NCBI GenBank assembly: GCA_020435415.1
Contig: JAGQZQ010000006.1
Coordinates: forward strand, 1 to 63,719
DNA length: 63,719 nucleotides
Source of the DNA: Flavobacteriales bacterium
GTDB lineage: Bacteria > Bacteroidota > Bacteroidia > JACJYZ01
Direction: 5' to 3'
Positions 1 through 63,719 of this stretch are shown piece after piece; position 1 is the first letter of the stretch, and every line of letters begins with the position of its first letter. The position numbers were made by a program, and so were the translations under genes. The notes beneath the pieces were generated by a model. The model searched no databases. It was not told the DNA's origin and worked only from the letters and a program-made list of their open reading frames with translations.

Positions 1-347
1 TTTTCCTAATGATCGTTTTTGCATTTACCTCCAATCTGATATTTATACCAAAGTATCAGATGATTGGTGCGGCGGTTGCCACTGCTCTGTCTTCGATAAT
101 GTTCAATATTTTAAAATATCTGTTCATATGGAAAAGGTTTGGCTTGCAGCCGTTTGATAAGGATACCGTTATAGGAATGGTATTGATTATAGCGATTTAT
201 TTTGCCGCCAAAGCCATCCCATCTGTTGATCAACCAATTCTGGATATTGCTATTCATTCCGGCATAATAGGAATTGCCTATTTCCTGATCCTATATTTGA
301 CCAGGATCACGCCTGAACTATTCAACTGGAGGGATTTCCTAAAGTAG
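1..347 (+). CDS. Polysaccharide biosynthesis flippase-like membrane protein, C-terminal fragment
   Basis: The reading frame is open from the first bases of the window (Phe-Leu before the Met at 9), so the gene starts upstream and only about the last 114 residues are visible. They hold at least three hydrophobic helices and the segment IPKYQMIGAAVATALSS, which resembles the last part of MATE/Wzx-type oligosaccharide flippases of the PST family. Such proteins move lipid-linked sugar units across the inner membrane. It converges with the M1 peptidase gene, with 7 bp between stops. Family assignment rests on a short fragment; another polytopic transporter cannot be excluded. Confidence 0.6.
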   Translation, partial: FLMIVFAFTSNLIFIPKYQMIGAAVATALSSIMFNILKYLFIWKRFGLQPFDKDTVIGMVLIIAIYFAAKAIPSVDQPILDIAIHSGIIGIAYFLILYLTRITPELFNWRDFLK

Positions 348-354
348 GCGTTTG

Positions 355-3300
355 TTAAAATGCCCTGCTCACCCCAAATACGTACCTCAACTGAACAAAC
401 TCCGGATCCACGGCAGGTGTTCTGTTAAGGAATATGGGCAGATCCAAACGAAGTGTCAACGGTTCTGTCATTTCAAGTGGTGGCCATTTCTTGATGGTGA
501 GTGCAAAACCCAAACCGGCATCCGCCCTCAGATCGGCAAATGCGAAATTCTCATTCTGTTCTGACATATTGATCAGGCCTGCATCTGCAAACAGGTAAGG
601 TGTGAAACCCAATATCCTGCTTAATGCTTTAGGACGGAATCGCACCAGCTTGTCCAACTCCAGTTCGGTATTCAGCGACACGCCCGTTCTGCCTTTGTAA
701 ACCGTTCGCACCTCATCATTATCATCAAGCTGTGCCACAAGGTAACCGGCATATCCCCTCAGGTTAAGGCCACCACCATGATGCAGGTGTTTGGTGTTAT
801 CACCGAAGCCCTGGTACCGCCTGTCATAGTAAGGAATGGAACGAACAAACTTATTATCCATCATTTCTTCCGGATTGGCTCCTGCCAGGAATAATGACGA
901 CTCCGGTGCCCAGTTCTTTCCAAGACCTATCTGGGCAAAGACACGCGTGCGCAGGAGGGTCTTCCATATCCAGGTATGATTGACTGCACGAAGTCTTACA
1001 TATGCATAATCATAATCACTGGCAAAGGTGCTGGACCGAAGTTCCGCATTCACGGAACCTGCACCCCGCTTGTAACGGTAACTACGTTCCACGCCTAACT
1101 CCAGGGTATTGTTGAATTTGATCTCAGAAGAGTCCCTGGCCACACCCCACTCCTCAGGATAGATCAGATAGGTCAGGTCCGTGCTATCCACCCGGTACAT
1201 GACCTTACCATTGAGATGCCATGTGGTGTTTGACCTGTTATTGCGCTTACTGAATCCGCCTGTAAATGTATTCAGTCCATCGATGTGGGAAGTTCCAAGC
1301 GCCAATTCGGACGCCGGAATGAACTTATCTGTAGCGGTGCGATACTGCAGATTCCAGGATATGTTATCATACCTTCCGAAATCGATATTTTCAGGCAGTT
1401 TGGATTGCAGTAATCCGGTGTTCAACCAAACGCTTGCATGGATGCGATGAAATTTTTGCAGGTAATTGCCATTGACATGGAAACCCATTTTCACACCATC
1501 ATATCCATTATACCAGACATCCGGCCTGCCAAAGAGTTCATAATGGTCCCAGTCGGATGCATTCCTTATCCGGGCATCATAATTCAGGGTATAAGGAAAG
1601 CGCCAGGTATTGTTGAGTTTGTTGACATCAGCCAATCGCCCTGAAGGATCAATAATCACATCCTGTATACCGCCCGGCATGGAAATGGTGACCTCATATT
1701 CCTGGTTGAGAATCCCGCGGCCGGACCACTTCGGAAGAATCGTAGCGTCCGTCTTCTTCACAAACCATTGGTTAGGGATATGAAAATCCCTGATCTTACC
1801 ATCCACACCCACTACCCTGAAATCTATGGGCATTTCCATATCTCCCTTTCTGCGAAACCGGATCACATAGGTATCCATGTCGATGCCTGGTTTCACACGA
1901 CTGACCGCATAGTCTATGGTTTTGTTTGTTTCCATCCATTGATCGAAGAACCAATTCAGATCCACCTTGGTATAGTTGATAATGGAAGCCCTGAAATCTT
2001 CAAAATAAGGGTGACAGAATTTCCACTGATCAAAATAATGGCGCATGGCATCCATGAACAAATCTTTACCCAGCACATATTCCAGGTTGAACATCATCGC
2101 CGCCGTCTTGTAATATACATTCCTGTAGCCGGCACCTATATCGGGGAATAGAGAGAAGTCATCGGAATGGGTGTTGAGCGTGGCCAGATCCCCGTCAATG
2201 GCTCCATCTATATATGGTTGCATTGCCCTGCGCCATAACACAAGATCCCGGTTTTTGAATTTTCTAACATACTTGCTTTTGGCTCCGCTGGCCGGCAGGG
2301 TATCACCTTCAAGCTTCATGAGTGAATAAGCTGTTAGCCACGAAGTAAAACCTTCGTCGAGTGCCGCCCGGTAAGTTTCATTGTTCCCTACCTGTCCGAA
2401 GAACCAGTTGTGTCCAATCTCATGGCAAAGCAGGCCCCGGTAACCGGGATCACCACCGTTATCAAGTGTGAGCATGGGGTACTCCATGCCATCCCTGGCA
2501 TCGGCAACGATCATCTTATGATAATTGTACATGCCAATATCCTCACTGTACAACTGAACAACTTTTGCCGCATATTCCGCTGCATTCTGCCAACGCGAGG
2601 CATGTGCCTCCTGTGCTAAAGCCACGCACCGGATCTTGCGCCCACGCTGCCCTTCCGGTACATATTCAAATTCTCCGATACGATATGTAGGGTCCGCGGT
2701 AAAGGCAAAATCATGGACATTTTCCGCATGAAATTTCCAGACCTTTCGTTGGGTGGTATCGTAGGGAGTGATGACAGAGGGTGCCTCATTCCACGGCTTG
2801 TCTTTGAAGTTCTTGATGTCCAGTTTTTCTCTGAGTGCCGGCGGAAGTACCTCATCTCTGTTCAGGAGAAAACCGGTGGCATCCAGGACCATGTCATTGG
2901 CAAAATCCAGTTCTACATCATAGGTTCCATAGTCTCCGTAAAACTCCCTGCCGAGATGCTGATCCGTGGTCCATCCGAATTTATGATCATAGACCGAGAT
3001 TCTCGGATACCAGTGCACGCCATCGTAATGCTTGAAGTTTCCGCTAAGGAAACGCTTCATACGTCTGCGCATGGCATAGTTGGTTAGGGCACCTCCCCTT
3101 CCATCATACAAACCGAAGTAGGTGGTAAAAGCAATGTCGAAGGTAATGCTTTCACCCGGTTTTAGGGGTTTGTTCAGGAAGACTTTCATAACCGTATTAT
3201 CCGTTTCCGTCTTCAGGTCCTGACCTGCAGATTTGATCTCCTTCACTTTTGTTCCCAATCCGTTCAACTCATAGGGATTGTAAGAATATCTCCTTCCCGC

Positions 3301-3633
3301 CGCAGCCTCCATTTTCTCATAGTAAGAGCCCGGCTGAAAAGCGTTCTGGTAAAGATGGAAATACACAAACGGAAGTTCATCCGGCGAGTTGTTGGTATAC
3401 ACAAGCGTTTCAGTCGCCTCTATCACATCACTCACTTCATCGATACGGGCATGGATGGTGTAGTGAACATCCTGTTGCCAATAATCGGCATAAGGTTTTC
3501 TGTTCTTCCAGTAATGCGGATTTGATTTTACAGCGTAGGTATTGGGGGGGCGGAGCGGATCATGCTGTTGGGCGATCGCAACGGCGAAGGCGGTCAGCAA
3601 TATGAAGGTGAATGCAAATCTGATTCTGCTCAT
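355..3633 (-). CDS. Secreted M1-family metallopeptidase with C-terminal outer-membrane barrel-like domain
   Basis: 1092 residues from the ATG that precedes a clean signal peptide (MSRIRFAFTFILLTAFAVAIAQ, cut near residue 22); a longer frame upstream has no signal sequence and runs through a terminator. The gluzincin zinc site HEIGHNW lies near residue 403, with the third ligand in DEGFTSW about 24 residues later, as in M1 aminopeptidases. The last 350 or so residues are alternating, aromatic-rich strands with GGGLNLRGY, much like the LRGY segment of Omp85/surface-antigen barrels, and the protein ends in a strand with terminal Phe (VFGVSRAF). I infer an outer-membrane-anchored peptidase. Typical M1 enzymes end at 600-900 residues, so the barrel-like tail is an extension. 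Confidence 0.85.
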   Translation of the reverse strand: MSRIRFAFTFILLTAFAVAIAQQHDPLRPPNTYAVKSNPHYWKNRKPYADYWQQDVHYTIHARIDEVSDVIEATETLVYTNNSPDELPFVYFHLYQNAFQPGSYYEKMEAAAGRRYSYNPYELNGLGTKVKEIKSAGQDLKTETDNTVMKVFLNKPLKPGESITFDIAFTTYFGLYDGRGGALTNYAMRRRMKRFLSGNFKHYDGVHWYPRISVYDHKFGWTTDQHLGREFYGDYGTYDVELDFANDMVLDATGFLLNRDEVLPPALREKLDIKNFKDKPWNEAPSVITPYDTTQRKVWKFHAENVHDFAFTADPTYRIGEFEYVPEGQRGRKIRCVALAQEAHASRWQNAAEYAAKVVQLYSEDIGMYNYHKMIVADARDGMEYPMLTLDNGGDPGYRGLLCHEIGHNWFFGQVGNNETYRAALDEGFTSWLTAYSLMKLEGDTLPASGAKSKYVRKFKNRDLVLWRRAMQPYIDGAIDGDLATLNTHSDDFSLFPDIGAGYRNVYYKTAAMMFNLEYVLGKDLFMDAMRHYFDQWKFCHPYFEDFRASIINYTKVDLNWFFDQWMETNKTIDYAVSRVKPGIDMDTYVIRFRRKGDMEMPIDFRVVGVDGKIRDFHIPNQWFVKKTDATILPKWSGRGILNQEYEVTISMPGGIQDVIIDPSGRLADVNKLNNTWRFPYTLNYDARIRNASDWDHYELFGRPDVWYNGYDGVKMGFHVNGNYLQKFHRIHASVWLNTGLLQSKLPENIDFGRYDNISWNLQYRTATDKFIPASELALGTSHIDGLNTFTGGFSKRNNRSNTTWHLNGKVMYRVDSTDLTYLIYPEEWGVARDSSEIKFNNTLELGVERSYRYKRGAGSVNAELRSSTFASDYDYAYVRLRAVNHTWIWKTLLRTRVFAQIGLGKNWAPESSLFLAGANPEEMMDNKFVRSIPYYDRRYQGFGDNTKHLHHGGGLNLRGYAGYLVAQLDDNDEVRTVYKGRTGVSLNTELELDKLVRFRPKALSRILGFTPYLFADAGLINMSEQNENFAFADLRADAGLGFALTIKKWPPLEMTEPLTLRLDLPIFLNRTPAVDPEFVQLRYVFGVSRAF

Positions 3634-3751
3634 ATATAGATTCTCTTTGTTCTGTATTCGTTCCTGGATCATTCTGACCCAGTTACGAATGTACAATTTT
3701 GAAAAGACATGCTTCGTAGAAACAGAACTGATGCGCGTAACCACCGGATAT

Positions 3752-3798
3752 AAAAAAGCATCACCCGTTCCGGACGTTGAGCCGGAAACAGGTGATGC
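3752..3798 (-). terminator. Intrinsic terminator after the cysteine peptidase gene
   Basis: An inverted repeat of about 16 bp (GCATCACC...TTCCGG, arms 3758-3773 and 3782-3798, one small bulge) is followed on the minus-strand transcript by six U residues (plus-strand A run at 3752-3757). It sits 47 bp beyond the stop of the 3845-5371 gene and separates it from the M1 peptidase gene. The rest of the 3634-3844 gap shows no gene. Confidence 0.85.
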
Positions 3799-3844
3799 AC
3801 ATGGATCGCGTTGCACAAACGCGTTTGAAATCAAGCTTACGGAG

Positions 3845-5371
3845 CTACCTCGAAAGGACAACCCTGTCCATGAGTAAATGAGCGCCGGATAACACCCTGA
3901 CAGCGTACATACCATCAGGCAGGTGCTCCATATTCACATCCAGCGCGGGGCCTGAAACGGCGCTGTTCCGGTAAACCACCTTTCCCGTCATGTCCACGAC
4001 AGACACTTCACTTCTCTCTGACGATGGCAATGCGATATGCACCATATCCTGTGCAGGGTTCGGGTAGATACGCATTGTACGTGTACCCGATATCTGATCC
4101 ATGCCGGTGGTCTGATCGCAACCCTGTGGGGTCACCTCCCAATCGTAGAAGAAATAGTAATAGTTCGGATCGGTGGTTCCGTAGTCTGTTTGTGTAATGG
4201 AAACCAATCCCGAGATATCGTAAGGAAAAGAAGCCCCTGAATTATTTCTGTACAGACTCACAGTGGACCCGGTGACCTTGATATGGTAACCCGTTCCCGG
4301 ATCCACAGAAAAACCAAGCGACACACGACTTTCCCCATCGGGTATATTCACCGTTTTACTGAGTAACACATTTCCTTCCACAGCATCCAGCACTTCGATG
4401 GTCCGGTCACCGGCGCCATCTGCAAATACTTTCACAGACTTGATCACGGATGGTTTAAGCACATCAAAGATGAGACCCCGCATATCATTGGAGGAAAAAT
4501 ACCCGCCACTGCCAACGGAAGCATAATCCTGCGGACCACCTTTAACAGAAGGAAATGGGTCTCCGGCCAGTACGGTAATGGGGGTCACCTTTGTGTCCTT
4601 GCCGTTGGCATTGGTCACGGTCAGAGAGACATTATATGTTCCCTGCGCGAAGGTATGTGTTGGGTTTTGCTGGTTTGATGAGGTACCGTCATCAAAGTCC
4701 CATTTCCAGCTGTCCGGATTCCCGGTTGAATTATCGGTGAACTGAACCGTCAGACTACCCCAGCCCGAGCTGTTATCGACATTGATATCGGCGGTGGGCA
4801 TGCTTCCTCCGGGAGCGTCTGTTACTTCCAGGCCTTCCTTCCATGTACCGGAGCTTCCGCTGATCACGATGGAACTTCCTCCACTGTAGTTGCCGGTAGT
4901 CGTTCCGTTCCAGGGATCCATGACGGTCAGCTTGCTCGTGGAAGTATTGTATCCGCATCCCACAACCACATGGCCTCCGCTGCTGTTCCACATGACGCCA
5001 ATAATAAATGGTCTTTCATCACCGAGTATTGTTGTTATCTGAGATACGGATAACGGTCCTGTATAGAGTTTGCTGTTGACCGGTCCGAAATGCGTGAGAA
5101 TATCCTTAATGGGTATCATCTCATTGGTCTGGTTACATGAGCCGGGGGAACCGCAGCAGGTGCTCTTATTCCAATTGAAGTTGTTTATTTCACACTGCGA
5201 TGCTTCCGTGCCATAGTAACGAAGGATACATTCACTATTGGCAGCCCAGCACCAGTTTGACTGGGTTTGCATGACTACTTCAACATCTGCAGTAACCGTT
5301 TGCGCATTGGCTGCGCCAGCTAATCCGATCGCAAAACCAACAATGGCTAAAAGCGTTTTTACGTTTTTCAT
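3845..5371 (-). CDS. Secreted papain-like cysteine peptidase with PKD and T9SS sorting domains
   Basis: 508 residues. A signal peptide (residues 1-24, ending ANAQ) is followed by a papain-fold domain with the typical QSNWCWAA motif (Cys41), His134 in GGHVVVGCGY and Asp152 in VMDPWNG, as in C39/C70 (AvrRpt2-like) peptidases. A PKD domain follows (about 192-275, WDFDDGTSSNQQNPTHTF), then a 150-residue beta-rich module (about 276-425) nearly identical to one in the metzincin at 6240-8720, and a T9SS type A tail (YPNPAQDMVHI, ending VVLSR). It lies 30 bp after the 194-residue secreted protein and probably shares its transcript. Substrate unknown. Confidence 0.85.
   Translation of the reverse strand: MKNVKTLLAIVGFAIGLAGAANAQTVTADVEVVMQTQSNWCWAANSECILRYYGTEASQCEINNFNWNKSTCCGSPGSCNQTNEMIPIKDILTHFGPVNSKLYTGPLSVSQITTILGDERPFIIGVMWNSSGGHVVVGCGYNTSTSKLTVMDPWNGTTTGNYSGGSSIVISGSSGTWKEGLEVTDAPGGSMPTADINVDNSSGWGSLTVQFTDNSTGNPDSWKWDFDDGTSSNQQNPTHTFAQGTYNVSLTVTNANGKDTKVTPITVLAGDPFPSVKGGPQDYASVGSGGYFSSNDMRGLIFDVLKPSVIKSVKVFADGAGDRTIEVLDAVEGNVLLSKTVNIPDGESRVSLGFSVDPGTGYHIKVTGSTVSLYRNNSGASFPYDISGLVSITQTDYGTTDPNYYYFFYDWEVTPQGCDQTTGMDQISGTRTMRIYPNPAQDMVHIALPSSERSEVSVVDMTGKVVYRNSAVSGPALDVNMEHLPDGMYAVRVLSGAHLLMDRVVLSR
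4112..4557 (-). repeat. Copy A of a beta-rich module shared by two secreted peptidases
   Basis: Encodes about 150 residues, from PSVKGGP to QGCDQ, just before the sorting tail. More than 80 percent of residues match by eye the segment encoded at 6508-6954, and long DNA stretches are also the same (for example the part coding KSVKVFADGAGDRTIEVLDA). The surrounding PKD and tail regions are much less alike, so the module itself is the conserved or exchanged unit. Confidence 0.8.
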
Positions 5372-5401
5372 AAAAGAGGTCTTTTGTTGATTTATATTGA
5401 A

Positions 5402-5986
5402 TTATCTGGAATGACCCGGGATGGACTTCGCCAATTCCGGCAACGAATATGATGGCTGTACGTCATCTGACAGTCCAAGGAAGGACCTCGCGGAAGACAA
5501 GGGAATGAACATTCCATCCTCGACCGGCTTATTCTGCTCGTTGTAGGTGACAAACGAACAACCGTTTATATAGTCGTTCAGCAAAACCCTTCGCGCATCC
5601 GCGGCTACCTTTTCTTTTTCTTCTGCCACCTGAAGATCATGGGCCAGGATAGATGCACCCACCGATTGAATCTCCGTTTTACCATTCACCTCACCTACGG
5701 TAAGTAGCGCCCTGAATTCATTATCAACGCTCACCACCACATAGAAAAACCCTGTTGGTGTAATGCGTCCCTCTTTGTCCAGAGCAGTGATCTGATAAAG
5801 CGAACCTAAAGTTACCTTTGCAAATTCTGCCCGGTTATGAAACCCGTGTTGCTGCTCCAGGCCTGCAGGAATAACCTCCAGGTAGGATTTTAAATTGTTC
5901 TGTGCGACCTGCATGATCCGGCTGTTCTGAGAAAAACCAAATAGCGATGTACAGAGTGTTAAAAAGAATACTGCTACTTTTTTCAT
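5402..5986 (-). CDS. Small secreted protein upstream of the cysteine peptidase; possible propeptide-like partner
   Basis: 194 residues with a signal peptide (MKKVAVFFLTLCTSLFGFSQ) and no sorting domain or membrane anchor that I can see. The mature part opens with an amphipathic stretch and then a strand-rich region (TPTGFFYVVVSVDNEFRALLTVGE), ending in a Ser/Pro-rich tail. I do not recognise a family. Its stop is 30 bp before the start of the papain-like peptidase and both lie on the same strand, so they are likely co-transcribed. Because secreted papain-like peptidases often come with a propeptide or a separate inhibitor, a role as inhibitor or chaperone is a reasonable guess, but nothing in the sequence proves it. 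Confidence 0.7.
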   Translation of the reverse strand: MKKVAVFFLTLCTSLFGFSQNSRIMQVAQNNLKSYLEVIPAGLEQQHGFHNRAEFAKVTLGSLYQITALDKEGRITPTGFFYVVVSVDNEFRALLTVGEVNGKTEIQSVGASILAHDLQVAEEKEKVAADARRVLLNDYINGCSFVTYNEQNKPVEDGMFIPLSSARSFLGLSDDVQPSYSLPELAKSIPGHSR

Positions 5987-6239
5987 AGATCGGTTTTTAA
6001 GATAATCCAGTTAAAACTCCGTGAAGTAATACCTCATAAGTCTGCCGGTACAGGCACACGAAGGCATTGCCATCAAGCGAAATCGGTAATCGATGTGGTC
6101 CGGAAAATCCGGTCCGTTGCAATGTTGCTACTCAGGGAGAGGGAGAACTCCGCTGGTATAACCCCAACTAAATACAGATAGTTCGGCTCGTTCCTCACCT
6201 CCCACTGCATAAGTTGGCGTGATATCTACTACTTCTACT
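5987..6239. other. Intergenic region between two secreted-peptidase transcription units
   Basis: About 250 bp without a convincing gene. A short palindrome (CCGGA-AAA-TCCGG) lies near 6104-6116 but has no T run. On the minus strand a 40-codon open stretch ends at a TAG near 6126, reads through the end of the metzincin gene in another frame and has no start codon of its own; it may be chance or a worn remnant. No clear TAnnTTTG promoter for the 5402-5986 gene was found. Confidence 0.4.
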
Positions 6240-8720
6240 TTACCTGGAAAGAACAATCTTTCCGACAGATAACTTTTGTCCGTATTGAACCTTCACAATA
6301 TATACACCATTGGACAGGTCGCCCATGAATACCTTCATGGAAGTGCCTGTTACAGATGATTGTTGAAACACGTTTTTTCCGGCCACATCCACGATGTTCA
6401 CTTCGCATGGCCCTGATGATGGCAGCTCTATGTGTACAAGATCCGTTGCAGGGTTAGGGTAAACAGAAATTCCGGAATTTGATTTGTCCATACCAAGACC
6501 TACCGTTTGATCACAACCTTGTTGCACAACCTCCCAGTCATAGAAATAGTAATAGTAATTCGGGTCGGTGGATGCATAGTCCGTTTGTGTAATGGAGATC
6601 AGTCCTGAAATATCATAAGGAAAGGAGGCGCCTGCATTATTTCTATAGAGGCTGACAAGGGAACCGGTGATCTTGATATGATAATCGGTGCCGGGATCCA
6701 GGGCAAAATCCAGGGTAACGCGGCTTTCTCCATCAGGAATATTCACCGTTTTGGTATGCACCACATTACCACCGACCGCGTCAAGCACTTCGATGGTGCG
6801 GTCACCGGCACCATCTGCAAATACTTTCACAGACTTGATCACGGAAGGTTGCAGCACATCGAAGATCAATCCTCGGGTGTCATTGGCAGTGAAGTAACCG
6901 CCGCCGCCAACAGAAGTATTGTCCACAGGCCCACCTTTGACTGCGGTATACGGCTGGCCTGTCATCACCGAAATGTATTGCGTTTTTATCTCGGAATCGG
7001 TTCCATACTGGCTTGTGGTTGTCAGGGTAACCGTATAATCACCGGGTGTGCTGTACGTATGGGTCGGGTTTTGCAGGGTTGATACCGGACTGCTGTCACC
7101 GAAATCCCATGACCAGGAAGTAGGACTGTTGGCGGATTGATCGGTAAAGGAGACTGTCAAAGAACCACAGCCTTCCGTCGCATCTGCGGTGAATTCGGCA
7201 ACGGGAGGATTGGTATTTGGTCCTTCGGGATAGGATCCGGAAATATCAAAATACCCCAGCGAACCGTAATCAGAATAACCGGTGTTCAAGGGGTTTCCAT
7301 AACCCACGCCATCAATTTCAATATAGTATGTACCTGCGGCAAGATTTTGGGAAATGCTTGCGCTCAGGCCGGTCGGATCTGATTTAACGATTTCCGCACC
7401 GGTATTGTCAAGAAGTCGTGCCTGAATATCCAGGTTGGGGTGATCAAGAAAGTCATCCGCAGGATTGAAGTCAAACTGCACACTCCCTCCCGTCGTGGTG
7501 AACTCAAACACATCTTTATCGGTTCGTTTTTCAATGATACCATGGTTGTCGGCCGCTGCCACATTTCCTGATCCATCCGTTACCAGAGGCGTGGCATTGC
7601 TGGTGGTATTGCTGTGATCGTCGGTCTTATACCCGGCATCGATAATATTGGCGATGGTGGCCACATCATCCTGTGAAGTATTTGTCGCCCCCTGATATTC
7701 CCCCTTACTGAACTGGGATATCTTTCTTTTTGTAGGGCCATAGGATGCGCCCATGATCGGACCCCAGTCTCCGTGTCCCAGGTAATAATTGGTTCCGGCA
7801 TTGTTATCACCGTCATGTTCAAGGCCAACCGTATGACCGAACTCATGAGACCCTGTCTCCGCTTCCCCTTTGAATTCACTTGAGAAAAATGCCCAGCAAG
7901 GATCGTTTCTGCCATCGGAAAAGGAAGAGATATAGGCCACACCTCCATATTGCGGTGCAGCGGTATTGGTCGTTGTGTAGATACACATCATGCGCTGATC
8001 CGCAGGTGCATTGTCATAGCGGGCCCGGATCGTGGTCACATTCACATTGAAAGGCAGATAATCCTCCGAAGTCAGTTTCCAGGCATTGGTGATATTCTGA
8101 TCGCTCCAGTTGAGCGACTGGGCATTGATGGTTTGTCCGTTGTTCCATCTGCTGGTTGACACCTCTCCATCAAAATCGAGGTAGAGAACACCGGTAGCAC
8201 CCGGTTGGCTTTCGAGCTGTGGGATGGCCATTTTCTCCTGTGCTTCAATGATCTCTTCGGAGGTCATTCCATTCGACAGCGTAAATGCATTGGCAGGAAG
8301 TTCCCAGGCATCCACACCAATCACTTTATTAATGTCAATGGGCCGAATGGCAACCTGACCTGAAGGGGTGGTAAAAATATCAAAGGCTTCCCGGGTATCC
8401 ATAAAAATGACCTTTCCGGAAATGGCATCCGGATATCCGTCAAAAAAGAAGGAGGCGTGTTCCACACCTGCAACTCCCCCGATCACATCATAGTATCCAT
8501 TGGTAACGGTATTCACATTCACCTCCACCTGAATCTCACGGGAGGCATCCAATGCCACGGTTACCGGCTGTCCTGTTTTATTAGGACTAACGAACGGTTC
8601 CACAAAATCGATAACCGTTCCCTGCAATTGTACCTTTACTTCTGCCTGCGCAAAAGCGAATGTCACTCCAAATAACATAATGGAGAGACCCACTATTCCT
8701 TTTCTTGTCATCGTCTTCAT
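6240..8720 (-). CDS. Secreted metzincin metallopeptidase with PPC, PKD and T9SS sorting domains
   Basis: 826 residues from the ATG giving MKTMTRKGIVGLSIMLFGVTF, a good signal peptide; 20 extra upstream codons are possible but unlikely. The zinc motif HEFGHTVGLEH (HExxHxxGxxH) near residue 290 places it among metzincins. A pre-peptidase C-terminal (PPC) type beta domain (about 385-500) follows, then a PKD domain (about 505-590, WDFGDSSPVSTLQNPTHTY), the shared 150-residue module (about 590-740) and a T9SS type A tail (VYPNPATDLVHI, ending KIVLSR). The N-terminal 170 residues may be a propeptide. Expected to be exported through the outer membrane by T9SS and to act on proteins outside the cell. 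Confidence 0.88.
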   Translation of the reverse strand: MKTMTRKGIVGLSIMLFGVTFAFAQAEVKVQLQGTVIDFVEPFVSPNKTGQPVTVALDASREIQVEVNVNTVTNGYYDVIGGVAGVEHASFFFDGYPDAISGKVIFMDTREAFDIFTTPSGQVAIRPIDINKVIGVDAWELPANAFTLSNGMTSEEIIEAQEKMAIPQLESQPGATGVLYLDFDGEVSTSRWNNGQTINAQSLNWSDQNITNAWKLTSEDYLPFNVNVTTIRARYDNAPADQRMMCIYTTTNTAAPQYGGVAYISSFSDGRNDPCWAFFSSEFKGEAETGSHEFGHTVGLEHDGDNNAGTNYYLGHGDWGPIMGASYGPTKRKISQFSKGEYQGATNTSQDDVATIANIIDAGYKTDDHSNTTSNATPLVTDGSGNVAAADNHGIIEKRTDKDVFEFTTTGGSVQFDFNPADDFLDHPNLDIQARLLDNTGAEIVKSDPTGLSASISQNLAAGTYYIEIDGVGYGNPLNTGYSDYGSLGYFDISGSYPEGPNTNPPVAEFTADATEGCGSLTVSFTDQSANSPTSWSWDFGDSSPVSTLQNPTHTYSTPGDYTVTLTTTSQYGTDSEIKTQYISVMTGQPYTAVKGGPVDNTSVGGGGYFTANDTRGLIFDVLQPSVIKSVKVFADGAGDRTIEVLDAVGGNVVHTKTVNIPDGESRVTLDFALDPGTDYHIKITGSLVSLYRNNAGASFPYDISGLISITQTDYASTDPNYYYYFYDWEVVQQGCDQTVGLGMDKSNSGISVYPNPATDLVHIELPSSGPCEVNIVDVAGKNVFQQSSVTGTSMKVFMGDLSNGVYIVKVQYGQKLSVGKIVLSR
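6508..6954 (-). repeat. Copy B of the beta-rich module shared by two secreted peptidases
   Basis: The partner of 4112-4557, in the same orientation about 2.4 kb away and at the same place in the protein, between the PKD domain and the sorting tail. Both copies end in the conserved FYDWEV..QGCDQ. Its glycines and compact beta pattern suggest a jelly-roll or carbohydrate-binding-like fold, but I do not recognise the family. Confidence 0.8.
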
Positions 8721-9048
8721 CGAGAAAATAATTATACTAATACCATACCCTGCACTACTCCACGCGGGGTCTTGTGGCAATGATTGGTCTGCGGTTAGCT
8801 CGGCAGAATACTTCCATTAAGAGAATCAAATTGTGAGCGTCACTGATTGCAAAATGAGAATGACATTGACCAAAGTCAACAAACATTTTATTCCCATATT
8901 ATGTTTCAAAACGGCGTGACATAATCTAAATAACTATTTATATGCACTTTACATTAAATATTATAAAGGATATAATCACATTAAACAAGCCCATACCGGC
9001 CATACATGATGATTTTAAGGACGGTATTCCGATGTATTTCGGAATCCT
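8721..9048. other. AT-rich intergenic region with a hairpin after the YihY gene
   Basis: About 330 bp between the metzincin start and the YihY stop, both on the minus strand. It holds a 7-bp inverted repeat ATTCCGA/TCGGAAT at 9026-9045, directly after the YihY stop; no strong U run follows, so it is at best a weak terminator. A small palindrome TTGAC-CAAA-GTCAA lies near 8868-8881. The middle is AT-rich and probably carries the metzincin promoter, but no clear TAnnTTTG element was found. Confidence 0.4.
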
Positions 9049-9996
9049 TTATTGAAGCGTGGGCTTGGTACCCGCAGATTTGATACTGGCATTGAGTTCA
9101 AAGCCGATCAGCAGGATAAGAGAATTGAAATATATCCAAAGCATCATCACGATAATGGTACCGAGTGAGCCGTAGAGTTTGTTGTACTGTCCGAAATTAT
9201 TGACAAAAAAAGCGAATCCCAGAGAGGTCAGGATGGAGAAAAAAGTAGCGGCGGTGGAGCCTGCGGAGATGAAGCGCCATCGGGACCGCTTTGCAGGACC
9301 GAGAAAATATATAAACGAAATGGTGAAGAAATACAGGGCGATCATAATGAGCCATTTTCCACCTTCAAAAAGCAGGATGGTCCATTGTTCTTTCATCCAG
9401 CTTTCATCCACCATCAATTGAAGTACTTGCTTTCCAAGGATAATGATCAGAATAGCCGCAAGAATGAGCGTACTCATGATTAACATCAGAACAATGGATA
9501 CCAGGCGTTGCTGGATAAAGTTTCTTGTCTCAACAGCGTGGTAGGTCTGATTGAAATTATGGATCATGGAGTTGATCCCGTTGGTAGCAAAGTAAAGCAT
9601 GGAAAGGAAACCAACAGATAGCAGGCCACCTCTTTTGTCATTGACAATTCCTTCTATGGTTTGCCGGGAAGCATCAAAAACATTTTCCGGAAGGATACTC
9701 CCCAATAGCTCCATTAACTGATCCTGAAAATCGGCAATCGGAATATAGGGGATGAGGGTAAAGAAAAAGATGATGGCGGGAAACAGGGCCAGAAAAAAGT
9801 GAAAGGCCATGGATGACGCCCTGGTGGTAATCGAACTTTTCCTTAGTCCCGAAATAAAAAAGCTCGCCACACTATACAGAGGCAACTTATCGAATCCGGG
9901 AATAACAATGCGCTTGGAAATAGCCAGAATATGTGCCACCACTTTCAGTTGCAGCAGGTACGATATCACTTTCCCGGGCTTCCTCTCTTCGTGCAT
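9049..9996 (-). CDS. YihY/BrkB family inner-membrane protein
   Basis: 315 residues with about six long hydrophobic helices and the family-typical stretch SSITTRASSMAFHFFLALFPAIIFFFTLIPYIP near residues 55-87. Its length and pattern fit YihY/UPF0761 proteins (once called RNase BN, now regarded as membrane proteins of unknown, perhaps transport, function). The start ATG overlaps the nadC stop by one base (TAATG on the minus strand), so the two are translationally coupled in one operon. Confidence 0.88.
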   Translation of the reverse strand: MHEERKPGKVISYLLQLKVVAHILAISKRIVIPGFDKLPLYSVASFFISGLRKSSITTRASSMAFHFFLALFPAIIFFFTLIPYIPIADFQDQLMELLGSILPENVFDASRQTIEGIVNDKRGGLLSVGFLSMLYFATNGINSMIHNFNQTYHAVETRNFIQQRLVSIVLMLIMSTLILAAILIIILGKQVLQLMVDESWMKEQWTILLFEGGKWLIMIALYFFTISFIYFLGPAKRSRWRFISAGSTAATFFSILTSLGFAFFVNNFGQYNKLYGSLGTIIVMMLWIYFNSLILLIGFELNASIKSAGTKPTLQ

Positions 9997-10889
9997 TAAA
10001 ACACGGTTTTTAGACTAAGGTCCAGACACTTCACGGAGTGGGTGAGACTACCTGAAGAGATGAAGTCCACCCCGGTATCTTTGTAGGCATGAGCATTTGA
10101 CGGGCCAATATTACCGGATGCCTCGGTGGTTATCCGGCCTGCTATCCGCTCCGTTGCCATTTTCAGTTGACCGGGGGTGAAATTATCCAGGAGTATGCGG
10201 TAGACATTCTCCGCGGCAAGCACCTCCTCCACTTCCTCCATTGTCCGCGCCTCAATGACCACAGGTAGATCCAGGCTATTTTCTTTCAGGTAAACCGCCA
10301 CCCTGTTCAGCGCTTCTGTAACACCACCACAAAAATCAATATGGTTATCCTTGATCAACACCATATCATCAAGGCCGAATCTGTGATTGTATCCGCCACC
10401 TACTGTGACGGCCCATTTCTCAAGCAACCGGATGCCGGGTGTGGTCTTTCGGGTATCCAGCACTTTGATACCGCTTCCTTCAAGCACCTGTACCATATCA
10501 CGGGTAGCAGTAGCAATTCCGCTCAAACGTTGCATAAAGTTTAACATTACACGTTCGGCGGATAACAGAGAGGCCGCAGGACCTTTCGCATGTAATATGG
10601 TATTCCCCGGGCGAACCGAATCTCCATCATTCACGTGTGGGATCACTTCAATCGACCTATCAACAAGCTGGAATACTTCCCTGGCAAGATAGACGCCTGC
10701 AATGACACCTTCATCCTTGGCCACCAACTGTGCTTCCCCTGTCAATTCTTTGCGCAGACAGGCCAGGGAAGTATGATCGCCCTGGCCGATATCCTCGTCG
10801 AGGGCAGCTTTTAGTAAGCGTCCGCGTCGTTCCGGATCGGGCAAGGGAAACCTGTCTGACAACTGCAATGTTTTACTTTGGATTGGCAT
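9996..10889 (-). CDS. nadC: Nicotinate-nucleotide pyrophosphorylase (quinolinate phosphoribosyltransferase)
   Basis: 297 residues from the ATG giving MPIQSKTLQL. It converts quinolinate and PRPP to nicotinate mononucleotide in NAD synthesis. Conserved parts are visible in order: DEDIGQGDHTS, AERVMLNFMQRLSGIAT, DTRKTTPGIRLLEKWAV, GGGYNHRFGL, LIKDNHI, and the C-terminal EASGNI and DFISSGSLTHS. The start overlaps the end of the DUF4783 gene by 17 bp, and the stop overlaps the YihY start by one base. Confidence 0.95.
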   Translation of the reverse strand: MPIQSKTLQLSDRFPLPDPERRGRLLKAALDEDIGQGDHTSLACLRKELTGEAQLVAKDEGVIAGVYLAREVFQLVDRSIEVIPHVNDGDSVRPGNTILHAKGPAASLLSAERVMLNFMQRLSGIATATRDMVQVLEGSGIKVLDTRKTTPGIRLLEKWAVTVGGGYNHRFGLDDMVLIKDNHIDFCGGVTEALNRVAVYLKENSLDLPVVIEARTMEEVEEVLAAENVYRILLDNFTPGQLKMATERIAGRITTEASGNIGPSNAHAYKDTGVDFISSGSLTHSVKCLDLSLKTVF

Positions 10890-11274
10890 CGAGCTCAAAG
10901 CTAAGGGAGTCGATGGTATACGAGTCACCGGTTTTCTTCAGCAAAAAATAAGTGCGGTACACCTTATCTCCGCTTTCGAATTTTCCGATGGCATATTGTG
11001 AGCCGTCCTTTGCAGCACTTTTGTGCATCAGGGTAAATGCCTTCGGCGGATTCCGGGTGAAGAAGTCTTTCAGTATCTGGGCCGCCTGCTCACGACTGAA
11101 AGCATCTTCATCATCCTCGATGGTGAGGGTCACTGTATTGGCCATAAATCGTGATAACTCCCTGGCACTTCCGGCACGAATGGCAGCCGAAATATCATCC
11201 GACACATCCACCACCGCGAATGTAGAGAGGTAAACTCCGGTAAGCAAGATCACAAGTGCACCAAATTTTTTCAT
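10873..11274 (-). CDS. DUF4783 family secreted protein
   Basis: 133 residues from the ATG giving MKKFGALVILLTGVYLSTFA, an N-terminal signal segment. The mature part (SAAIRAGSARELSRFM, then FSREQAAQILKDFFTRNPPKAF and a final pair of strands) matches the small alpha+beta, NTF2-like DUF4783 proteins that are widespread in Bacteroidota. Function unknown. It is the first gene of the DUF4783-nadC-yihY minus-strand group and is divergent from rlmH. Confidence 0.85.
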   Translation of the reverse strand: MKKFGALVILLTGVYLSTFAVVDVSDDISAAIRAGSARELSRFMANTVTLTIEDDEDAFSREQAAQILKDFFTRNPPKAFTLMHKSAAKDGSQYAIGKFESGDKVYRTYFLLKKTGDSYTIDSLSFELDANPK

Positions 11275-11421
11275 TTGCGTATCAATAAAAGGTTCTGAAC
11301 CATACCGGAGCTTGTGTACTGCACGTAGGTACAACCACCGGCCTTGTTTCTTTTGATTACCTTCACACAAAAACCAAGCCAATTCAAAGGCACCTTTGCG
11401 AAAATATAAAATCCCGGGGAG

Positions 11422-11892
11422 ATGAAAATATCCGTGATGGCTGTCGGAGAAACCGATAAGTCAGAACTGACAACACTTATCAACGATTATTCGAAGCGCA
11501 TTTCACGTTATCTGCCAATCACATTTGATGCCATTCCTCTTCGTAAAATCCGGTCCTCATCTCCCCATGAACAGTTAAAGGCTGAAGGAAGATTACTTCT
11601 TGATCGCATCAGCGATACGGAAGAAGTTATTCTGCTTGACAGCACCGGGAAGGGATATACATCAGAAGCATTTTCAGATTGGATTCAAGAACGCATGAAC
11701 CGTTCTACCCGCCACCTGGTTTTCATGATCGGCGGGGCTTATGGGTTTTCGGAGGAAGTCATTGCGCGGGCCAATGGAAAAATATCCCTTTCGTCCATGA
11801 CCTTCACGCATCAGATGGTCCGCATCATTCTATTGGAGCAGATATACCGGGCTTTCACCATCCTGAACAATGAACCTTATCATCACGGTTAA
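11422..11892 (+). CDS. rlmH: 23S rRNA (pseudouridine1915-N3)-methyltransferase
   Basis: 156 residues, the usual length. RlmH is a SPOUT-class methyltransferase that methylates pseudouridine 1915 in helix 69 of 23S rRNA. The start (MKISVMAVGET), EVILLDSTGKGYTSEAFSDWI and the knot region FMIGGAYGFSEEVIARANGKISLSSMTFTHQMVRIILLEQIYRAF are family hallmarks. A CACCTTTG sequence at 11391-11398, one base off the TAnnTTTG pattern, could be its -7 element. Confidence 0.96.
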   Translation: MKISVMAVGETDKSELTTLINDYSKRISRYLPITFDAIPLRKIRSSSPHEQLKAEGRLLLDRISDTEEVILLDSTGKGYTSEAFSDWIQERMNRSTRHLVFMIGGAYGFSEEVIARANGKISLSSMTFTHQMVRIILLEQIYRAFTILNNEPYHHG

Positions 11893-11916
11893 TCATTACC
11901 GGACCGATGAAGTCAT

Positions 11917-13020
11917 TCATCCCCGGATATCCATCGCTTCACGAATGTATTTCAGATAATCGGCAGAGAATGATTGCAGGGAATAATGCTCCCGGATTGT
12001 TTCATAACCCTTGGCTCCCAATTGTTCCCGAAGGGATTTGGTAGTAATCAGGGTGGAGAGTTTTTCAACCCATTCAGATTCGTTTCCGGCAAGAAAACCG
12101 TTGACACCATCATTGATAATCTTGTTGTTCACACCGACCGGTGACATCACCGTAGGAATTCCCAGGGACATATATTGCAACCCTTTGAAACCACATTTCC
12201 CCTGACTCCAATCATCCTGAGGAAGCGGCATAATCCCTATGTCAAAACTCGCAAGGTCTGCAATTTCCGTCTCCAGGTTCCACTTACAAAACTCGGTGGC
12301 CAATCCGTTGGTGGCTGGTGGAACATCGGCTATCACCCTTATCTTCATCCGGTCTCCAAAGGTTTTCTTGAGTTGATGCATAGCGGGCAGCACCAACTCG
12401 AAATGCTTTAACGTAGTGGAAGTGCCTGTCCATCCGATCACCACATGATCCTGGTCATTTGTTTGTTTCCGATGCGAATGGTAATCCATGTCTATGGTTG
12501 TAGGCACCAGTTTCACACGTGTATTGAACCCGGATGCGTATTTCGCCAGGTAGTCATTACCGGCAAATACCATATCAGCCATGGCTATGATCCGGCTCGT
12601 TTTGGAAGGTCTCTTCAGCCAGGCAAACTGTTGATTGCCTTCAGACACATCCTGCAACCAGATGGCATCATCAAAATCCATGATCACAGGTGTATCGGAC
12701 CGCTGCAATAATCGTTCGAACACAGTTGAACCGAGCATCAATGCTTCCCGGTAAACCACGATCAGATCAAAGTGGTCGGCTTTGAGCACGTCTTCCAGCC
12801 GCTTCAGAAAGCTTTTAAACAGGATGGCCGTCTTACGTAGATAGTTGCCTTTGCTGTAAAAGACCTGATCATCTTTCTCACTTATGATATGTGAATGGGT
12901 GACATCAAAGCCGTTGGACTCCAGCAGCGGCATATATTGCTCAAACCGGAAACGTTGTCCCGGTGAACGCCCAGGCCGGTGCGCAGCGATATAAAGTATT
13001 TTTTTACGAGGCGAGGTCAT
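11917..13020 (-). CDS. Glycosyltransferase, GT-B fold (GT4-like)
   Basis: 367 residues from the ATG giving MTSPRKKILYIAAHRPG; this start overlaps the stop of the next upstream gene by 17 bp. The Rossmann-like N-terminal part (ILYIAAHRPGRSPGQRFRFEQY), VIGWTGTSTTLKHFELVLPA in the middle and the C-terminal KCGFKGLQYMSLGIPTVMSPVG with the nucleotide-binding Glu region replaced by KGLQYMSLG are typical of GT1/GT4 enzymes of surface-glycan loci. Donor and acceptor cannot be told from sequence. Confidence 0.85.
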   Translation of the reverse strand: MTSPRKKILYIAAHRPGRSPGQRFRFEQYMPLLESNGFDVTHSHIISEKDDQVFYSKGNYLRKTAILFKSFLKRLEDVLKADHFDLIVVYREALMLGSTVFERLLQRSDTPVIMDFDDAIWLQDVSEGNQQFAWLKRPSKTSRIIAMADMVFAGNDYLAKYASGFNTRVKLVPTTIDMDYHSHRKQTNDQDHVVIGWTGTSTTLKHFELVLPAMHQLKKTFGDRMKIRVIADVPPATNGLATEFCKWNLETEIADLASFDIGIMPLPQDDWSQGKCGFKGLQYMSLGIPTVMSPVGVNNKIINDGVNGFLAGNESEWVEKLSTLITTKSLREQLGAKGYETIREHYSLQSFSADYLKYIREAMDIRG

Positions 13021-14260
13021 TCGCTGGTTGTAGTGAGCAATAAATCCTGTCAAAGGCTTCGATGCCCTGCTCTAACGAAAAATGGCGTAATGCGGTTTCC
13101 CTCAGATGTTCGGGATCCTGATCCAGGAGATGGTCGAGGTTTTCCAATGCCTCATGGTATGCGGATTCGGTAAAAGTCATTACAGGTTTAAGGTTGAAAG
13201 CTTCTTCGTACACCTGATCCACATCACCCACACCTGCATTTGTAATGATCGGAATTCCTGCATTAAGCAGTTCACCCATTTTGGTTGGGGAAGATGCTTT
13301 CTTGGAAAATACCGGCCGGATAAAGAATATCGAAAGATCGAACACATGAATGGCTTCTGCCACTTCATTCCTCGTCAGTCTTTGCACCCTGATACGATCA
13401 GCGGGAATTCCATGCTTTACCCCCTCGCTAAGAATGAGGGACGGTGGATCCGGGGAAATAAAAAGAAACACGGCGTTGCTGCGTTTCTCAAGAAGCACCT
13501 TAAAAAACGCAAGCATCTCATCCAGCATATACCACGTTCCGATGGACCCCAGATAACCCAGGACAAAATGATCATCCGGAATATCCAGCTTATTTTTCCA
13601 GGCCTTGATACGGGGTTCTTCAACAGAGGTGGTAAACACATTCGGGTCTGCACAGCACGGTATCACCGAAACGGGCACCTTCCTGGCTTCCATCCAATCA
13701 CGCTCCATGATGACCCTTGCTGCTGTGGTGAGGGACACAATGTGATCCGCCTGAGCGATCCCCTGTTTTTCAACTTTTTTAAAGTATTTGTAGATGGCGT
13801 TGTAAATGGGGTTTGAACGTTTCCACAGACCACCCTCGGCCCGCTCATCGGCGTAAAAACCTCTCATGTCAAAGACCAGAAACAACTTCCTTTCCTGCTT
13901 CATTTTCAGGCCTGCGATCAACGGAATATAACTCCTGCAATGTACAGCCTGAATACCCTTGTACTCACAGATATCCCTGGTTTTTCTCACCAGCCGCCTC
14001 ACATTACCCAGGGTTGAAAGAACCGGAAGTTTGTTTCTGTAGTTGAGCGGTACCCAGTCTATCCCTGACGCGGCAAGGTATTCTCTCATTGCCACCTCAC
14101 CATGGCGCAGCTGTTTCTTCTCAAAGCTGATCAGTGTGATCGCATGCCCTTTGCGCACCAATCCCTGTATGTACGGAATGACCTGCGATTGACCCAGGGG
14201 ATCTAACATACCATCATAAGAGAGGTAGAGGATTTTCAATTGATTATCTTTGGTTCGCAC
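13004..14260 (-). CDS. Glycosyltransferase, GT-B fold (GT4-like)
   Basis: About 418 residues if it starts at GTG 14260; a TTG giving MKILYLSYDG at 14239 is a good alternative. ILYLSYDGMLDPLGQSQVIPYIQGL at the N-terminus and KMGELLNAGIPIITNAGVGDVDQV near the C-terminus are typical of family 4 enzymes. It is the first gene of a two-gene minus-strand unit with the next glycosyltransferase (17-bp overlap). Its start region overlaps that of the divergent membrane protein, so the true starts of both need care. Confidence 0.85.
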   Translation of the reverse strand: MRTKDNQLKILYLSYDGMLDPLGQSQVIPYIQGLVRKGHAITLISFEKKQLRHGEVAMREYLAASGIDWVPLNYRNKLPVLSTLGNVRRLVRKTRDICEYKGIQAVHCRSYIPLIAGLKMKQERKLFLVFDMRGFYADERAEGGLWKRSNPIYNAIYKYFKKVEKQGIAQADHIVSLTTAARVIMERDWMEARKVPVSVIPCCADPNVFTTSVEEPRIKAWKNKLDIPDDHFVLGYLGSIGTWYMLDEMLAFFKVLLEKRSNAVFLFISPDPPSLILSEGVKHGIPADRIRVQRLTRNEVAEAIHVFDLSIFFIRPVFSKKASSPTKMGELLNAGIPIITNAGVGDVDQVYEEAFNLKPVMTFTESAYHEALENLDHLLDQDPEHLRETALRHFSLEQGIEAFDRIYCSLQPANDLAS

Positions 14261-14275
14261 GGTAAAAATACCATA

Positions 14276-15673
14276 TTGGATCTTTTTACATCACAAGACC
14301 TCATTCTTATTCCACTTTTCCTCGCCGGGATCAGCTATGCTGCATTCTTCATCGCGAGCAGGTATATCCCGGAGTCATTCGACCGGGGAATGTTCTTCAC
14401 AGCACTAATCTACAAACTGGTAGCAGCCTCAGCATTTTGTGCGGTTTATGCCTTTTACTATGGTGGTGGTGATACCATCAACTACTTTCGGGGCAGTGTA
14501 TCGCTGGTGAATCTGGCCAGAGAGAATCCCACGGCCATGTGGTCGATCATGGGCAATGATCTTTCTTTTGAGAATTTCATGTCCTTTACGAGCACCACGG
14601 GATGGCCTCCGTTCTACATGTGGCGGGATGCCAATACATTTTCCGTCATTCGCTTTTCGTTTCCTTTTTGCATGATCGCCTGGAAAAGCTTTTTGTGTAC
14701 CACATTTCTTGTTGCTTTCTACAATTTTATCGGCCCCTGGAAACTGTACACCCTGTTCAAGAGTTATTTCCCGGGCATTCGGTTACAACTTGCGGTTTGT
14801 ATCCTGTTTATTCCTTCGCTGATTTTCTGGGGGTCAGGTATCATGAAAGACTCCTTCACGTTAAGCGCCACATGTTGGCTTACCGTGAATTTCCATCGGA
14901 TCATGCTGGAGAAAAAGAAGATTCCTATCAACCTCCTTTTCATGACCCTGAATTTATTTCTGATCATCAACCTCAAGCCATACGTTCTGCTTTCATTGTT
15001 CCCGGTATTGCTGGTTTGGGTAAACAATGCCTATATCAAACAAATACCGAACAAGATCCTCAGGGCGGTGTTCTTTCCGATCTTTTCCATCCTGATCGCT
15101 GCCACAGGGTATATCACATTTTCAACCTTCGGAAGTATTCTGGGTGAATATGGGGATGTGGATAAGGCGATCAAAAAAGCCCAGATTATTCAGGCAGACC
15201 TGTTGCGAGAGGAACAATATGGCTCCAACAGTTACAATATCGGCACCATTGATGGCACAATTACCGGCATGCTACGTCTTGCACCCATGGCCATATTTAC
15301 AGCCATTTTCCGGCCACTTCCAAATGAGATCGGAAGTCCGATCATGGTGTTATCGGTCATCGAGAATTGCATCCTTCTTGTGTTCACATTTCTGACCCTT
15401 TTGAGGTATCGTTTAAGGCAGATCATCCGTACTATTCTGGACAACCCGCTCATCACATTCTCCCTCGGTTTCAGTTTATTTTTTGCCTTTGGTGTGGGGC
15501 TGGCTTCCACCAATTTCGGTGCACTGGTAAGGTATAAGGCACCGCTGGTTCCATTCTTTTATTCGGCCATTTTTATGATCAGACACCTGAACAAGCAGAG
15601 AATTGAGGAACAAAACGAAGCGGCTAAGGAGGCGGCTAAGAATGCTCCGAGAGAAATCGGCTTAGCAATATAG
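14276..15673 (+). CDS. Polytopic membrane protein, candidate polysaccharide polymerase
   Basis: About 465 residues from TTG 14276 (TTG 14240 would add 12); no ATG lies near. Ten or more hydrophobic helices are visible, with a large loop near residues 55-120 (YYGGGDTINYFRGSV) and a charged C-terminal tail (NKQRIEEQNEAAKEAAK). It is the only plus-strand gene in this part of the glycan locus. Helix count and place suggest a Wzy/EpsG-like polymerase or a glycan ligase, but no diagnostic motif was recognised. Its 3' end overlaps the convergent asnB gene by 38 bp. Confidence 0.7.
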   Translation: MDLFTSQDLILIPLFLAGISYAAFFIASRYIPESFDRGMFFTALIYKLVAASAFCAVYAFYYGGGDTINYFRGSVSLVNLARENPTAMWSIMGNDLSFENFMSFTSTTGWPPFYMWRDANTFSVIRFSFPFCMIAWKSFLCTTFLVAFYNFIGPWKLYTLFKSYFPGIRLQLAVCILFIPSLIFWGSGIMKDSFTLSATCWLTVNFHRIMLEKKKIPINLLFMTLNLFLIINLKPYVLLSLFPVLLVWVNNAYIKQIPNKILRAVFFPIFSILIAATGYITFSTFGSILGEYGDVDKAIKKAQIIQADLLREEQYGSNSYNIGTIDGTITGMLRLAPMAIFTAIFRPLPNEIGSPIMVLSVIENCILLVFTFLTLLRYRLRQIIRTILDNPLITFSLGFSLFFAFGVGLASTNFGALVRYKAPLVPFFYSAIFMIRHLNKQRIEEQNEAAKEAAKNAPREIGLAI

Positions 15674-17465
15674 CCGACCATAGCCTATGGCATTGGCTGT
15701 CATCTCCGGCCTGAAACGCTTGTAGTGAATGACGAACAGGTTCCGTATGCATCTCCGGCCATTTTTTTAACTGTGCATCTGACAAATGATCATGAAGGAG
15801 AAAGGCCAGATCCCTTCTCAACCATTTGGCCAGCGGAATACTAAAGCCCTGTTTTTTTCTGAATACCAGATCTTCCGGCAGATAACGACACAGGGCTTTT
15901 TTCGGTAGCCATTTCAATATATGTTGCGCATTGATCTTGTAACGTGCGGGCAGGTTCACCGCCCATTCCACCATCCGGTGATCAAGGAACGGCACCCGAA
16001 TCTCGAGACCGGAACGCATGGACATCATATCCACCTTCACAAGCAGATCCTCCGGAAGATAATGTGAGAATTCAAACGCGAATTGCTGCATGAGTGGAGG
16101 CAGCGTTCCATAAGGCTTCATCATATTCCTCTCCATTTCAAGCAAGTCACATCCTGTCATTTCGAGAATGTCCTTCTGCTTATAAAATGCTTGTTCGGAT
16201 GCGAAAATATGGGATGCCTGAGTCAATCTGTCCTTTGCCCGGAAAAGCTCCGCCCTGGATCTCATGCCACGATTGGCGCGTCGAACCATATCGGCTATCA
16301 GCCACCGGACCGGCCATACCAGTGGGTTATTCAATCGTTGCATCCACTGAAACCGGCCGTAGCCCATGAACAACTCATCCCCGCCATCACCGGCCAGGAC
16401 AACCGTCACCTCCTTTCGTGCCATGCGGGAAATGATCATAACCGGCAATGCTGACGAATCCGCAAAAGGTTGGTCAAAATGATCCATCGCATGAAGTAAT
16501 TCCTCCCGGGCATCTTTCTCCGTTATCACCCATTCAGTATGATCGGTATCCAGCAGTCCGGCCACCCTGGAAGCAAACGGAAGTTCGTTGTATGCCTGTT
16601 CTTCAAACCCTATTGAAAATGTTTTGACAGGAGCGTTGGCCTCCTGACGGGCAATCGCAGTAACCAGACTTGAATCCACGCCGCCGCTTAAAAATGTTCC
16701 GAGTGGTACATCACTGATCAAGCGCTCTTTCACTGATGCAGTCAGCAGATGTATGAACATTTCCTCGGCCTCATTGGCAGAAAATACCGGTCGGCTGATC
16801 TCCGAAGTGGAGAACGTCCAATACCTTTCCATTTTTAGCCCCTGATCGTCGATAAACGCGTAATGTCCGGGGGGAAGGGAACTTATTTCGTGGAATGCTG
16901 TTTGATGATCAGGCACAAAACCGAACCTGAGAAAACCGGCAAGTGAATGTTGAGACACGGTCACAGCCGGCATCAATGCTCTCACAGCTTTGATCTCGGA
17001 GGCAAAACATATACCATGACCCCATTGACCGACATAAAGGGGTTTGATCCCAACCCGGTCGCGACAAAGGAATAACCTTTTCTCCTGGCGATCCCAAACG
17101 GCAAAGGCAAACATCCCATGCAATTTCCGCGGCAGTGTTTCACCCCACTTTGCAAAGGCTGCCAGCAAAACCTCCGTATCCGACTGGGTTTTGAAAGGCC
17201 CGTCAAGTTCCTTCCTTAATTCTTTGAAATTATAAATCTCCCCATTGAACACAATCACATATCGTCCGTTTGAAGAGGCCATTGGTTGGTTTGCGGCAGC
17301 TCCGGTATCAAGTACGGCGAGTCTCCGGTGTCCCAAACCTACTCCGGATTCGGGATCTGAAAATGTACCTGAAGCATCCGGTCCACGGTGTTCCAGTAAG
17401 CGAACGGACAAATCCAGTTGGTCCGGGGTCACTTTAAATGAAAGGTATCCTGTAATCCCACACAT
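15636..17465 (-). CDS. asnB: Asparagine synthase (glutamine-hydrolysing) of the glycan locus
   Basis: 609 residues. The N-terminal glutaminase domain begins with the catalytic Cys2 (MCGITGYLSF) and contains FNGEIYNFKELR. The synthetase domain has the ATP pyrophosphatase loop FLSGGVDSSLVTAIARQE near residue 258 and VVLAGDGGDELFMGYGRFQW. AsnB-like enzymes in surface-polysaccharide clusters often amidate a uronic acid or related sugar, so this may modify the glycan and not serve general asparagine supply. It lies one base after the GT4 gene 17467-18759 in the same operon. Confidence 0.9.
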   Translation of the reverse strand: MCGITGYLSFKVTPDQLDLSVRLLEHRGPDASGTFSDPESGVGLGHRRLAVLDTGAAANQPMASSNGRYVIVFNGEIYNFKELRKELDGPFKTQSDTEVLLAAFAKWGETLPRKLHGMFAFAVWDRQEKRLFLCRDRVGIKPLYVGQWGHGICFASEIKAVRALMPAVTVSQHSLAGFLRFGFVPDHQTAFHEISSLPPGHYAFIDDQGLKMERYWTFSTSEISRPVFSANEAEEMFIHLLTASVKERLISDVPLGTFLSGGVDSSLVTAIARQEANAPVKTFSIGFEEQAYNELPFASRVAGLLDTDHTEWVITEKDAREELLHAMDHFDQPFADSSALPVMIISRMARKEVTVVLAGDGGDELFMGYGRFQWMQRLNNPLVWPVRWLIADMVRRANRGMRSRAELFRAKDRLTQASHIFASEQAFYKQKDILEMTGCDLLEMERNMMKPYGTLPPLMQQFAFEFSHYLPEDLLVKVDMMSMRSGLEIRVPFLDHRMVEWAVNLPARYKINAQHILKWLPKKALCRYLPEDLVFRKKQGFSIPLAKWLRRDLAFLLHDHLSDAQLKKWPEMHTEPVRHSLQAFQAGDDSQCHRLWSAILLSRFLSEHS

Positions 17466-17466
17466 G

Positions 17467-18759
17467 CTATAATCGGTTCAGGAGATGCACCAATTTTTCC
17501 ACCTGTTGTTTTCTGGACAGTCCGGCGATCACGGCCTTATCCGGGCGGGTGGTATTGGCTTCTCCGCGGACTTTGGACAAGATCATTTCTTTCATTGAAT
17601 TTTCCAACTGCTCACGGTTGTTGCAAATCACACCGAGATTGGTTTCCGTAAGCAGAGATTCCAGGATGTCATGGTCATTGGGGTAAAGCAAAACCGGCTT
17701 TCGAAGACCTATATATTCAAACACCTTGCTGGAGGGTACACCTTTGACCCCTCCATGTGCTATCATCAGCAACACGTCAGATTGTTGTTGTATCTCCAAC
17801 ACCTTTAGCCTGGGAATACGATCCGTGATCACCACATGATCTTCATAGCCTCTCATGTTTTTCCTGACCCTGTTTTCAGCTACAGAATCATAGGCCAATC
17901 CGGGAAAATGTATCACTATCTTCAGTTTATCTCCGGTTTGATCAATCAGGGATTTGACCACATCCAGGACTGTTTCAACGTCCTGACTTTCGTACAGGGT
18001 ACCATTGTAAGTGATGATAAATTCAGTCGGACTAATTGGAGGATGGTCATTATCCATTTCCGGCAATTCATCATATCCATTCAGGACCACCTCCCCTTTC
18101 ACACCTGTGAATTGTTGTATTTTCTCAACATACCACGGAGACACGGATGTGATGAAGCTCGCCGTACCAACCCAAAGCTTTTCGTTTACAGATGTGATCA
18201 TCCGAAGCAACCTTCCGGTTAAGGTTTTGGCTTCTTCCAATTCGCTCGTATTCCAATCATCACGGTAGTCTGCGATCCAGGGGATGCCGTGTTTGCGGTG
18301 CAGCCGGTATCCGATCCTGAACTGTTCGAATGGATTTCCGGAAATGATCACGGCAGAAATATCCGGATCATTGGCAATAACCTTGTCTGCCTGCACCTGA
18401 AGGTCCTTCATCACACCAACCGGTGAGAGCCAATGATCGCATACCATTTGCCAGAGGGTTAACAAACGTGACAGGACCCGCCATGGCCGGTTTGCATGAC
18501 GAACAACGTACCTGTCTCTGAAGGAAGGACGATATGGGAGCCTGAAAACTTCTGCTTTCCCTTCCCTTGAAAATCGTATGTCATTGCCACACGGACGAAG
18601 TGCATCCATTGGTCCATGGATGGCATTGGGCCAGCAACGAGTCACCACCACCGGCTGCCAGTTATATGCTTCCAGATACTTCACCCATGCCCCTGTCCGT
18701 TGTGCCGCGGTGAGCGTGCAAGGTGGATAGAAGTAGGAAATGACCAGAACCTTTTTCAT
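17467..18759 (-). CDS. Glycosyltransferase, GT4-like
   Basis: 430 residues. The N-terminus MKKVLVISYFYPPCTLTAAQRTGAWVKYL has the family 4 nucleotide-fold opening; TYNGTLYESQDVETVLDVVKSL marks the start of the second domain, and GVPSSKVFEYIGLRKPVLLYP carries the usual K.FEY.. donor-binding motif. Gaps to neighbours are 1 and 3 bp, so it belongs to the same minus-strand operon as asnB and the deacetylase-like gene. Confidence 0.88.
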   Translation of the reverse strand: MKKVLVISYFYPPCTLTAAQRTGAWVKYLEAYNWQPVVVTRCWPNAIHGPMDALRPCGNDIRFSREGKAEVFRLPYRPSFRDRYVVRHANRPWRVLSRLLTLWQMVCDHWLSPVGVMKDLQVQADKVIANDPDISAVIISGNPFEQFRIGYRLHRKHGIPWIADYRDDWNTSELEEAKTLTGRLLRMITSVNEKLWVGTASFITSVSPWYVEKIQQFTGVKGEVVLNGYDELPEMDNDHPPISPTEFIITYNGTLYESQDVETVLDVVKSLIDQTGDKLKIVIHFPGLAYDSVAENRVRKNMRGYEDHVVITDRIPRLKVLEIQQQSDVLLMIAHGGVKGVPSSKVFEYIGLRKPVLLYPNDHDILESLLTETNLGVICNNREQLENSMKEMILSKVRGEANTTRPDKAVIAGLSRKQQVEKLVHLLNRL

Positions 18760-18762
18760 ACA

Positions 18763-20103
18763 TCAGTTTACCGCCAGACTTTCATCCATCTCCTTCATTG
18801 ATCTGATGATCGCCTCCAATACCTCAGGGTAATAATTTCCGGGAACACCATACCGATACATGGAGCGGTTATGCCATAATAAACACAGTGTAGTCCCTAA
18901 TTTCAGAGCACGATCTGTTTTCTTTACCGCTGCGGCTACCGCATCATTCTTTTGAAGTTTCATATAATCCTTCAGCGTTCCTTCCATTAATGTAAGGGGT
19001 AGTTCGATGATGGAAAGAGGGTTGCCGTCTTTTTTATCCCATGGAACAAACGGGCGGGTGATGCCACCTCTGAACAACATCGAATCATGGAAGCCGAAGG
19101 TTGCATCAGCCGTTACCCCGGCCTCCTTCAGCATCGCAATGTTTTCCGGAAATGCGCCTTTCAGATAATGATTTCGGGAGATGACAGGCGCATGACCAAA
19201 CACTTCCCTGAATTTTTCAACCTGGCGAAGCATCTGTTCTGTATTTCCTGGTGTATCATAATTCGGGTGCAAGGCATGCAACACATCCAGTGCCTGACAA
19301 GAAATAAGAAAACGTTTGAATTCCGGGGTTGCAAAATCATTCTCCACATCAAACTCCGGATGGCTTTTCATCACGAGGTGAAAACAGATGTTTACGGTGG
19401 TGATATTGCGGAACGTATTCCCGGGCACGAACATATCCGTACGCAGCATCTCCTCTGCCTTACTTTTGCCTTGCCACAGATAGTGGCGTTCATGAATCAT
19501 CTGTTGGATATTTCCTTCTGAGATGGCACGCAAAAACCGGCGAACAGTTCCCTTTAAACCAATATGTCTTCGAAAATCAATGATATCAAAATCTGAAGTG
19601 AAATAGGCATGCTTGCGGAACAGGGAAGCCTCATTAAAGTGATGTTTCCTGAGAAAGAGTGTGATGAGAATATCAGCGACCGGTAATTCCAGGTAAGGCT
19701 TCAGTTCACTACGTACCTGAGTGGATGAAAGCCGACCATGTTTATCCGTTTCCAGTTGGGGAACGAAATAATATTCATTTACAAAAAAGTGTATCAGCTT
19801 GAGGTAGGCAACATGCAAACCTGCGAGTTTTTCCGTTACACCGGCCCATTGGATTTCTTCAATCTGAAGAATAATATCCAGGCATTCGCGGTCCTGATCG
19901 TCGAGCTCAGGGTGGTCAAAGTTGAATCGTTTCTCCTCATACGGATCAGACGCATTGTGAAAACGAATACGGAATCCATCCGGCGTATGCTCGACGGTAT
20001 AATCTGTCTTCACTTTATTCGGAGAGAATGGCGAAGGACAAAATACGATGCCATCGAGGATGTATCGGATCTCCGATTCGCTTATTGCATCAAGTCCCCT
20101 CAA
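18763..20103 (-). CDS. Polysaccharide deacetylase-like protein with N-terminal extension (DUF7033-like)
   Basis: About 446 residues; the start used is TTG 20103, six bases from the upstream methyltransferase stop. The C-terminal half carries features of a divergent NodB-like group: HALHPNYDTPGN, SRNHYLKGAFPENIAMLKEAGVTADATFGFHDSMLFRGGITRPFVPWD, and a late LCLLWHNRSM. The N-terminal half (PNKVKTDYTVEHTPDGFRIRF) looks like the extra domain seen in Bacteroidota polysaccharide deacetylase-like proteins. It probably removes acyl groups from a glycan or precursor. No signal peptide is seen, so a cytoplasmic place is likely. Confidence 0.65.
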   Translation of the reverse strand: MRGLDAISESEIRYILDGIVFCPSPFSPNKVKTDYTVEHTPDGFRIRFHNASDPYEEKRFNFDHPELDDQDRECLDIILQIEEIQWAGVTEKLAGLHVAYLKLIHFFVNEYYFVPQLETDKHGRLSSTQVRSELKPYLELPVADILITLFLRKHHFNEASLFRKHAYFTSDFDIIDFRRHIGLKGTVRRFLRAISEGNIQQMIHERHYLWQGKSKAEEMLRTDMFVPGNTFRNITTVNICFHLVMKSHPEFDVENDFATPEFKRFLISCQALDVLHALHPNYDTPGNTEQMLRQVEKFREVFGHAPVISRNHYLKGAFPENIAMLKEAGVTADATFGFHDSMLFRGGITRPFVPWDKKDGNPLSIIELPLTLMEGTLKDYMKLQKNDAVAAAVKKTDRALKLGTTLCLLWHNRSMYRYGVPGNYYPEVLEAIIRSMKEMDESLAVN

Positions 20104-20108
20104 CGGTT

Positions 20109-20846
20109 TCAGGATTTGGCTTCAAGTACCGCATGAAACCGATATCCATACGGTGGATACATGGAATAGTAAATCTCGGACCTCATGTCCAGTCGTTTTG
20201 CGATGGCTTCAATATCCGAATACTTGTACCAGAATCCTATCCCCAGGATATTCATATCGTTCTTCTGAAACAGTCTTTTGCGGAAAAGGTAGAACCTCGC
20301 CCGGGCCAGTTTCAATATGAGTGGCAGGTCCCGGGTATGGCCATGATTTTTGAAATGCTCAATAATGTATAAGTGCTGCATTTTCATATCGGGAATATTC
20401 ATCACTACGATCTTCCCGTTACCGGTCAGTTTGTCTCGTGCACTTTTGATAAAACCAAATGCCTCTTCCAGGTTGAGGTATTGGATAAGGCCATTACAAA
20501 AAACCACATCAAAACCGGTATCTGGCATTCTCTCCAGGTCGCGTACATCCGCCTGCTGAAGTGCCACATTGGTTATGTTATTCCGCTTTAGTCTTTCGCC
20601 GGCACGTTCAACCATTTTCAATGAATAGTCAAGTGCGACAACCTTTTCAAAGGCACCGGCCAGGTGCAGGAGAAAGTCTCCGTTGCCGCATCCGCAATCC
20701 AGCAACTTACCACCCGAGCCCACATGGAACAAGATTTCGCGGGCATATTTCTCTACCCATCCCTCTTCGCTGTTGGCATGGTGAGGGTTATCCTCATTGA
20801 CCCAATATTCTTTAAAAAATTCCTTTTGTTCTACTACCTGACTCAT
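20109..20846 (-). CDS. Class I SAM-dependent methyltransferase
   Basis: 245 residues. Motif I is LLDCGCGNGDFLLHL (about 43-57), followed by VVALDYSLKMVERAGERL and the post-motif FDVVFCNGLIQYLN. It probably methylates a sugar or another small part of the surface glycan, given its place five bases before the deacetylase-like gene. 135 bp separate it from the next glycosyltransferase gene, in which I see no clear feature. Confidence 0.85.
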   Translation of the reverse strand: MSQVVEQKEFFKEYWVNEDNPHHANSEEGWVEKYAREILFHVGSGGKLLDCGCGNGDFLLHLAGAFEKVVALDYSLKMVERAGERLKRNNITNVALQQADVRDLERMPDTGFDVVFCNGLIQYLNLEEAFGFIKSARDKLTGNGKIVVMNIPDMKMQHLYIIEHFKNHGHTRDLPLILKLARARFYLFRKRLFQKNDMNILGIGFWYKYSDIEAIAKRLDMRSEIYYSMYPPYGYRFHAVLEAKS

Positions 20847-20981
20847 AGGTTAGAGGCTTCGGGTTACCCGGTTTCCATGACGATTTATCAAGGGATGAAT
20901 ATACGCTTTTATGGCCGATATCCTGAAGGATCACCTGACCCACTTTGTATCACAGAATCAACGGAAAGCAAAGGAGTAACA

Positions 20982-22169
20982 TCAGGAACCGGCTTGTGTG
21001 ACCAGTACATCTTCGTATACATCCACCAGCTGCTTTCCGATTGCATTCTCACTGAACCGTTCAAGGATTTTAGTTCTCGACAACTGTCCGTCAAATGTGC
21101 TGTATTCATGGAGGCATCTTGTCACTGCAGAAAGAAATGTGGATTCATCGGTCAGGGTATCGTTAAATTCCTGCATAAAATCCCGTGGACCACCTGAATC
21201 AGTTGCAATGACCGGCCGGCCAACAGCCATTCCCTCCAGGATACTCAATCCAAATGTTTCGAACTTACTGGTTGAGACAAGAACATGTGCCTTTTCCAGA
21301 TGTGAGAGGGCGTCATTTCTTCCCATCTCCCCAAATATTTCCACCCTGGATTCCAGCCCGAGTTCAACGATCAAATGACGAATCTTGTGCTCTGTGACTC
21401 CTTTCCCGATAAGACAAAGCTTTACATCAAAAGAGTTACTTAATTCTTTGAAACGCGAAAGCAAAAAAAGATGATTTTTGTTTTCACTGAATTCCGCCAT
21501 ATACAGCAACAAAAAAGGCGGCGCAGGCGGAGGTGGCACAAAAGGTTTATCAAACATGTTGTTAAGAAGATTTGGCACCACCCGTATGGATGCAGGGTCC
21601 AGTTGATACTTCTCCACCAGTTTGTCCTTTAAGAAGTGGCTCACCGCGATAACATATCTCGCATGCCGGTAGACATTAAGGATCACCTCCTTTTGAGCAG
21701 GACTGAATGTATCATGGTCCAGGATCATGGAAGAGGCATGTTCCGTGATCACATACGGTATACCGGTTTTTTGGTGCAAATGGTACGCAGAAATTCCACC
21801 TATAAAAACGCAGTGTGCATGAAGGATGTCCGGCACCCCATGTTCACCGGTATATTGGTCAAACGCTTTTCTTAGCTGAGGCCACATACCGGCCACATTC
21901 AGTCTCAGATTTCTGGGGACCACGGATCGCACTTCCACCTGTAGTGTGGGTATGTCTCCATTCCTGCGCCACTCTGTTTTACCCTTCGTGAACATACCGG
22001 TTATTGAGAAACTACCATTCCACCTGGGATACATGACGCCAACCCGGAGGCCCTGGCGTTTGACCGCCTGGACCTGTTCATCGATGAAGGATGCGAAAAA
22101 AGGCAGATCATCCGACTTATACCAGGAGGGAAGGATCAGAATATGTCGTTCATTTTGCGACCTACTCAT
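20982..22169 (-). CDS. Glycosyltransferase, GT4-like
   Basis: 395 residues from the ATG giving MSRSQNERHILILPSWYKSDDLPFFASFIDEQVQAV; this overlaps the sulfotransferase stop by 8 bp. Family features: GVPDILHAHCVFIGGISAYHLHQKTGIPYVITEH in domain 1, FLLLYMAEFSENKNHLFLLSRF opening domain 2, and STSKFETFGLSILEGMAVGRPVIATDSGG with the conserved E-x7-E pair. A canonical retaining glycosyltransferase of a surface glycan locus. Confidence 0.92.
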   Translation of the reverse strand: MSRSQNERHILILPSWYKSDDLPFFASFIDEQVQAVKRQGLRVGVMYPRWNGSFSITGMFTKGKTEWRRNGDIPTLQVEVRSVVPRNLRLNVAGMWPQLRKAFDQYTGEHGVPDILHAHCVFIGGISAYHLHQKTGIPYVITEHASSMILDHDTFSPAQKEVILNVYRHARYVIAVSHFLKDKLVEKYQLDPASIRVVPNLLNNMFDKPFVPPPPAPPFLLLYMAEFSENKNHLFLLSRFKELSNSFDVKLCLIGKGVTEHKIRHLIVELGLESRVEIFGEMGRNDALSHLEKAHVLVSTSKFETFGLSILEGMAVGRPVIATDSGGPRDFMQEFNDTLTDESTFLSAVTRCLHEYSTFDGQLSRTKILERFSENAIGKQLVDVYEDVLVTQAGS

Positions 22170-23067
22170 GGCTTGATGTATTTGCAGGTTCGTTGTCCGA
22201 CCGCCATTGCTGGATGATATTTTTCCCGGGCAATTCCAGCGGAACAAGTTGATCCAAAACGGCACGACAATGTTCGGAAATCATCGCCCGAAGTTTACCC
22301 GGTGGCATCCGTTCATCTCCCTTGTTAAATACCCTGGTCAGATCGATATCTTTCGGCATGGGAGCTATGTTCAGGTCGGCACAGATACGGTTTAGAAGCA
22401 CATCGGGTTGCAAAGCCAGATCATCGTAATAATAAATGTGAAATCTATCCTTGCCAAAAGCCTTCGACCATCTTTCAATGATATCATGATAGTTTCCGAA
22501 AGCTGATGCCCGTTCGATGGCTCTTTTCCAAACGTCAATATTGGATGTGTTTTCCTGAAGTTCAACATCACCTAATACCATGCGGAGATGAGACCATAAA
22601 CGTTCGGCAGGGTTCCTCAGGATCAACAGTATTTTTACATGTGGATATGCTTTTGCGATTGAGTTGACGGTCTCTTCAGACAGCGCACTGTAGTCCGGTG
22701 TTACATCGCCACTGATCCGGTTTCCTTCCGGCAGAAACAGTTTCCGGTACCATGCATCATTTCTTTTTCCGAGAAAGTATCGGACATCCCACCGCAGGTG
22801 TTTCCAATTGCCGGATTTATAAGACAGGTATAGTCTGTTTTTAAACCGCCATCTCAGTCGCCTGTATTTTTCCTTTCTGCTAAAAATTTTGCTGTACCAA
22901 TGATCGGACAACCCTTCTTCTTTTTCATCAAAATAATTGATCTGTTTTACAGGCGGAAGCCACACTTCAGGATGTTGTTTCAGCTGTTCATACAACCACG
23001 TCGTGCCTGCTTTCATGGCACCGATACATATAAAATCCGGTCCTTTTTTTATGTCAGGAGAGGTCAC
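22162..23067 (-). CDS. Sulfotransferase family protein
   Basis: 301 residues from a GTG start. The 5'-phosphosulfate-binding loop CIGAMKAGTTWLYEQL (about residues 14-29) and the later ILLILRNPAERLWSHLRMVL with the 3'-phosphate-binding Arg/Ser region match PAPS-dependent sulfotransferases. Its place among glycosyltransferases suggests that it sulfates the surface polysaccharide. It overlaps the next gene by 8 bp. PAPS-forming genes are not in the window. Confidence 0.9.
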   Translation of the reverse strand: MTSPDIKKGPDFICIGAMKAGTTWLYEQLKQHPEVWLPPVKQINYFDEKEEGLSDHWYSKIFSRKEKYRRLRWRFKNRLYLSYKSGNWKHLRWDVRYFLGKRNDAWYRKLFLPEGNRISGDVTPDYSALSEETVNSIAKAYPHVKILLILRNPAERLWSHLRMVLGDVELQENTSNIDVWKRAIERASAFGNYHDIIERWSKAFGKDRFHIYYYDDLALQPDVLLNRICADLNIAPMPKDIDLTRVFNKGDERMPPGKLRAMISEHCRAVLDQLVPLELPGKNIIQQWRSDNEPANTSSHE

Positions 23068-23079
23068 AGGATGTTGATA

Positions 23080-24069
23080 TCAGATCGGGTGAATTGCATT
23101 CCTAAACGCATAGTTCAGCTGGTTCTTCCAGGAATAAGCGGGGTACAGGCCCACCCGTGTTCTTATCCTGGGATCATTGGTGGTGTCCCCGATATATGTT
23201 TCCGTGGTACATTGACAGGTAAGTCCAAGATCGTATGCCACATCAACAAGTTGAGGAGAGTAATCTCCATCTGGATAGGCAAGCGTTTGGATATCATAAC
23301 CCACCAGATCGTGAAGATAGTTCTTTGATGAGATCAGTTCTTCCCTGGCCATCTCCAGTGGAACATTGGGAAGATTGTTATGATACCACGCGTGTGAACC
23401 TATCCGGACACAAGACGTATCCGCCGTCTTCCGGATCTCATCATCACTCATCAGCTGCCAGTAGTCAAGGAGTTCATCTTTGTACCGGTCGAATTTTTTC
23501 CCGAAAGCCTCGATCATTTCATGTTTGAAGCGATAATCATTCTTATGGCAAACTTCACTGAGCGATTCACCCGAATCCGGATCCTTATGCTCCTCTCCGG
23601 GCACATACCGGAAGGTTCGTCCATTGACCGTTACATCTTCCTTCACCAATGTCCTGGCAAGGCTCACCATATCACCCCACAGGATGTCGCAATCCAATCT
23701 GTTCACACCGGTCACAAAGATGGTCGCGGGCAATTTCCGTTTTACCAGTTCAGGAACCGCATATTTGAAAACATTTCTGAACGCATCATCAAACGTTATC
23801 GCCACCCTTGGTTTGGATGATTCCTCCCGGTCCTTTTCAGAAAAAATTTCCCTGAGATCGACCACCTGACAATGGGTGTGCAACCATTCAAGCTGATGAA
23901 TAAAATCGCTCAGGGGCATATGCCTTAAGTTAAACCGCTTGCTGCCGAGTATGTCCACGCCATGGTACATCAGAATAAGAGAACCATTGCGTGGCTTGAT
24001 GGTCAACGGCGACCCCCAGGATAAATCCACCCAGGTACGGTACATTTTATTTCCGATTCTCCGAAGCAC
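23080..24069 (-). CDS. Polysaccharide deacetylase family protein (NodB-like)
   Basis: 329 residues from a GTG start; MYRTWVDL eight codons later is an alternative. NodB motifs visible are ILMYHGVDI, then VAITFDDAFRNVFKYAVPEL (motif 1 with the catalytic Asp pair), RIGSHAWYHNNLPN (motif 2, S-H-x3-H) and TLAYPDGDYS (motif 3). It removes N- or O-acetyl groups from a sugar chain. No signal peptide is seen. Operon member, 12 bp before the sulfotransferase gene. Confidence 0.9.
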   Translation of the reverse strand: MLRRIGNKMYRTWVDLSWGSPLTIKPRNGSLILMYHGVDILGSKRFNLRHMPLSDFIHQLEWLHTHCQVVDLREIFSEKDREESSKPRVAITFDDAFRNVFKYAVPELVKRKLPATIFVTGVNRLDCDILWGDMVSLARTLVKEDVTVNGRTFRYVPGEEHKDPDSGESLSEVCHKNDYRFKHEMIEAFGKKFDRYKDELLDYWQLMSDDEIRKTADTSCVRIGSHAWYHNNLPNVPLEMAREELISSKNYLHDLVGYDIQTLAYPDGDYSPQLVDVAYDLGLTCQCTTETYIGDTTNDPRIRTRVGLYPAYSWKNQLNYAFRNAIHPI

Positions 24070-24075
24070 TTTAGT

Positions 24076-25008
24076 TTACCTGGTCTTAATTCCAAGTGTA
24101 CGATTTAACAGCAGTTTAATTCCCCCTTTTATATAGAATCCGGTATCCGACAAACGAAAGTACTTCTTCCACAACAATGTCATTAGCCGGAAAGCGATCT
24201 GGTATTGACCGCTTATCCTGGCGCTGTAAAAAAAGCCTGAAAGTTTTGTAAATATATAATCGGTGCGATTTTTTAGTGAAAACACCTCCGGTCTGATGGG
24301 GCCACATTGCGTGAAAAGATCCCGTACAGCGGTTTCATATCTCAAGACCTTTTCCAGCTGCACCTGCCTGCGAATCTGAACAACCCCCGATCCCTCGTGT
24401 GCCACCACATGTACGCAGGCGTCCTTTACGCCGTAATAGGGCCATCGGGTCAGGATGCGAAAGGCAAGATGGGAATCTTCCCAGATATTAAAACGAGGAT
24501 CAAACCGTGTTTCCTGAAGCACATCCCGGTGTATGCAACATGCATTCAGCGGGAAGGTAAGGCGATGAGCGATCAGGTATTCCAACAGATCATTCCTGTC
24601 CGGGTATGGGCCGAACTCACCCATTGATTCTCCCCTGTCATTGACATTCTCAATCACCCCCATCATAAGCCCCGGGGTGGGTTTCACGGATTCAATAAAA
24701 TCATGAAAAGCCTGCAGGTGATTGCTTGCAAAATGATCATCGCTGTCCAGAAAACAGATGTAATCTCCCTGCGCCTTATCAATGCCATTGTTCCGGGCAG
24801 CACTTCTTTCCGCGTTTTCCTGGTAGACATACTTGATGCGTGAATCCGTAAACCGGGAAACACGTTTGGAAGTATCATCGGTAGAACCGTCATCGACAAT
24901 GATCAGCTCCCACGCCTCAAAGCTTTGTGTGATCATTCCTGTGATCGCTTTCTCAATCAGGTCACCACGGTTATATGTGGGTATGATGACAGAAAACAGA
25001 GGTTTCAT
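24076..25008 (-). CDS. Glycosyltransferase family 2
   Basis: 310 residues from the ATG giving MKPLFSVIIPTYNRGDLIEKAI; a longer upstream frame has no support. GT-A landmarks are ELIIVDDGSTDDTSKRV and the DxD-like DYICFLDSDDHFASNHLQAF. An inverting transferase of the glycan locus. It is the first gene of this minus-strand operon; a TACCTTTG element at 25096-25103 may be its -7 box. Confidence 0.92.
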   Translation of the reverse strand: MKPLFSVIIPTYNRGDLIEKAITGMITQSFEAWELIIVDDGSTDDTSKRVSRFTDSRIKYVYQENAERSAARNNGIDKAQGDYICFLDSDDHFASNHLQAFHDFIESVKPTPGLMMGVIENVNDRGESMGEFGPYPDRNDLLEYLIAHRLTFPLNACCIHRDVLQETRFDPRFNIWEDSHLAFRILTRWPYYGVKDACVHVVAHEGSGVVQIRRQVQLEKVLRYETAVRDLFTQCGPIRPEVFSLKNRTDYIFTKLSGFFYSARISGQYQIAFRLMTLLWKKYFRLSDTGFYIKGGIKLLLNRTLGIKTR

Positions 25009-25095
25009 TTCGTTGGCACAGGTCCTTTTGCCCGCTGTTAACCTACCGGCTGATCCGGATTTGCAACAGTTTGATGGCGATGCATTGTTACCTTC

Positions 25096-25103
25096 CAAAG
25101 GTA
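25096..25103 (-). promoter_or_regulatory. Possible -7 promoter element for the minus-strand glycan operon
   Basis: The minus strand reads TACCTTTG here, matching the Bacteroidota TAnnTTTG -7 consensus, about 88 bp before the GT2 start at 25008, in the divergent gap to the plus-strand GT2. No good TTTG -33 partner was found at the usual 19-20 bp spacing, so support is partial. Confidence 0.4.
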
Positions 25104-25230
25104 ATCATTCATTTTCATGTACCGAGGTCCGTCCGGCCTTGCTTTTACTTATCACAGATATGCATATAATGGCTACATTTACCCGTCAAAAATCCCCGAT
25201 CAAAGACGGAGCATTCACAGTCTGCGAAAT

Positions 25231-26310
25231 ATGGTTGAACATCTGAAATCATGGATCAGAACTATCCTTGCCCGGGTACTTTACAATCTCTTTTACCGGT
25301 ACGCAAAGAGTTGGGATGTTTCAAGAGATGGGCATCCCCTGAAGAATGGAATCACGGCGGTGGTTTGTGCAAAAAATGAGGCATACCTGATATCATTCTG
25401 CCTGAAAAGCCTGATTGGTGTGGTAGACCAGGTAATATGCATTGACAACGGATCATCGGACGGAACATTGGAAGAGATGCAACGCTTCAATGAAGAACAT
25501 AACGCTGATCTCGAAGTGACCGTGCTTTCACTGCCGGGTAAGACACTGGGTGAGTGCCGCAATGCAGGGCTGGATAATAGCCGCTATAAATGGCACCTGC
25601 GGTGGGATGCCGACATGCTGTGCAGAACTTCCGGTGAAAACGACATGAGGAAACTGAGAAACAAAGTGCTGTCAAACGACCGGCCCCGTACAATTCAATT
25701 GCCAAGACTGAATTTGCGCGGGGATTTCAAATACACCCGGGCTGAAGGCGCGGCAGATCCGGGAGAACCTATCCTTGTGAGGTTCGGAAGACATATCATT
25801 TATAGAGAATTCGGACGGTTTGATGCCATATCAACACCATTCTATTATTCGATGATCAGCGAGAAAAAACACTACTATGTTCACTGCGAGGGGATCAAAC
25901 CGGATGATAACCTGATCTACCGTTACCAATATTTCGATTGGCGGGAACAGTATAACAAATACAATGATAATAACAGACCGGAATCCGTTCAGACGTTTGA
26001 GAACTTTGTAAAACATGGATGGACCGGCTTCGGCACCACGGATCATCGCGCGATCAAATGGCGTTTTCAAAGGCTGTATTGCTCTACCATGAAGCCATTA
26101 CTGAACGGTGAACTGGGTGGCTATCCGGATGTGCTGGCAGATGAACTCTTAAAAGAGAATCCGCGCTTTAATGTTATCCTTAAGGATAGCATGCCTTATA
26201 CGAGACTTGATTTTGAAGATCCGGAGATGCATGATTATGTACCAACGGAAGATGACTATGCCTGGGAGACGGAAAACGAAAAGATTCTTAAACGCCACCA
26301 TGGTCGATAA
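25231..26310 (+). CDS. Glycosyltransferase family 2
   Basis: 359 residues from the ATG giving MVEHLKSWIRTILARVLY. GT-A features: GITAVVCAKNEAYLISFCLKSL, QVICIDNGSSDGTLEEM and the DxD-like HLRWDADMLCR. The rest is charged and aromatic-rich. Its stop overlaps the start of the following methyltransferase by 11 bp, so the two form a small plus-strand operon facing the minus-strand genes on both sides. Confidence 0.88.
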   Translation: MVEHLKSWIRTILARVLYNLFYRYAKSWDVSRDGHPLKNGITAVVCAKNEAYLISFCLKSLIGVVDQVICIDNGSSDGTLEEMQRFNEEHNADLEVTVLSLPGKTLGECRNAGLDNSRYKWHLRWDADMLCRTSGENDMRKLRNKVLSNDRPRTIQLPRLNLRGDFKYTRAEGAADPGEPILVRFGRHIIYREFGRFDAISTPFYYSMISEKKHYYVHCEGIKPDDNLIYRYQYFDWREQYNKYNDNNRPESVQTFENFVKHGWTGFGTTDHRAIKWRFQRLYCSTMKPLLNGELGGYPDVLADELLKENPRFNVILKDSMPYTRLDFEDPEMHDYVPTEDDYAWETENEKILKRHHGR

Positions 26311-27448
26311 GCCTCCATATCACCTGGATCCTTCGGTAATCGCCATCCTGAGATGTCCGATCAGTGGTTCGCCACTAAAGCCAGCCAACGCTGAAGACAT
26401 TGACATGATCAATAGGGCCGTGGAAAATGGTTCAGCCAAATGGTACAGCGGTAAAGTTCTTACAGGTCCCGTTCAGAATTTGCTGGTGGATGAGCAACAA
26501 CTTTATTTCTATGAGATTCGTGATGGCATCATGGTTCTGATTCGTTCCTTGGCCATTCCACACCCGGATAAAAACATTGAAGTGGCGGCACCGGAAGAAG
26601 GTGATGAGGTTACCGCAGGAGCTATGAAGTTCTACGACGAATTCGGATGGACCATAGGGGACCAGGCCCATGTAGATGCGGAAAAATGGGAGGACCTCAG
26701 ACCGCTGACTGCGAAATACCGCGCACGGTGCCACATGAAGATTCATCAATTTCTTCAGAAGCAAGGAGAGTTCCTGTTGGATGTGGCTTCCGGCCCGCTG
26801 CAGTATGACGAATATCTGACCTACTCCGGGAATTACCGAAAAAGGATTTGTGTGGACGTTTCAGTGAATGCTTTGATGCAGGCCCAGAAACGTCTCGGTG
26901 AAAATGGGGTTTACATCCTCGGAGATATCACCAACCTGCCTTTCGAAACTGCCACCATTGACACAGCATTGTCTTTGCACACCATTTACCATGTGGACAA
27001 ATCCAAACAGTTAAAGGCTATTGAAGAATTGTGCCGGGTGGCCAAACCGGGCCCCAATACCATTATTGTTTACACCTGGGCAGGGCATGCCCGGATCAGA
27101 AAGTTCATGGGATGGTATGAAGCGGTAAGCATCAAACTGGCGTCTATCGGCATAAAAGCATTTGCTCCGCTCAAGATCGAACAGAAATCATCCAACGATC
27201 TTCCGCATGACATGCTTTACTTTCATGCCTATTCCTATGAATGGTTCAGAAAAAATGTAACAGCGCCGTTCACCGTTTACAGCTGGCGCATCACAAGTGT
27301 ACCATTCATGCAGCGATTTGTAAAAGAAGGATGGGTCGGAAAGATTTTACTCGGCACCTTCAATATACTGGAAAGCCTGTTCCCGAAATTCATGGGACGC
27401 TTCGGTCAGTACCCGATCATTGTGATCAATACAAAGAAGAAAGCCTGA
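26300..27448 (+). CDS. SAM-dependent methyltransferase with Trm112-like N-terminal segment
   Basis: 382 residues from the ATG giving MVDKPPYHLDP. Residues 10-75 (VIAILRCPISGSPLKPA ... YFYEIRDGIMVLI) resemble the Trm112p-like small domain often fused to bacterial methyltransferases. The class I domain follows, with FLLDVASGPLQYDEYL as motif I, RICVDVSVNALMQAQKRL and FETATIDTALSLHTIYH. The substrate is probably a sugar nucleotide or glycan. It converges with the GT/FkbM gene with only 8 bp between stops. Confidence 0.85.
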   Translation: MVDKPPYHLDPSVIAILRCPISGSPLKPANAEDIDMINRAVENGSAKWYSGKVLTGPVQNLLVDEQQLYFYEIRDGIMVLIRSLAIPHPDKNIEVAAPEEGDEVTAGAMKFYDEFGWTIGDQAHVDAEKWEDLRPLTAKYRARCHMKIHQFLQKQGEFLLDVASGPLQYDEYLTYSGNYRKRICVDVSVNALMQAQKRLGENGVYILGDITNLPFETATIDTALSLHTIYHVDKSKQLKAIEELCRVAKPGPNTIIVYTWAGHARIRKFMGWYEAVSIKLASIGIKAFAPLKIEQKSSNDLPHDMLYFHAYSYEWFRKNVTAPFTVYSWRITSVPFMQRFVKEGWVGKILLGTFNILESLFPKFMGRFGQYPIIVINTKKKA

Positions 27449-27456
27449 TCAGGTTA

Positions 27457-29295
27457 TCAGAAAAGATCCTGACAAACCTTCAGTACATCTTCCTTGCAAA
27501 AAAGAAAATCACAGGACTCCTGAATTGCCCCTGTATCTGATATATCGGTGATCCGGAACAACAAGGGGGGGCGTGGCTCACTCACGCGAATGGCACAGCA
27601 AATATAGCCATGACCGTGCATCAGGTTAAATATCTTTTCAAAGTTCTCGCCCTTGTCGTTGATCTCTATAAGCCAGGTAGGCTGATGTTCTTTCAATATA
27701 CGTTCCGATCCCTTCAACACTTCCCATTCATAACCTTCCACATCCACTTTGATATATAGTTCGCCCTGCATATTCTCGCTCAATAAGTCGTCGAGGGTTC
27801 TGGTCTGTACCATCTCTTCCGAAGCGTATCCCCGGGGCTTCACGCGTTCTTCCACAAAACTGCTGAGGTAGGTCGACTGATCATAGTAAAAGGTAAATTC
27901 ACCGGCAGAGGACGACACCCCGAATTCCAATATCTTATAATCGGTGAAATTGTTTTGCGTGCAACGTGAATTGTTGATGGCATTCAGCTCCCGGTTGGGT
28001 TCGATCATGATGACCCGGCGATGCATGGATAGCGCCGTCAGAGATCGCATTCCAAGGTTACTGCCTACGTCGGCAAAACACGCATCGCGACCGGACCGGC
28101 TGACAAGACGATCTTCCAGAAACGATAGTCCCGGAGAATACCACCGGTAGTCTAATGCAAATTGCATGGTGAATTTCTTTCCGCGCTCCACCCTGGTTGT
28201 GACCCGGTGTCTATTCCTTAACCGGATCTGCCAGTCAAAATCCTTATCAGGTAATTGCACATAAGCATGAAATACGTTGACCCACTTCGGAGAGGCGCTT
28301 TCATAAATGGCATTGTACATCCGCAAGACAGGCCCAATCTTCAACAACGGCGAAACAATATTTCCCAAAACAAACTTCGGGAATGCGTGTTTCAGAAACC
28401 CTCCATGCACATGATTCCACGCCCCATCTATTCTATACTCCATTGCTTTCGCACCTTTTCCGGTCAGCTTTTTGAGGTAGTGATAATTCACAAGCATTTT
28501 ACATGCTGCCTTAAATTTCTCCCCCCTCTTGCTATCACGAAATATCTTTTTGTAAAAATCATATCGGAAGGTTCGGAACATCCTTCTATCATTCTTCAAC
28601 AGATGGTACATTTCCGGATCCTTCGTTTTAAGATCATGCAATTCGGAGGGGCTGAAGAGCGGTTCAGGCTTCACATACCCATATGGCTCACTTACCCATT
28701 TGTAGTTCGGGTCTTTGAAATACTCCCTGAGCTGGGACATGTGATAGTGGAATGTCTTGAGGTGATACGACGGATTCTGCACCCGATATCCGCTTTGCCT
28801 CATTTCATAAATAAGCCGGTTATCACAACCATGCTGGCCTATAAAATAGTCACCGGTGATCTTTTTTATCCTGCCTTTAAATATCCAGACATCCTGACTG
28901 TCGTCCCTGTTAAAGAACCGCGCATTGCCATTGCCGAGAATATCCCATCGGGTCAATGCAAGGGCCGTGTCTTTCCAGTCGATGTATTTAAGAAGAGAGA
29001 TATGCCGGTCGAAAAATATATCGGTATTGGCAATGATGCTGAAATCCTCCTCTTTGGAATGGCTGTTTGCGATCTCAAATAACTTTTCAAAGGTGGGACG
29101 TTCACCCAGCGGGACCAGCTGTAGCTTATGATCATATCCACTGATATCCGGATCCGAATTGTTGTCCTGAAGGATCAGGTAAACCTTATCCACATAGGAA
29201 CAATCCAGGTTCTTCCTGATGCTATACAGATTTTCCATTTGCCTTTCCGGCGAACGATCTGCATAGTAGGTGGTGAACAAATTAATTTTAGGCAT
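27457..29295 (-). CDS. Two-domain protein: GT-A-like glycosyltransferase plus FkbM methyltransferase
   Basis: 612 residues from the ATG giving [21 protein letters not shown], overlapping the epimerase stop by 8 bp. The N-terminal 250 residues ([32 protein letters not shown]) look like a GT-A glycosyltransferase with an NTD acidic motif. From about residue 395 the protein is an FkbM-type methyltransferase: [37 protein letters not shown] and [21 protein letters not shown]. It could add a sugar and O-methylate it, or cap the chain. The middle (250-390) has no assignment. Confidence 0.82.
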
Positions 29296-30361
29296 GCGAA
29301 TACCTTGATAGCATTTCTTCATGCATTTCACTCAGGATAGCTTCCAGATCGTACTTCCAGTTCCAATCCGGGTAGTGCGATTTGAACTTTCCCACATCGC
29401 TGATCCACCAGATGTGATCGCCAACACGGTTGTCTTCGCTATAGCTATAACTCAGTTTTTTTCCCGTCAGCCGCTCGCAGATCTCAATTGCTTCCAGCAT
29501 GGAGCAGTTGGAATTTCTGCCTCCTCCGGCATTATAAACTTCTCCCGGGCGGGGTTGTTTATAAAACTGCCAGAACATATTCACCAGATCATACGAATGA
29601 ATATTATCCCTCACCTGTTTCCCCTTGTATCCGAATATGGTGTAGGGCGTGCCGGTAATGGTGCACTTCATCAGGTAGGCAAGAAAGCCATGTAGCTGAG
29701 CACCTGTGTGCCGCGGTCCGGTAAGGCAACCACCTCTGAAAACGCCGGTTTTCATACCGAAATACTTGCCATATTCCTGGGTCATCACATCCGCTGCGAC
29801 CTTGGAGGCCCCGAATACCGAGTGTTTGCTTTGATCGATCGACATGTGTTCATCAATGCCGTTGGCATAGTAAGGATGTTCTTTGCTTATCTCCCAACGC
29901 TTGTCGAGTTCAACCAAAGGAAGATCATTGGGTGTATCGCCGTAAACCTTGTTCGTGGAGGTAAAGATAAAGACGGCCTCAGGAGCGTGCAGCCTTGTAA
30001 CCTCCAGCAGATTCAGGGTAGCCGAAGCATTAATAGAAAAGTCTGTCAAGGGTTCCTTGGCTGCCCAGTCGTGACTGGGCTGGGCAGCGGTATGGACCAC
30101 CAGGGCGATATCTGAACCATATTTACTGAATATCTTTTCCAGGGCTTCATAGGAGCGGATGTCCACCTCGTTGTGAATGTAATTCTCACATTCTGCTTGA
30201 AGGTGCTCTTTGTTCCATTTTACCGATGCATCCTTCCCGAAAAAATAGGACCGCATATCATTATCAATGCCGATGATGGTATCGAACTTATCCGAGAAAA
30301 AACGCACGGCCTCACTTCCGATGAGACCGGCAGAACCTGTGACAATGGCTATTTTACCCAT
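29288..30361 (-). CDS. NAD-dependent sugar epimerase (CDP-paratose/tyvelose 2-epimerase-like)
   Basis: 357 residues, extended SDR family. The NAD-binding glycine motif is [13 protein letters not shown] (about 7-19). [12 protein letters not shown] and [12 protein letters not shown] are characteristic of the CDP-tyvelose 2-epimerase (RfbE) group. At the usual YxxxK site the sequence reads FGASK, with Phe in place of the catalytic Tyr. It likely makes a nucleotide sugar for the adjacent transferases. Substrate (CDP, GDP or UDP sugar) cannot be fixed. Confidence 0.85.
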
Positions 30362-30433
30362 GATGATTGTTCACTGTATTTAAAAAAGTATATCGAATGT
30401 ACTATTCTCGTTAAAAGACCAAAACTTTCGTTG

Positions 30434-31243
30434 CTACGCCTGAAGCAATTTCTTCATACCGGGAATGTGAGACTCCCAGAACCCGGGGGATTTTTCCCAG
30501 GCATGACAACCAAACGGGAGTTTATTGTTGTTCATGGTATAGAGCATACCCGGCAGGTACTCAAATGAAAACTTCAGCCCCGTATGTACATCCGACACCT
30601 TAAACCGTTCATCTACCTCCCTTGCAATCTCACTCCAGAACCAATCTTCATTGTGCATGAATGATTGAACAAAGAACTGCACATTATTCCGGAATCCCGT
30701 TGAACGTACCAGGCTGGAGATAATGCTGAAAATACGCTTGCGGTCATGGATCTCCTGATATTGTGCAAGCAACTGGCGGTATCGGTACACCGGTTTGCGG
30801 TTATCAAGCACGTTGATAAACGACGGTATGTTTCTCAACGAAAAACCTCCGTTCCCTACACGCCAAAGTTCATCGCCATCCTTGGTGATCCATGGTGCTC
30901 CGATATAGTCAAAACCCTGATCACACCAAAACCCAAGTTCATCGCGAAAAACATATGCATCCAGCTGATGGATCAACATAAAATCGAAAGAGCGGAAGGC
31001 ATTGTAGAAATCCAGGGAAAGCATCAGACGGTTATACCCGCTGATGGATTCAAAATAGGAGGGATCAAAAAAAGTAACCTTAAAACCATCATACACTTCG
31101 CGGTACCGGTCCAGGGATAAGTCCTTAAAGGTGATCAGGTGTATCGGATGCTGACGCAGCACTTCGCAACAATTCCGGAATGACAGTTCCTCGTAAGGAT
31201 TCATATCCGGTTTGTAAACGGGTATCACAACGACGGCACTCAC
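30434..31243 (-). CDS. DUF5672 family protein, putative glycosyltransferase
   Basis: 269 residues from a GTG start that overlaps the upstream TGA (GTGA). AVVVIPVYKPDMNPYEELSFRNCCEVLR, the acidic MLIHQLDAYVFRDEL and FDYIGAPWI are hallmarks of DUF5672, a family found in capsule and LPS loci and thought to be glycosyltransferases. It is the last gene of the seven-gene operon that starts at the ABC permease. Confidence 0.85.
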   Translation of the reverse strand: MSAVVVIPVYKPDMNPYEELSFRNCCEVLRQHPIHLITFKDLSLDRYREVYDGFKVTFFDPSYFESISGYNRLMLSLDFYNAFRSFDFMLIHQLDAYVFRDELGFWCDQGFDYIGAPWITKDGDELWRVGNGGFSLRNIPSFINVLDNRKPVYRYRQLLAQYQEIHDRKRIFSIISSLVRSTGFRNNVQFFVQSFMHNEDWFWSEIAREVDERFKVSDVHTGLKFSFEYLPGMLYTMNNNKLPFGCHAWEKSPGFWESHIPGMKKLLQA

Positions 31244-32295
31244 ACCTTTTCCGATTGTATTTTAAAATACTTTCCTTCCGGTGTTCCGGCCATCGTCTCA
31301 TCTGAAATTTCAGGAGGATAGTATCCGCGATACACAGACAACCAATCCCTGAAGGTCAGCAATTCATAACTATGCAAGCCTTCGTAATAGGTATACCGGT
31401 GCTCTCTGAACCGATCGTATTTGGGCCAGTATGCATCCAGACTATGGTAGTCGACAATACAAAAATATTGCCTCAATACATCCCAATACGCCCGAAGGGA
31501 CAAGGATTCCAGGTCACCCAGTTTTTTAAGAAACTCCGTACAAAGGTACACTTCACCTATGCGGTTATCTGTAAAGTCCTTTACGGTCTTAAAGGCAATA
31601 TCATGTTGTGTTCTGTCATCCAGCGGCAAGTCCCAATACAGGAGCATGTCATCCACATCTCCGCACATGAACATATCCGATATGCTGAACGGCCGGTACT
31701 TTAGTGTTGTAAAACTGGAAGCGATCAAACGGGCTTTCAATGGTCCATCTTTCACAGGAAAGGTTTCCTGAAGGCCATACATAAAACCCTCCAGGTCCTC
31801 CACATGCATACGCTGGTCGGTACGTGTTTTCACCACCAGACCACAACCCGATTCCTTCGCAGCCCTGATACCGTTGGTGGCCGAAACGATCTGCATGTTG
31901 ATATTGAAAGGCCCATTGTTGGAAGGCTTATCCCCCAGGCAAACCATAACACCCAACGCTTGGAATGCGTCCAACGGAGCCTGGTCCTTCCAAGTAGATA
32001 GGATCAATTTAGCTTCCGGGTAGCGCTTGCGATAAAACCTGACCGTTTCAAGTGTAAACGAATCCTGATGTACCACAGGTCCCTGAATCACGATGGCCAT
32101 TGGTTTATGATCTTTGCTTTTGCCGCTTATGGCATATACCCGTCCTTCTCCCGGACGTTTCGGTCTGAGGTGATAGGTCACGAAATCCGACCCAACCCGT
32201 TCCATGCGATGAACCAGAATGCGCAATGCTTCCTGGAGATCATCAGGGGACATCAGCCTGATGAGGCGGGCAAAGGCAGAGAGCAGTGCCTTCAT
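31240..32295 (-). CDS. WavE-like lipopolysaccharide synthesis family protein
   Basis: 351 residues. PMAIVIQGPVVHQDSFTLETVRFYRKRYPEAKLILSTW, then NINMQIVSATNGIRAAKESGCGLVVKTRTDQRM, with a DQ acidic pair after KTRT, resemble WavE proteins, which are GT-A-like transferases of LPS core or capsule synthesis. ATGA overlap with the nucleotidyltransferase upstream and GTGA overlap with the DUF5672 gene downstream show translational coupling. Confidence 0.82.
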   Translation of the reverse strand: MKALLSAFARLIRLMSPDDLQEALRILVHRMERVGSDFVTYHLRPKRPGEGRVYAISGKSKDHKPMAIVIQGPVVHQDSFTLETVRFYRKRYPEAKLILSTWKDQAPLDAFQALGVMVCLGDKPSNNGPFNINMQIVSATNGIRAAKESGCGLVVKTRTDQRMHVEDLEGFMYGLQETFPVKDGPLKARLIASSFTTLKYRPFSISDMFMCGDVDDMLLYWDLPLDDRTQHDIAFKTVKDFTDNRIGEVYLCTEFLKKLGDLESLSLRAYWDVLRQYFCIVDYHSLDAYWPKYDRFREHRYTYYEGLHSYELLTFRDWLSVYRGYYPPEISDETMAGTPEGKYFKIQSEKV

Positions 32296-33005
32296 GATGC
32301 AAGGAATTGATTCAACTCTTCCGGCGTCCCGAGAATATCAACATGACGGGCCTGATCCAGCACGAAGTTACGACCTTGTGTGATCAGTGCATTATACATG
32401 GGCGCCACGTAGAATTCGCCCTTTACCGTTTCGTTGGCAGCAATAGAATCCGACGCCACCTGAAAAAAATCGTTCGCATTTCTGAAGTGATACAGACCGG
32501 TGAGTGCATGGGTGCTGATGGGCACCTTCTCCGTGACTTCCACAACACGGCCATGATCATCGGTTTTGGCAAAACTGAACCTGGGCTCAATGCTTTCAAA
32601 ACACCCCAGAACACCGTCGTTGTCTTCCCTGCACAGCATCTCCTGCAGGGTATCGGAAACAAACCGTGTATCAATATTATAGATCAGCAAAGATGCAGAC
32701 GGGTCGATGACATCCCTTGCCTTCATCACCGTTTCGGCCTGCCCGCGCGTTGGAGCGTCAAGCATGACAAGGCTTACCGGACAATACTTACCGTACAGAT
32801 CATTCAGCCAATTTTCCAGACCATGTTCCTTTTCATGACTGGCAAGCACCACGAATATCAGCCGGCTGCAAATGTCAAGCGGCAATGAATCCACACTCCA
32901 CTCAAGCAATGATTTTCCTTTGGCCTGAATGAGGTACTTGGGAATCTCATAGCCGGCATCAACAAAACGCTGACCGGCGCCTGCCATGGGAATCACCATG
33001 TTCAT
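32292..33005 (-). CDS. Sugar-phosphate nucleotidyltransferase-like protein
   Basis: 237 residues. The N-terminal MNMVIPMAGAGQRFVDAGYEIPKYLIQAKGKSLLEW carries the AGxGxRF nucleotide loop and a PKxL motif of the NTP-transferase family. LLIYNIDTRFVSDTL supplies the metal-binding Asp. Short for the family and without a C-terminal hexapeptide domain. It probably activates a small phosphorylated group or sugar, together with the adjacent HAD and kinase genes. 4-nt overlaps on both sides. Confidence 0.85.
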   Translation of the reverse strand: MNMVIPMAGAGQRFVDAGYEIPKYLIQAKGKSLLEWSVDSLPLDICSRLIFVVLASHEKEHGLENWLNDLYGKYCPVSLVMLDAPTRGQAETVMKARDVIDPSASLLIYNIDTRFVSDTLQEMLCREDNDGVLGCFESIEPRFSFAKTDDHGRVVEVTEKVPISTHALTGLYHFRNANDFFQVASDSIAANETVKGEFYVAPMYNALITQGRNFVLDQARHVDILGTPEELNQFLAS

Positions 33006-33385
33006 GTGGTCCTGCTTTTTTGTTTTTCATGGGATTCCGGAAGGCTGCTTCCATCCCCGTTGATCTCAGCCCAGGAAGAAAACCGCAAGGCATTATCATC
33101 AATATATATTTCCGCCCAGGGCTTACCGAAATAGATCTCATCATAAGGCACATTGTGTTTCTCGAGCCAGTCCAGGGTGATCTTTCCGAGTTTCATCAAC
33201 ACCTTTCCCACATTGCCCTCACAGGTTTTCATGTGCCTGGCGGTATGGATGATGATATAATGCCCGTTGTCCTTCAGTTGCTTCAACTTTTCCACAGCAC
33301 CTGGCACCGGTTCCAGATCGGCATAGGACTCATCCGCCGTCTTCAGTTTCGCAATCACCCCATCCAGATCGATACAAATCCTCAT
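33002..33385 (-). CDS. Small HAD-like phosphatase (capsular biosynthesis type)
   Basis: 127 residues. HAD motif I is RICIDLDGVIAKLK (Asp6 nucleophile, Asp8), motif II Thr lies in YIIIHTARHMKTCEGN, and the late acidic pair is YIDDNALRF. It resembles the small HAD proteins annotated as capsular biosynthesis in Campylobacter and other glycan loci. It probably dephosphorylates or trims a precursor. 4-nt overlaps with genes on both sides. Confidence 0.85.
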   Translation of the reverse strand: MRICIDLDGVIAKLKTADESYADLEPVPGAVEKLKQLKDNGHYIIIHTARHMKTCEGNVGKVLMKLGKITLDWLEKHNVPYDEIYFGKPWAEIYIDDNALRFSSWAEINGDGSSLPESHEKQKSRTT

Positions 33386-34992
33386 TTGATATGTGTATTT
33401 AATAAGTACAAACCATGCATATACATTGCCAGACTCCGGCTACGTGATTCATCGTGTAACGGTGTCATGGAAAGAAAGAGCAGGGCCATGAGTATATTCA
33501 TCTTACGCTCATTCGCACCCAGGTCATTCAACAATTGCGATGTCAGGCTTTGATGAAGGCCGTTATTCTTTCTAAGATTAAATCTGATGTCGCACGTATC
33601 TTTATTCATCTGCATGTGAAAAAGATGGTTCACAAGGTAGTCATAATGTCCTATAGACGAATGGCAGAGTTTGGCCAGATCATAATATTGATCTCCATAT
33701 ATGGTGACCCGGTTTCCGTATTTACCGCGTGGATCAATGAGACGGATAATATCAGAGGAGATGTCGTAGAGCATATTTCCGAAACAGAAATCGCCATGCA
33801 TGATGCATGACTCCGATTCATCAAGAATGACCTTCATCTCCTTTTCCAGATCAGGCAACAGTTTCTCCAGCGGCTGACATAACGTTCCGTTGATGCGCCA
33901 TTCCTTTTCAAATATCCGGGCTGCCTCTTCTTTCTCAAACCTTTCGCGGTAAGCATTGGTGCGTCTCTCCAACTTCCCGATGTACATGTCATGATGATCT
34001 TTCGGGTCAAGCGTATCATGCACCGAACGAAAACCTTTCAGTGTTTCGGCCACCGTTCCATAGAATCGTTCCCAGAGTTGCTCAGGCAGCTCCCAGTAAA
34101 GCTGCAGTTCCGATACCGCCGGATACCCATAATATTCCATGCGATAAGCAGGCCGGCCTTCCACCACGGCTTCACCGAAGACCCTTGGAAAAAACGGTTG
34201 AAGATCCTCGGGAACAGACTGAAGATACTGCACTTCTTCCCTGATCTTCTCTTCATTTGAGGACGACTTCACCAGCACGCCCTTTCGGATAAGCTTTACA
34301 TAATTGAAATCGCGGCTCTGTAGTTTACTAAGTCTGGCCTTGTAATAGTTTGCTTCATGGCCGCAATCTATCCATTCACAAAGCACCGGTTTCATTTTAT
34401 TCTTCCGATGAAGTGCACGAACCACCAGCAGGAGATCATCGGGTCTTTCCACTCCGTCCTCCATGACCGATGTAAGCGAAGGAAATGTGCAACAGAACGT
34501 ACCCGAGAAAGCATACCCTTCGACCGGATGATCATCATTCTTAAATCCAAAATCTTTGATCCCGTTATTTACTACTGACAAGGTAGACCACTGTTTATTG
34601 AATGACTTCCGGTCATCCACAAGCACTTCATTCACATCCGGGCAAATGGTAGGAATGGTGGTCACCAACTGTACGATGATCTGATCACAAGCATCCACCT
34701 GCCTGAGACAATGTGACAATGTCTCAGTAACACCATCTGTCGGACCGATACCGAGAACCTTCACGTTATCTTCATAGTGTGCAAGTTCTGTATTCACCAG
34801 ATCTTTTTCGGATTCATTCACTGCGAGATAAAGCGTCGCATCAGGCAGATGATCCGCATAAAACTCAATGCAATGTGCAGCCAATGGTTTTGTGTGCAAC
34901 GGGATCAGAGAAGGTCCGATATGGGACATTCTCAGAAAACTGAACTTGGCCCTTATATCACCAACCGCCAGGATGAGTACCGCCTTCTTCAT
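33382..34992 (-). CDS. Nucleotidyltransferase-like domain fused to APH/choline kinase-like phosphotransferase
   Basis: 536 residues. The N-terminal 240 residues (KKAVLILAVGDIR ... SLIPLHTKPLAAHCIEFYADHL) have the order of an NTP-transferase but lack the GxGTR loop, so that domain may be inactive or altered. The C-terminal half has the kinase Brenner motif ESCIMHGDFCFGNMLYD and the metal site IRLIDPRGKYG, as in aminoglycoside, choline and ethanolamine kinases. The pairing of kinase and nucleotidyltransferase recalls LicA/LicC-type activation of a small alcohol; the substrate here is unknown. 4-nt overlaps with the ATPase upstream and the HAD gene downstream. Confidence 0.8.
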   Translation of the reverse strand: MKKAVLILAVGDIRAKFSFLRMSHIGPSLIPLHTKPLAAHCIEFYADHLPDATLYLAVNESEKDLVNTELAHYEDNVKVLGIGPTDGVTETLSHCLRQVDACDQIIVQLVTTIPTICPDVNEVLVDDRKSFNKQWSTLSVVNNGIKDFGFKNDDHPVEGYAFSGTFCCTFPSLTSVMEDGVERPDDLLLVVRALHRKNKMKPVLCEWIDCGHEANYYKARLSKLQSRDFNYVKLIRKGVLVKSSSNEEKIREEVQYLQSVPEDLQPFFPRVFGEAVVEGRPAYRMEYYGYPAVSELQLYWELPEQLWERFYGTVAETLKGFRSVHDTLDPKDHHDMYIGKLERRTNAYRERFEKEEAARIFEKEWRINGTLCQPLEKLLPDLEKEMKVILDESESCIMHGDFCFGNMLYDISSDIIRLIDPRGKYGNRVTIYGDQYYDLAKLCHSSIGHYDYLVNHLFHMQMNKDTCDIRFNLRKNNGLHQSLTSQLLNDLGANERKMNILMALLFLSMTPLHDESRSRSLAMYMHGLYLLNTHIK

Positions 34993-36254
34993 ATGTTGTC
35001 TTTATCCTGATACCAACCGGGACGGAACAAACTTGTATAGCCTTTGATATCCTGTACCGGAAAACGGCAGCCTTTTGCTGAACGGTTGATCATGTAAAAA
35101 GCCACATCGGCGTGCCCGAATGAGATTCGTTTTACATCATGAATGCCCAGATCAAACTGCACATAATAGTTGCCTTTGGCGAGTTGATTGGCAGGTATGG
35201 TAAACCGCCGTTCATATGTTCCCGGCTGGGTCACGTCAGGCGGATTTTCCTGGTAATCGTCAAACAAGGTATAGGCCAGCATATCATCAAACTGTGATTT
35301 CAGGTGAAAGCCAACCACCAGATTACTCACAGGTTGCTTCACCGTATATTTCATACCGACTTCCACCGGCACATCGGTAAAAAAGTCCTCACCCAAAGGC
35401 TTCACCCATGTCTCCTGGAGCATGGCATTCTCATCTCCGGATTCTCCTTTCCATGACGAAGTCAGCTCATGGATCTCATTCTGATATACACGGATCGCCT
35501 CATGTGCACTTCCCTGATAGATCAGCCTACCCTGATCCAGCAGAACGCCTTTGGTGCAAAGGGTGTTGATGGCCTGCATGTTATGACTGACGAACAAAAC
35601 CGTGCGCCCTTCTTCTGCCACATCCTTCATCTTTCCCAGGCATTTCTTCTGGAACTCTGCATCGCCTACGGCAAGAACTTCATCGATGATGAGTATCTCA
35701 GGTTCGAGGTGTGCGGCTACGGCAAAGGCCAAACGCACATACATGCCGGAAGAGTATCTTTTCACAGGCGTATCCAGGTAACGTTCCACTCCTGCAAAAT
35801 CAACGATGGCATCGATCTTGGATCGTATCTCGCGCTTGTTCATTCCAAGGATGGCACCATTCAGAAAGATATTCTCACGGCCGGTCAGTTCGGGATGGAA
35901 TCCGGTGCCCACTTCCAGGAGACTGGCGATCCGGCCATTGAGGTATATGTTCCCTTTGGTCGGCCGGGTGACTTTGGAAAGTAATTTCAGGAGGGTTGAT
36001 TTACCGGCGCCGTTCCTTCCGATCACACCCAGCACATCACCTTTCTGCAGCTCAAAAGAAATATCTTCCAGGGCCCAGACATACTGTCCGCCCTGCGCAC
36101 TCCGGTCATTGGTTTGTCCGATCTTCAAATAAGGATCTTCCTTCCCTCGGAGGCTTGCCCACCACCGGTTCAGGTCATGCGACAACGTGCCGGTACCGAT
36201 CTGCCCCAGCCGGTATAATTTTGATACATTTTCTACAGCCAGCACAGGTTGCAT
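34989..36254 (-). CDS. wzt: Polysaccharide ABC exporter, ATP-binding subunit
   Basis: 421 residues. Walker A GRNGAGKSTLLKL (about 79-91), signature YSSGMYVRLAFAVAAHLEPEILIIDEVLAVGD including Walker B, and the His switch LFVSHNMQ are intact. From about residue 260 a beta-rich Wzt-type C-terminal domain follows (GMKYTVKQPVSNLVVGFHLKSQFDDMLAYTLFDD), which in O-antigen exporters reads the chain end. This suggests a capped chain. It begins one base after the permease stop. Confidence 0.93.
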   Translation of the reverse strand: MQPVLAVENVSKLYRLGQIGTGTLSHDLNRWWASLRGKEDPYLKIGQTNDRSAQGGQYVWALEDISFELQKGDVLGVIGRNGAGKSTLLKLLSKVTRPTKGNIYLNGRIASLLEVGTGFHPELTGRENIFLNGAILGMNKREIRSKIDAIVDFAGVERYLDTPVKRYSSGMYVRLAFAVAAHLEPEILIIDEVLAVGDAEFQKKCLGKMKDVAEEGRTVLFVSHNMQAINTLCTKGVLLDQGRLIYQGSAHEAIRVYQNEIHELTSSWKGESGDENAMLQETWVKPLGEDFFTDVPVEVGMKYTVKQPVSNLVVGFHLKSQFDDMLAYTLFDDYQENPPDVTQPGTYERRFTIPANQLAKGNYYVQFDLGIHDVKRISFGHADVAFYMINRSAKGCRFPVQDIKGYTSLFRPGWYQDKDNI

Positions 36255-36255
36255 A

Positions 36256-37119
36256 CTATACCGTATCTATGAATGATTTTTCCACCTTCTGAAAAACAAC
36301 AAGTCCTGTCAACAACAGCAGGATGGTTACTCCGACACTATACCCAACACTCAAGGCATCCAGGTTACCGGTACCGAGAAAAGCATAACGAAACCCTTCG
36401 ATCACGGTGGTCATCGGATTCAGTGACAGCCACCACCGGTGTTGTTCCGGGATCATGGACAGCGGATATACCACCGGGGTTACAAACATCATCAGCTGAA
36501 TGCCGAATTGTACCAGAAACTGCAGATCACGATAGCGTGTTGTAAGCGAAGAAATGGTCAGACCCGCACCCAGTCCCAGCGTAGCCATCATTAAAATCAG
36601 AAGGGGCACCATCCAGAGAGAAGCGACCGGTACGGGGTAATCTTTCTGAATGATATAGTATACGAGCACCCCGATAAAGAGCAACAACTGGATTCCGAGT
36701 TTCATTAGGTTGGATATGACCACAGAAACAGGAACGATCAGGCGCGGGAAATAAACTTTACCGAACATGTTTGCATTCAAAGTAAAGGTGTTGGAAGTCT
36801 TCTGAACACATTCCGCAAAATAATTCCAGGCGGTGACGCCCGACAGGTAGAACAGGACCTGAGGAATCCCATCAGTGGACAAACCTGCTACCCTGCCAAA
36901 GATGAACATGTACAACACCGTACTGAGGACGGGTTGAATCACGAACCATACCGGGCCGAGGATCGTCTGTTTATAGAACGTGACAAAATCACGGTACACG
37001 AAGAGCATGACCAGATCACGGTATCGCCATACCTCCCCAAGCTCCAGGTTCCAAAGCCCGGTGCGGGGGGAGATCATTTCCCGCCAATGGTATTTTCTGA
37101 GATCTGACGTCGTTTGCAT
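36256..37119 (-). CDS. wzm: Polysaccharide ABC exporter, permease subunit
   Basis: 287 residues with six hydrophobic helices and the ABC-2 signature region FYKQTILGPVWFVIQPVLSTVLYMFIFGRVAGLSTDG. SMIPEQHRWWLSLNPMTTVIEGFRYAFLG is typical of the C-terminal loop of Wzm/TagG/KpsM permeases. With the following ATPase it forms an exporter that moves a finished glycan across the inner membrane. First gene of the seven-gene operon. Confidence 0.94.
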   Translation of the reverse strand: MQTTSDLRKYHWREMISPRTGLWNLELGEVWRYRDLVMLFVYRDFVTFYKQTILGPVWFVIQPVLSTVLYMFIFGRVAGLSTDGIPQVLFYLSGVTAWNYFAECVQKTSNTFTLNANMFGKVYFPRLIVPVSVVISNLMKLGIQLLLFIGVLVYYIIQKDYPVPVASLWMVPLLILMMATLGLGAGLTISSLTTRYRDLQFLVQFGIQLMMFVTPVVYPLSMIPEQHRWWLSLNPMTTVIEGFRYAFLGTGNLDALSVGYSVGVTILLLLTGLVVFQKVEKSFIDTV

Positions 37120-37319
37120 GAGACGCTTAATGCTGGTTCAAAGTTAACAGAATCCGCGCATCCCGGAAGGCTATAGCCTGATCACCCTTGTTATCAATAA
37201 GAAGCGGGTAAAAAAACAGGCAACTTATAGCTATATTCACCGTACAAAATGGTTATTTCGCAGTGGGAAGTGAGGTAAGGCAGGGTGTATCCGACCAGAT
37301 AAATTATTATTTTATTGAT
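37120..37319. promoter_or_regulatory. Divergent promoter region between the exporter operon and the giant surface protein
   Basis: On the minus strand TAACTTTG at 37139-37146 fits the TAnnTTTG -7 consensus, 20 bp before the permease ATG, with no clear -33 partner. For the plus-strand gene no good match was seen; the region 37200-37260 is AT-rich (TTATAGCTATATT). A GTG at 37263 in frame with the giant protein lies in this gap but would spoil its signal peptide. Confidence 0.4.
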
Positions 37320-40300
37320 TTGAAGTTACTTAGAGCCATATTCCTGTTTTCTTTTTGGCTATTCAACCTCCCGGCTTGGGCTCAGGTGGATGACCCGTCC
37401 ACCCTTTCAGGTCTGACCCTTTGGCTGCGATCGGATTCGACATTACTTGCCAATGACACCGTTTTAACTTTTTATGACAGAAGTGGTAACAATTACCATG
37501 CTTCTCAATCCACGGATGCCAACAAGCCGAAGTACACTGCGGTTCAGGCTGCCATCAACAACCACCCTTCCATCGTTTTTGACGGCACCAACGACTTCCT
37601 GGCGGGTACGGGTGCCATGGGAAACCTGACGCGGTATTCTTTCTTTATCGTCACCCGTATCAATCAGCATAAACAGTACAACTGGATTTTCCAGAATGCA
37701 CCGCCCGGAACAAACAAGCACTTCAGTCTGGCTGCCTCAAGTGGACAAAAGTTCAACTTCTGGCCGGTTGGCGGAAGTACCATCAGGAACTTCAACAGCA
37801 CAGTTAACACGACTGACTTCAACATTGTAACCCTGATCAATGTGAACGATTCTGTCCCAATCACGCGGTTTTTTCTGAACGGTGTGGCGGACGGCACGAA
37901 TACCTCAGCGACTAATACCCATTCAAACAACGGGTATACCATCTCCGGATACAGTGCCGGATCCGATTTTTTCAAAGGGGAGATTGATGAGATCATCGTG
38001 TACAACCGCGCGCTGACGGGGGAGGAGCGGTTCACGGTAGAGAACTACCTTCGCGACCGGTACTTCCCGTCTACTGTGATACCTGATGTGGCGCTTGGCC
38101 CGGACATCAATGTTCCCTATGGCTTTTGCGACACCGTTGTTGACGCAGGTGCAGGTTATAGCACTTACCTCTGGAGTACCGGAGAGACGACGCAGTCAGT
38201 CACATTGAATACACCGGGCACCTATTCCGTTTCCGCCACCGATTCATACGGTCATACTTCATCGGATTCCATTAATCTATCTTATCCTTCCCTTGTCAAT
38301 CCAGCATTCAATCTGATCTGTTTGGGAGATACCCTTTTGTGGAATACCTCTTTGGGTGCTGATTATACCTATGCCTGGAGTGATGGGTCAACAAATGAAA
38401 TCCTGGAAGTTACTACGCCAGGAATATACTATGCGGACATTACCGATTCATTGACGTGCTCCATCACCACGGATACCCTGACTTTCACAGTAGACTCATT
38501 CGCTTCCTTCATCAGTCTGGGTGCTGACACATCCTTTTGCAGCGGAAACTTCATCCAACTGGTTTCCGGCGATGGCATGGTGACCAGTTACCTGTGGTCC
38601 ACCGGCGGAACCAATGACACCATTGTGGTCAACACGACCGGAACATATTGGGTGGATGTTACGGATGCGTTCGGTTGCACGGCATCGGACACCATTGTTG
38701 TGAACGTATCCGGTTCAGCACCATCAGCGGCATACACAGCCGACACGGTTTGCCTGGGTATGAATACCACATTCGCCGACCTTTCAGCACCAACAGATGC
38801 AAGCAACATCATTACGTGGCTTTGGGATTTCGGGGACGGCAGTACCAGTGCTGCTCCATCACCAACACATACCTATGGCACCACCGGTAGTTTTAACACA
38901 ACACTGACGGTGACGACGGATTCGGGGTGTTCAGACATCGCATCGCTGACGGTGAAACTTGCGCAAGCGCCCACCATCGATTCAATCACATTTGATAATT
39001 TCTGTCTGGGTTCGGAAGCCCCCTTTTCTGCATTCGGCATCCATGATGCATTGGATACCGTTTCATACTGGAATTGGAATTTCGGGGATGGCAACACGGG
39101 TTCCGCCGCAGATACCGTGAACACTTATGCCACCCCGGGTGATTTTAATCTTTTACTGGTTTTAAATACCCGTCTGGGTTGTACGGATTCACTTCAGCAG
39201 TTGATCAGCGTTCCCGATCTTTCTGCTATGTCACCTAACCTGATCACACCGGCATATGGGTATACCGGTACAGGTGACGTGGCATTTTCCTGGCAGACCA
39301 GTCCGTGTTTGTCGTTATATCATCTTCAGATCAGCACGGACGTTACTTTTGCCACAATCATCTTCGACAGCGACACGCTATCATCACCGGACTATGCCGG
39401 AAGCTATACGGCGGGACAATATTACTGGCGGGTACGTTTCTACGACGGGGTAACCTATTCCAACTGGTCATCTGTTAATAGGTTCTCCATCATCGCTCCG
39501 AACATCATCTCCGGACTTCAGCTCTGGCTGCGATCCGATTCCGTGCAACTGACCAATGATACGGTCATTTCGCTGTTTGACAGAAGCGGTAATAATTATG
39601 GCGCCACCCAGTCCGTAGATACCAAACGTCCAAAATACAATCCTTCTCAGGCTGCCATCAACAACAAGCCATCCATCATTTTTGACGGAAGCAATGATTT
39701 TCTGGCCGGTACCGGAGCGATGGGAAACCTGACCAATTATTCCTTTTTCATCGTGACCCGGATTAATGCTCACAAACAGTACAACTGGATCTTCCAGAAT
39801 GCACCGCCCGGAACCAACAAGAACTTTAGTCTGGCTGCCGGTAGCACGCAAAAATTCAGCTTCTGGTCTGCGGGTGGCGGATCCTTTACCAACTTCAACA
39901 ACACGGTTAACACCACAGATTTCAACATCGTCACCATTCTGAACAGCAACGATTCAGTGCCTATTGCGCGGTTCTTCCGCAATGGTGTTGCGGCGGGAAC
40001 CGGCACCATTGCTACGAACACGCATGCCAATAATGGATACACCATCTCCGGTTACAGTGCAGGGTCGGATTTCTTCAATGGGGAAATCGCCGAGATCATC
40101 ATGTATAACCGCAAGTTATCGTCCGAAGAACGCTATCTTGTAGAAAACTACTTACGCGACCGTTACTTCCCTTCCACATTAATCCCTGATGTGGCTCTGG
40201 GGCCTAACATCAATGTTCCCTATGGCTTTTGCGACACCACCCTGGATGCTGGTGCCGGATACACCTCATACCTTTGGAGTACCGGCGAGACCACGCAATC

Positions 40301-43300
40301 AATTCAGGTAAACAAACCCGCCACGTATTGGGTGCGTACCAGCGATACTTACAGCCACGAATCTTCCGATACAATTAATGTTTCCTTCCCTTCACCGGGT
40401 AATCCCGCCTTACTGACTTTCTGCCTGGGTGATACCGTCCAATGGAATACCTCACTCGGATCCGGTTATACCTATGCCTGGAGTAACGGCGCAACCGATG
40501 AAATCCTGGATATTACCACCGCCGGGATTTATTATGCGGACATTACCGACTCACTTGCGTGTAGCATCACAACGGATACGCTGACCTTTTCTGTTGACTC
40601 CTTTGCTGCATTTGTAAGTCTCGGTGCAGACACGACAATGTGCAGCGGCAACTATGTGGAATTGGTGTCCGGGGATGGTCCCGTAACTTCATATTCGTGG
40701 TCAACCGGCAGCACCAACGACACCATCGTTGTGAACAATACGGGCACCTATTGGGTGAATGTATCGGATGCATTAGGATGTATTACCTCCGATACCATCG
40801 TGGTAAACGTATCGGGGTCAGCACCTGCAGCCATGTATACCGCCGACACGGTTTGTCTTGGCATGACCACCACATTCAATGACCTTTCCGTACCCACCGA
40901 TGCCAGTAACATTGCGGTTTGGAATTGGGATTTCGATGACGGTAGTACGAGTGGTGCCGCTTCACCAACGCATACCTATGCGTCCACCGGCACTTTCAAC
41001 ACCACGCTTACAATCACAACAGACTCCGGTTGTTCAGACATCTATTCACTGGCCGTGGTCATGGCAAAAGCTCCCGTTATTGACTCCATCACATTCGACA
41101 ATTTCTGTCTTGATGCGGTGGCGCCTTTTTCCGGCTTTGCCACATTGGATTCCATCGACACGGACCTTGAATGGATTTGGGACTTTGGGGATGGCAAAAC
41201 AGCCACTCAGAAGGATACTGTTCATACCTATACAGCACCGGGAGACTTTGACGTGGCCCTTGTACTCAACACTTCCCTGGGTTGCACAGATACGATTGTC
41301 GAAAGCCTTACGGTGACGGATCTGACAACCGTTGCTCCTGGTCTTATTTCTCCTCCGTATGCATACAGCGGAACCGGTGATGTGAACTTCTCATGGGAAG
41401 TCAGTCCGTGTTTTTCACTGTACCATTTACAAATCAGCACCGACCCCACCTTTGCAACAACCATATTCGACGATAACAATTTGACCTCACCTGATCATGC
41501 GTCCACATTCACAGCGGGACAGTACTACTGGCGGGTGCGGTACTATGATGGGGTCAATTATTCGAATTGGTCTACGAGTACGTTTTCCATCATAGCTCCT
41601 GACCTGATTGCCGGATTGACATTGTGGCTACGTTCCGATTCTGTACAACTTTCAAACGACACGGTCATTTCGGTATTCGACAGAAGCGGCAACAATTACA
41701 ATGCAACGCAGGTAGCCGCAGGGAATCGTCCTAAATACAACCCATCGCGGGCATTGATCAACAACAAACCATCCATCATTTTTGACGGAAGCAATGATTT
41801 CCTGGCAGGTACCGGCACTATGGGATCCATGACCAAATATTCCTTTTTCATCGTGACCCGGATCAATACTCACAAACAATACAACTGGATCTTCCAGAAT
41901 GCACCGGCAGGAACCAACAAGAACTTCAGTCTGGCTGCCGGCAGCAACCAAAAGTTCAGCTTCTGGCCGGCAGGTGGAGGGCCTCTCACCAACTTCACCA
42001 ATACGGTAGGTACCACCAATTTCAACATTGTATCTGTCATCAACAGCAATGATTCGGTACCCATATCCAGGTTCTTCAAGAACGGAATTGCGGAAGGAAC
42101 CGGAACTTTTGCGACAAACACCCACGCGAATGACGGCTACACGATTTCCGGTTACAGTGCAGGTTCCGATTTCTTCAACGGAGAGATCGCTGAGATCATC
42201 ATCTACAACAGGAACCTTTCCCCTGACGAACGGTATGTGGTGGAGAACTACCTTCGCGACAGGTACTTCCCTTCCACCCTGATCCCGGATGTAACGCTCG
42301 GACCGGACATTGATCTTCCGTATGGTTTTTGCGATACCACCCTGGATGCGGGAACAGGGTATGTTTCCTACCTCTGGAGCACCGGCGACACCACCCAATC
42401 AATAGATGTAAGCAATGCTGGAACCTATTGGGTAAGGACAAATGATCTTTACAACCATATGTCTTATGACACAATTGCGGTTACCTATCCGGCACCTGTT
42501 CAACCGGCATCCACCACATTCTGTCTGGGAGACTCGGTGGTATGGAATACATCCATGGGACCCGACTACACTTACGCATGGAGCAATGGCAGTACCGAAG
42601 CTTCCATTGTTATTACCGGTCCGGGTACATTCTATGCAGACATTACCGATTCCCTGGGTTGTTCTATCACAACAGACACCCTCACTTTTTCTGTAGATTC
42701 CTTTGCGGCGTTTGTAAGTCTCGGAGCAGATACCACGCTGTGCAGCGGGAATTATATCGCCCTGACTTCAGGTGATTCGCTTGTAACATCATACCTATGG
42801 TCTACAGGCGGCACGAATGATACCATCAACATTACCCTTCCCGCAACGTACTGGGTAGATGTGACGGATGCCATCGGGTGTATAGCTTCCGACACCCTTG
42901 TTGTGAATGTATCCGGTTCAGCGCCAAACGCCTCGTATGTTTCAGACACGGTTTGTCTTGGCATGAATACAACCTTTTCGGATCTTTCAGCGCCAACGGA
43001 TGCAAGCAATATCATATCCTGGCAATGGAGCTTCGGAGATGGCTCTTCGAGTGCCTTGCCGTCACCTTCCCATACTTATGGTTCCGGAGGTATTTTCAAT
43101 ACCAGTCTGACCGTCACAACAGATTCCGGCTGTTCCGACATTTCAAACCTGGCTGTGATCATCGCAAACGCGCCAGTGATTGATTCCATTACCTATGATA
43201 ATTTCTGTATGGGTGCTGATGCCCCATTCCATGCATTTGCATCACTTGATTCTCTGGACACGCCATCCTCATGGAACTGGAACTTCGGGGATGGAAACAT

Positions 43301-46300
43301 GGCAACCGGACAGGATACCATAAACGTTTATAACGCACCAGGCGACTTCAATCTGTTACTGGTCCTGAATACAGCTTTGGGGTGCACCGATTCAATCACC
43401 GAGAACCTTAACATCACTGATCTGACTACGATAGCACCTGATCTTATCAGTCCTTCATTCGGATACACCGGTACAGGGGACGTTTCATTCTCCTGGCAAA
43501 CCAGTCCTTGTTTCTCACAGTACCATCTTCAAGTTGCCAAACAGCCCACATTCACCACACCCATTTACGATCAGGATACGTTAAATGCTCCGCAGTACCT
43601 GGGAACATACACGGCCGGTCAGTACTATTGGCGGGTAAGATATTTTGATGGTGTTACCTACTCCAACTGGTCTTCAACAGGGTCCTTTTCTATCATCGCC
43701 CCGAATCTGATCTCAGGATTGACCTTATGGTTACGGTCTGATTCCGTGCAACTGGACAACGACACCCTCATCACGTTGTTTGACAAGAGTGGCAACAGCT
43801 ACAACGCGACACAGTCCGCAAACATCAACCGCCCTTTATACAACCCATCCCTGGCTGCCATCAATAACAAACCTTCCATCATCTTCGACGGCAACAATGA
43901 CTACCTCAACGGAACCGGAGCGATGGGAACCATGACCAACTATTCCTTCTTTGTGGTAGCAAGGGTGAATGCACACAAATCGTACAACTGGATATTCCAG
44001 AACGCACCGGCAGGAACGCTCAAACATTTCAGTGTATCCACCAGCACATCTCAGAAATACGGCTTCTGGCCGAATGGCGGAAGTACCACGGCCAACTTTA
44101 CGAGTACGGTCAATACAACAGACTTCAACATCATCTCACTGATCAATGCCAAGGACTCGGTGCCCAAAACCAACTTCTTCCAGAACGGCATCAGCGCAGG
44201 CACAAATAATAGCACCACCACCACCCATACAGACAATGGGTACACCATAGCCAGATACAATTCCGGTGGGGAGAACTTCAACGGAGAGATCGCCGAAATC
44301 ATCATGTACAACCGTTCTCTCAGTGAAGAAGAACGATACCAGGTAGAAAATTACCTTCGGGGCAGATATTTCCCATCCACGGTTATCCCGGATGTGACAT
44401 TAGGTCCGGATGTACACATCCCATACGGATTTTGCGACACCACGCTGGATGCAGGATCGAATTATGTTTCTTACCTGTGGAATACCGGCGATACCACTTC
44501 CACTATTTCCACCAACCATTCCGGTACATATTGGGTGGAAGTCGAAAGTGCTTATGGTCATGTGTCCAGGGATACGATCACCGTTGAGTATCCCTCATAC
44601 AGCAAACCATCTGTTTCATGGTTCTGCGGAAGAGACAGCGTCATATGGGATCTCAATATTGATCCGCAATATCCCTATACCTGGAGTACCGGGGATACCA
44701 CCACGAATCTGACCATTTACGACGAAGGAACATACGCTGTGACAATCGGGGATTCCCTGGGATGTATGCTGCTGGATTCAATCACACTCGATGTAGATTC
44801 TTTTGTATATGTCGCTACGCTGGGTGGAGACACGAGTCTTTGTTCAGGCAATGCGGTGATGCTGCTTGAGGGAGATACTTCAGCAGTAAGCTATTTGTGG
44901 CATGACGGTTCCACCTCTTCATCCTTTGTGGTAGATACCGCCGGTACCTACTGGATGCAAGCCTGGGACAACCGTGGTTGTTCGATCCGCGACACCATTA
45001 CGGTGGTATCCATCATTGGTAAGGCTCCATTCACTTACTTCAGTTCAACAATTCCGTGTATCGGAGACAGCATTTCCTTCACGGATCAGTCGAGTGTGCA
45101 ATTGCCGGACAACATCGCCATCTATAACTGGGATTTCGGAAACGGATCCACAAGCAACAGTAGGAACCCAACCTATCAGTATGCAGATACCGGCGACTAT
45201 TCTGTTACACTGGAAGTTTATACCGGCGTGGGATGTTATGGAAGTTATACCAGCAATGTCACTGTGTTCCCGCTACCGGCAGCCTCATTCGATGCACTTG
45301 TAGCTTGTTACAACAGCCCTGCGAATTTTGTAAACAACTCCTTTTCCCTTCATGCCAACGATCCGCTGAATGCCTGGAGCTGGGACTTCGGAGACGGGCA
45401 AACTTCCAACCAGCAGGAACCGTTACACGCATTCCCGGATGATACCGTATATCGCGTAACGCTAACCGCCATTACCACAAACGGGTGTAAGGATAGTACC
45501 TACCGGAATGTGGTTGTTAAACCCGCACCACAGGCTGTTTTTGAATATGAAGAAGTGTGTGACGGTGATGTCATCCGGTTTGCGGACATTTCCGTTATCC
45601 CCTTCCCATGGACCACCACGGGACGCACCTGGGACTTCGGCGACGGCAAGCCGGGAAGTACAGGAGCAAACCCGGTATACCTGTACGACAGCGCAGGCAC
45701 CTATCCGGTAAGGTTGATTGTAAAAGCCAACAGTGGATGTGAAGATACCCTGATACATATGGTAACCATCCACGAAATACCTACGGCCACCTTTACAGGT
45801 ACAGATTTTTGCGCAGGAATGCCCTTTACTTTGCATGACTCCAGTTATGTAAACCAGGACACCATCACCAGCTGGTCATGGGTGGTTGCCGGAGCCTATA
45901 CGGATACCGTGCCGGATCCTACATTCACCATTGCTCAGGAAGCATCCTACAATGTCCTGCTCACGGTGGCTTCCAACTATGGCTGTACAAATTCGGTGAC
46001 CCAACCCATCACCCTGCATGGTGGACCGGCACCGGATTTCACGTTCAATCCGTCTTATGGTGCACCACCGCTTGCCGTTAATTTTACCAATACCACCTCA
46101 GGCGGCGACCAGTATGAATGGGAATTCGGTGACGGTGGAACCAGCAATGCTTCCGACCCGACCCATACCTATACCGGTATTGGTGAATATACCATACAAC
46201 TCATTGCCAGGAGCCCATACGGATGCCCTGATACATCCTACCAAAAGATCAAAGTGATGACACCGAGTCTGGATATCGCCATCACCGATGTACGGATCAC

Positions 46301-46838
46301 ACAGCAAAATAACTTCGCATCTGCGACCATCGACCTGATCAACTTTGGTAGCCGTGAAGTAAATTCTATCGACCTGGTCATGCGAACCGAGAACGGCCAC
46401 TCCATCCGTGAGGTCTGGACCGGACAACTGCTTACCGGACAAAGCACAACATACAGTTTCAATGCCTCTATCGAAATTCCTGCTTCCGGAATCAATTATA
46501 TCTGTGCTGAGGCACAACGCCCCAACCAGGAAGAAGATGATGTGCCTGACAACAATGTGATGTGCGAGGCACTGGTGCAGGAATTCGTCATGGTAAATCC
46601 CTATCCGAATCCTGCGGATGACAATATCCACGTAGACTTCATTCTTCCCGACGATGGTGCGGTAAAAATTGAACTGATCTTCCCCGACGGGCGCGTCCTG
46701 GAAGTGTACACCACCGCCCAGGCTTCCAAAGGGCTAAACCGTTTCGAACTGGATATGCATGGCTACTCCAAAGGTTTCTATACCTGCCGTGTATTATATG
46801 AAGACCAGACCCTCAACAAACATTTCATGAAGAGATAG
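37320..46838 (+). CDS. Giant T9SS-secreted surface protein with four LamG/PKD/FN3-like repeat units
   Basis: About 3172 residues from TTG 37320, chosen because it gives a clean signal peptide (MKLLRAIFLFSFWLFNLPAWAQ); GTG 37263 would add 19 polar residues. Four units begin at residues of about 31, 732, 1432 and 2133 (GLTLWLRSDS or close). Each opens with a 230-residue LamG/concanavalin-like domain ending NYLRDRYFPST, followed by Ig/PKD-like domains (WDFGDGST) and, in units 1-3, a fibronectin-like segment ending AGQYYWRVRYFDGVTYSNWS. Extra PKD domains, a CARDB-like stretch (LDIAITDVRITQQNNF) and a T9SS type A tail (NPYPNPADDNIHVDF, ending FMKR) follow. Few charged residues. A surface adhesin or gliding-related protein is likely. 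Confidence 0.88.
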   Translation: MKLLRAIFLFSFWLFNLPAWAQVDDPSTLSGLTLWLRSDSTLLANDTVLTFYDRSGNNYHASQSTDANKPKYTAVQAAINNHPSIVFDGTNDFLAGTGAMGNLTRYSFFIVTRINQHKQYNWIFQNAPPGTNKHFSLAASSGQKFNFWPVGGSTIRNFNSTVNTTDFNIVTLINVNDSVPITRFFLNGVADGTNTSATNTHSNNGYTISGYSAGSDFFKGEIDEIIVYNRALTGEERFTVENYLRDRYFPSTVIPDVALGPDINVPYGFCDTVVDAGAGYSTYLWSTGETTQSVTLNTPGTYSVSATDSYGHTSSDSINLSYPSLVNPAFNLICLGDTLLWNTSLGADYTYAWSDGSTNEILEVTTPGIYYADITDSLTCSITTDTLTFTVDSFASFISLGADTSFCSGNFIQLVSGDGMVTSYLWSTGGTNDTIVVNTTGTYWVDVTDAFGCTASDTIVVNVSGSAPSAAYTADTVCLGMNTTFADLSAPTDASNIITWLWDFGDGSTSAAPSPTHTYGTTGSFNTTLTVTTDSGCSDIASLTVKLAQAPTIDSITFDNFCLGSEAPFSAFGIHDALDTVSYWNWNFGDGNTGSAADTVNTYATPGDFNLLLVLNTRLGCTDSLQQLISVPDLSAMSPNLITPAYGYTGTGDVAFSWQTSPCLSLYHLQISTDVTFATIIFDSDTLSSPDYAGSYTAGQYYWRVRFYDGVTYSNWSSVNRFSIIAPNIISGLQLWLRSDSVQLTNDTVISLFDRSGNNYGATQSVDTKRPKYNPSQAAINNKPSIIFDGSNDFLAGTGAMGNLTNYSFFIVTRINAHKQYNWIFQNAPPGTNKNFSLAAGSTQKFSFWSAGGGSFTNFNNTVNTTDFNIVTILNSNDSVPIARFFRNGVAAGTGTIATNTHANNGYTISGYSAGSDFFNGEIAEIIMYNRKLSSEERYLVENYLRDRYFPSTLIPDVALGPNINVPYGFCDTTLDAGAGYTSYLWSTGETTQSIQVNKPATYWVRTSDTYSHESSDTINVSFPSPGNPALLTFCLGDTVQWNTSLGSGYTYAWSNGATDEILDITTAGIYYADITDSLACSITTDTLTFSVDSFAAFVSLGADTTMCSGNYVELVSGDGPVTSYSWSTGSTNDTIVVNNTGTYWVNVSDALGCITSDTIVVNVSGSAPAAMYTADTVCLGMTTTFNDLSVPTDASNIAVWNWDFDDGSTSGAASPTHTYASTGTFNTTLTITTDSGCSDIYSLAVVMAKAPVIDSITFDNFCLDAVAPFSGFATLDSIDTDLEWIWDFGDGKTATQKDTVHTYTAPGDFDVALVLNTSLGCTDTIVESLTVTDLTTVAPGLISPPYAYSGTGDVNFSWEVSPCFSLYHLQISTDPTFATTIFDDNNLTSPDHASTFTAGQYYWRVRYYDGVNYSNWSTSTFSIIAPDLIAGLTLWLRSDSVQLSNDTVISVFDRSGNNYNATQVAAGNRPKYNPSRALINNKPSIIFDGSNDFLAGTGTMGSMTKYSFFIVTRINTHKQYNWIFQNAPAGTNKNFSLAAGSNQKFSFWPAGGGPLTNFTNTVGTTNFNIVSVINSNDSVPISRFFKNGIAEGTGTFATNTHANDGYTISGYSAGSDFFNGEIAEIIIYNRNLSPDERYVVENYLRDRYFPSTLIPDVTLGPDIDLPYGFCDTTLDAGTGYVSYLWSTGDTTQSIDVSNAGTYWVRTNDLYNHMSYDTIAVTYPAPVQPASTTFCLGDSVVWNTSMGPDYTYAWSNGSTEASIVITGPGTFYADITDSLGCSITTDTLTFSVDSFAAFVSLGADTTLCSGNYIALTSGDSLVTSYLWSTGGTNDTINITLPATYWVDVTDAIGCIASDTLVVNVSGSAPNASYVSDTVCLGMNTTFSDLSAPTDASNIISWQWSFGDGSSSALPSPSHTYGSGGIFNTSLTVTTDSGCSDISNLAVIIANAPVIDSITYDNFCMGADAPFHAFASLDSLDTPSSWNWNFGDGNMATGQDTINVYNAPGDFNLLLVLNTALGCTDSITENLNITDLTTIAPDLISPSFGYTGTGDVSFSWQTSPCFSQYHLQVAKQPTFTTPIYDQDTLNAPQYLGTYTAGQYYWRVRYFDGVTYSNWSSTGSFSIIAPNLISGLTLWLRSDSVQLDNDTLITLFDKSGNSYNATQSANINRPLYNPSLAAINNKPSIIFDGNNDYLNGTGAMGTMTNYSFFVVARVNAHKSYNWIFQNAPAGTLKHFSVSTSTSQKYGFWPNGGSTTANFTSTVNTTDFNIISLINAKDSVPKTNFFQNGISAGTNNSTTTTHTDNGYTIARYNSGGENFNGEIAEIIMYNRSLSEEERYQVENYLRGRYFPSTVIPDVTLGPDVHIPYGFCDTTLDAGSNYVSYLWNTGDTTSTISTNHSGTYWVEVESAYGHVSRDTITVEYPSYSKPSVSWFCGRDSVIWDLNIDPQYPYTWSTGDTTTNLTIYDEGTYAVTIGDSLGCMLLDSITLDVDSFVYVATLGGDTSLCSGNAVMLLEGDTSAVSYLWHDGSTSSSFVVDTAGTYWMQAWDNRGCSIRDTITVVSIIGKAPFTYFSSTIPCIGDSISFTDQSSVQLPDNIAIYNWDFGNGSTSNSRNPTYQYADTGDYSVTLEVYTGVGCYGSYTSNVTVFPLPAASFDALVACYNSPANFVNNSFSLHANDPLNAWSWDFGDGQTSNQQEPLHAFPDDTVYRVTLTAITTNGCKDSTYRNVVVKPAPQAVFEYEEVCDGDVIRFADISVIPFPWTTTGRTWDFGDGKPGSTGANPVYLYDSAGTYPVRLIVKANSGCEDTLIHMVTIHEIPTATFTGTDFCAGMPFTLHDSSYVNQDTITSWSWVVAGAYTDTVPDPTFTIAQEASYNVLLTVASNYGCTNSVTQPITLHGGPAPDFTFNPSYGAPPLAVNFTNTTSGGDQYEWEFGDGGTSNASDPTHTYTGIGEYTIQLIARSPYGCPDTSYQKIKVMTPSLDIAITDVRITQQNNFASATIDLINFGSREVNSIDLVMRTENGHSIREVWTGQLLTGQSTTYSFNASIEIPASGINYICAEAQRPNQEEDDVPDNNVMCEALVQEFVMVNPYPNPADDNIHVDFILPDDGAVKIELIFPDGRVLEVYTTAQASKGLNRFELDMHGYSKGFYTCRVLYEDQTLNKHFMKR
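37410..39512 (+). repeat. Tandem unit 1 of the giant surface protein
   Basis: First of the 2.1-kb in-frame units (2103 bp, 701 codons), with LamG-like, Ig/PKD-like and FN3-like parts. DNA identity to units 2 and 3 is visibly high in the LamG part. Confidence 0.85.
39513..41612 (+). repeat. Tandem unit 2 of the giant surface protein
   Basis: 2100 bp, 700 codons, same domain order as unit 1. Its LamG-coding DNA is nearly the same as that of unit 3 over long stretches (for example the part coding SIIFDGSNDFLAGTG). Confidence 0.85.
41613..43715 (+). repeat. Tandem unit 3 of the giant surface protein
   Basis: 2103 bp, 701 codons, same order. It closes with the FN3-like segment just before unit 4. 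Confidence 0.85.
43716..45030 (+). repeat. Tandem unit 4 of the giant surface protein, diverged and shortened
   Basis: The LamG part still matches units 1-3 closely, but after NYLRGRYFPST the Ig/PKD part is clearly diverged (SKPSVSWFCGRDSVIWDL) and the FN3-like segment is missing; the sequence passes into non-repeated PKD domains. The end coordinate is approximate. Confidence 0.75.
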
Positions 46839-46851
46839 TTGATGGTTCAAG

Positions 46852-46915
46852 GTTTAAGGCTTAAAGTTGCACCAACTTTAAACTTTAAACTTTAAACTTT
46901 TAATCTCAAACTTTT
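46852..46915. repeat. Hairpin and heptamer repeat after the giant gene
   Basis: Arms of 17 bp at 46852-46868 and 46874-46890 pair with a GCACC loop, one C-A mismatch and one G-T pair. The right arm continues into tandem copies of the heptamer ACTTTAA and looser forms up to about 46915. The block fills most of the 88-bp gap to rdgB. It may act as a terminator or be a small dispersed repeat. Confidence 0.65.
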
Positions 46916-46926
46916 AACCTTTAATC

Positions 46927-47505
46927 ATGGATATCGTTTTTGCCACAAACAACGCCCATAAACTGGAAGAGATACGGAACAAGGTGGGTAAACATTTCCG
47001 TATCCTGAGCCTGAAAGACATCGGTTGCTCAGATGAACTTCCCGAGACCCATGAGACCCTGGAAGAAAACGCACTGGAAAAGGCCGCATATGTAGCCACC
47101 AAGTTCAATGTCACGTGCTTTGCCGATGATACCGGACTGGAGATTGAGGCGCTGGACGGGCGCCCCGGTGTGTACTCCGCCAGATATGCCGGGGAACACT
47201 GTTCGGCAGAAGATAATATGACCAAGGTATTGGCGGAGATGGAGGGCAAAGACAATCGCAAGGCCAGATTCAGAACCGTGATTGCCCTGATCCTGGATGG
47301 CAGCGAAATGCTGTTCGAAGGACATGTTGATGGCCATATTACCACCGAACGAACCGGAGAAAAAGGATTTGGCTACGACCCCATTTTTATTCCGGAAGGA
47401 TATACCGCCACATTCGCCGGTATGTCCATGGAAACCAAAAACCAGATCAGCCACCGGGCGATGGCCACTGCAGAACTCATCAGATTCCTGTACGAGATCA
47501 CCTGA
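46927..47505 (+). CDS. rdgB: XTP/dITP diphosphatase (RdgB/HAM1 family)
   Basis: 192 residues. It hydrolyses non-canonical purine nucleoside triphosphates (dITP, XTP) to keep them out of DNA. The opening [17 protein letters not shown], the metal and base region [26 protein letters not shown] and the closing [12 protein letters not shown] and ISHRAMA are textbook RdgB motifs. Confidence 0.96.
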
Positions 47506-47547
47506 TCCTGCGATGAACTGACTTCGGGGTACGCATCATTATTTCCT

Positions 47548-47555
47548 TAAATTTG
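47548..47555 (+). promoter_or_regulatory. -7 promoter element of the ddl-PASTA-rluD group
   Basis: TAAATTTG matches TAnnTTTG, 31 bp before the Ddl-like start at 47586. The -33 region shows no clear TTTG, so support is moderate. Confidence 0.45.
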
Positions 47556-47585
47556 CAAGAATCCGGAAAAAGCGGATTTTAAAAA

Positions 47586-50270
47586 ATGAAGATCAGGGTA
47601 GGTATCATATTCGGAGGCAGCTCCAGGGAACGCGAGGTTTCGTTTGCAGGCGGACGAACCGTTTATGACAACCTCAACAAAGCTTTGTTCGAAGCCGTAC
47701 CCGTTTTTGTGGATAGCTTCAACCGCTGGACACTGCTTGAATGGCCCTACATCTATAAAGGAAGTATACGGGATTTTTATCCGCCGGCTGCGGAGATTCC
47801 TCCCTCGGATCACCCATTCCAGATCTATGCGGAATGCCTGGGCGCAGACGCAGAAAAACGTCCGCTCACTGCCAGTCTGGGAAAACCGGTAACCCCCGCC
47901 CAGCTTTCTGAAATGATCGATATCGCTTTCCTGTGCCTGCACGGCGCATTCGGTGAAGACGGCCGCATTCAGGGTTTATTGGAATACGAGGGCATTCCCT
48001 ATACCGGCTCCGGTATCCTGCCTTCCGCAATCGCCATCGATAAGGTGGCGCAACGCAAACTGATGGTCTCCGCAGGCTATGCATCTCCGTCCTTTATCAC
48101 CATCAACAGAAAGGAAGCTTTACAGACCGGCGCGTATAAGGCCATATTTGAAAAGGCCAAAAGCATCGTCGGACTGCCTATGGTCATCAAATCTTCCAGA
48201 CAGGGATCATCCATTGGTGTAACCATATTAAAGGAAGATGATCCCGATGTTTTCCGAAAAGCCCTGGAAAAAAGTTTCTTCTGCCACCGGCTCACCATTG
48301 ACCAATGGAATGCTGCGGACGACAAACCAGGTCTGGTGAGAGCGCTTGCAGATTTCAGGGAACACATCGGGCTGCCACTGCTCATGGCATCGGAGACCGT
48401 ATATCACCCCGAAGTATTGCTGGAAAAACTGACCGTGCATTTCCGGGAAAGCAAGCAGGAAGTATTTCTCCAGAGCCTCGATACCGAACAGGATGTGATC
48501 ATCGAAGCATTTATCAACGGAAAGGAATTTTCATGCATCGTTGTTCAGGATGAGAATGGAGAACCACTGGCACTTCCTCCCACTGAAATAAAGAAAAAGG
48601 TTGACCTGTTTGATTACCGGTCCAAGTACCTTCCGGGATTATCGAGAAAGATCACACCGATTGACCTGCCGATCACAGACATCAACCGGATACGTAAAGA
48701 ATGTGAATCACTCTTCACGTCCTTTATGTTTGATGTGTATGCGCGCATCGACGGATTTATCACGGAAGCAGGCGATATCTTCCTCAACGACCCGAATACC
48801 ACGTCCGGGATGATGCCGTCCTCATTCTTCTTCCACCAGGCAGCGGAGATCGGACTGAATCCTTCCCAGTTTCTCACCTACATCATTCGGACTTCCTTCG
48901 TTCAAAGAAAGAAAACATTCGCCCTTACCGCGGGACTGGAAACAATACTTGACCGACTTGATCAGCTGCTGGAAAAAGAAAAGAAAGCCGAAGACGGGAA
49001 GAAACGAATAGCTGTGATTCTCGGCGGATACTCTTCGGAGAGACATATCTCGGTGGAAAGCGGAAGAAATGTTTACGAGAAATTGGCATCCTCTGCAAAG
49101 TATTTTCCCATCCCCATATTTCTGACCGGTTCGGACGAACATTATGAACTGTATCAGATCCCGGTGAACATACTACTGAAAGACAATGCAGACGATATCC
49201 GTGACAAGGCGGAGAACTTCCATATGCATGAAGTCACCAGAGAGATCATTGGCCTGGCGGAGCCCATCACCAAAAAGTTCACACATCATGCCTTCCATTT
49301 CGAACCAAGGAAAATCTCCTTTGAAGAACTCGGGAATGAGGTTGACGAAGTATTCATCGCACTGCATGGAAGACCGGGCGAAGATGGTGCCATCCAAACC
49401 AGACTGGAAGCCGTAGGACTGCCGTACAACGGATCTGATCAGCACAGTTCGGAGATCACGATAGACAAATTTGCCACCAACGAACTGCTGCGCGAAAATG
49501 GTTTTCTTGTCGCCGATCACATGCTGATCCACCAGGAAAACTGGTCAACAAAGCATGACGACCTCATCAAAGAGATAGAGAAACAGTTTTCTTATCCGCT
49601 GATCGCCAAACCAGTGGACGACGGATGCAGTTCTGCTGTTTGCAAGATCAAAAACCGGAAACAACTGGAAGCATACGCCCGCACATTTTACCGCGGAAAT
49701 AATGAGATCGATCCCGATGATGCGCAGATCCTGGGCATCAAACCCAATACGGAGTTTACAGCTAAAAAAACGTTCCTGCTAGAAAGCCTGATCAGCAAAG
49801 AAGGTGCTTCACATTTTCTGGAAATCACCGGGGGCATGCTGACACATCTGGAGAAGGATGGCACGATCCGTTATGAAGTTTTCGAAGCTTCGGAAGCGCT
49901 TACCGAAGGAGATGTCTTATCACTGGAAGAAAAATTCCTGGCAGGCGAAGGTCAGAACATCACACCGGCACGATATGCCAGAGATGATAAAGAGCGTGTG
50001 CGGATTTCAACCAAAGTGAAAGATACGTTCGAACAGGCGGCACGATTGCTCAACATCCAGGGATACGCAAGGATCGATGCCTTTGTCAGAATTTATGCGG
50101 ACGGTAAGGTGGATGTGATCTTTATCGAGGTCAACTCCTTACCTGGCATGACACCTGCCACATGCATCTTTCATCAATCCGCCATCAACGGATACAAACC
50201 CTTTGAATTCATAGACAGGATTATGGAATTTTCCGAAAGCCGTACCCTTGACAAAAGCCCTCATCGTTGA
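47586..50270 (+). CDS. Double D-alanine-D-alanine ligase-like ATP-grasp protein
   Basis: 894 residues, over twice the usual 310-360 of Ddl, with two Ddl-like halves. Half 1 (about 1-465): IIFGGSSREREVSFAGG, CLHGAFGEDGRIQGLLEYEGIPYTGSG, ARIDGF, and LNDPNTTSGMMPSS in place of EVNTxPGMT. Half 2 (about 475-894): VILGGYSSERHISVESG, ALHGRPGEDGAIQTRLEAVGLPYNGSD, ARIDAF and a canonical FIEVNSLPGMTPAT. Half 2 looks catalytically complete; half 1 has Asp for the metal-binding Glu and may be altered. It joins two D-Ala (or similar) in peptidoglycan precursor synthesis, if it is the cell's Ddl. The PASTA gene follows by 1 bp. Confidence 0.88.
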   Translation: MKIRVGIIFGGSSREREVSFAGGRTVYDNLNKALFEAVPVFVDSFNRWTLLEWPYIYKGSIRDFYPPAAEIPPSDHPFQIYAECLGADAEKRPLTASLGKPVTPAQLSEMIDIAFLCLHGAFGEDGRIQGLLEYEGIPYTGSGILPSAIAIDKVAQRKLMVSAGYASPSFITINRKEALQTGAYKAIFEKAKSIVGLPMVIKSSRQGSSIGVTILKEDDPDVFRKALEKSFFCHRLTIDQWNAADDKPGLVRALADFREHIGLPLLMASETVYHPEVLLEKLTVHFRESKQEVFLQSLDTEQDVIIEAFINGKEFSCIVVQDENGEPLALPPTEIKKKVDLFDYRSKYLPGLSRKITPIDLPITDINRIRKECESLFTSFMFDVYARIDGFITEAGDIFLNDPNTTSGMMPSSFFFHQAAEIGLNPSQFLTYIIRTSFVQRKKTFALTAGLETILDRLDQLLEKEKKAEDGKKRIAVILGGYSSERHISVESGRNVYEKLASSAKYFPIPIFLTGSDEHYELYQIPVNILLKDNADDIRDKAENFHMHEVTREIIGLAEPITKKFTHHAFHFEPRKISFEELGNEVDEVFIALHGRPGEDGAIQTRLEAVGLPYNGSDQHSSEITIDKFATNELLRENGFLVADHMLIHQENWSTKHDDLIKEIEKQFSYPLIAKPVDDGCSSAVCKIKNRKQLEAYARTFYRGNNEIDPDDAQILGIKPNTEFTAKKTFLLESLISKEGASHFLEITGGMLTHLEKDGTIRYEVFEASEALTEGDVLSLEEKFLAGEGQNITPARYARDDKERVRISTKVKDTFEQAARLLNIQGYARIDAFVRIYADGKVDVIFIEVNSLPGMTPATCIFHQSAINGYKPFEFIDRIMEFSESRTLDKSPHR

Positions 50271-50271
50271 C

Positions 50272-51108
50272 ATGAAAATATTCCGCTTCCTTAGATCCAG
50301 GTCTTTTTTTATCAACCTGACCCTGATATTGGTTACGGTAGCGGTGATCGCATGGGTCACCCTTAACTGGCTCGATGCTTTTACCTACCACGATACTTCT
50401 GTTGCGGTACCTGATTTTAAAGGCTTAAAGATTAAAGAACTTGAACAATTTATTGCGGATAAAGATGTTAGGTTTGAAATTGTGGATTCGGTTTACGACA
50501 TAAAAGCAAAAAAAGGGGTGGTTCTGGAGCAGAACCCACCTGCAGATTCGCGCGTGAAACAAAACCGAAAAATCTACCTGACCGTAAGTGCAGTCTTATC
50601 CGAACGCATCAGGATGCCGGAGTTAACTTCAAGAACATTGCGGCAGGCCCGTTCTGTATTGGCGTCTTACGACCTGAACATTGACTCCATCCGCTACATC
50701 CCCAGCATAGAAAAAGATGCCGTTCTTAAACAGCTATACAAAGGCCAGGAAATCAAAGGCGGACAATCTATCAGCAAAGGCAGCCGCATTACGCTGGTCG
50801 TTGGCGCCGGACTTTCTACGGAAAAAACAGGGATTCCCGGACTGTACGGCTTAACCATACAGGAAGCAAAACAAGCATTGGAAAGGGCAGAACTCTCACT
50901 GGGTGCCACCGTGGCTGACCCGGGCAACGAATTGACCGACACCCTCAACGCCAGGGTTTACGACCAACAACCTCGTCCAAATCCGGACCCGGTGCTTTTC
51001 AAAGGGTCCACGGTGGATATATACATTACCAATAAAGAAGGACGGATGCGTGAAGCATCACTCAACTCACCGGATTCACTTTCCGCATCCAAAGACTCGA
51101 TACGATGA
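50272..51108 (+). CDS. PASTA domain-containing membrane protein
   Basis: 278 residues from the ATG giving MKIFRFLRSRSFFINLTLILV. One transmembrane helix (about 12-33) anchors three PASTA repeats (about 45-110, 112-180 and 183-252), seen as VPDFKGLKIKELEQFI, MPELTSRTLRQARSVL and IPGLYGLTIQEAKQAL. No kinase domain is present. PASTA domains bind peptidoglycan, which suits the place next to the Ddl-like gene. Its stop overlaps the next start by 4 nt. Confidence 0.92.
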   Translation: MKIFRFLRSRSFFINLTLILVTVAVIAWVTLNWLDAFTYHDTSVAVPDFKGLKIKELEQFIADKDVRFEIVDSVYDIKAKKGVVLEQNPPADSRVKQNRKIYLTVSAVLSERIRMPELTSRTLRQARSVLASYDLNIDSIRYIPSIEKDAVLKQLYKGQEIKGGQSISKGSRITLVVGAGLSTEKTGIPGLYGLTIQEAKQALERAELSLGATVADPGNELTDTLNARVYDQQPRPNPDPVLFKGSTVDIYITNKEGRMREASLNSPDSLSASKDSIR

Positions 51109-52934
51109 AAGTCTCCGTCATAATCACGTTCCTGTTCATCGGAATCCTCAGGGTCCAGGCCCAGGAAGTGCTGATGGATCTGACTGTGAATCCAACCTTA
51201 CGCCATTTACAGAAACAGGATCAACACCTGTCAAATCGCATCGCCGGCGCGGGTGACACCCTGTCGTTACCGTTCAGGGATGATTTCTCACAGGAAGATG
51301 TATACCCTTCCACTGACCGTTGGGAAGGACGTTCGGTATTCATAAACAATGGGTACGGATATAATCCTGTTACATATGGTGTCGCCACGTTCGACGGGTT
51401 GAAAGCAGACGGAACACCTTATGACTTTTCCAATACCACCCAGGGCAGCGCAGATACACTCACATCCCTGCCGTTAGCCATGGATACCCTGAAAAATGTA
51501 GGTGATTCGGCACTGTTCAGTTTTTACTACCAACCCCAGGGGCGGGGTAATGCACCCGAAGAAGAAGATTCCCTGATCCTGCAATTCTATACCCCGGCAC
51601 TCGGATGGCATAGCATATGGAACAAAGCAGGAAATGACACCAACATCACCTGGTTCACAAAAGTGATCATACCTGTAAAGGACACCGCATACTTTAAGAG
51701 GGGTTTCAGATTCCGGTTCCGCAACTATGCAACGCTTTCCGGTAATATAGATCACTGGCACCTGGACTATGTAAGACTTTACATTCCCAAGAGCGCAGGT
51801 GATACCATTGAAGAAGATGTGGCCTTTACCAAGCCCATCCCTTCACTGATCAGGAATTTCACCGCTATGCCCTGGCCACACTACCTCCTTGATGCAACAG
51901 GCAACATGACCGATAGCATGAGTGTCGTGCAATACAATCATTATCCCGGCCTACAACTGGTGGACAACGGAGCTTATGTGCAGGATGAGTCCGGTACTTT
52001 AGTACATACCTTCCCTACCTCTGCCAATAACCAAAACGGCATGACGGAGTTCAGCTATCGCGTACCGGTGGGATTTACATTTCCGGATAACGGAATGGAC
52101 AGTGCGGAATTCAGGGTCACCGCGTACAAGAAGTTCACGAATGATCTCAACAAAAACAACGATACCATCTCTGCCATACAACGATTCTATAATTACTATG
52201 CCTATGATGACGGAACCGTTGAGAACGGATATGGACTGAGTGTTGCCAACGGTAAGATCGCCTACCGCTTTGATATGGCAACCACCGATACCCTCAGGGC
52301 TGTTCAGATGTATTTCAATCAGATGGTCAGCAGTACAACAGGGCATTCATTCAAGCTGACCGTTTGGGCAGGAGGCGGAACACCCGGCAATATATTGTAC
52401 CAGCAGATCGGCCTGAGACCTACCTATACGGATAGCCTGAACAAGTTTCATACCTATGTACTTGACTCAGCTATCTCACTGTCAGGTTCCTTTTATATCG
52501 GTTGGGTGCAGGTTACCCCGGATCTGCTGAATCTGGGCCTGGATCGCAACATCATTTCAAACGACCGGATGTTCTTTAACACAACCGGCAACTGGCAGAA
52601 TTCACAACTCAAAGGCAGCTGGATGATACGACCCGTATTCGGAGACTCGCTTGTTATGCCCAATGCCGTTCCGGAAGTGCCGGTGATGAACAATGATATT
52701 GAAATCTATCCGAACCCTGCACTTACTGTTCTTCACGTCAGATACAAACAGGGTATTTCCGACCTACTCAACTTTGAAGTGATGGACATGACCGGGAAAC
52801 GCGTTTTGGTAGGTGTAACCGAAAACGGCACTATGGATGTCAGCACACTTCCAGCCGGATTGTACATGGTCAGTTTCAGCGAAAACAATCGCAGCTCCGG
52901 TGTGACTATACGGAAATTTATTAAATCCGAATAG
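51105..52934 (+). CDS. T9SS type A sorting domain protein of unknown function
   Basis: 609 residues with a signal peptide (MKVSVIITFLFIGILRVQAQ). The body is beta-rich and without recognised catalytic motifs: DDFSQEDVYPSTDRWEGRSVFINNGYG near the start and a later YDDGTVENGYGLSV, a form seen in many Bacteroidota secreted proteins. The C-terminus is a T9SS type A tail (EIYPNPALTVLHVRY ... GLYMVSF ... KFIKSE). Co-transcribed with the PASTA gene (ATGA overlap). Confidence 0.88.
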   Translation: MKVSVIITFLFIGILRVQAQEVLMDLTVNPTLRHLQKQDQHLSNRIAGAGDTLSLPFRDDFSQEDVYPSTDRWEGRSVFINNGYGYNPVTYGVATFDGLKADGTPYDFSNTTQGSADTLTSLPLAMDTLKNVGDSALFSFYYQPQGRGNAPEEEDSLILQFYTPALGWHSIWNKAGNDTNITWFTKVIIPVKDTAYFKRGFRFRFRNYATLSGNIDHWHLDYVRLYIPKSAGDTIEEDVAFTKPIPSLIRNFTAMPWPHYLLDATGNMTDSMSVVQYNHYPGLQLVDNGAYVQDESGTLVHTFPTSANNQNGMTEFSYRVPVGFTFPDNGMDSAEFRVTAYKKFTNDLNKNNDTISAIQRFYNYYAYDDGTVENGYGLSVANGKIAYRFDMATTDTLRAVQMYFNQMVSSTTGHSFKLTVWAGGGTPGNILYQQIGLRPTYTDSLNKFHTYVLDSAISLSGSFYIGWVQVTPDLLNLGLDRNIISNDRMFFNTTGNWQNSQLKGSWMIRPVFGDSLVMPNAVPEVPVMNNDIEIYPNPALTVLHVRYKQGISDLLNFEVMDMTGKRVLVGVTENGTMDVSTLPAGLYMVSFSENNRSSGVTIRKFIKSE

Positions 52935-52942
52935 CCTCAGCC

Positions 52943-53995
52943 TTGAACAACCACGATGACGAAATAGAAGATCAGGACGAACAGGAGTTCTTCGAACACC
53001 ACCGTTTTATTGTAGATAAAGGACAGGACTTCCTGCGTATCGACAAGTACCTGATCAACCGGTTGGAGAACACCAGTCGGAGCAAGATCCAGAATGCAGC
53101 CAGTGCCGGGAACATTCTTGTAAACGGTGTTGCAGTCAAATCAAACTACAAGGTAAAACCCGGAGAAACGGTGACCATCGTACTGGCACATCCTCCGAGG
53201 GATAAAGAAATTCACCCTGAAAACATTCCGCTGGACATTGTATATGAGGATGAAGATGTAGTGGTGATCAACAAACCCGCCGGGCTGGTTGTACATCCGG
53301 GACACGGAAACTATACCGGAACATTGGTTAATGCCCTGGTCTATCATTTTCAACACCTGAGTCTTCCTTCCATCAATGAATTTGAATCCCGTCCGGGGCT
53401 CGTACACAGGCTGGACAAGAACACCACCGGATTGATGGTCATCGCAAAGAACGAGATGGCCATGGTAAAACTGGCGAAACAATTTTTCGACCGGACGATT
53501 GAGCGAACCTACACCGCATTGGTATGGGGAGATTTTGAAGAAGAAACCGGAACCATTACAGGCCACCTGGGCCGAAGCATAAAGGACCGGAAGATCATCA
53601 CCGTGTTTCCGGAAGGAGACCAGGGAAAACATGCTGTAACCCATTACAAGTTACTGGAAAGATTCCGCTACGTGACATTGGTTGAGTGCAAACTGGAGAC
53701 CGGTCGTACACATCAGATCAGGGTGCATATGCAGTATACCGGTCACCCGTTATTCAACGACGATTCCTACGGAGGCAATAAAATTCTCAAAGGCACCACC
53801 TTCACCAAATACAAACAGTTCATAGAAAATTGTTTTGGCATTATTCCCAGGCATGCCCTTCATGCACGCTCACTTGGATTTACCCATCCACGTACCGGGA
53901 AACAAATGTTTTTTGACAGCACCTTGCCGGAAGACATGGAAACAGTTCTGGAGAAATGGCGCAGGTATGTAGGTCAGATACCTGATGAGCAATAG
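52943..53995 (+). CDS. rluD: RluD-type 23S rRNA pseudouridine synthase
   Basis: 350 residues from TTG 52943, eight bases after the previous stop; no in-frame ATG lies near. An S4 RNA-binding domain (about 27-95, LRIDKYLINRLENTSRSKIQNAASAGNILVNG) precedes the synthase domain, whose catalytic Asp lies in GLVHRLDKNTTGLMVIAK. CKLETGRTHQIRVHM and HALHARSLGFTHP are further family motifs. RluD modifies helix 69 of 23S rRNA, the same helix that RlmH methylates. Exact family member (RluC/D) is inferred from overall likeness. Confidence 0.93.
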   Translation: MNNHDDEIEDQDEQEFFEHHRFIVDKGQDFLRIDKYLINRLENTSRSKIQNAASAGNILVNGVAVKSNYKVKPGETVTIVLAHPPRDKEIHPENIPLDIVYEDEDVVVINKPAGLVVHPGHGNYTGTLVNALVYHFQHLSLPSINEFESRPGLVHRLDKNTTGLMVIAKNEMAMVKLAKQFFDRTIERTYTALVWGDFEEETGTITGHLGRSIKDRKIITVFPEGDQGKHAVTHYKLLERFRYVTLVECKLETGRTHQIRVHMQYTGHPLFNDDSYGGNKILKGTTFTKYKQFIENCFGIIPRHALHARSLGFTHPRTGKQMFFDSTLPEDMETVLEKWRRYVGQIPDEQ

Positions 53996-53999
53996 AAAA

Positions 54000-54050
54000 A
54001 GCCGGCAGGGCAACCCATCCCGCAAAACCCCGCCGGCCCGATCCTATTTT
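54000..54050. terminator. Bidirectional intrinsic terminator between rluD and ssb
   Basis: GCCGGC arms at 54001-54006 and 54032-54037, with further G/C pairing inside, form a strong hairpin. The plus transcript then meets CCTATTTTTG; the minus transcript meets TTTTTC just after the hairpin. It sits between two convergent genes. Confidence 0.8.
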
Positions 54051-54385
54051 TGATTTCCCCGAAGCATCATCAGATCGTTCACGTATATTTCAGTGACGTA
54101 CCTGGTCACCCCTTCTTTGTCGTCATATGTCCTGTACTTGAGCTTCCCCTCCACCGCTACTTCACTTCCTTTGTGCAGGTACTTCCCGATAATATCGGCG
54201 GTTTTTCCGAATGCGACCACCTGATGCCACTGGGTATCGGTGACCTTGTTACCTGAGTCGTCCCTGAACGTTTCCGAAGTTGCCAATGAGAACTTGGCCA
54301 CTTTCTTGCCTTTGTCCAATTCCTTCATTTCCGGATCCTGACCGAGATTACCGATCAACTGGACCCTGTTCTTTAAATGATTCAT
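54044..54385 (-). CDS. ssb: Short single-stranded DNA-binding protein
   Basis: 113 residues from the ATG giving MNHLKNRVQLIGNLGQDPEM. The OB-fold motifs VAKFSLATSE, WHQVVAFGKTADIIGKYLHKGSEVAVEGKLKYRTYDDKEG and ITEIYVNDLMML are intact. It ends in RGNQK and lacks the acidic DDDIPF-like tail of main SSB proteins, so it is probably a secondary paralogue that does not recruit partners in the usual way. Confidence 0.93.
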   Translation of the reverse strand: MNHLKNRVQLIGNLGQDPEMKELDKGKKVAKFSLATSETFRDDSGNKVTDTQWHQVVAFGKTADIIGKYLHKGSEVAVEGKLKYRTYDDKEGVTRYVTEIYVNDLMMLRGNQK

Positions 54386-54591
54386 AACATCTGATTTTAT
54401 TTTGCCGGACCACGCCGGAGTGAAACAACAGGGCAAACAACGGAAAGGGAATTGGCTGAAGTCGGTATATAAATATTTAAATACGACTAAAACCGGATGT
54501 CATATTTTTCAACTTCTCTTACCCAGGTGATTTCATGCAGATCTTTATCTCTCCGGGCAAAAAGATTGTCCGTCTTTTGTCTCAAAAAAAG

Positions 54592-54993
54592 ATGCAACGA
54601 AACTGTCAGCAATGTCATCTACCGATTACCGGGCGCAGCGATAAACGGTTTTGCGATGATGCATGCCGGAATGGGTACAACAACAAACGTTATGCGACAA
54701 ACAGGGCTGAGATCAGACAGGTCAACCGGATCCTGGCCCGAAACCGCCAGATCTTATCCTCCATCCTGGAGGAAGGCATGGCACTGATCACACGGGAATT
54801 CCTGTCACGCAGCGGCTTCTCCTTCGATCATTGCACCGGCATCTATGAGGATGGACATCGCCAGGTAAGACTGTGCTACGACTATGCTTATAGCAGCAGC
54901 CAGCGCCACGATCAGGTTGAACTGATGAAAGTGCATGAGGCCATTCCCGGAAACGAAGGGATAATGCTGGAACTACGAAGCCAGCGGACCTGA
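54592..54993 (+). CDS. Bacteroidota zinc-ribbon protein of unknown function
   Basis: 133 residues from the ATG giving MQRNCQQCHLPITGRSDKRFCDDACRNGYNNKRY; an earlier ATG (54535) would add 19 residues. The N-terminus has a CxxC-x13-CxxxC zinc ribbon. A charged helical region and a mixed alpha/beta end (FCYDYAY-type LCYDYAYSSSQ) follow. Short proteins of this kind are common in the phylum; function unknown. The 3' end overlaps mqnE by 21 bp in the convergent sense. Confidence 0.8.
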   Translation: MQRNCQQCHLPITGRSDKRFCDDACRNGYNNKRYATNRAEIRQVNRILARNRQILSSILEEGMALITREFLSRSGFSFDHCTGIYEDGHRQVRLCYDYAYSSSQRHDQVELMKVHEAIPGNEGIMLELRSQRT

Positions 54994-56127
54994 TTCCACA
55001 CCGTGGTCTTTGATCACCCGGTAAAGGGTATCGCGTTCCACCGGCTGGCGACCAGCCTGCCTGATGAGCTGCACCAGTTCTTCCGTACTCATGGTGGGAC
55101 TTTGTTCTTCAGAACCGGCCATGGTATAAATCCGGGTTGAGTCATCAATGGTTCCATCCACATCATCCACCCCAAAGGAAAGGGCGAGCTGGGCGGTTGA
55201 CCTGCCGATCATGGGCCAATACGCTTTGATGTGCGGGAAATTATCCAGGTAAATCCGTGAAATAGCATAGTTTCTGAGATCCTCCACCATCGTGACCTCC
55301 CTGATATGGGACATGGCATTGTCTTTATTCCGGAATTTCAACGGTATGAAGGTATTGAATCCTCCGGTTTCATCCTGAATGCTGCGCAAGGTCTCCAGGT
55401 GGTGAATTCTGTGGGCATACGTTTCCATATGACCGTAAAGCATCGTGGCATTGGAAGGGATTCCCATTCCATGAGCGGTACGGTGAATGTGTATCCAGTT
55501 CTCCGCACTGGCCTTATCATCACAAATCTGGGACCTCACTTCCGGGTGGAATATTTCCGCACCACCTCCGGGCAATGATCCGAGTCCGGCTTCTCTCAGC
55601 TGCTCCAGGCCTTCTTCGGTAGACAGTTTTGCTTTCCTGATCATATACTCCAACTCCACAGCAGTGAATGCCTTGATATGCAGATCCGGACGATGGGCCT
55701 TGATCTCCCGTATCAGGTCGCAAAAGAATTCCAGGGTTAACTTCGGATGAACGCCACCGACGATGTGGACCTCCGTGATCGGTTTGCCGTCATAGGCACG
55801 TACCATATCCATCATCTGTTCACGCGTCAGCACCCATCCGTCGTCCTCCTGTTTAAGCAACCTGGAGTAAGAGCAGAATTTACAGGTGAAAACACAAAGG
55901 TTGGTGGGTTCAATATGGAAATTACGGTTGAAATATACGCGTGAACCGTTCTTTCTCTCCGCCACGATTCCCGCCAGGATACCCAGAAAACCGGGTTCAC
56001 CGCGTTCAAATAATGCAAGTCCTTCGTCCGGAGTGATGCGCTCCCCTGCCTGTACTTTCTCAGCAATGGTTCGCAGGGTGGCATCCGGTGGTGCGTCGGA
56101 ACGAAAAAGTTCCAGCATGTCCTTCAT
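54973..56127 (-). CDS. mqnE: Aminofutalosine synthase (menaquinone synthesis)
   Basis: 384 residues. Radical SAM enzyme that joins the chorismate-derived enolpyruvyl-benzoate to the adenosine part of SAM in the futalosine menaquinone route. The 4Fe-4S motif CxxxCxxC is at Cys78, Cys82 and Cys85 (TNLCVFTCKFCSYSR). GGVHPKLTLEFF, GLGSLPGGGAEIFHPEVR and FIPLKFRNKDNAMSH are typical of MqnE rather than MqnC. The start ATG is followed upstream by a convincing promoter. Confidence 0.92.
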   Translation of the reverse strand: MKDMLELFRSDAPPDATLRTIAEKVQAGERITPDEGLALFERGEPGFLGILAGIVAERKNGSRVYFNRNFHIEPTNLCVFTCKFCSYSRLLKQEDDGWVLTREQMMDMVRAYDGKPITEVHIVGGVHPKLTLEFFCDLIREIKAHRPDLHIKAFTAVELEYMIRKAKLSTEEGLEQLREAGLGSLPGGGAEIFHPEVRSQICDDKASAENWIHIHRTAHGMGIPSNATMLYGHMETYAHRIHHLETLRSIQDETGGFNTFIPLKFRNKDNAMSHIREVTMVEDLRNYAISRIYLDNFPHIKAYWPMIGRSTAQLALSFGVDDVDGTIDDSTRIYTMAGSEEQSPTMSTEELVQLIRQAGRQPVERDTLYRVIKDHGVESGPLAS

Positions 56128-56143
56128 GGTTTGGGGTTTGCCA

Positions 56144-56175
56144 CAAAGGTAGCCTATTCTTCAGGAAAAAATCAA
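56144..56175 (-). promoter_or_regulatory. Promoter of mqnE
   Basis: On the minus strand TTG (56173-56175) and TACCTTTG (56144-56151) lie 21 bp apart, close to the Bacteroidota TTTG-N19-TAnnTTTG promoter form. The -7 box ends 17 bp before the ATG at 56127. Confidence 0.55.
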
Positions 56176-56201
56176 TGAAAATCGGGAAGCCTCGGGTCCG
56201 G

Positions 56202-56627
56202 TTAGCGTGTGACCCTGATCCTGGCCATTTTCACTCCATCCTTGGTACGAACTTCTGCAAAATATAACCCATTGGCCTGGCCTGAAAGATCAATCTTGAA
56301 TTTTCCACCGGTGATGTCCTTTTCATCCATCCGGGCAACAGCCGTTCCAAGCAAATTATAAATAACGATGGTCACGTCGGTGGGTTGTGCGAGGCGCACA
56401 TCAATGAAGGTGACTCCCGCTGTGGGGTTGGGGTAGATGTTAACCTCCGGCTCATCCCCCATCCCGTTCCAATGAAAATCGGAACCAACCAGGTTTGCAT
56501 TCGCTTCCACAGCCAAATGTTTAACTGCGGAACCCGCGACAGCAATCCCTGTCATCAACAGCGCCACCACCAGTGTCAGCACTTTTATTCCCCTGACCAC
56601 TTCTGTTTTGTGTAAAGTTAGCGTCAT
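56202..56627 (-). CDS. Minimal secreted protein made mostly of a T9SS type A sorting tail
   Basis: 141 residues. A hydrophobic N-terminal segment (GIKVLTLVVALLMTGIAVAGSA) serves as signal peptide. Only about 30 residues of mature sequence precede the T9SS type A domain (VNIYPNPTAGVTFIDVRL ... GLYFAEVRTKDGVKMARIRVTR). No other domain exists, so the protein is almost nothing but the sorting signal. It might be a small surface protein, a decoy for the secretion system or the end of a decayed larger gene, although its own start and signal are intact. Confidence 0.8.
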   Translation of the reverse strand: MTLTLHKTEVVRGIKVLTLVVALLMTGIAVAGSAVKHLAVEANANLVGSDFHWNGMGDEPEVNIYPNPTAGVTFIDVRLAQPTDVTIVIYNLLGTAVARMDEKDITGGKFKIDLSGQANGLYFAEVRTKDGVKMARIRVTR

Positions 56628-56683
56628 AACGTATCTTCCCCTTTATTGAATTAAACGAACAAAGGGCCAATTGGTTACAGGTC

Positions 56684-58252
56684 TTAAGGCTGTGCCATGG
56701 TGAGGACGTACACACCGGAGCGGTGAACGACCGGTCCCAGTTTGTCCTGGAACATACATTCATCCGAACGATCGATGCGATAATCGTAAGGCAGAACGTG
56801 AGGTGATGTGTAGTTTTCACGATAGGATGCGGTAGCCTCCTCAAGGGCATTGCTTTCACCAACAGACATCACATCTACCTGATAAATAAGACTGAACTTC
56901 TCATACCACGGCAACAGAAAAAAAGGTTCATGGATGATCGCTTTATATCCGATCAGGGAGGACCGCTGCGTTTGACAGGCAAAGGATGAATTATCCGGAC
57001 TATATAGAAATACCGCATCCCTGGGTGTGTTATCCCTGATCCATTCGTGCATTTTGGTGAGATCTCCCAGAGGGTATCTTCCCACCTGATAACGCTCCTT
57101 CATACCGGCAACGGGTATATCTTCCGAGTTCAGCAACACCAATATCATCAGAACAACCGATACCAGCACCACGTTACGCAGGTAGGCCAGCATCGTGTAA
57201 AGGTGCCCGATCAGCTGGATCATTTTACTTAATACGATGCTGATCACCACACATGCGAGCAGATTCAGCCATATGGTTGTTTTGAACCATTGCAATTTAC
57301 CCGCCACCAACCATCCAACCTGCTCCAGCATCACATAGTATAATATAAGACCGAGAACAATGGTCCCCATCATCACCACGATTTTTTGCTTGTCGCCCTT
57401 TAAACGAAACAGATATAGCAACGGCAGGGTTGCAATGACCAATCCACCCAGCTTGTAGTAAGCCTTTGCCGGAAACAACGAAGGGATATAATGAAGGTGA
57501 TTTCTGAATACATATAGTATCTGATAGTAGAGGTCCTTATTATAAGGCACCGCATGAAAAAACTGACGGTAAAGGATGGGCATCAGCATTGGCGCAGATA
57601 CCAGTACAAACCACAGCAGGGTCTGCCAGGCCGTTCTCCAGCGATCATGCCTTTCCGTGATTAGATTTACGAACCAGAAGATCATGAACAATTGAAGGCC
57701 TACCAGAACCTGGAACAAAGATGCCAATCCCAGGAATACAGCCATCAATCGCCATTTCCGTTCGAAAAAAAACACGAACGCCCACATGGCCAGTGCCTTG
57801 GCAATGGTACTTGATATCAATGTCGGATACTGGATGTGATTGCCACCCACCGTGAACCCGTAAAAAATGATCAGTACCATCAGGGGGCTTATAAAAGGAG
57901 CGAGCCGGTCCAGACTCAACGCCGTAGTGATGCGCATGATTCCCCACGAACTAAAGGCAACGGATAACATGGTCAGGGTAAAGCAAACCACGCTCAAAGG
58001 CAGAACGGTGGACAAGGCATAAACAAGCAAAACATAGTAATGACGTATGGAAAATGCCTCGCGTGCGTAAGGGACAAAGTAGTCTCTGGTGAACAGGGTC
58101 GGATCTGCCTTCGCTAATACCAGCGGAAGGTGCTCTGCCTGGTCACCGGACATATATTCATACCCCCTCCACAGTAAAAATAAGCAGGCCACAAATAGGG
58201 AATAAATGAAAAATGTGCCCGAACTTTGAATATTGGGATTTTTGATCCGCAT
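56684..58252 (-). CDS. Polytopic membrane protein with C-terminal soluble domain, GT-C-like
   Basis: 522 residues from the ATG giving MRIKNPNIQSSGTFFIYSL. About ten to twelve helices are followed near residue 410 by a 110-residue soluble part (LTKMHEWIRDNTPRDAVFLYSPDNSSFACQTQRSSLIGYK). The first loop (DYFVPYAREAFSIRHYY) and the W-I-R-x-N-T-P-x-D-A stretch are seen in uncharacterised GT-C-like membrane proteins. I cannot name the function. It is divergent from the response regulator, and their promoter elements lie side by side. Confidence 0.75.
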   Translation of the reverse strand: MRIKNPNIQSSGTFFIYSLFVACLFLLWRGYEYMSGDQAEHLPLVLAKADPTLFTRDYFVPYAREAFSIRHYYVLLVYALSTVLPLSVVCFTLTMLSVAFSSWGIMRITTALSLDRLAPFISPLMVLIIFYGFTVGGNHIQYPTLISSTIAKALAMWAFVFFFERKWRLMAVFLGLASLFQVLVGLQLFMIFWFVNLITERHDRWRTAWQTLLWFVLVSAPMLMPILYRQFFHAVPYNKDLYYQILYVFRNHLHYIPSLFPAKAYYKLGGLVIATLPLLYLFRLKGDKQKIVVMMGTIVLGLILYYVMLEQVGWLVAGKLQWFKTTIWLNLLACVVISIVLSKMIQLIGHLYTMLAYLRNVVLVSVVLMILVLLNSEDIPVAGMKERYQVGRYPLGDLTKMHEWIRDNTPRDAVFLYSPDNSSFACQTQRSSLIGYKAIIHEPFFLLPWYEKFSLIYQVDVMSVGESNALEEATASYRENYTSPHVLPYDYRIDRSDECMFQDKLGPVVHRSGVYVLTMAQP

Positions 58253-58262
58253 GCCTCTCACA

Positions 58263-58281
58263 CAAAAGTAGCTTATTTTTG
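58263..58281. promoter_or_regulatory. Back-to-back -7 elements for two divergent genes
   Basis: TATTTTTG on the plus strand (58274-58281) fits TAnnTTTG 22 bp before the regulator start. TACTTTTG on the minus strand (58263-58270) fits it 10 bp before the membrane-protein start. The boxes are only 3 bp apart, so the two promoters would compete for polymerase. Confidence 0.5.
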
Positions 58282-58303
58282 CCATGCAACATCACGGCGG
58301 GAT

Positions 58304-59005
58304 ATGACACGAATATTACTGGTAGAAGATGAACCACACCTCAGAAAGACCCTGAAGGTGAACCTGGAGCTGGACGGCTACGAGGTAGTTCCCGTTGGAG
58401 ATGGCAAGGAAGCCATCCGCCTTTATCCGCAATCCCGGTTTGATCTGGTGATCCTGGATGTGATGATGCCGGGCGTGGATGGATACCACGTTTGCGAACA
58501 TATCCGGCTACGTGATAAAGAAACACCCATTCTTTTCTTAACGGCGAGAAATACCAGTCAGGATCGCGTACGCGGCCTCAAACTCGGAGGTGATGATTAC
58601 CTGGGAAAACCATTCGATCTCGAGGAACTCAAGATACGTATTCAGAAACTGTTGATGCGCAGGCAGCCCGCTTCAACAAACGAATCCAAACAGTTCAACA
58701 TCGGAGGGCACACTGTTCACTTCAACACCTTTGAAGTACATCGTTCAGACGGCAGCCACATTGCCCTCAGTCAAAAAGAAGTACTGCTGTTAAAACTCCT
58801 GACAGAAAGAAAAAACGAAGTGGTGTCCCGCGAAGAGATCCTGGAAAAGGTCTGGGGTTATGATGTGTATCCGTCGACAAGAACCATTGACAACCATATC
58901 GTTAACTTCAGAAAATACTTTGAGCCCAATCCAAGGCAACCCAAATACTTTCACTCGGTCAGAGGGGTGGGGTATAAATTCACACATGATGAAAAAGTTA
59001 ACTGA
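58304..59005 (+). CDS. OmpR/PhoB-family response regulator
   Basis: 233 residues from the ATG giving MTRILLVEDEPHLRKTL; a longer frame upstream overlaps the divergent promoter region. The receiver domain has the acidic pair VEDE, the phosphorylated Asp52 in LVILDVMMPG and Lys in LGKPFDLEEL. The C-terminal winged helix has VSREEILEKVWGYDVYPSTRTIDNHIVNFRKYFE and KYFHSVRGVGYKF. No histidine kinase gene is adjacent, so it is an orphan here. Target genes unknown. Confidence 0.93.
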   Translation: MTRILLVEDEPHLRKTLKVNLELDGYEVVPVGDGKEAIRLYPQSRFDLVILDVMMPGVDGYHVCEHIRLRDKETPILFLTARNTSQDRVRGLKLGGDDYLGKPFDLEELKIRIQKLLMRRQPASTNESKQFNIGGHTVHFNTFEVHRSDGSHIALSQKEVLLLKLLTERKNEVVSREEILEKVWGYDVYPSTRTIDNHIVNFRKYFEPNPRQPKYFHSVRGVGYKFTHDEKVN

Positions 59006-59015
59006 TCGTTGCCTG

Positions 59016-59046
59016 TTGTAAATCAAAACAGGGTTTTATATCTTTG
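59016..59046 (+). promoter_or_regulatory. Promoter of the cysteine operon
   Basis: TTG at 59016-59018 and TATCTTTG at 59039-59046, with 20 bp between them, match the Bacteroidota -33/-7 promoter form well. Transcription should begin near 59052, about 225 nt before the sulfite reductase start, leaving a long leader. Confidence 0.7.
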
Positions 59047-59073
59047 CGTTGCAGTCCATGATCGGGCAATTGC

Positions 59074-59202
59074 ATGAACATGAAAATCAACGTAATCCCA
59101 GCCATCACCCTGAATTCATTCAACGCTTGTTGTTGTATGTGTTGCTGCTGTACTGACGAGCAGAACAGGAATGGTGCCACCGGGATGCTAACAACCATAT
59201 AG
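59074..59202 (+). CDS. Poly-cysteine leader peptide of a predicted attenuator
   Basis: 42 codons from ATG 59074 (ATG 59080 is also in frame) to TAG 59200-59202. Residues 18-27 read ACCCMCCCCT: seven Cys codons, five TGT and two TGC, in eight positions. The ORF lies wholly in the untranslated leader of the sulfite reductase gene, and a strong terminator follows 20 bp after its stop. Ribosome stalling on these codons when Cys-tRNA is scarce would change folding of the RNA beyond. CTGCT in the Cys codons (59145-59149) can pair with AGCAG (59159-59163), and CAGGAA (59166-59171) can pair with TTCCTG (59229-59234) in the terminator arm. Confidence 0.75.
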   Translation: MNMKINVIPAITLNSFNACCCMCCCCTDEQNRNGATGMLTTI

Positions 59203-59221
59203 AACTATCCCAAACCTATAG

Positions 59222-59259
59222 AAGGCCTTTCCTGCTAACCCCGGAAAGGCCTTTTTTTT
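59222..59259 (+). terminator. Leader terminator (attenuator) in front of the sulfite reductase gene
   Basis: A perfect 11-bp stem (AAGGCCTTTCC, 59222-59232, with GGAAAGGCCTT, 59243-59253), a 10-nt loop and a run of eight T residues (59252-59259). It sits 17 nt before the ATG at 59277. The upstream response regulator stop is over 200 bp away with a promoter between, so it is better explained as a conditional terminator in the operon leader than as the end of the upstream gene. Confidence 0.9.
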
Positions 59260-59276
59260 GACTAAAACAACAAACC

Positions 59277-61391
59277 ATGCAAAGCTTCAGGACCGAACTT
59301 GAAAATCCCATCGTCGAAAAGGACATCATCGACCTTGAAAAGAAGATCCGTCAATTCAGGGAAGGAAAAATTGACGAAGAAAAATTTCGCAGTCTCAGAC
59401 TGGCCAGGGGGGTATATGGCCAGCGCCAACCTGGGGTGCAGATGGTACGGATCAAATTTCCATTCGGAAAGATCACCGTGGAGCAGTTCCGTCGCCTGTC
59501 TGATGTTTCCGATACGTTTTCAACAGGAAAGCTTCATCTGACCACCCGTCAGGATGTTCAGATTCATTACGTAAGTCTTGACAAGACCCCGGAACTCTGG
59601 GCGGAACTGGAGAAAGACGAAATCACCATCCGCGAAGCTTGCGGAAATACCGTACGTAACGTCACCGCATCTGCGCTCGCCGGCGTGGATGTGGATGAGC
59701 CGTTTGACGTGTCTCCATACGCTCATGGTATCTTCAGTTATTTTCTGAGAAAACCCTTCGGTCAGGACCTCGGAAGAAAATTCAAAATTGCCCTCTCATC
59801 TTCAGAAAAAGATACGGCCTATACTTTTATGCATGACCTGGGACTCATTCCTAAGATCCAAAACCAAAACGGTCAGGAAGTGAAAGGTTTTAAAGTAATG
59901 ATCGGGGGTGGCCTGGGCGCACAACCCTATCCCGCACTTGTGGCCTATGATTTCCTGCCGGAGGACGAAGTGATCCCACTCATCGAAGCGATCATCAGGG
60001 TTTTTGACCGCCATGGGGAAAGAGCACGCAGAAACAAAGCCAGGATCAAATACCTCGTCCATGAAATGGGATTGGATGCCTTTATGAAATTGGTTGCTGA
60101 TGAAAAACCAGCGCTGACTCATCAGAAGGTGCCTTTTGACCTGTCTCAATGGAAAGACGTAGGACCCGGACCAGACACCCTCCCCAACGGAGCCACGCCG
60201 GCGAATGAAGATAAATTCGAAGCCTGGAAGAAATCCAATGTGATAGCACAAAAACAACCCGGATTCTTTGCGGTTCAGGTAAAAATCCTTCTTGGAAACT
60301 TATCGACAAAAGAAGCCAGGGCCTTTGCAGATATCGTTCAGCAATATGCCGCCAACGACGTGCGCATTACGATCAACCAGGGTTTTGTGCTACGTTATGT
60401 TCGTGAACATGCATTGGTTCATGTTTTCAACGCACTCGAAGCACTTGGTTTTGCAGAGCCGGGATTTGACAGCGTAGCGGATATCACCGCCTGCCCCGGA
60501 ACCGATACCTGCAACCTGGGAATTTCCAACAGCACCGCCACAGCCGTTGAACTGGAACGGGTGATCAAGGAAGAATACCCCGACCTTATTTACAACAACG
60601 ACATCAAGATCAAGATCAGCGGATGCATGAATTCATGCGGACAGCACGGCCTGGCCCATATCGGTTTCCACGGAAGCTCGATCAAAAACGGCGAACATAC
60701 CCTACCCGCCCTTCAGCTGCTTCTCGGAGGAGGTATCGTAGGTGATGGTATCGGACGGTTTGCCGACAAGATCATTAAAGTGCCCAGCAAAAGAGCGCCT
60801 CAGGTGCTCAGAGATTTGCTCGACGATTATGACCGGAACGGAAATGATAACGAGCTTTTCAACGTGTACTACGACCGTCAGGGGAAAGATTATTTCTATC
60901 AGCTACTCAAAGAGCTTGGCAATAAGGAGACCGTGGAAGAGTCCGACTACATCGACTGGGGTAACAGCGACCGCTATAAACAAGAAGTGGGTGTGGGAGA
61001 ATGTGCCGGCGTCGTGATCGATCTTATCCAGACCCTGCTACTGGAAGCGGAAGAAAAACTGGACTGGGCCCAAGAAGCACTCGACCAGAATCTCGCCGCC
61101 GATTCCATGTACCATAGCTACAGTGCCCTGGTAAGTGGAGCCAAAGCCATCCTTACCGCGCAAGGCATAAAATGCAATACACAAACCGGAATCATCCGTG
61201 ATTTCCAGGAAAACTTCGTGGATACCGGAAAGATCAAAGTAGAGGGCGGATTTGAAGCACTCGCCCTGCGAATCAATAAGCAACAAGCCAGCATTGAACT
61301 GGCAGCGGAATACCTGAAAGAAGCGACCGATTTCCTTGCTTCACTGAAGGCCTTCCATCAACACAAAGAAAACAATGCCGCATCCGTCTGA
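59277..61391 (+). CDS. sir: Assimilatory sulfite (or nitrite) reductase, siroheme type, with C-terminal helical extension
   Basis: 704 residues. Two ferredoxin-like/SIR repeats are visible: GKLHLTTRQDVQIHYV with REACGNTVRNVTA, and VRITINQGFVLRYV. The 4Fe-4S/siroheme cysteines lie in ACPGTDTCNLG and SGCMNSCGQHG. It reduces sulfite to sulfide with six electrons. About 140 extra C-terminal residues (from VGVGECAGVVIDL on) are helical with HSYSALVSGAKAIL, resembling a HEPN-like domain. The adjacent siroheme and cysteine synthase genes favour sulfite over nitrite as substrate. First gene of the operon. Confidence 0.92.
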   Translation: MQSFRTELENPIVEKDIIDLEKKIRQFREGKIDEEKFRSLRLARGVYGQRQPGVQMVRIKFPFGKITVEQFRRLSDVSDTFSTGKLHLTTRQDVQIHYVSLDKTPELWAELEKDEITIREACGNTVRNVTASALAGVDVDEPFDVSPYAHGIFSYFLRKPFGQDLGRKFKIALSSSEKDTAYTFMHDLGLIPKIQNQNGQEVKGFKVMIGGGLGAQPYPALVAYDFLPEDEVIPLIEAIIRVFDRHGERARRNKARIKYLVHEMGLDAFMKLVADEKPALTHQKVPFDLSQWKDVGPGPDTLPNGATPANEDKFEAWKKSNVIAQKQPGFFAVQVKILLGNLSTKEARAFADIVQQYAANDVRITINQGFVLRYVREHALVHVFNALEALGFAEPGFDSVADITACPGTDTCNLGISNSTATAVELERVIKEEYPDLIYNNDIKIKISGCMNSCGQHGLAHIGFHGSSIKNGEHTLPALQLLLGGGIVGDGIGRFADKIIKVPSKRAPQVLRDLLDDYDRNGNDNELFNVYYDRQGKDYFYQLLKELGNKETVEESDYIDWGNSDRYKQEVGVGECAGVVIDLIQTLLLEAEEKLDWAQEALDQNLAADSMYHSYSALVSGAKAILTAQGIKCNTQTGIIRDFQENFVDTGKIKVEGGFEALALRINKQQASIELAAEYLKEATDFLASLKAFHQHKENNAASV

Positions 61392-62160
61392 ACCGGTAAA
61401 AGGTAAACTGACCATCCTCGGTGCTGGTCCGGGTGATCCGGAACTCATCACCCTGAAAGGTATCCGTGCATTGCGCAGCGCCGATGTGCTGCTGTACGAT
61501 GCCCTGGTCAATCCCGACTTGCTGGATCATGCACCCGCAAATAGTCAAAAGATTTATGTGGGAAAGAAAGCCGGCAACCACCGCTACAGCCAGGAAGAAA
61601 TTCATGCACTGATAAGTCACTTCGCACTTCAGGGTTTGCATGTGGTAAGACTCAAGGGCGGTGATCCTTTTGTATTCGGAAGAGGTCGTGAAGAATGGGC
61701 TTACGCTGCAACACTGGGGATCACCGTAGATGTAATACCGGGTATCAGCAGCAGCATCGCCGTACCGGAAGGTGCAGGGATACCACTCACCCACAGAAAA
61801 CTTGCTGAAAGTTTTTGGGTGGTGACCGGCACTACATCCGGGAACAAATTATCGGATGACCTCAGGCTGGCAGCCCAATCATCTGCTACCATCGTGATCC
61901 TGATGGGGCTGGGAAAGATACACGATATCGTCAGTCTTCTCGCATCTCATGGCAAATCGGATACCCCTGCCGCCGTTATATCTTCCGGCAGTACCTCCGA
62001 CGAAAAGGTCATCCTTGGAAAAGTAAATGACATCGCCGACAAGGTGCATGAGGCTGAGATCACATCACCTGCCATTATCGTTGTAGGCGATGTGGTGGCA
62101 CTTGCCGAGCCATCCGAATGGATCCGATTGGAGCAAACCATTAACGCAGAGGTCCGATGA
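61375..62160 (+). CDS. cobA: Uroporphyrinogen-III C-methyltransferase
   Basis: 261 residues; overlaps the reductase end by 17 bp. It adds two methyl groups to uroporphyrinogen III to give precorrin-2, the first step to siroheme. Motifs: LTILGAGPGDPELITLKG, ADVLLYDALVNPDLL, VVRLKGGDPFVFGRGREEW and VIPGISSSIAVPEGAGIPLTHR. It supplies siroheme for the reductase before it. The stop overlaps the next start by 4 nt. Confidence 0.96.
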   Translation: MPHPSEPVKGKLTILGAGPGDPELITLKGIRALRSADVLLYDALVNPDLLDHAPANSQKIYVGKKAGNHRYSQEEIHALISHFALQGLHVVRLKGGDPFVFGRGREEWAYAATLGITVDVIPGISSSIAVPEGAGIPLTHRKLAESFWVVTGTTSGNKLSDDLRLAAQSSATIVILMGLGKIHDIVSLLASHGKSDTPAAVISSGSTSDEKVILGKVNDIADKVHEAEITSPAIIVVGDVVALAEPSEWIRLEQTINAEVR

Positions 62161-62762
62161 ACATCCAGACGCAAGCCAGTCAGAATATACTCCTGCCGCT
62201 CTTCATGAAGCTGGACGGTCACCGCATTCTGGTGATAGGCGGTGGAAAGATCGGTCTGGAAAAGATCACCGCCATCCTGCGCAATGACCCTTCGGCCGCA
62301 CTGACGGTGGTTGCGCCGGAGATCCTTCCTGAGATCACCGAACTGTCTGCACAATACGACATCCGGCTTCACAATCGTCCGTTCGAAACGGATGACTTGA
62401 ACAGCATCTCGCTTGTATTCGCGGCCACAGGCCTGGCGGACGTCAACAAAATTATTCATGCAGAATCCAGAAAACGATCCATCCTGATCAACGTGGCGGA
62501 TACGCCCGCACTCTGCGATTTCTATATGTCTTCCATTGTGATAAAGGGAGACCTGAAGATCGCCATATCCACGAATGGAAAATCTCCTACGTTAGGAAAA
62601 CGTATGCGCGCATTCCTGGAAGAATGGCTGCCCGACAGCATCGGGGAAGTGATGGAACGCCTCCACCGTATCCGCAACAATATGAAGACGGATTTCGAAC
62701 AAAAAGTAACCGAATTAAATCGCCTGACAAAGGTGTTTGAAGAAAGTAACAAAGGATCATGA
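62157..62762 (+). CDS. Precorrin-2 dehydrogenase/sirohydrochlorin ferrochelatase (CysG N-terminal/Met8 type)
   Basis: 201 residues. An NAD-binding motif RILVIGGGKIGLEKI (about 23-37) opens the dehydrogenase domain, and LVFAATGLADVNKIIHAES and INVADTPALCDFYMSSIVIKGDLKIAISTNGKSPTLGKRMRAFLEEWLP match Met8/CysG-N proteins. It oxidises precorrin-2 and inserts iron to finish siroheme. Like a split CysG, it works together with the cobA product. 4-nt overlaps on both sides. Confidence 0.93.
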   Translation: MNIQTQASQNILLPLFMKLDGHRILVIGGGKIGLEKITAILRNDPSAALTVVAPEILPEITELSAQYDIRLHNRPFETDDLNSISLVFAATGLADVNKIIHAESRKRSILINVADTPALCDFYMSSIVIKGDLKIAISTNGKSPTLGKRMRAFLEEWLPDSIGEVMERLHRIRNNMKTDFEQKVTELNRLTKVFEESNKGS

Positions 62763-63700
62763 GCATTACCACGGCACATCAAAAAGATACGCTGGAACAC
62801 CGCCTGGCCACCCTGGCTCCGTTTGTGGGCCGTACCCCGCTCTTTCCCATTCAAAGGGCTTATCAGAAAGAGGGAGTCCGGATATTCGCCAAGCTCGAAT
62901 GGATGCAGATGGGTCAGAGTGTGAAGTCCAGACCCGGATTTCAGATCATTTCAGATGCCATTCTCGAAGGTCACCTGCGCCATGGCATGGGCTTGCTGGA
63001 TGCAACCAGCGGAAACACAGGAATTGCCTATGCCACCTTCGGTGCCGCATTGGGTATCCCGGTGACACTGTGCCTGCCGGAAAATGCCAGCGAAGAACGG
63101 AAGACCATCCTGCGCTCCCTCGGCGTGAACATCATTTTCACCTCACGCTTTGAAGGCACGGACGGCGCCCAGGAAAAAGCCAAGGAGATCGCAGCTGCCA
63201 ATCCGGAACAATATTTCTATGCGGACCAGTATGCAAACGACAACAACTGGAAAGCCCATTTTGAGCATACCGGACCGGAGATCATCGAGCAAACCGAAGG
63301 TCGGATCACGCATTTTGTAGCCGGACTGGGAACAACCGGAACGTTCACCGGAACCGGTAGAAAATTAAAGGAATGGAATCCCTCCACCCGCCTGATCGGA
63401 CTGCAACCCAATACCCCCATGCATGGCCTGGAAGGATGGAAACATTTGGAAACAGCCATCGTCCCGAAAATTTATGATCCGCTGGTTCCGGACGACATTC
63501 ATGAAGTGGATACCGCCGAATCTTATGAAGTGATCAAAAAAGTAGCAGCAGATGAAGGACTGCTCCTCAGTCCGTCGTCCGCCGCCAACCTGTTAGGCGC
63601 CATGAAGGTCGCTGACAGCATCAATGAAGGCGTGGTCGTAACGGTATTTCCGGACAATGGCGATAAGTATCAGGAGGTATTCAAAAATCTATTCGGATGA
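62759..63700 (+). CDS. cysM: Cysteine synthase, CysM-like
   Basis: 313 residues. A PLP enzyme that makes cysteine from O-acetylserine and sulfide. FVGRTPLFPIQR, the PLP-Lys in MQMGQSVKSRPGFQII, the phosphate-binding DATSGNTGIAYATFG and FVAGLGTTGTFTGTGRKL are all visible. The Lys region reads SVKSR where most family members have SxKDR, a form typical of CysM-like relatives. Last visible gene of the operon; it closes the path from sulfite to cysteine. Confidence 0.93.
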   Translation: MSITTAHQKDTLEHRLATLAPFVGRTPLFPIQRAYQKEGVRIFAKLEWMQMGQSVKSRPGFQIISDAILEGHLRHGMGLLDATSGNTGIAYATFGAALGIPVTLCLPENASEERKTILRSLGVNIIFTSRFEGTDGAQEKAKEIAAANPEQYFYADQYANDNNWKAHFEHTGPEIIEQTEGRITHFVAGLGTTGTFTGTGRKLKEWNPSTRLIGLQPNTPMHGLEGWKHLETAIVPKIYDPLVPDDIHEVDTAESYEVIKKVAADEGLLLSPSSAANLLGAMKVADSINEGVVVTVFPDNGDKYQEVFKNLFG

Positions 63701-63719
63701 GACTGAAGATTGAAGAACA

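Follow-up and report, generated by a model that had tools for sequence, protein, structure and literature searches.

A short open reading frame (ORF) with seven Cys codons, followed by a hairpin and a row of T's, lies ahead of a sulfite reductase-type gene in the window analysed here (the whole stretch of 63,719 nucleotides from a Flavobacteriales bacterium), and it raises the question of whether the operon downstream is controlled by attenuation in response to cysteine. An earlier note, made from the letters of this DNA alone, had listed a promoter, a 42-codon ORF with CCCMCCCC, a terminator with an 11-bp stem and eight T's, and then genes for sulfite reductase, siroheme synthesis (two) and cysteine synthase. 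The coordinates and description of the promoter and ORF proved correct on re-check, the terminator was confirmed in the sequence, and the gene assignments were borne out by profile matches and context (Table 1).

Table 1. Features of the leader region and operon in the window, and loci of poly-Cys ORFs at other sulfur genes
Feature	Position or loci	Strand	Remarks
Response-regulator gene	58226-59005	+	68 nt lie between its end and the leader ATG
Bacteroidota-type promoter	59015-59046	+	−33 GTTG 59015-59018; 20-nt spacer; −7 box TATCTTTG 59039-59046
Leader ORF MNMKINVIPAITLNSFNACCCMCCCCTDEQNRNGATGMLTTI*	59074-59202	+	ATG start; 42 aa/42 codons; stop codon 59200-59202
Cys codon run CCCMCCCC	59128-59151	+	Seven Cys codons and one Met; candidate stall site
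Segment 2, candidate antiterminator 5' segment CAGGAATGG	59166-59174	+	13-14 nt past last Cys codon
Segment 3 CCTTTCCTG	59226-59234	+	Common to antiterminator and terminator 5' arm
Intrinsic terminator	59222-59259	+	11-bp stem 59222-59232/59243-59253; 10-nt loop; T's 59252-59259
sir, NirA/sulfite-reductase-type sirohaem protein, 704 aa	59277-61391	+	NCBIfam NirA family, E 1e-70, below equivalog cut-off
Uroporphyrinogen-III C-methyltransferase (SUMT, sirohaem synthesis)	61375-62160	+	Family match above cut-off
Sirohaem synthase N-terminal domain protein (precorrin-2 dehydrogenase/ferrochelatase type)	62157-62762	+	TIGR01470, above cut-off
Cysteine synthase, CysM/CysK family	62759-63700	+	TIGR01138, E 5e-89, below equivalog cut-off
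SAM riboswitch (RF00162), poly-Cys ORF, metY	L217, L218, L220, L257, L310, L329, L330
SAM riboswitch (RF00162), poly-Cys ORF, metX	L225, L277
Further poly-Cys ORFs	L328 (cysH); L308, L343, L344 (hom); L350, L352 (metX then hom)

The leader and its possible structures in the window

The −7 box matches TANNTTTG, the Bacteroidota −7 promoter consensus, at 8 of 8 positions, and the GTTG upstream of it is a candidate −33 element. A sigma-70 scan found no promoter at the leader site because this promoter is of a different type. Rfam covariance models gave no match anywhere in the window at the gathering threshold, with no riboswitch or T-box family match in the leader, and just two sub-threshold chance matches at a permissive threshold. 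The Cys codons begin at 59128, 59131, 59134, 59140, 59143, 59146 and 59149 and are a mixture of TGT and TGC. The sir protein matches NirA/SiR families, in all cases below the equivalog cut-offs, and its assignment to sulfite therefore rests on context; at E ≤ 0.001 it has matches in 106 of 395 genomes of the class. The contig ends just past the cysteine synthase gene. On the other side of the leader, the minus strand at 56684-58285 encodes a membrane-like protein of 533 aa that contains a DUF6798 domain.

The terminator hairpin has a predicted energy of −17.4 kcal/mol, its 5' arm starts 18-19 nt past the leader stop codon, and the first two of its eight T's also close the stem. It escaped a generic terminator scan because its loop is longer than the 8 nt allowed there. 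The earlier note had proposed that CAGGAA (59166-59171) pairs with TTCCTG (59229-59234) to break this hairpin. That pairing is present, is sited as in most relatives (see below), and extends with one mismatch to a duplex of segments 2 and 3 (the 2:3 duplex) of −14.4 kcal/mol, which ranks 4 against 52 other terminator arms; 11% of shuffled sequences equal it, so that it is not significant in the window alone (P 0.11). When the terminator 3' arm was left out of the fold, the antiterminator was the minimum-energy structure, whereas with that arm included the terminator prevailed, at −27.3 compared with −17.0 when the antiterminator was forced. As the terminator is the more stable of the two, the switch must be kinetic, as it is in known attenuators. 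The other antiterminator put forward in the note, CCGGG with CCCGG, found no support, as it appeared neither in the antiterminator fold nor in the best duplex.

Leader units at sir loci of Bacteroidota

Relatives, an even draw of 395 genomes of the class, and 80 named genome contigs yielded a sample of 170 sir loci, of whose upstream regions 166 were distinct. Of the 166 regions, 24 held a short ORF in which four or more of eight successive residues are Cys, and in 20 of these 24 a terminator followed; dinucleotide shuffles gave about 0.1 such ORFs per set and 0.0 with a terminator, and the reverse strand of the same regions gave two and none, respectively. Leu-rich ORFs, Leu being the commonest residue by chance, numbered 21 compared with 17.7 in shuffles. 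Relaxing the cut to three Cys in eight residues yielded 53 leader-terminator units at 42 sir loci. These loci span about 15 families by a hand count of the family labels of the genomes, and the sequences of their units are almost unalignable. The earlier note had suggested examining relatives for conservation of the Cys codons and terminator, and the recurrence of the unit at 42 loci speaks in favor of its reading. Named carriers include Mucilaginibacter aquatilis, Chitinophaga sp. Ak27, and Pedobacter schmidteae MAGs; in Pedobacter, Mucilaginibacter, Parapedobacter, and Chitinophaga the leader is often a reduced one that has the terminator but only one to three Cys codons. Many sir loci have no Cys-run leader directly upstream.

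Eleven of the 42 loci carry a tandem pair of complete Cys-leader/terminator units before sir (L005, L006, L008, L010, L015, L050, L058, L060, L063, L162, and L200), and each unit has its own candidate antiterminator segment. At four loci (L049, L054, L057, and L099) the leader/terminator is separated from sir by a gene whose sequence was read as that of a peroxiredoxin, an arrangement that suggests co-control with sulfite reductase. In 29 of the 53 units, compared with 2.6 expected, the 60 nt ahead of the leader ATG contain a TANNTTTG box, which lies 4-27 nt from the ATG. Transcription starts several bases past a −7 box, and many of the leader mRNAs would thus be leaderless or nearly so.

Among related leaders Cys was kept at 76 of 100 aligned positions (76%) and other residues at 209 of 436 (48%; Fisher P 4e-7, computed on non-independent pairs), which is the Cys-codon conservation whose absence in relatives the note had named as grounds for refutation. 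Synonymous differences affect 22 of the 76 conserved Cys codons, and the peptide sequence outside the run differs widely between families.

For the pairing comparison, the stretch from the last Cys codon to the terminator was paired with the 5' arm and loop of the same leader's terminator. Across the 53 leaders, which include close relatives and are thus not fully independent, the mean pairing was −14.1 kcal/mol, compared with −10.2 when partners were permuted among leaders (z −10.8; 0 of 5000) and −8.6 for shuffled stretches; individually, 39 of the 53 were at or below the 5% level. Leaders therefore pair better with their own terminator arm than with those of other leaders, which bears out at the level of the family the pairing expected from the note. 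The geometry is also constrained. In 46 of the 53 leaders, compared with 28% in shuffles, the start of the pairing segment falls 5-16 nt 3' of the last Cys codon, and the front edge of a ribosome stalled on the Cys run would, from its footprint, lie just short of that start. In the relatives 18-58 nt separate the stop codon from the terminator, and no leader among the 53 has fewer than 18 nt, a spacing that can accommodate a ribosome on the stop codon. A 1:2 protector hairpin, which in classical attenuators forms in the absence of leader translation, had weak support across leaders, at −8.0 versus −7.0, and was significant at 5% in 9 of 52, the window not being among them.

Readings of the leader and known systems

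Taken together, the recurrence, matched pairing, geometry, codon conservation, promoter boxes, and cysteine-making target genes support the classical reading, and we consider that the window leader is very probably a ribosome-mediated, cysteine-sensing transcription attenuator before the sulfite reductase operon; the earlier proposal that a ribosome stalls in the Cys run is to that extent upheld, at the level of sequence. We infer that the ORF is translated, that ribosomes stall in it, that transcription can end early and that the operon responds to cysteine. Transcription would start just 5' of the leader ORF, with the ribosome trailing the polymerase. With ample Cys-tRNA, the ribosome would pass the Cys codons and cover segment 2, the hairpin at 59222-59253 would form, and transcription would end; with scarce Cys-tRNA, it would halt in the Cys run and leave segment 2 free to pair with segment 3, no terminator would form, and sir-SUMT-sirohaem-cysM would be transcribed. 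Counting against this explanation are the window's own 2:3 duplex, which 11% of shuffles equal, the weakly supported 1:2 hairpin, the Leu-rich frame that spans the Cys run (see below), and the many sir loci with no such leader directly upstream. In addition, 23-28 nt separate the end of segment 2 from that of the stop codon; a ribosome paused on this codon would have segment 2 uncovered to its rear, and termination would therefore depend on timing.

A variant compatible with the Cys attenuator, which we regard as unlikely, is that the Met codons are read too and the leader senses both sulfur amino acids. Among residues other than Cys, Met alone approaches the enrichment seen for Cys, with Met-rich ORFs in 10 of the 166 regions (nine with a terminator) compared with 0.2 in shuffles; non-start Met makes up 11.5% of the residues in the 53 leaders and is interleaved with Cys, 88 of 167 Met adjoining one (MCMCMCMCCC is an example). 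The window run, however, holds just one Met among its seven Cys, and the Met may be a by-product of ATG/TGT overlap or of start-site selection.

It is improbable, in our judgment, that the Cys-run ORF senses cysteine but acts translationally or through Rho, the hairpin not being decisive. Control of that kind is known from mycobacteria, whose poly-Cys upstream ORFs lack conserved intrinsic terminators (PMC1262725; Canestrari 2020 as cited in PMC13236596), and it would fit the poly-Cys ORFs before metY, metX, hom, and cysH described below, where a scan for intrinsic terminators detected none; at sir, on the other hand, the terminator, its spacing, and the matched antiterminator are conserved in 53 leaders. 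Still less credible is a leucine leader, in which the frame sensed would be the Leu-rich one (...RLLLYVLLLY*) that is open across the Cys run at 59058-59156. Its ATG (59058) is nearer the promoter than that of the Cys frame, with 11 nt between it and the −7 box, and a ribosome at its stop codon (59154-59156) would cover segment 2; yet it is the Cys frame that is kept in relatives, alternative frames across the run being open from an ATG in 9 of 106 cases, this one included, and the genes downstream belong to the cysteine pathway. Least likely of all, the hairpin would be the 3' terminator of the response-regulator gene and the ORF spurious, for which one could cite the common strand, the 68 nt from the gene end to the leader ATG and the finding of no other terminator between them in the scan, but against which stand the leader-terminator layout at 42 sir loci, the tandem arrangement at 11, the matching of each antiterminator to its own terminator, and the promoter box 5' of the ORF in more than half of the units.

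The preferred reading, cysteine-sensing attenuation, has close precedents. At the level of sequence the window leader falls within the definition of a classical attenuator, as exemplified by trp, his, leu, and thr of Proteobacteria and trp in Actinobacteria: like these it has an ORF with a run of codons for the pathway amino acid, an antiterminator segment beyond it, and an intrinsic terminator between the ORF and the first gene of a biosynthetic operon, the antiterminator being established for the family and present in the window with the limited significance given above. It differs in that the amino acid sensed would be cysteine, in the Bacteroidota promoter close to the leader ATG, in the absence of a clearly conserved 1:2 protector hairpin, and in the tandem units. 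The mycobacterial poly-Cys leaderless uORFs (PMC1262725; Canestrari 2020 as cited in PMC13236596 and PMC9094748) are similar in their Cys runs, in being short and near-leaderless, and in preceding cysteine or sulfur genes; as in the Cys-run leaders of Actinobacteria (PMC1262725), they have no conserved terminator, and their Cys run is near the stop codon, whereas in the window 16 codons separate the last Cys codon from the stop, and the leader has both an intrinsic terminator and an antiterminator that matches it. In Rhodobacterales, uORFC-8-2 before cysS is predicted to act by Cys-codon ribosome-mediated attenuation with an intrinsic terminator (PMC8632094); it has two conserved tandem Cys codons and precedes a tRNA-synthetase gene in alphaproteobacteria, in contrast to the up to seven Cys codons found here in another phylum, where the first gene is sir. 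Within the same phylum, clues to leader-peptide attenuation at amino-acid operons come from Flavobacterium psychrophilum, with no cysteine or sulfite reductase case in the main text of that report (PMC9723704). A 2010 terminator survey gave leader peptides as known from Proteobacteria and Actinobacteria and added a Firmicutes case of its own (PMC2965389).

The freely readable literature yielded no report of a Cys attenuator in Bacteroidota or for sulfite reductase, and no description of how Bacteroidota sense cysteine supply. The claim of novelty in the earlier note thus stands for the phylum; it does not extend to cysteine attenuation itself, which is known in mycobacteria and predicted in Rhodobacterales (PMC8632094), and the new elements are the phylum in which it occurs, the genes it would control, and its particulars. 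If the attenuator reading is right, cysteine would be sensed directly through codons across much of Bacteroidota. Bacteria of this phylum largely do without Shine-Dalgarno initiation, and ribosome-mediated attenuation would be extended to such bacteria. The predictions are specific and cheap to examine: one hairpin, one segment, and seven codons.

Poly-Cys ORFs at metY, metX, hom, and cysH

A class-wide search for MCCCC-coding DNA (ATGTGYTGYTGYTGY) gave 130 matches that were examined. Most of the 130 matches listed resembled chance, falling in other frames of coding sequence, and a subset were ORFs with the Cys run abutting the stop codon ahead of metY, metX, hom, and cysH (Table 1), a layout closer to the mycobacterial one than that at sir. 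At nine scanned loci a SAM riboswitch (RF00162) lies just upstream of the poly-Cys ORF, in which the Cys run is at or near the stop codon, and the two together appear to form a leader with two inputs. Some sir genes without a nearby leader of their own sit in hom/metX operons headed by a poly-Cys ORF (L343, L344, and L350), and the sir gene of L352 is likely placed in the same way.

These arrangements raise the prospect of a phylum-wide sulfur regulon with Cys-codon leaders of two designs, a proposal for which we hold the case evenly balanced. The first design would be the intrinsic-terminator attenuator, often doubled, at sulfite reductase; the second, before metY, metX, hom, and cysH, would be a poly-Cys ORF that has no terminator and often directly follows a SAM riboswitch, an order in which SAM would be read first and Cys-tRNA next. 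Met codons may add a methionine input. The serial copies at sir and the SAM-riboswitch pairing at metY and metX would then be natural cases of layered control.

In the genome from which the window comes, no poly-Cys leader was seen at the cysH operon (L339/L340, contig C136) or at metB/metY-like loci. Four consecutive TGY codons gave 47 raw pattern matches there; (TGY)n is common in other frames, and a bare TGY pattern is therefore no evidence of a leader. The genes of the L340/L339 operon read as those of a JAMM protease (Mec+-like), a ThiS-like (CysO-like) protein, a MoeZ/ThiF-like protein with rhodanese, cysH, and hom, these names having been given by eye except for cysH, which was assigned by match; the operon resembles the mycobacterial protein-bound-sulfide route to cysteine. 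Elsewhere, an ORF at L268 that ends CCCCCCC* and one at L269 that ends CCCCCCSCC* lie 52 nt before a phytanoyl-CoA-dioxygenase-family gene, beyond which, at L268, is a CDP-alcohol phosphatidyltransferase-like gene.
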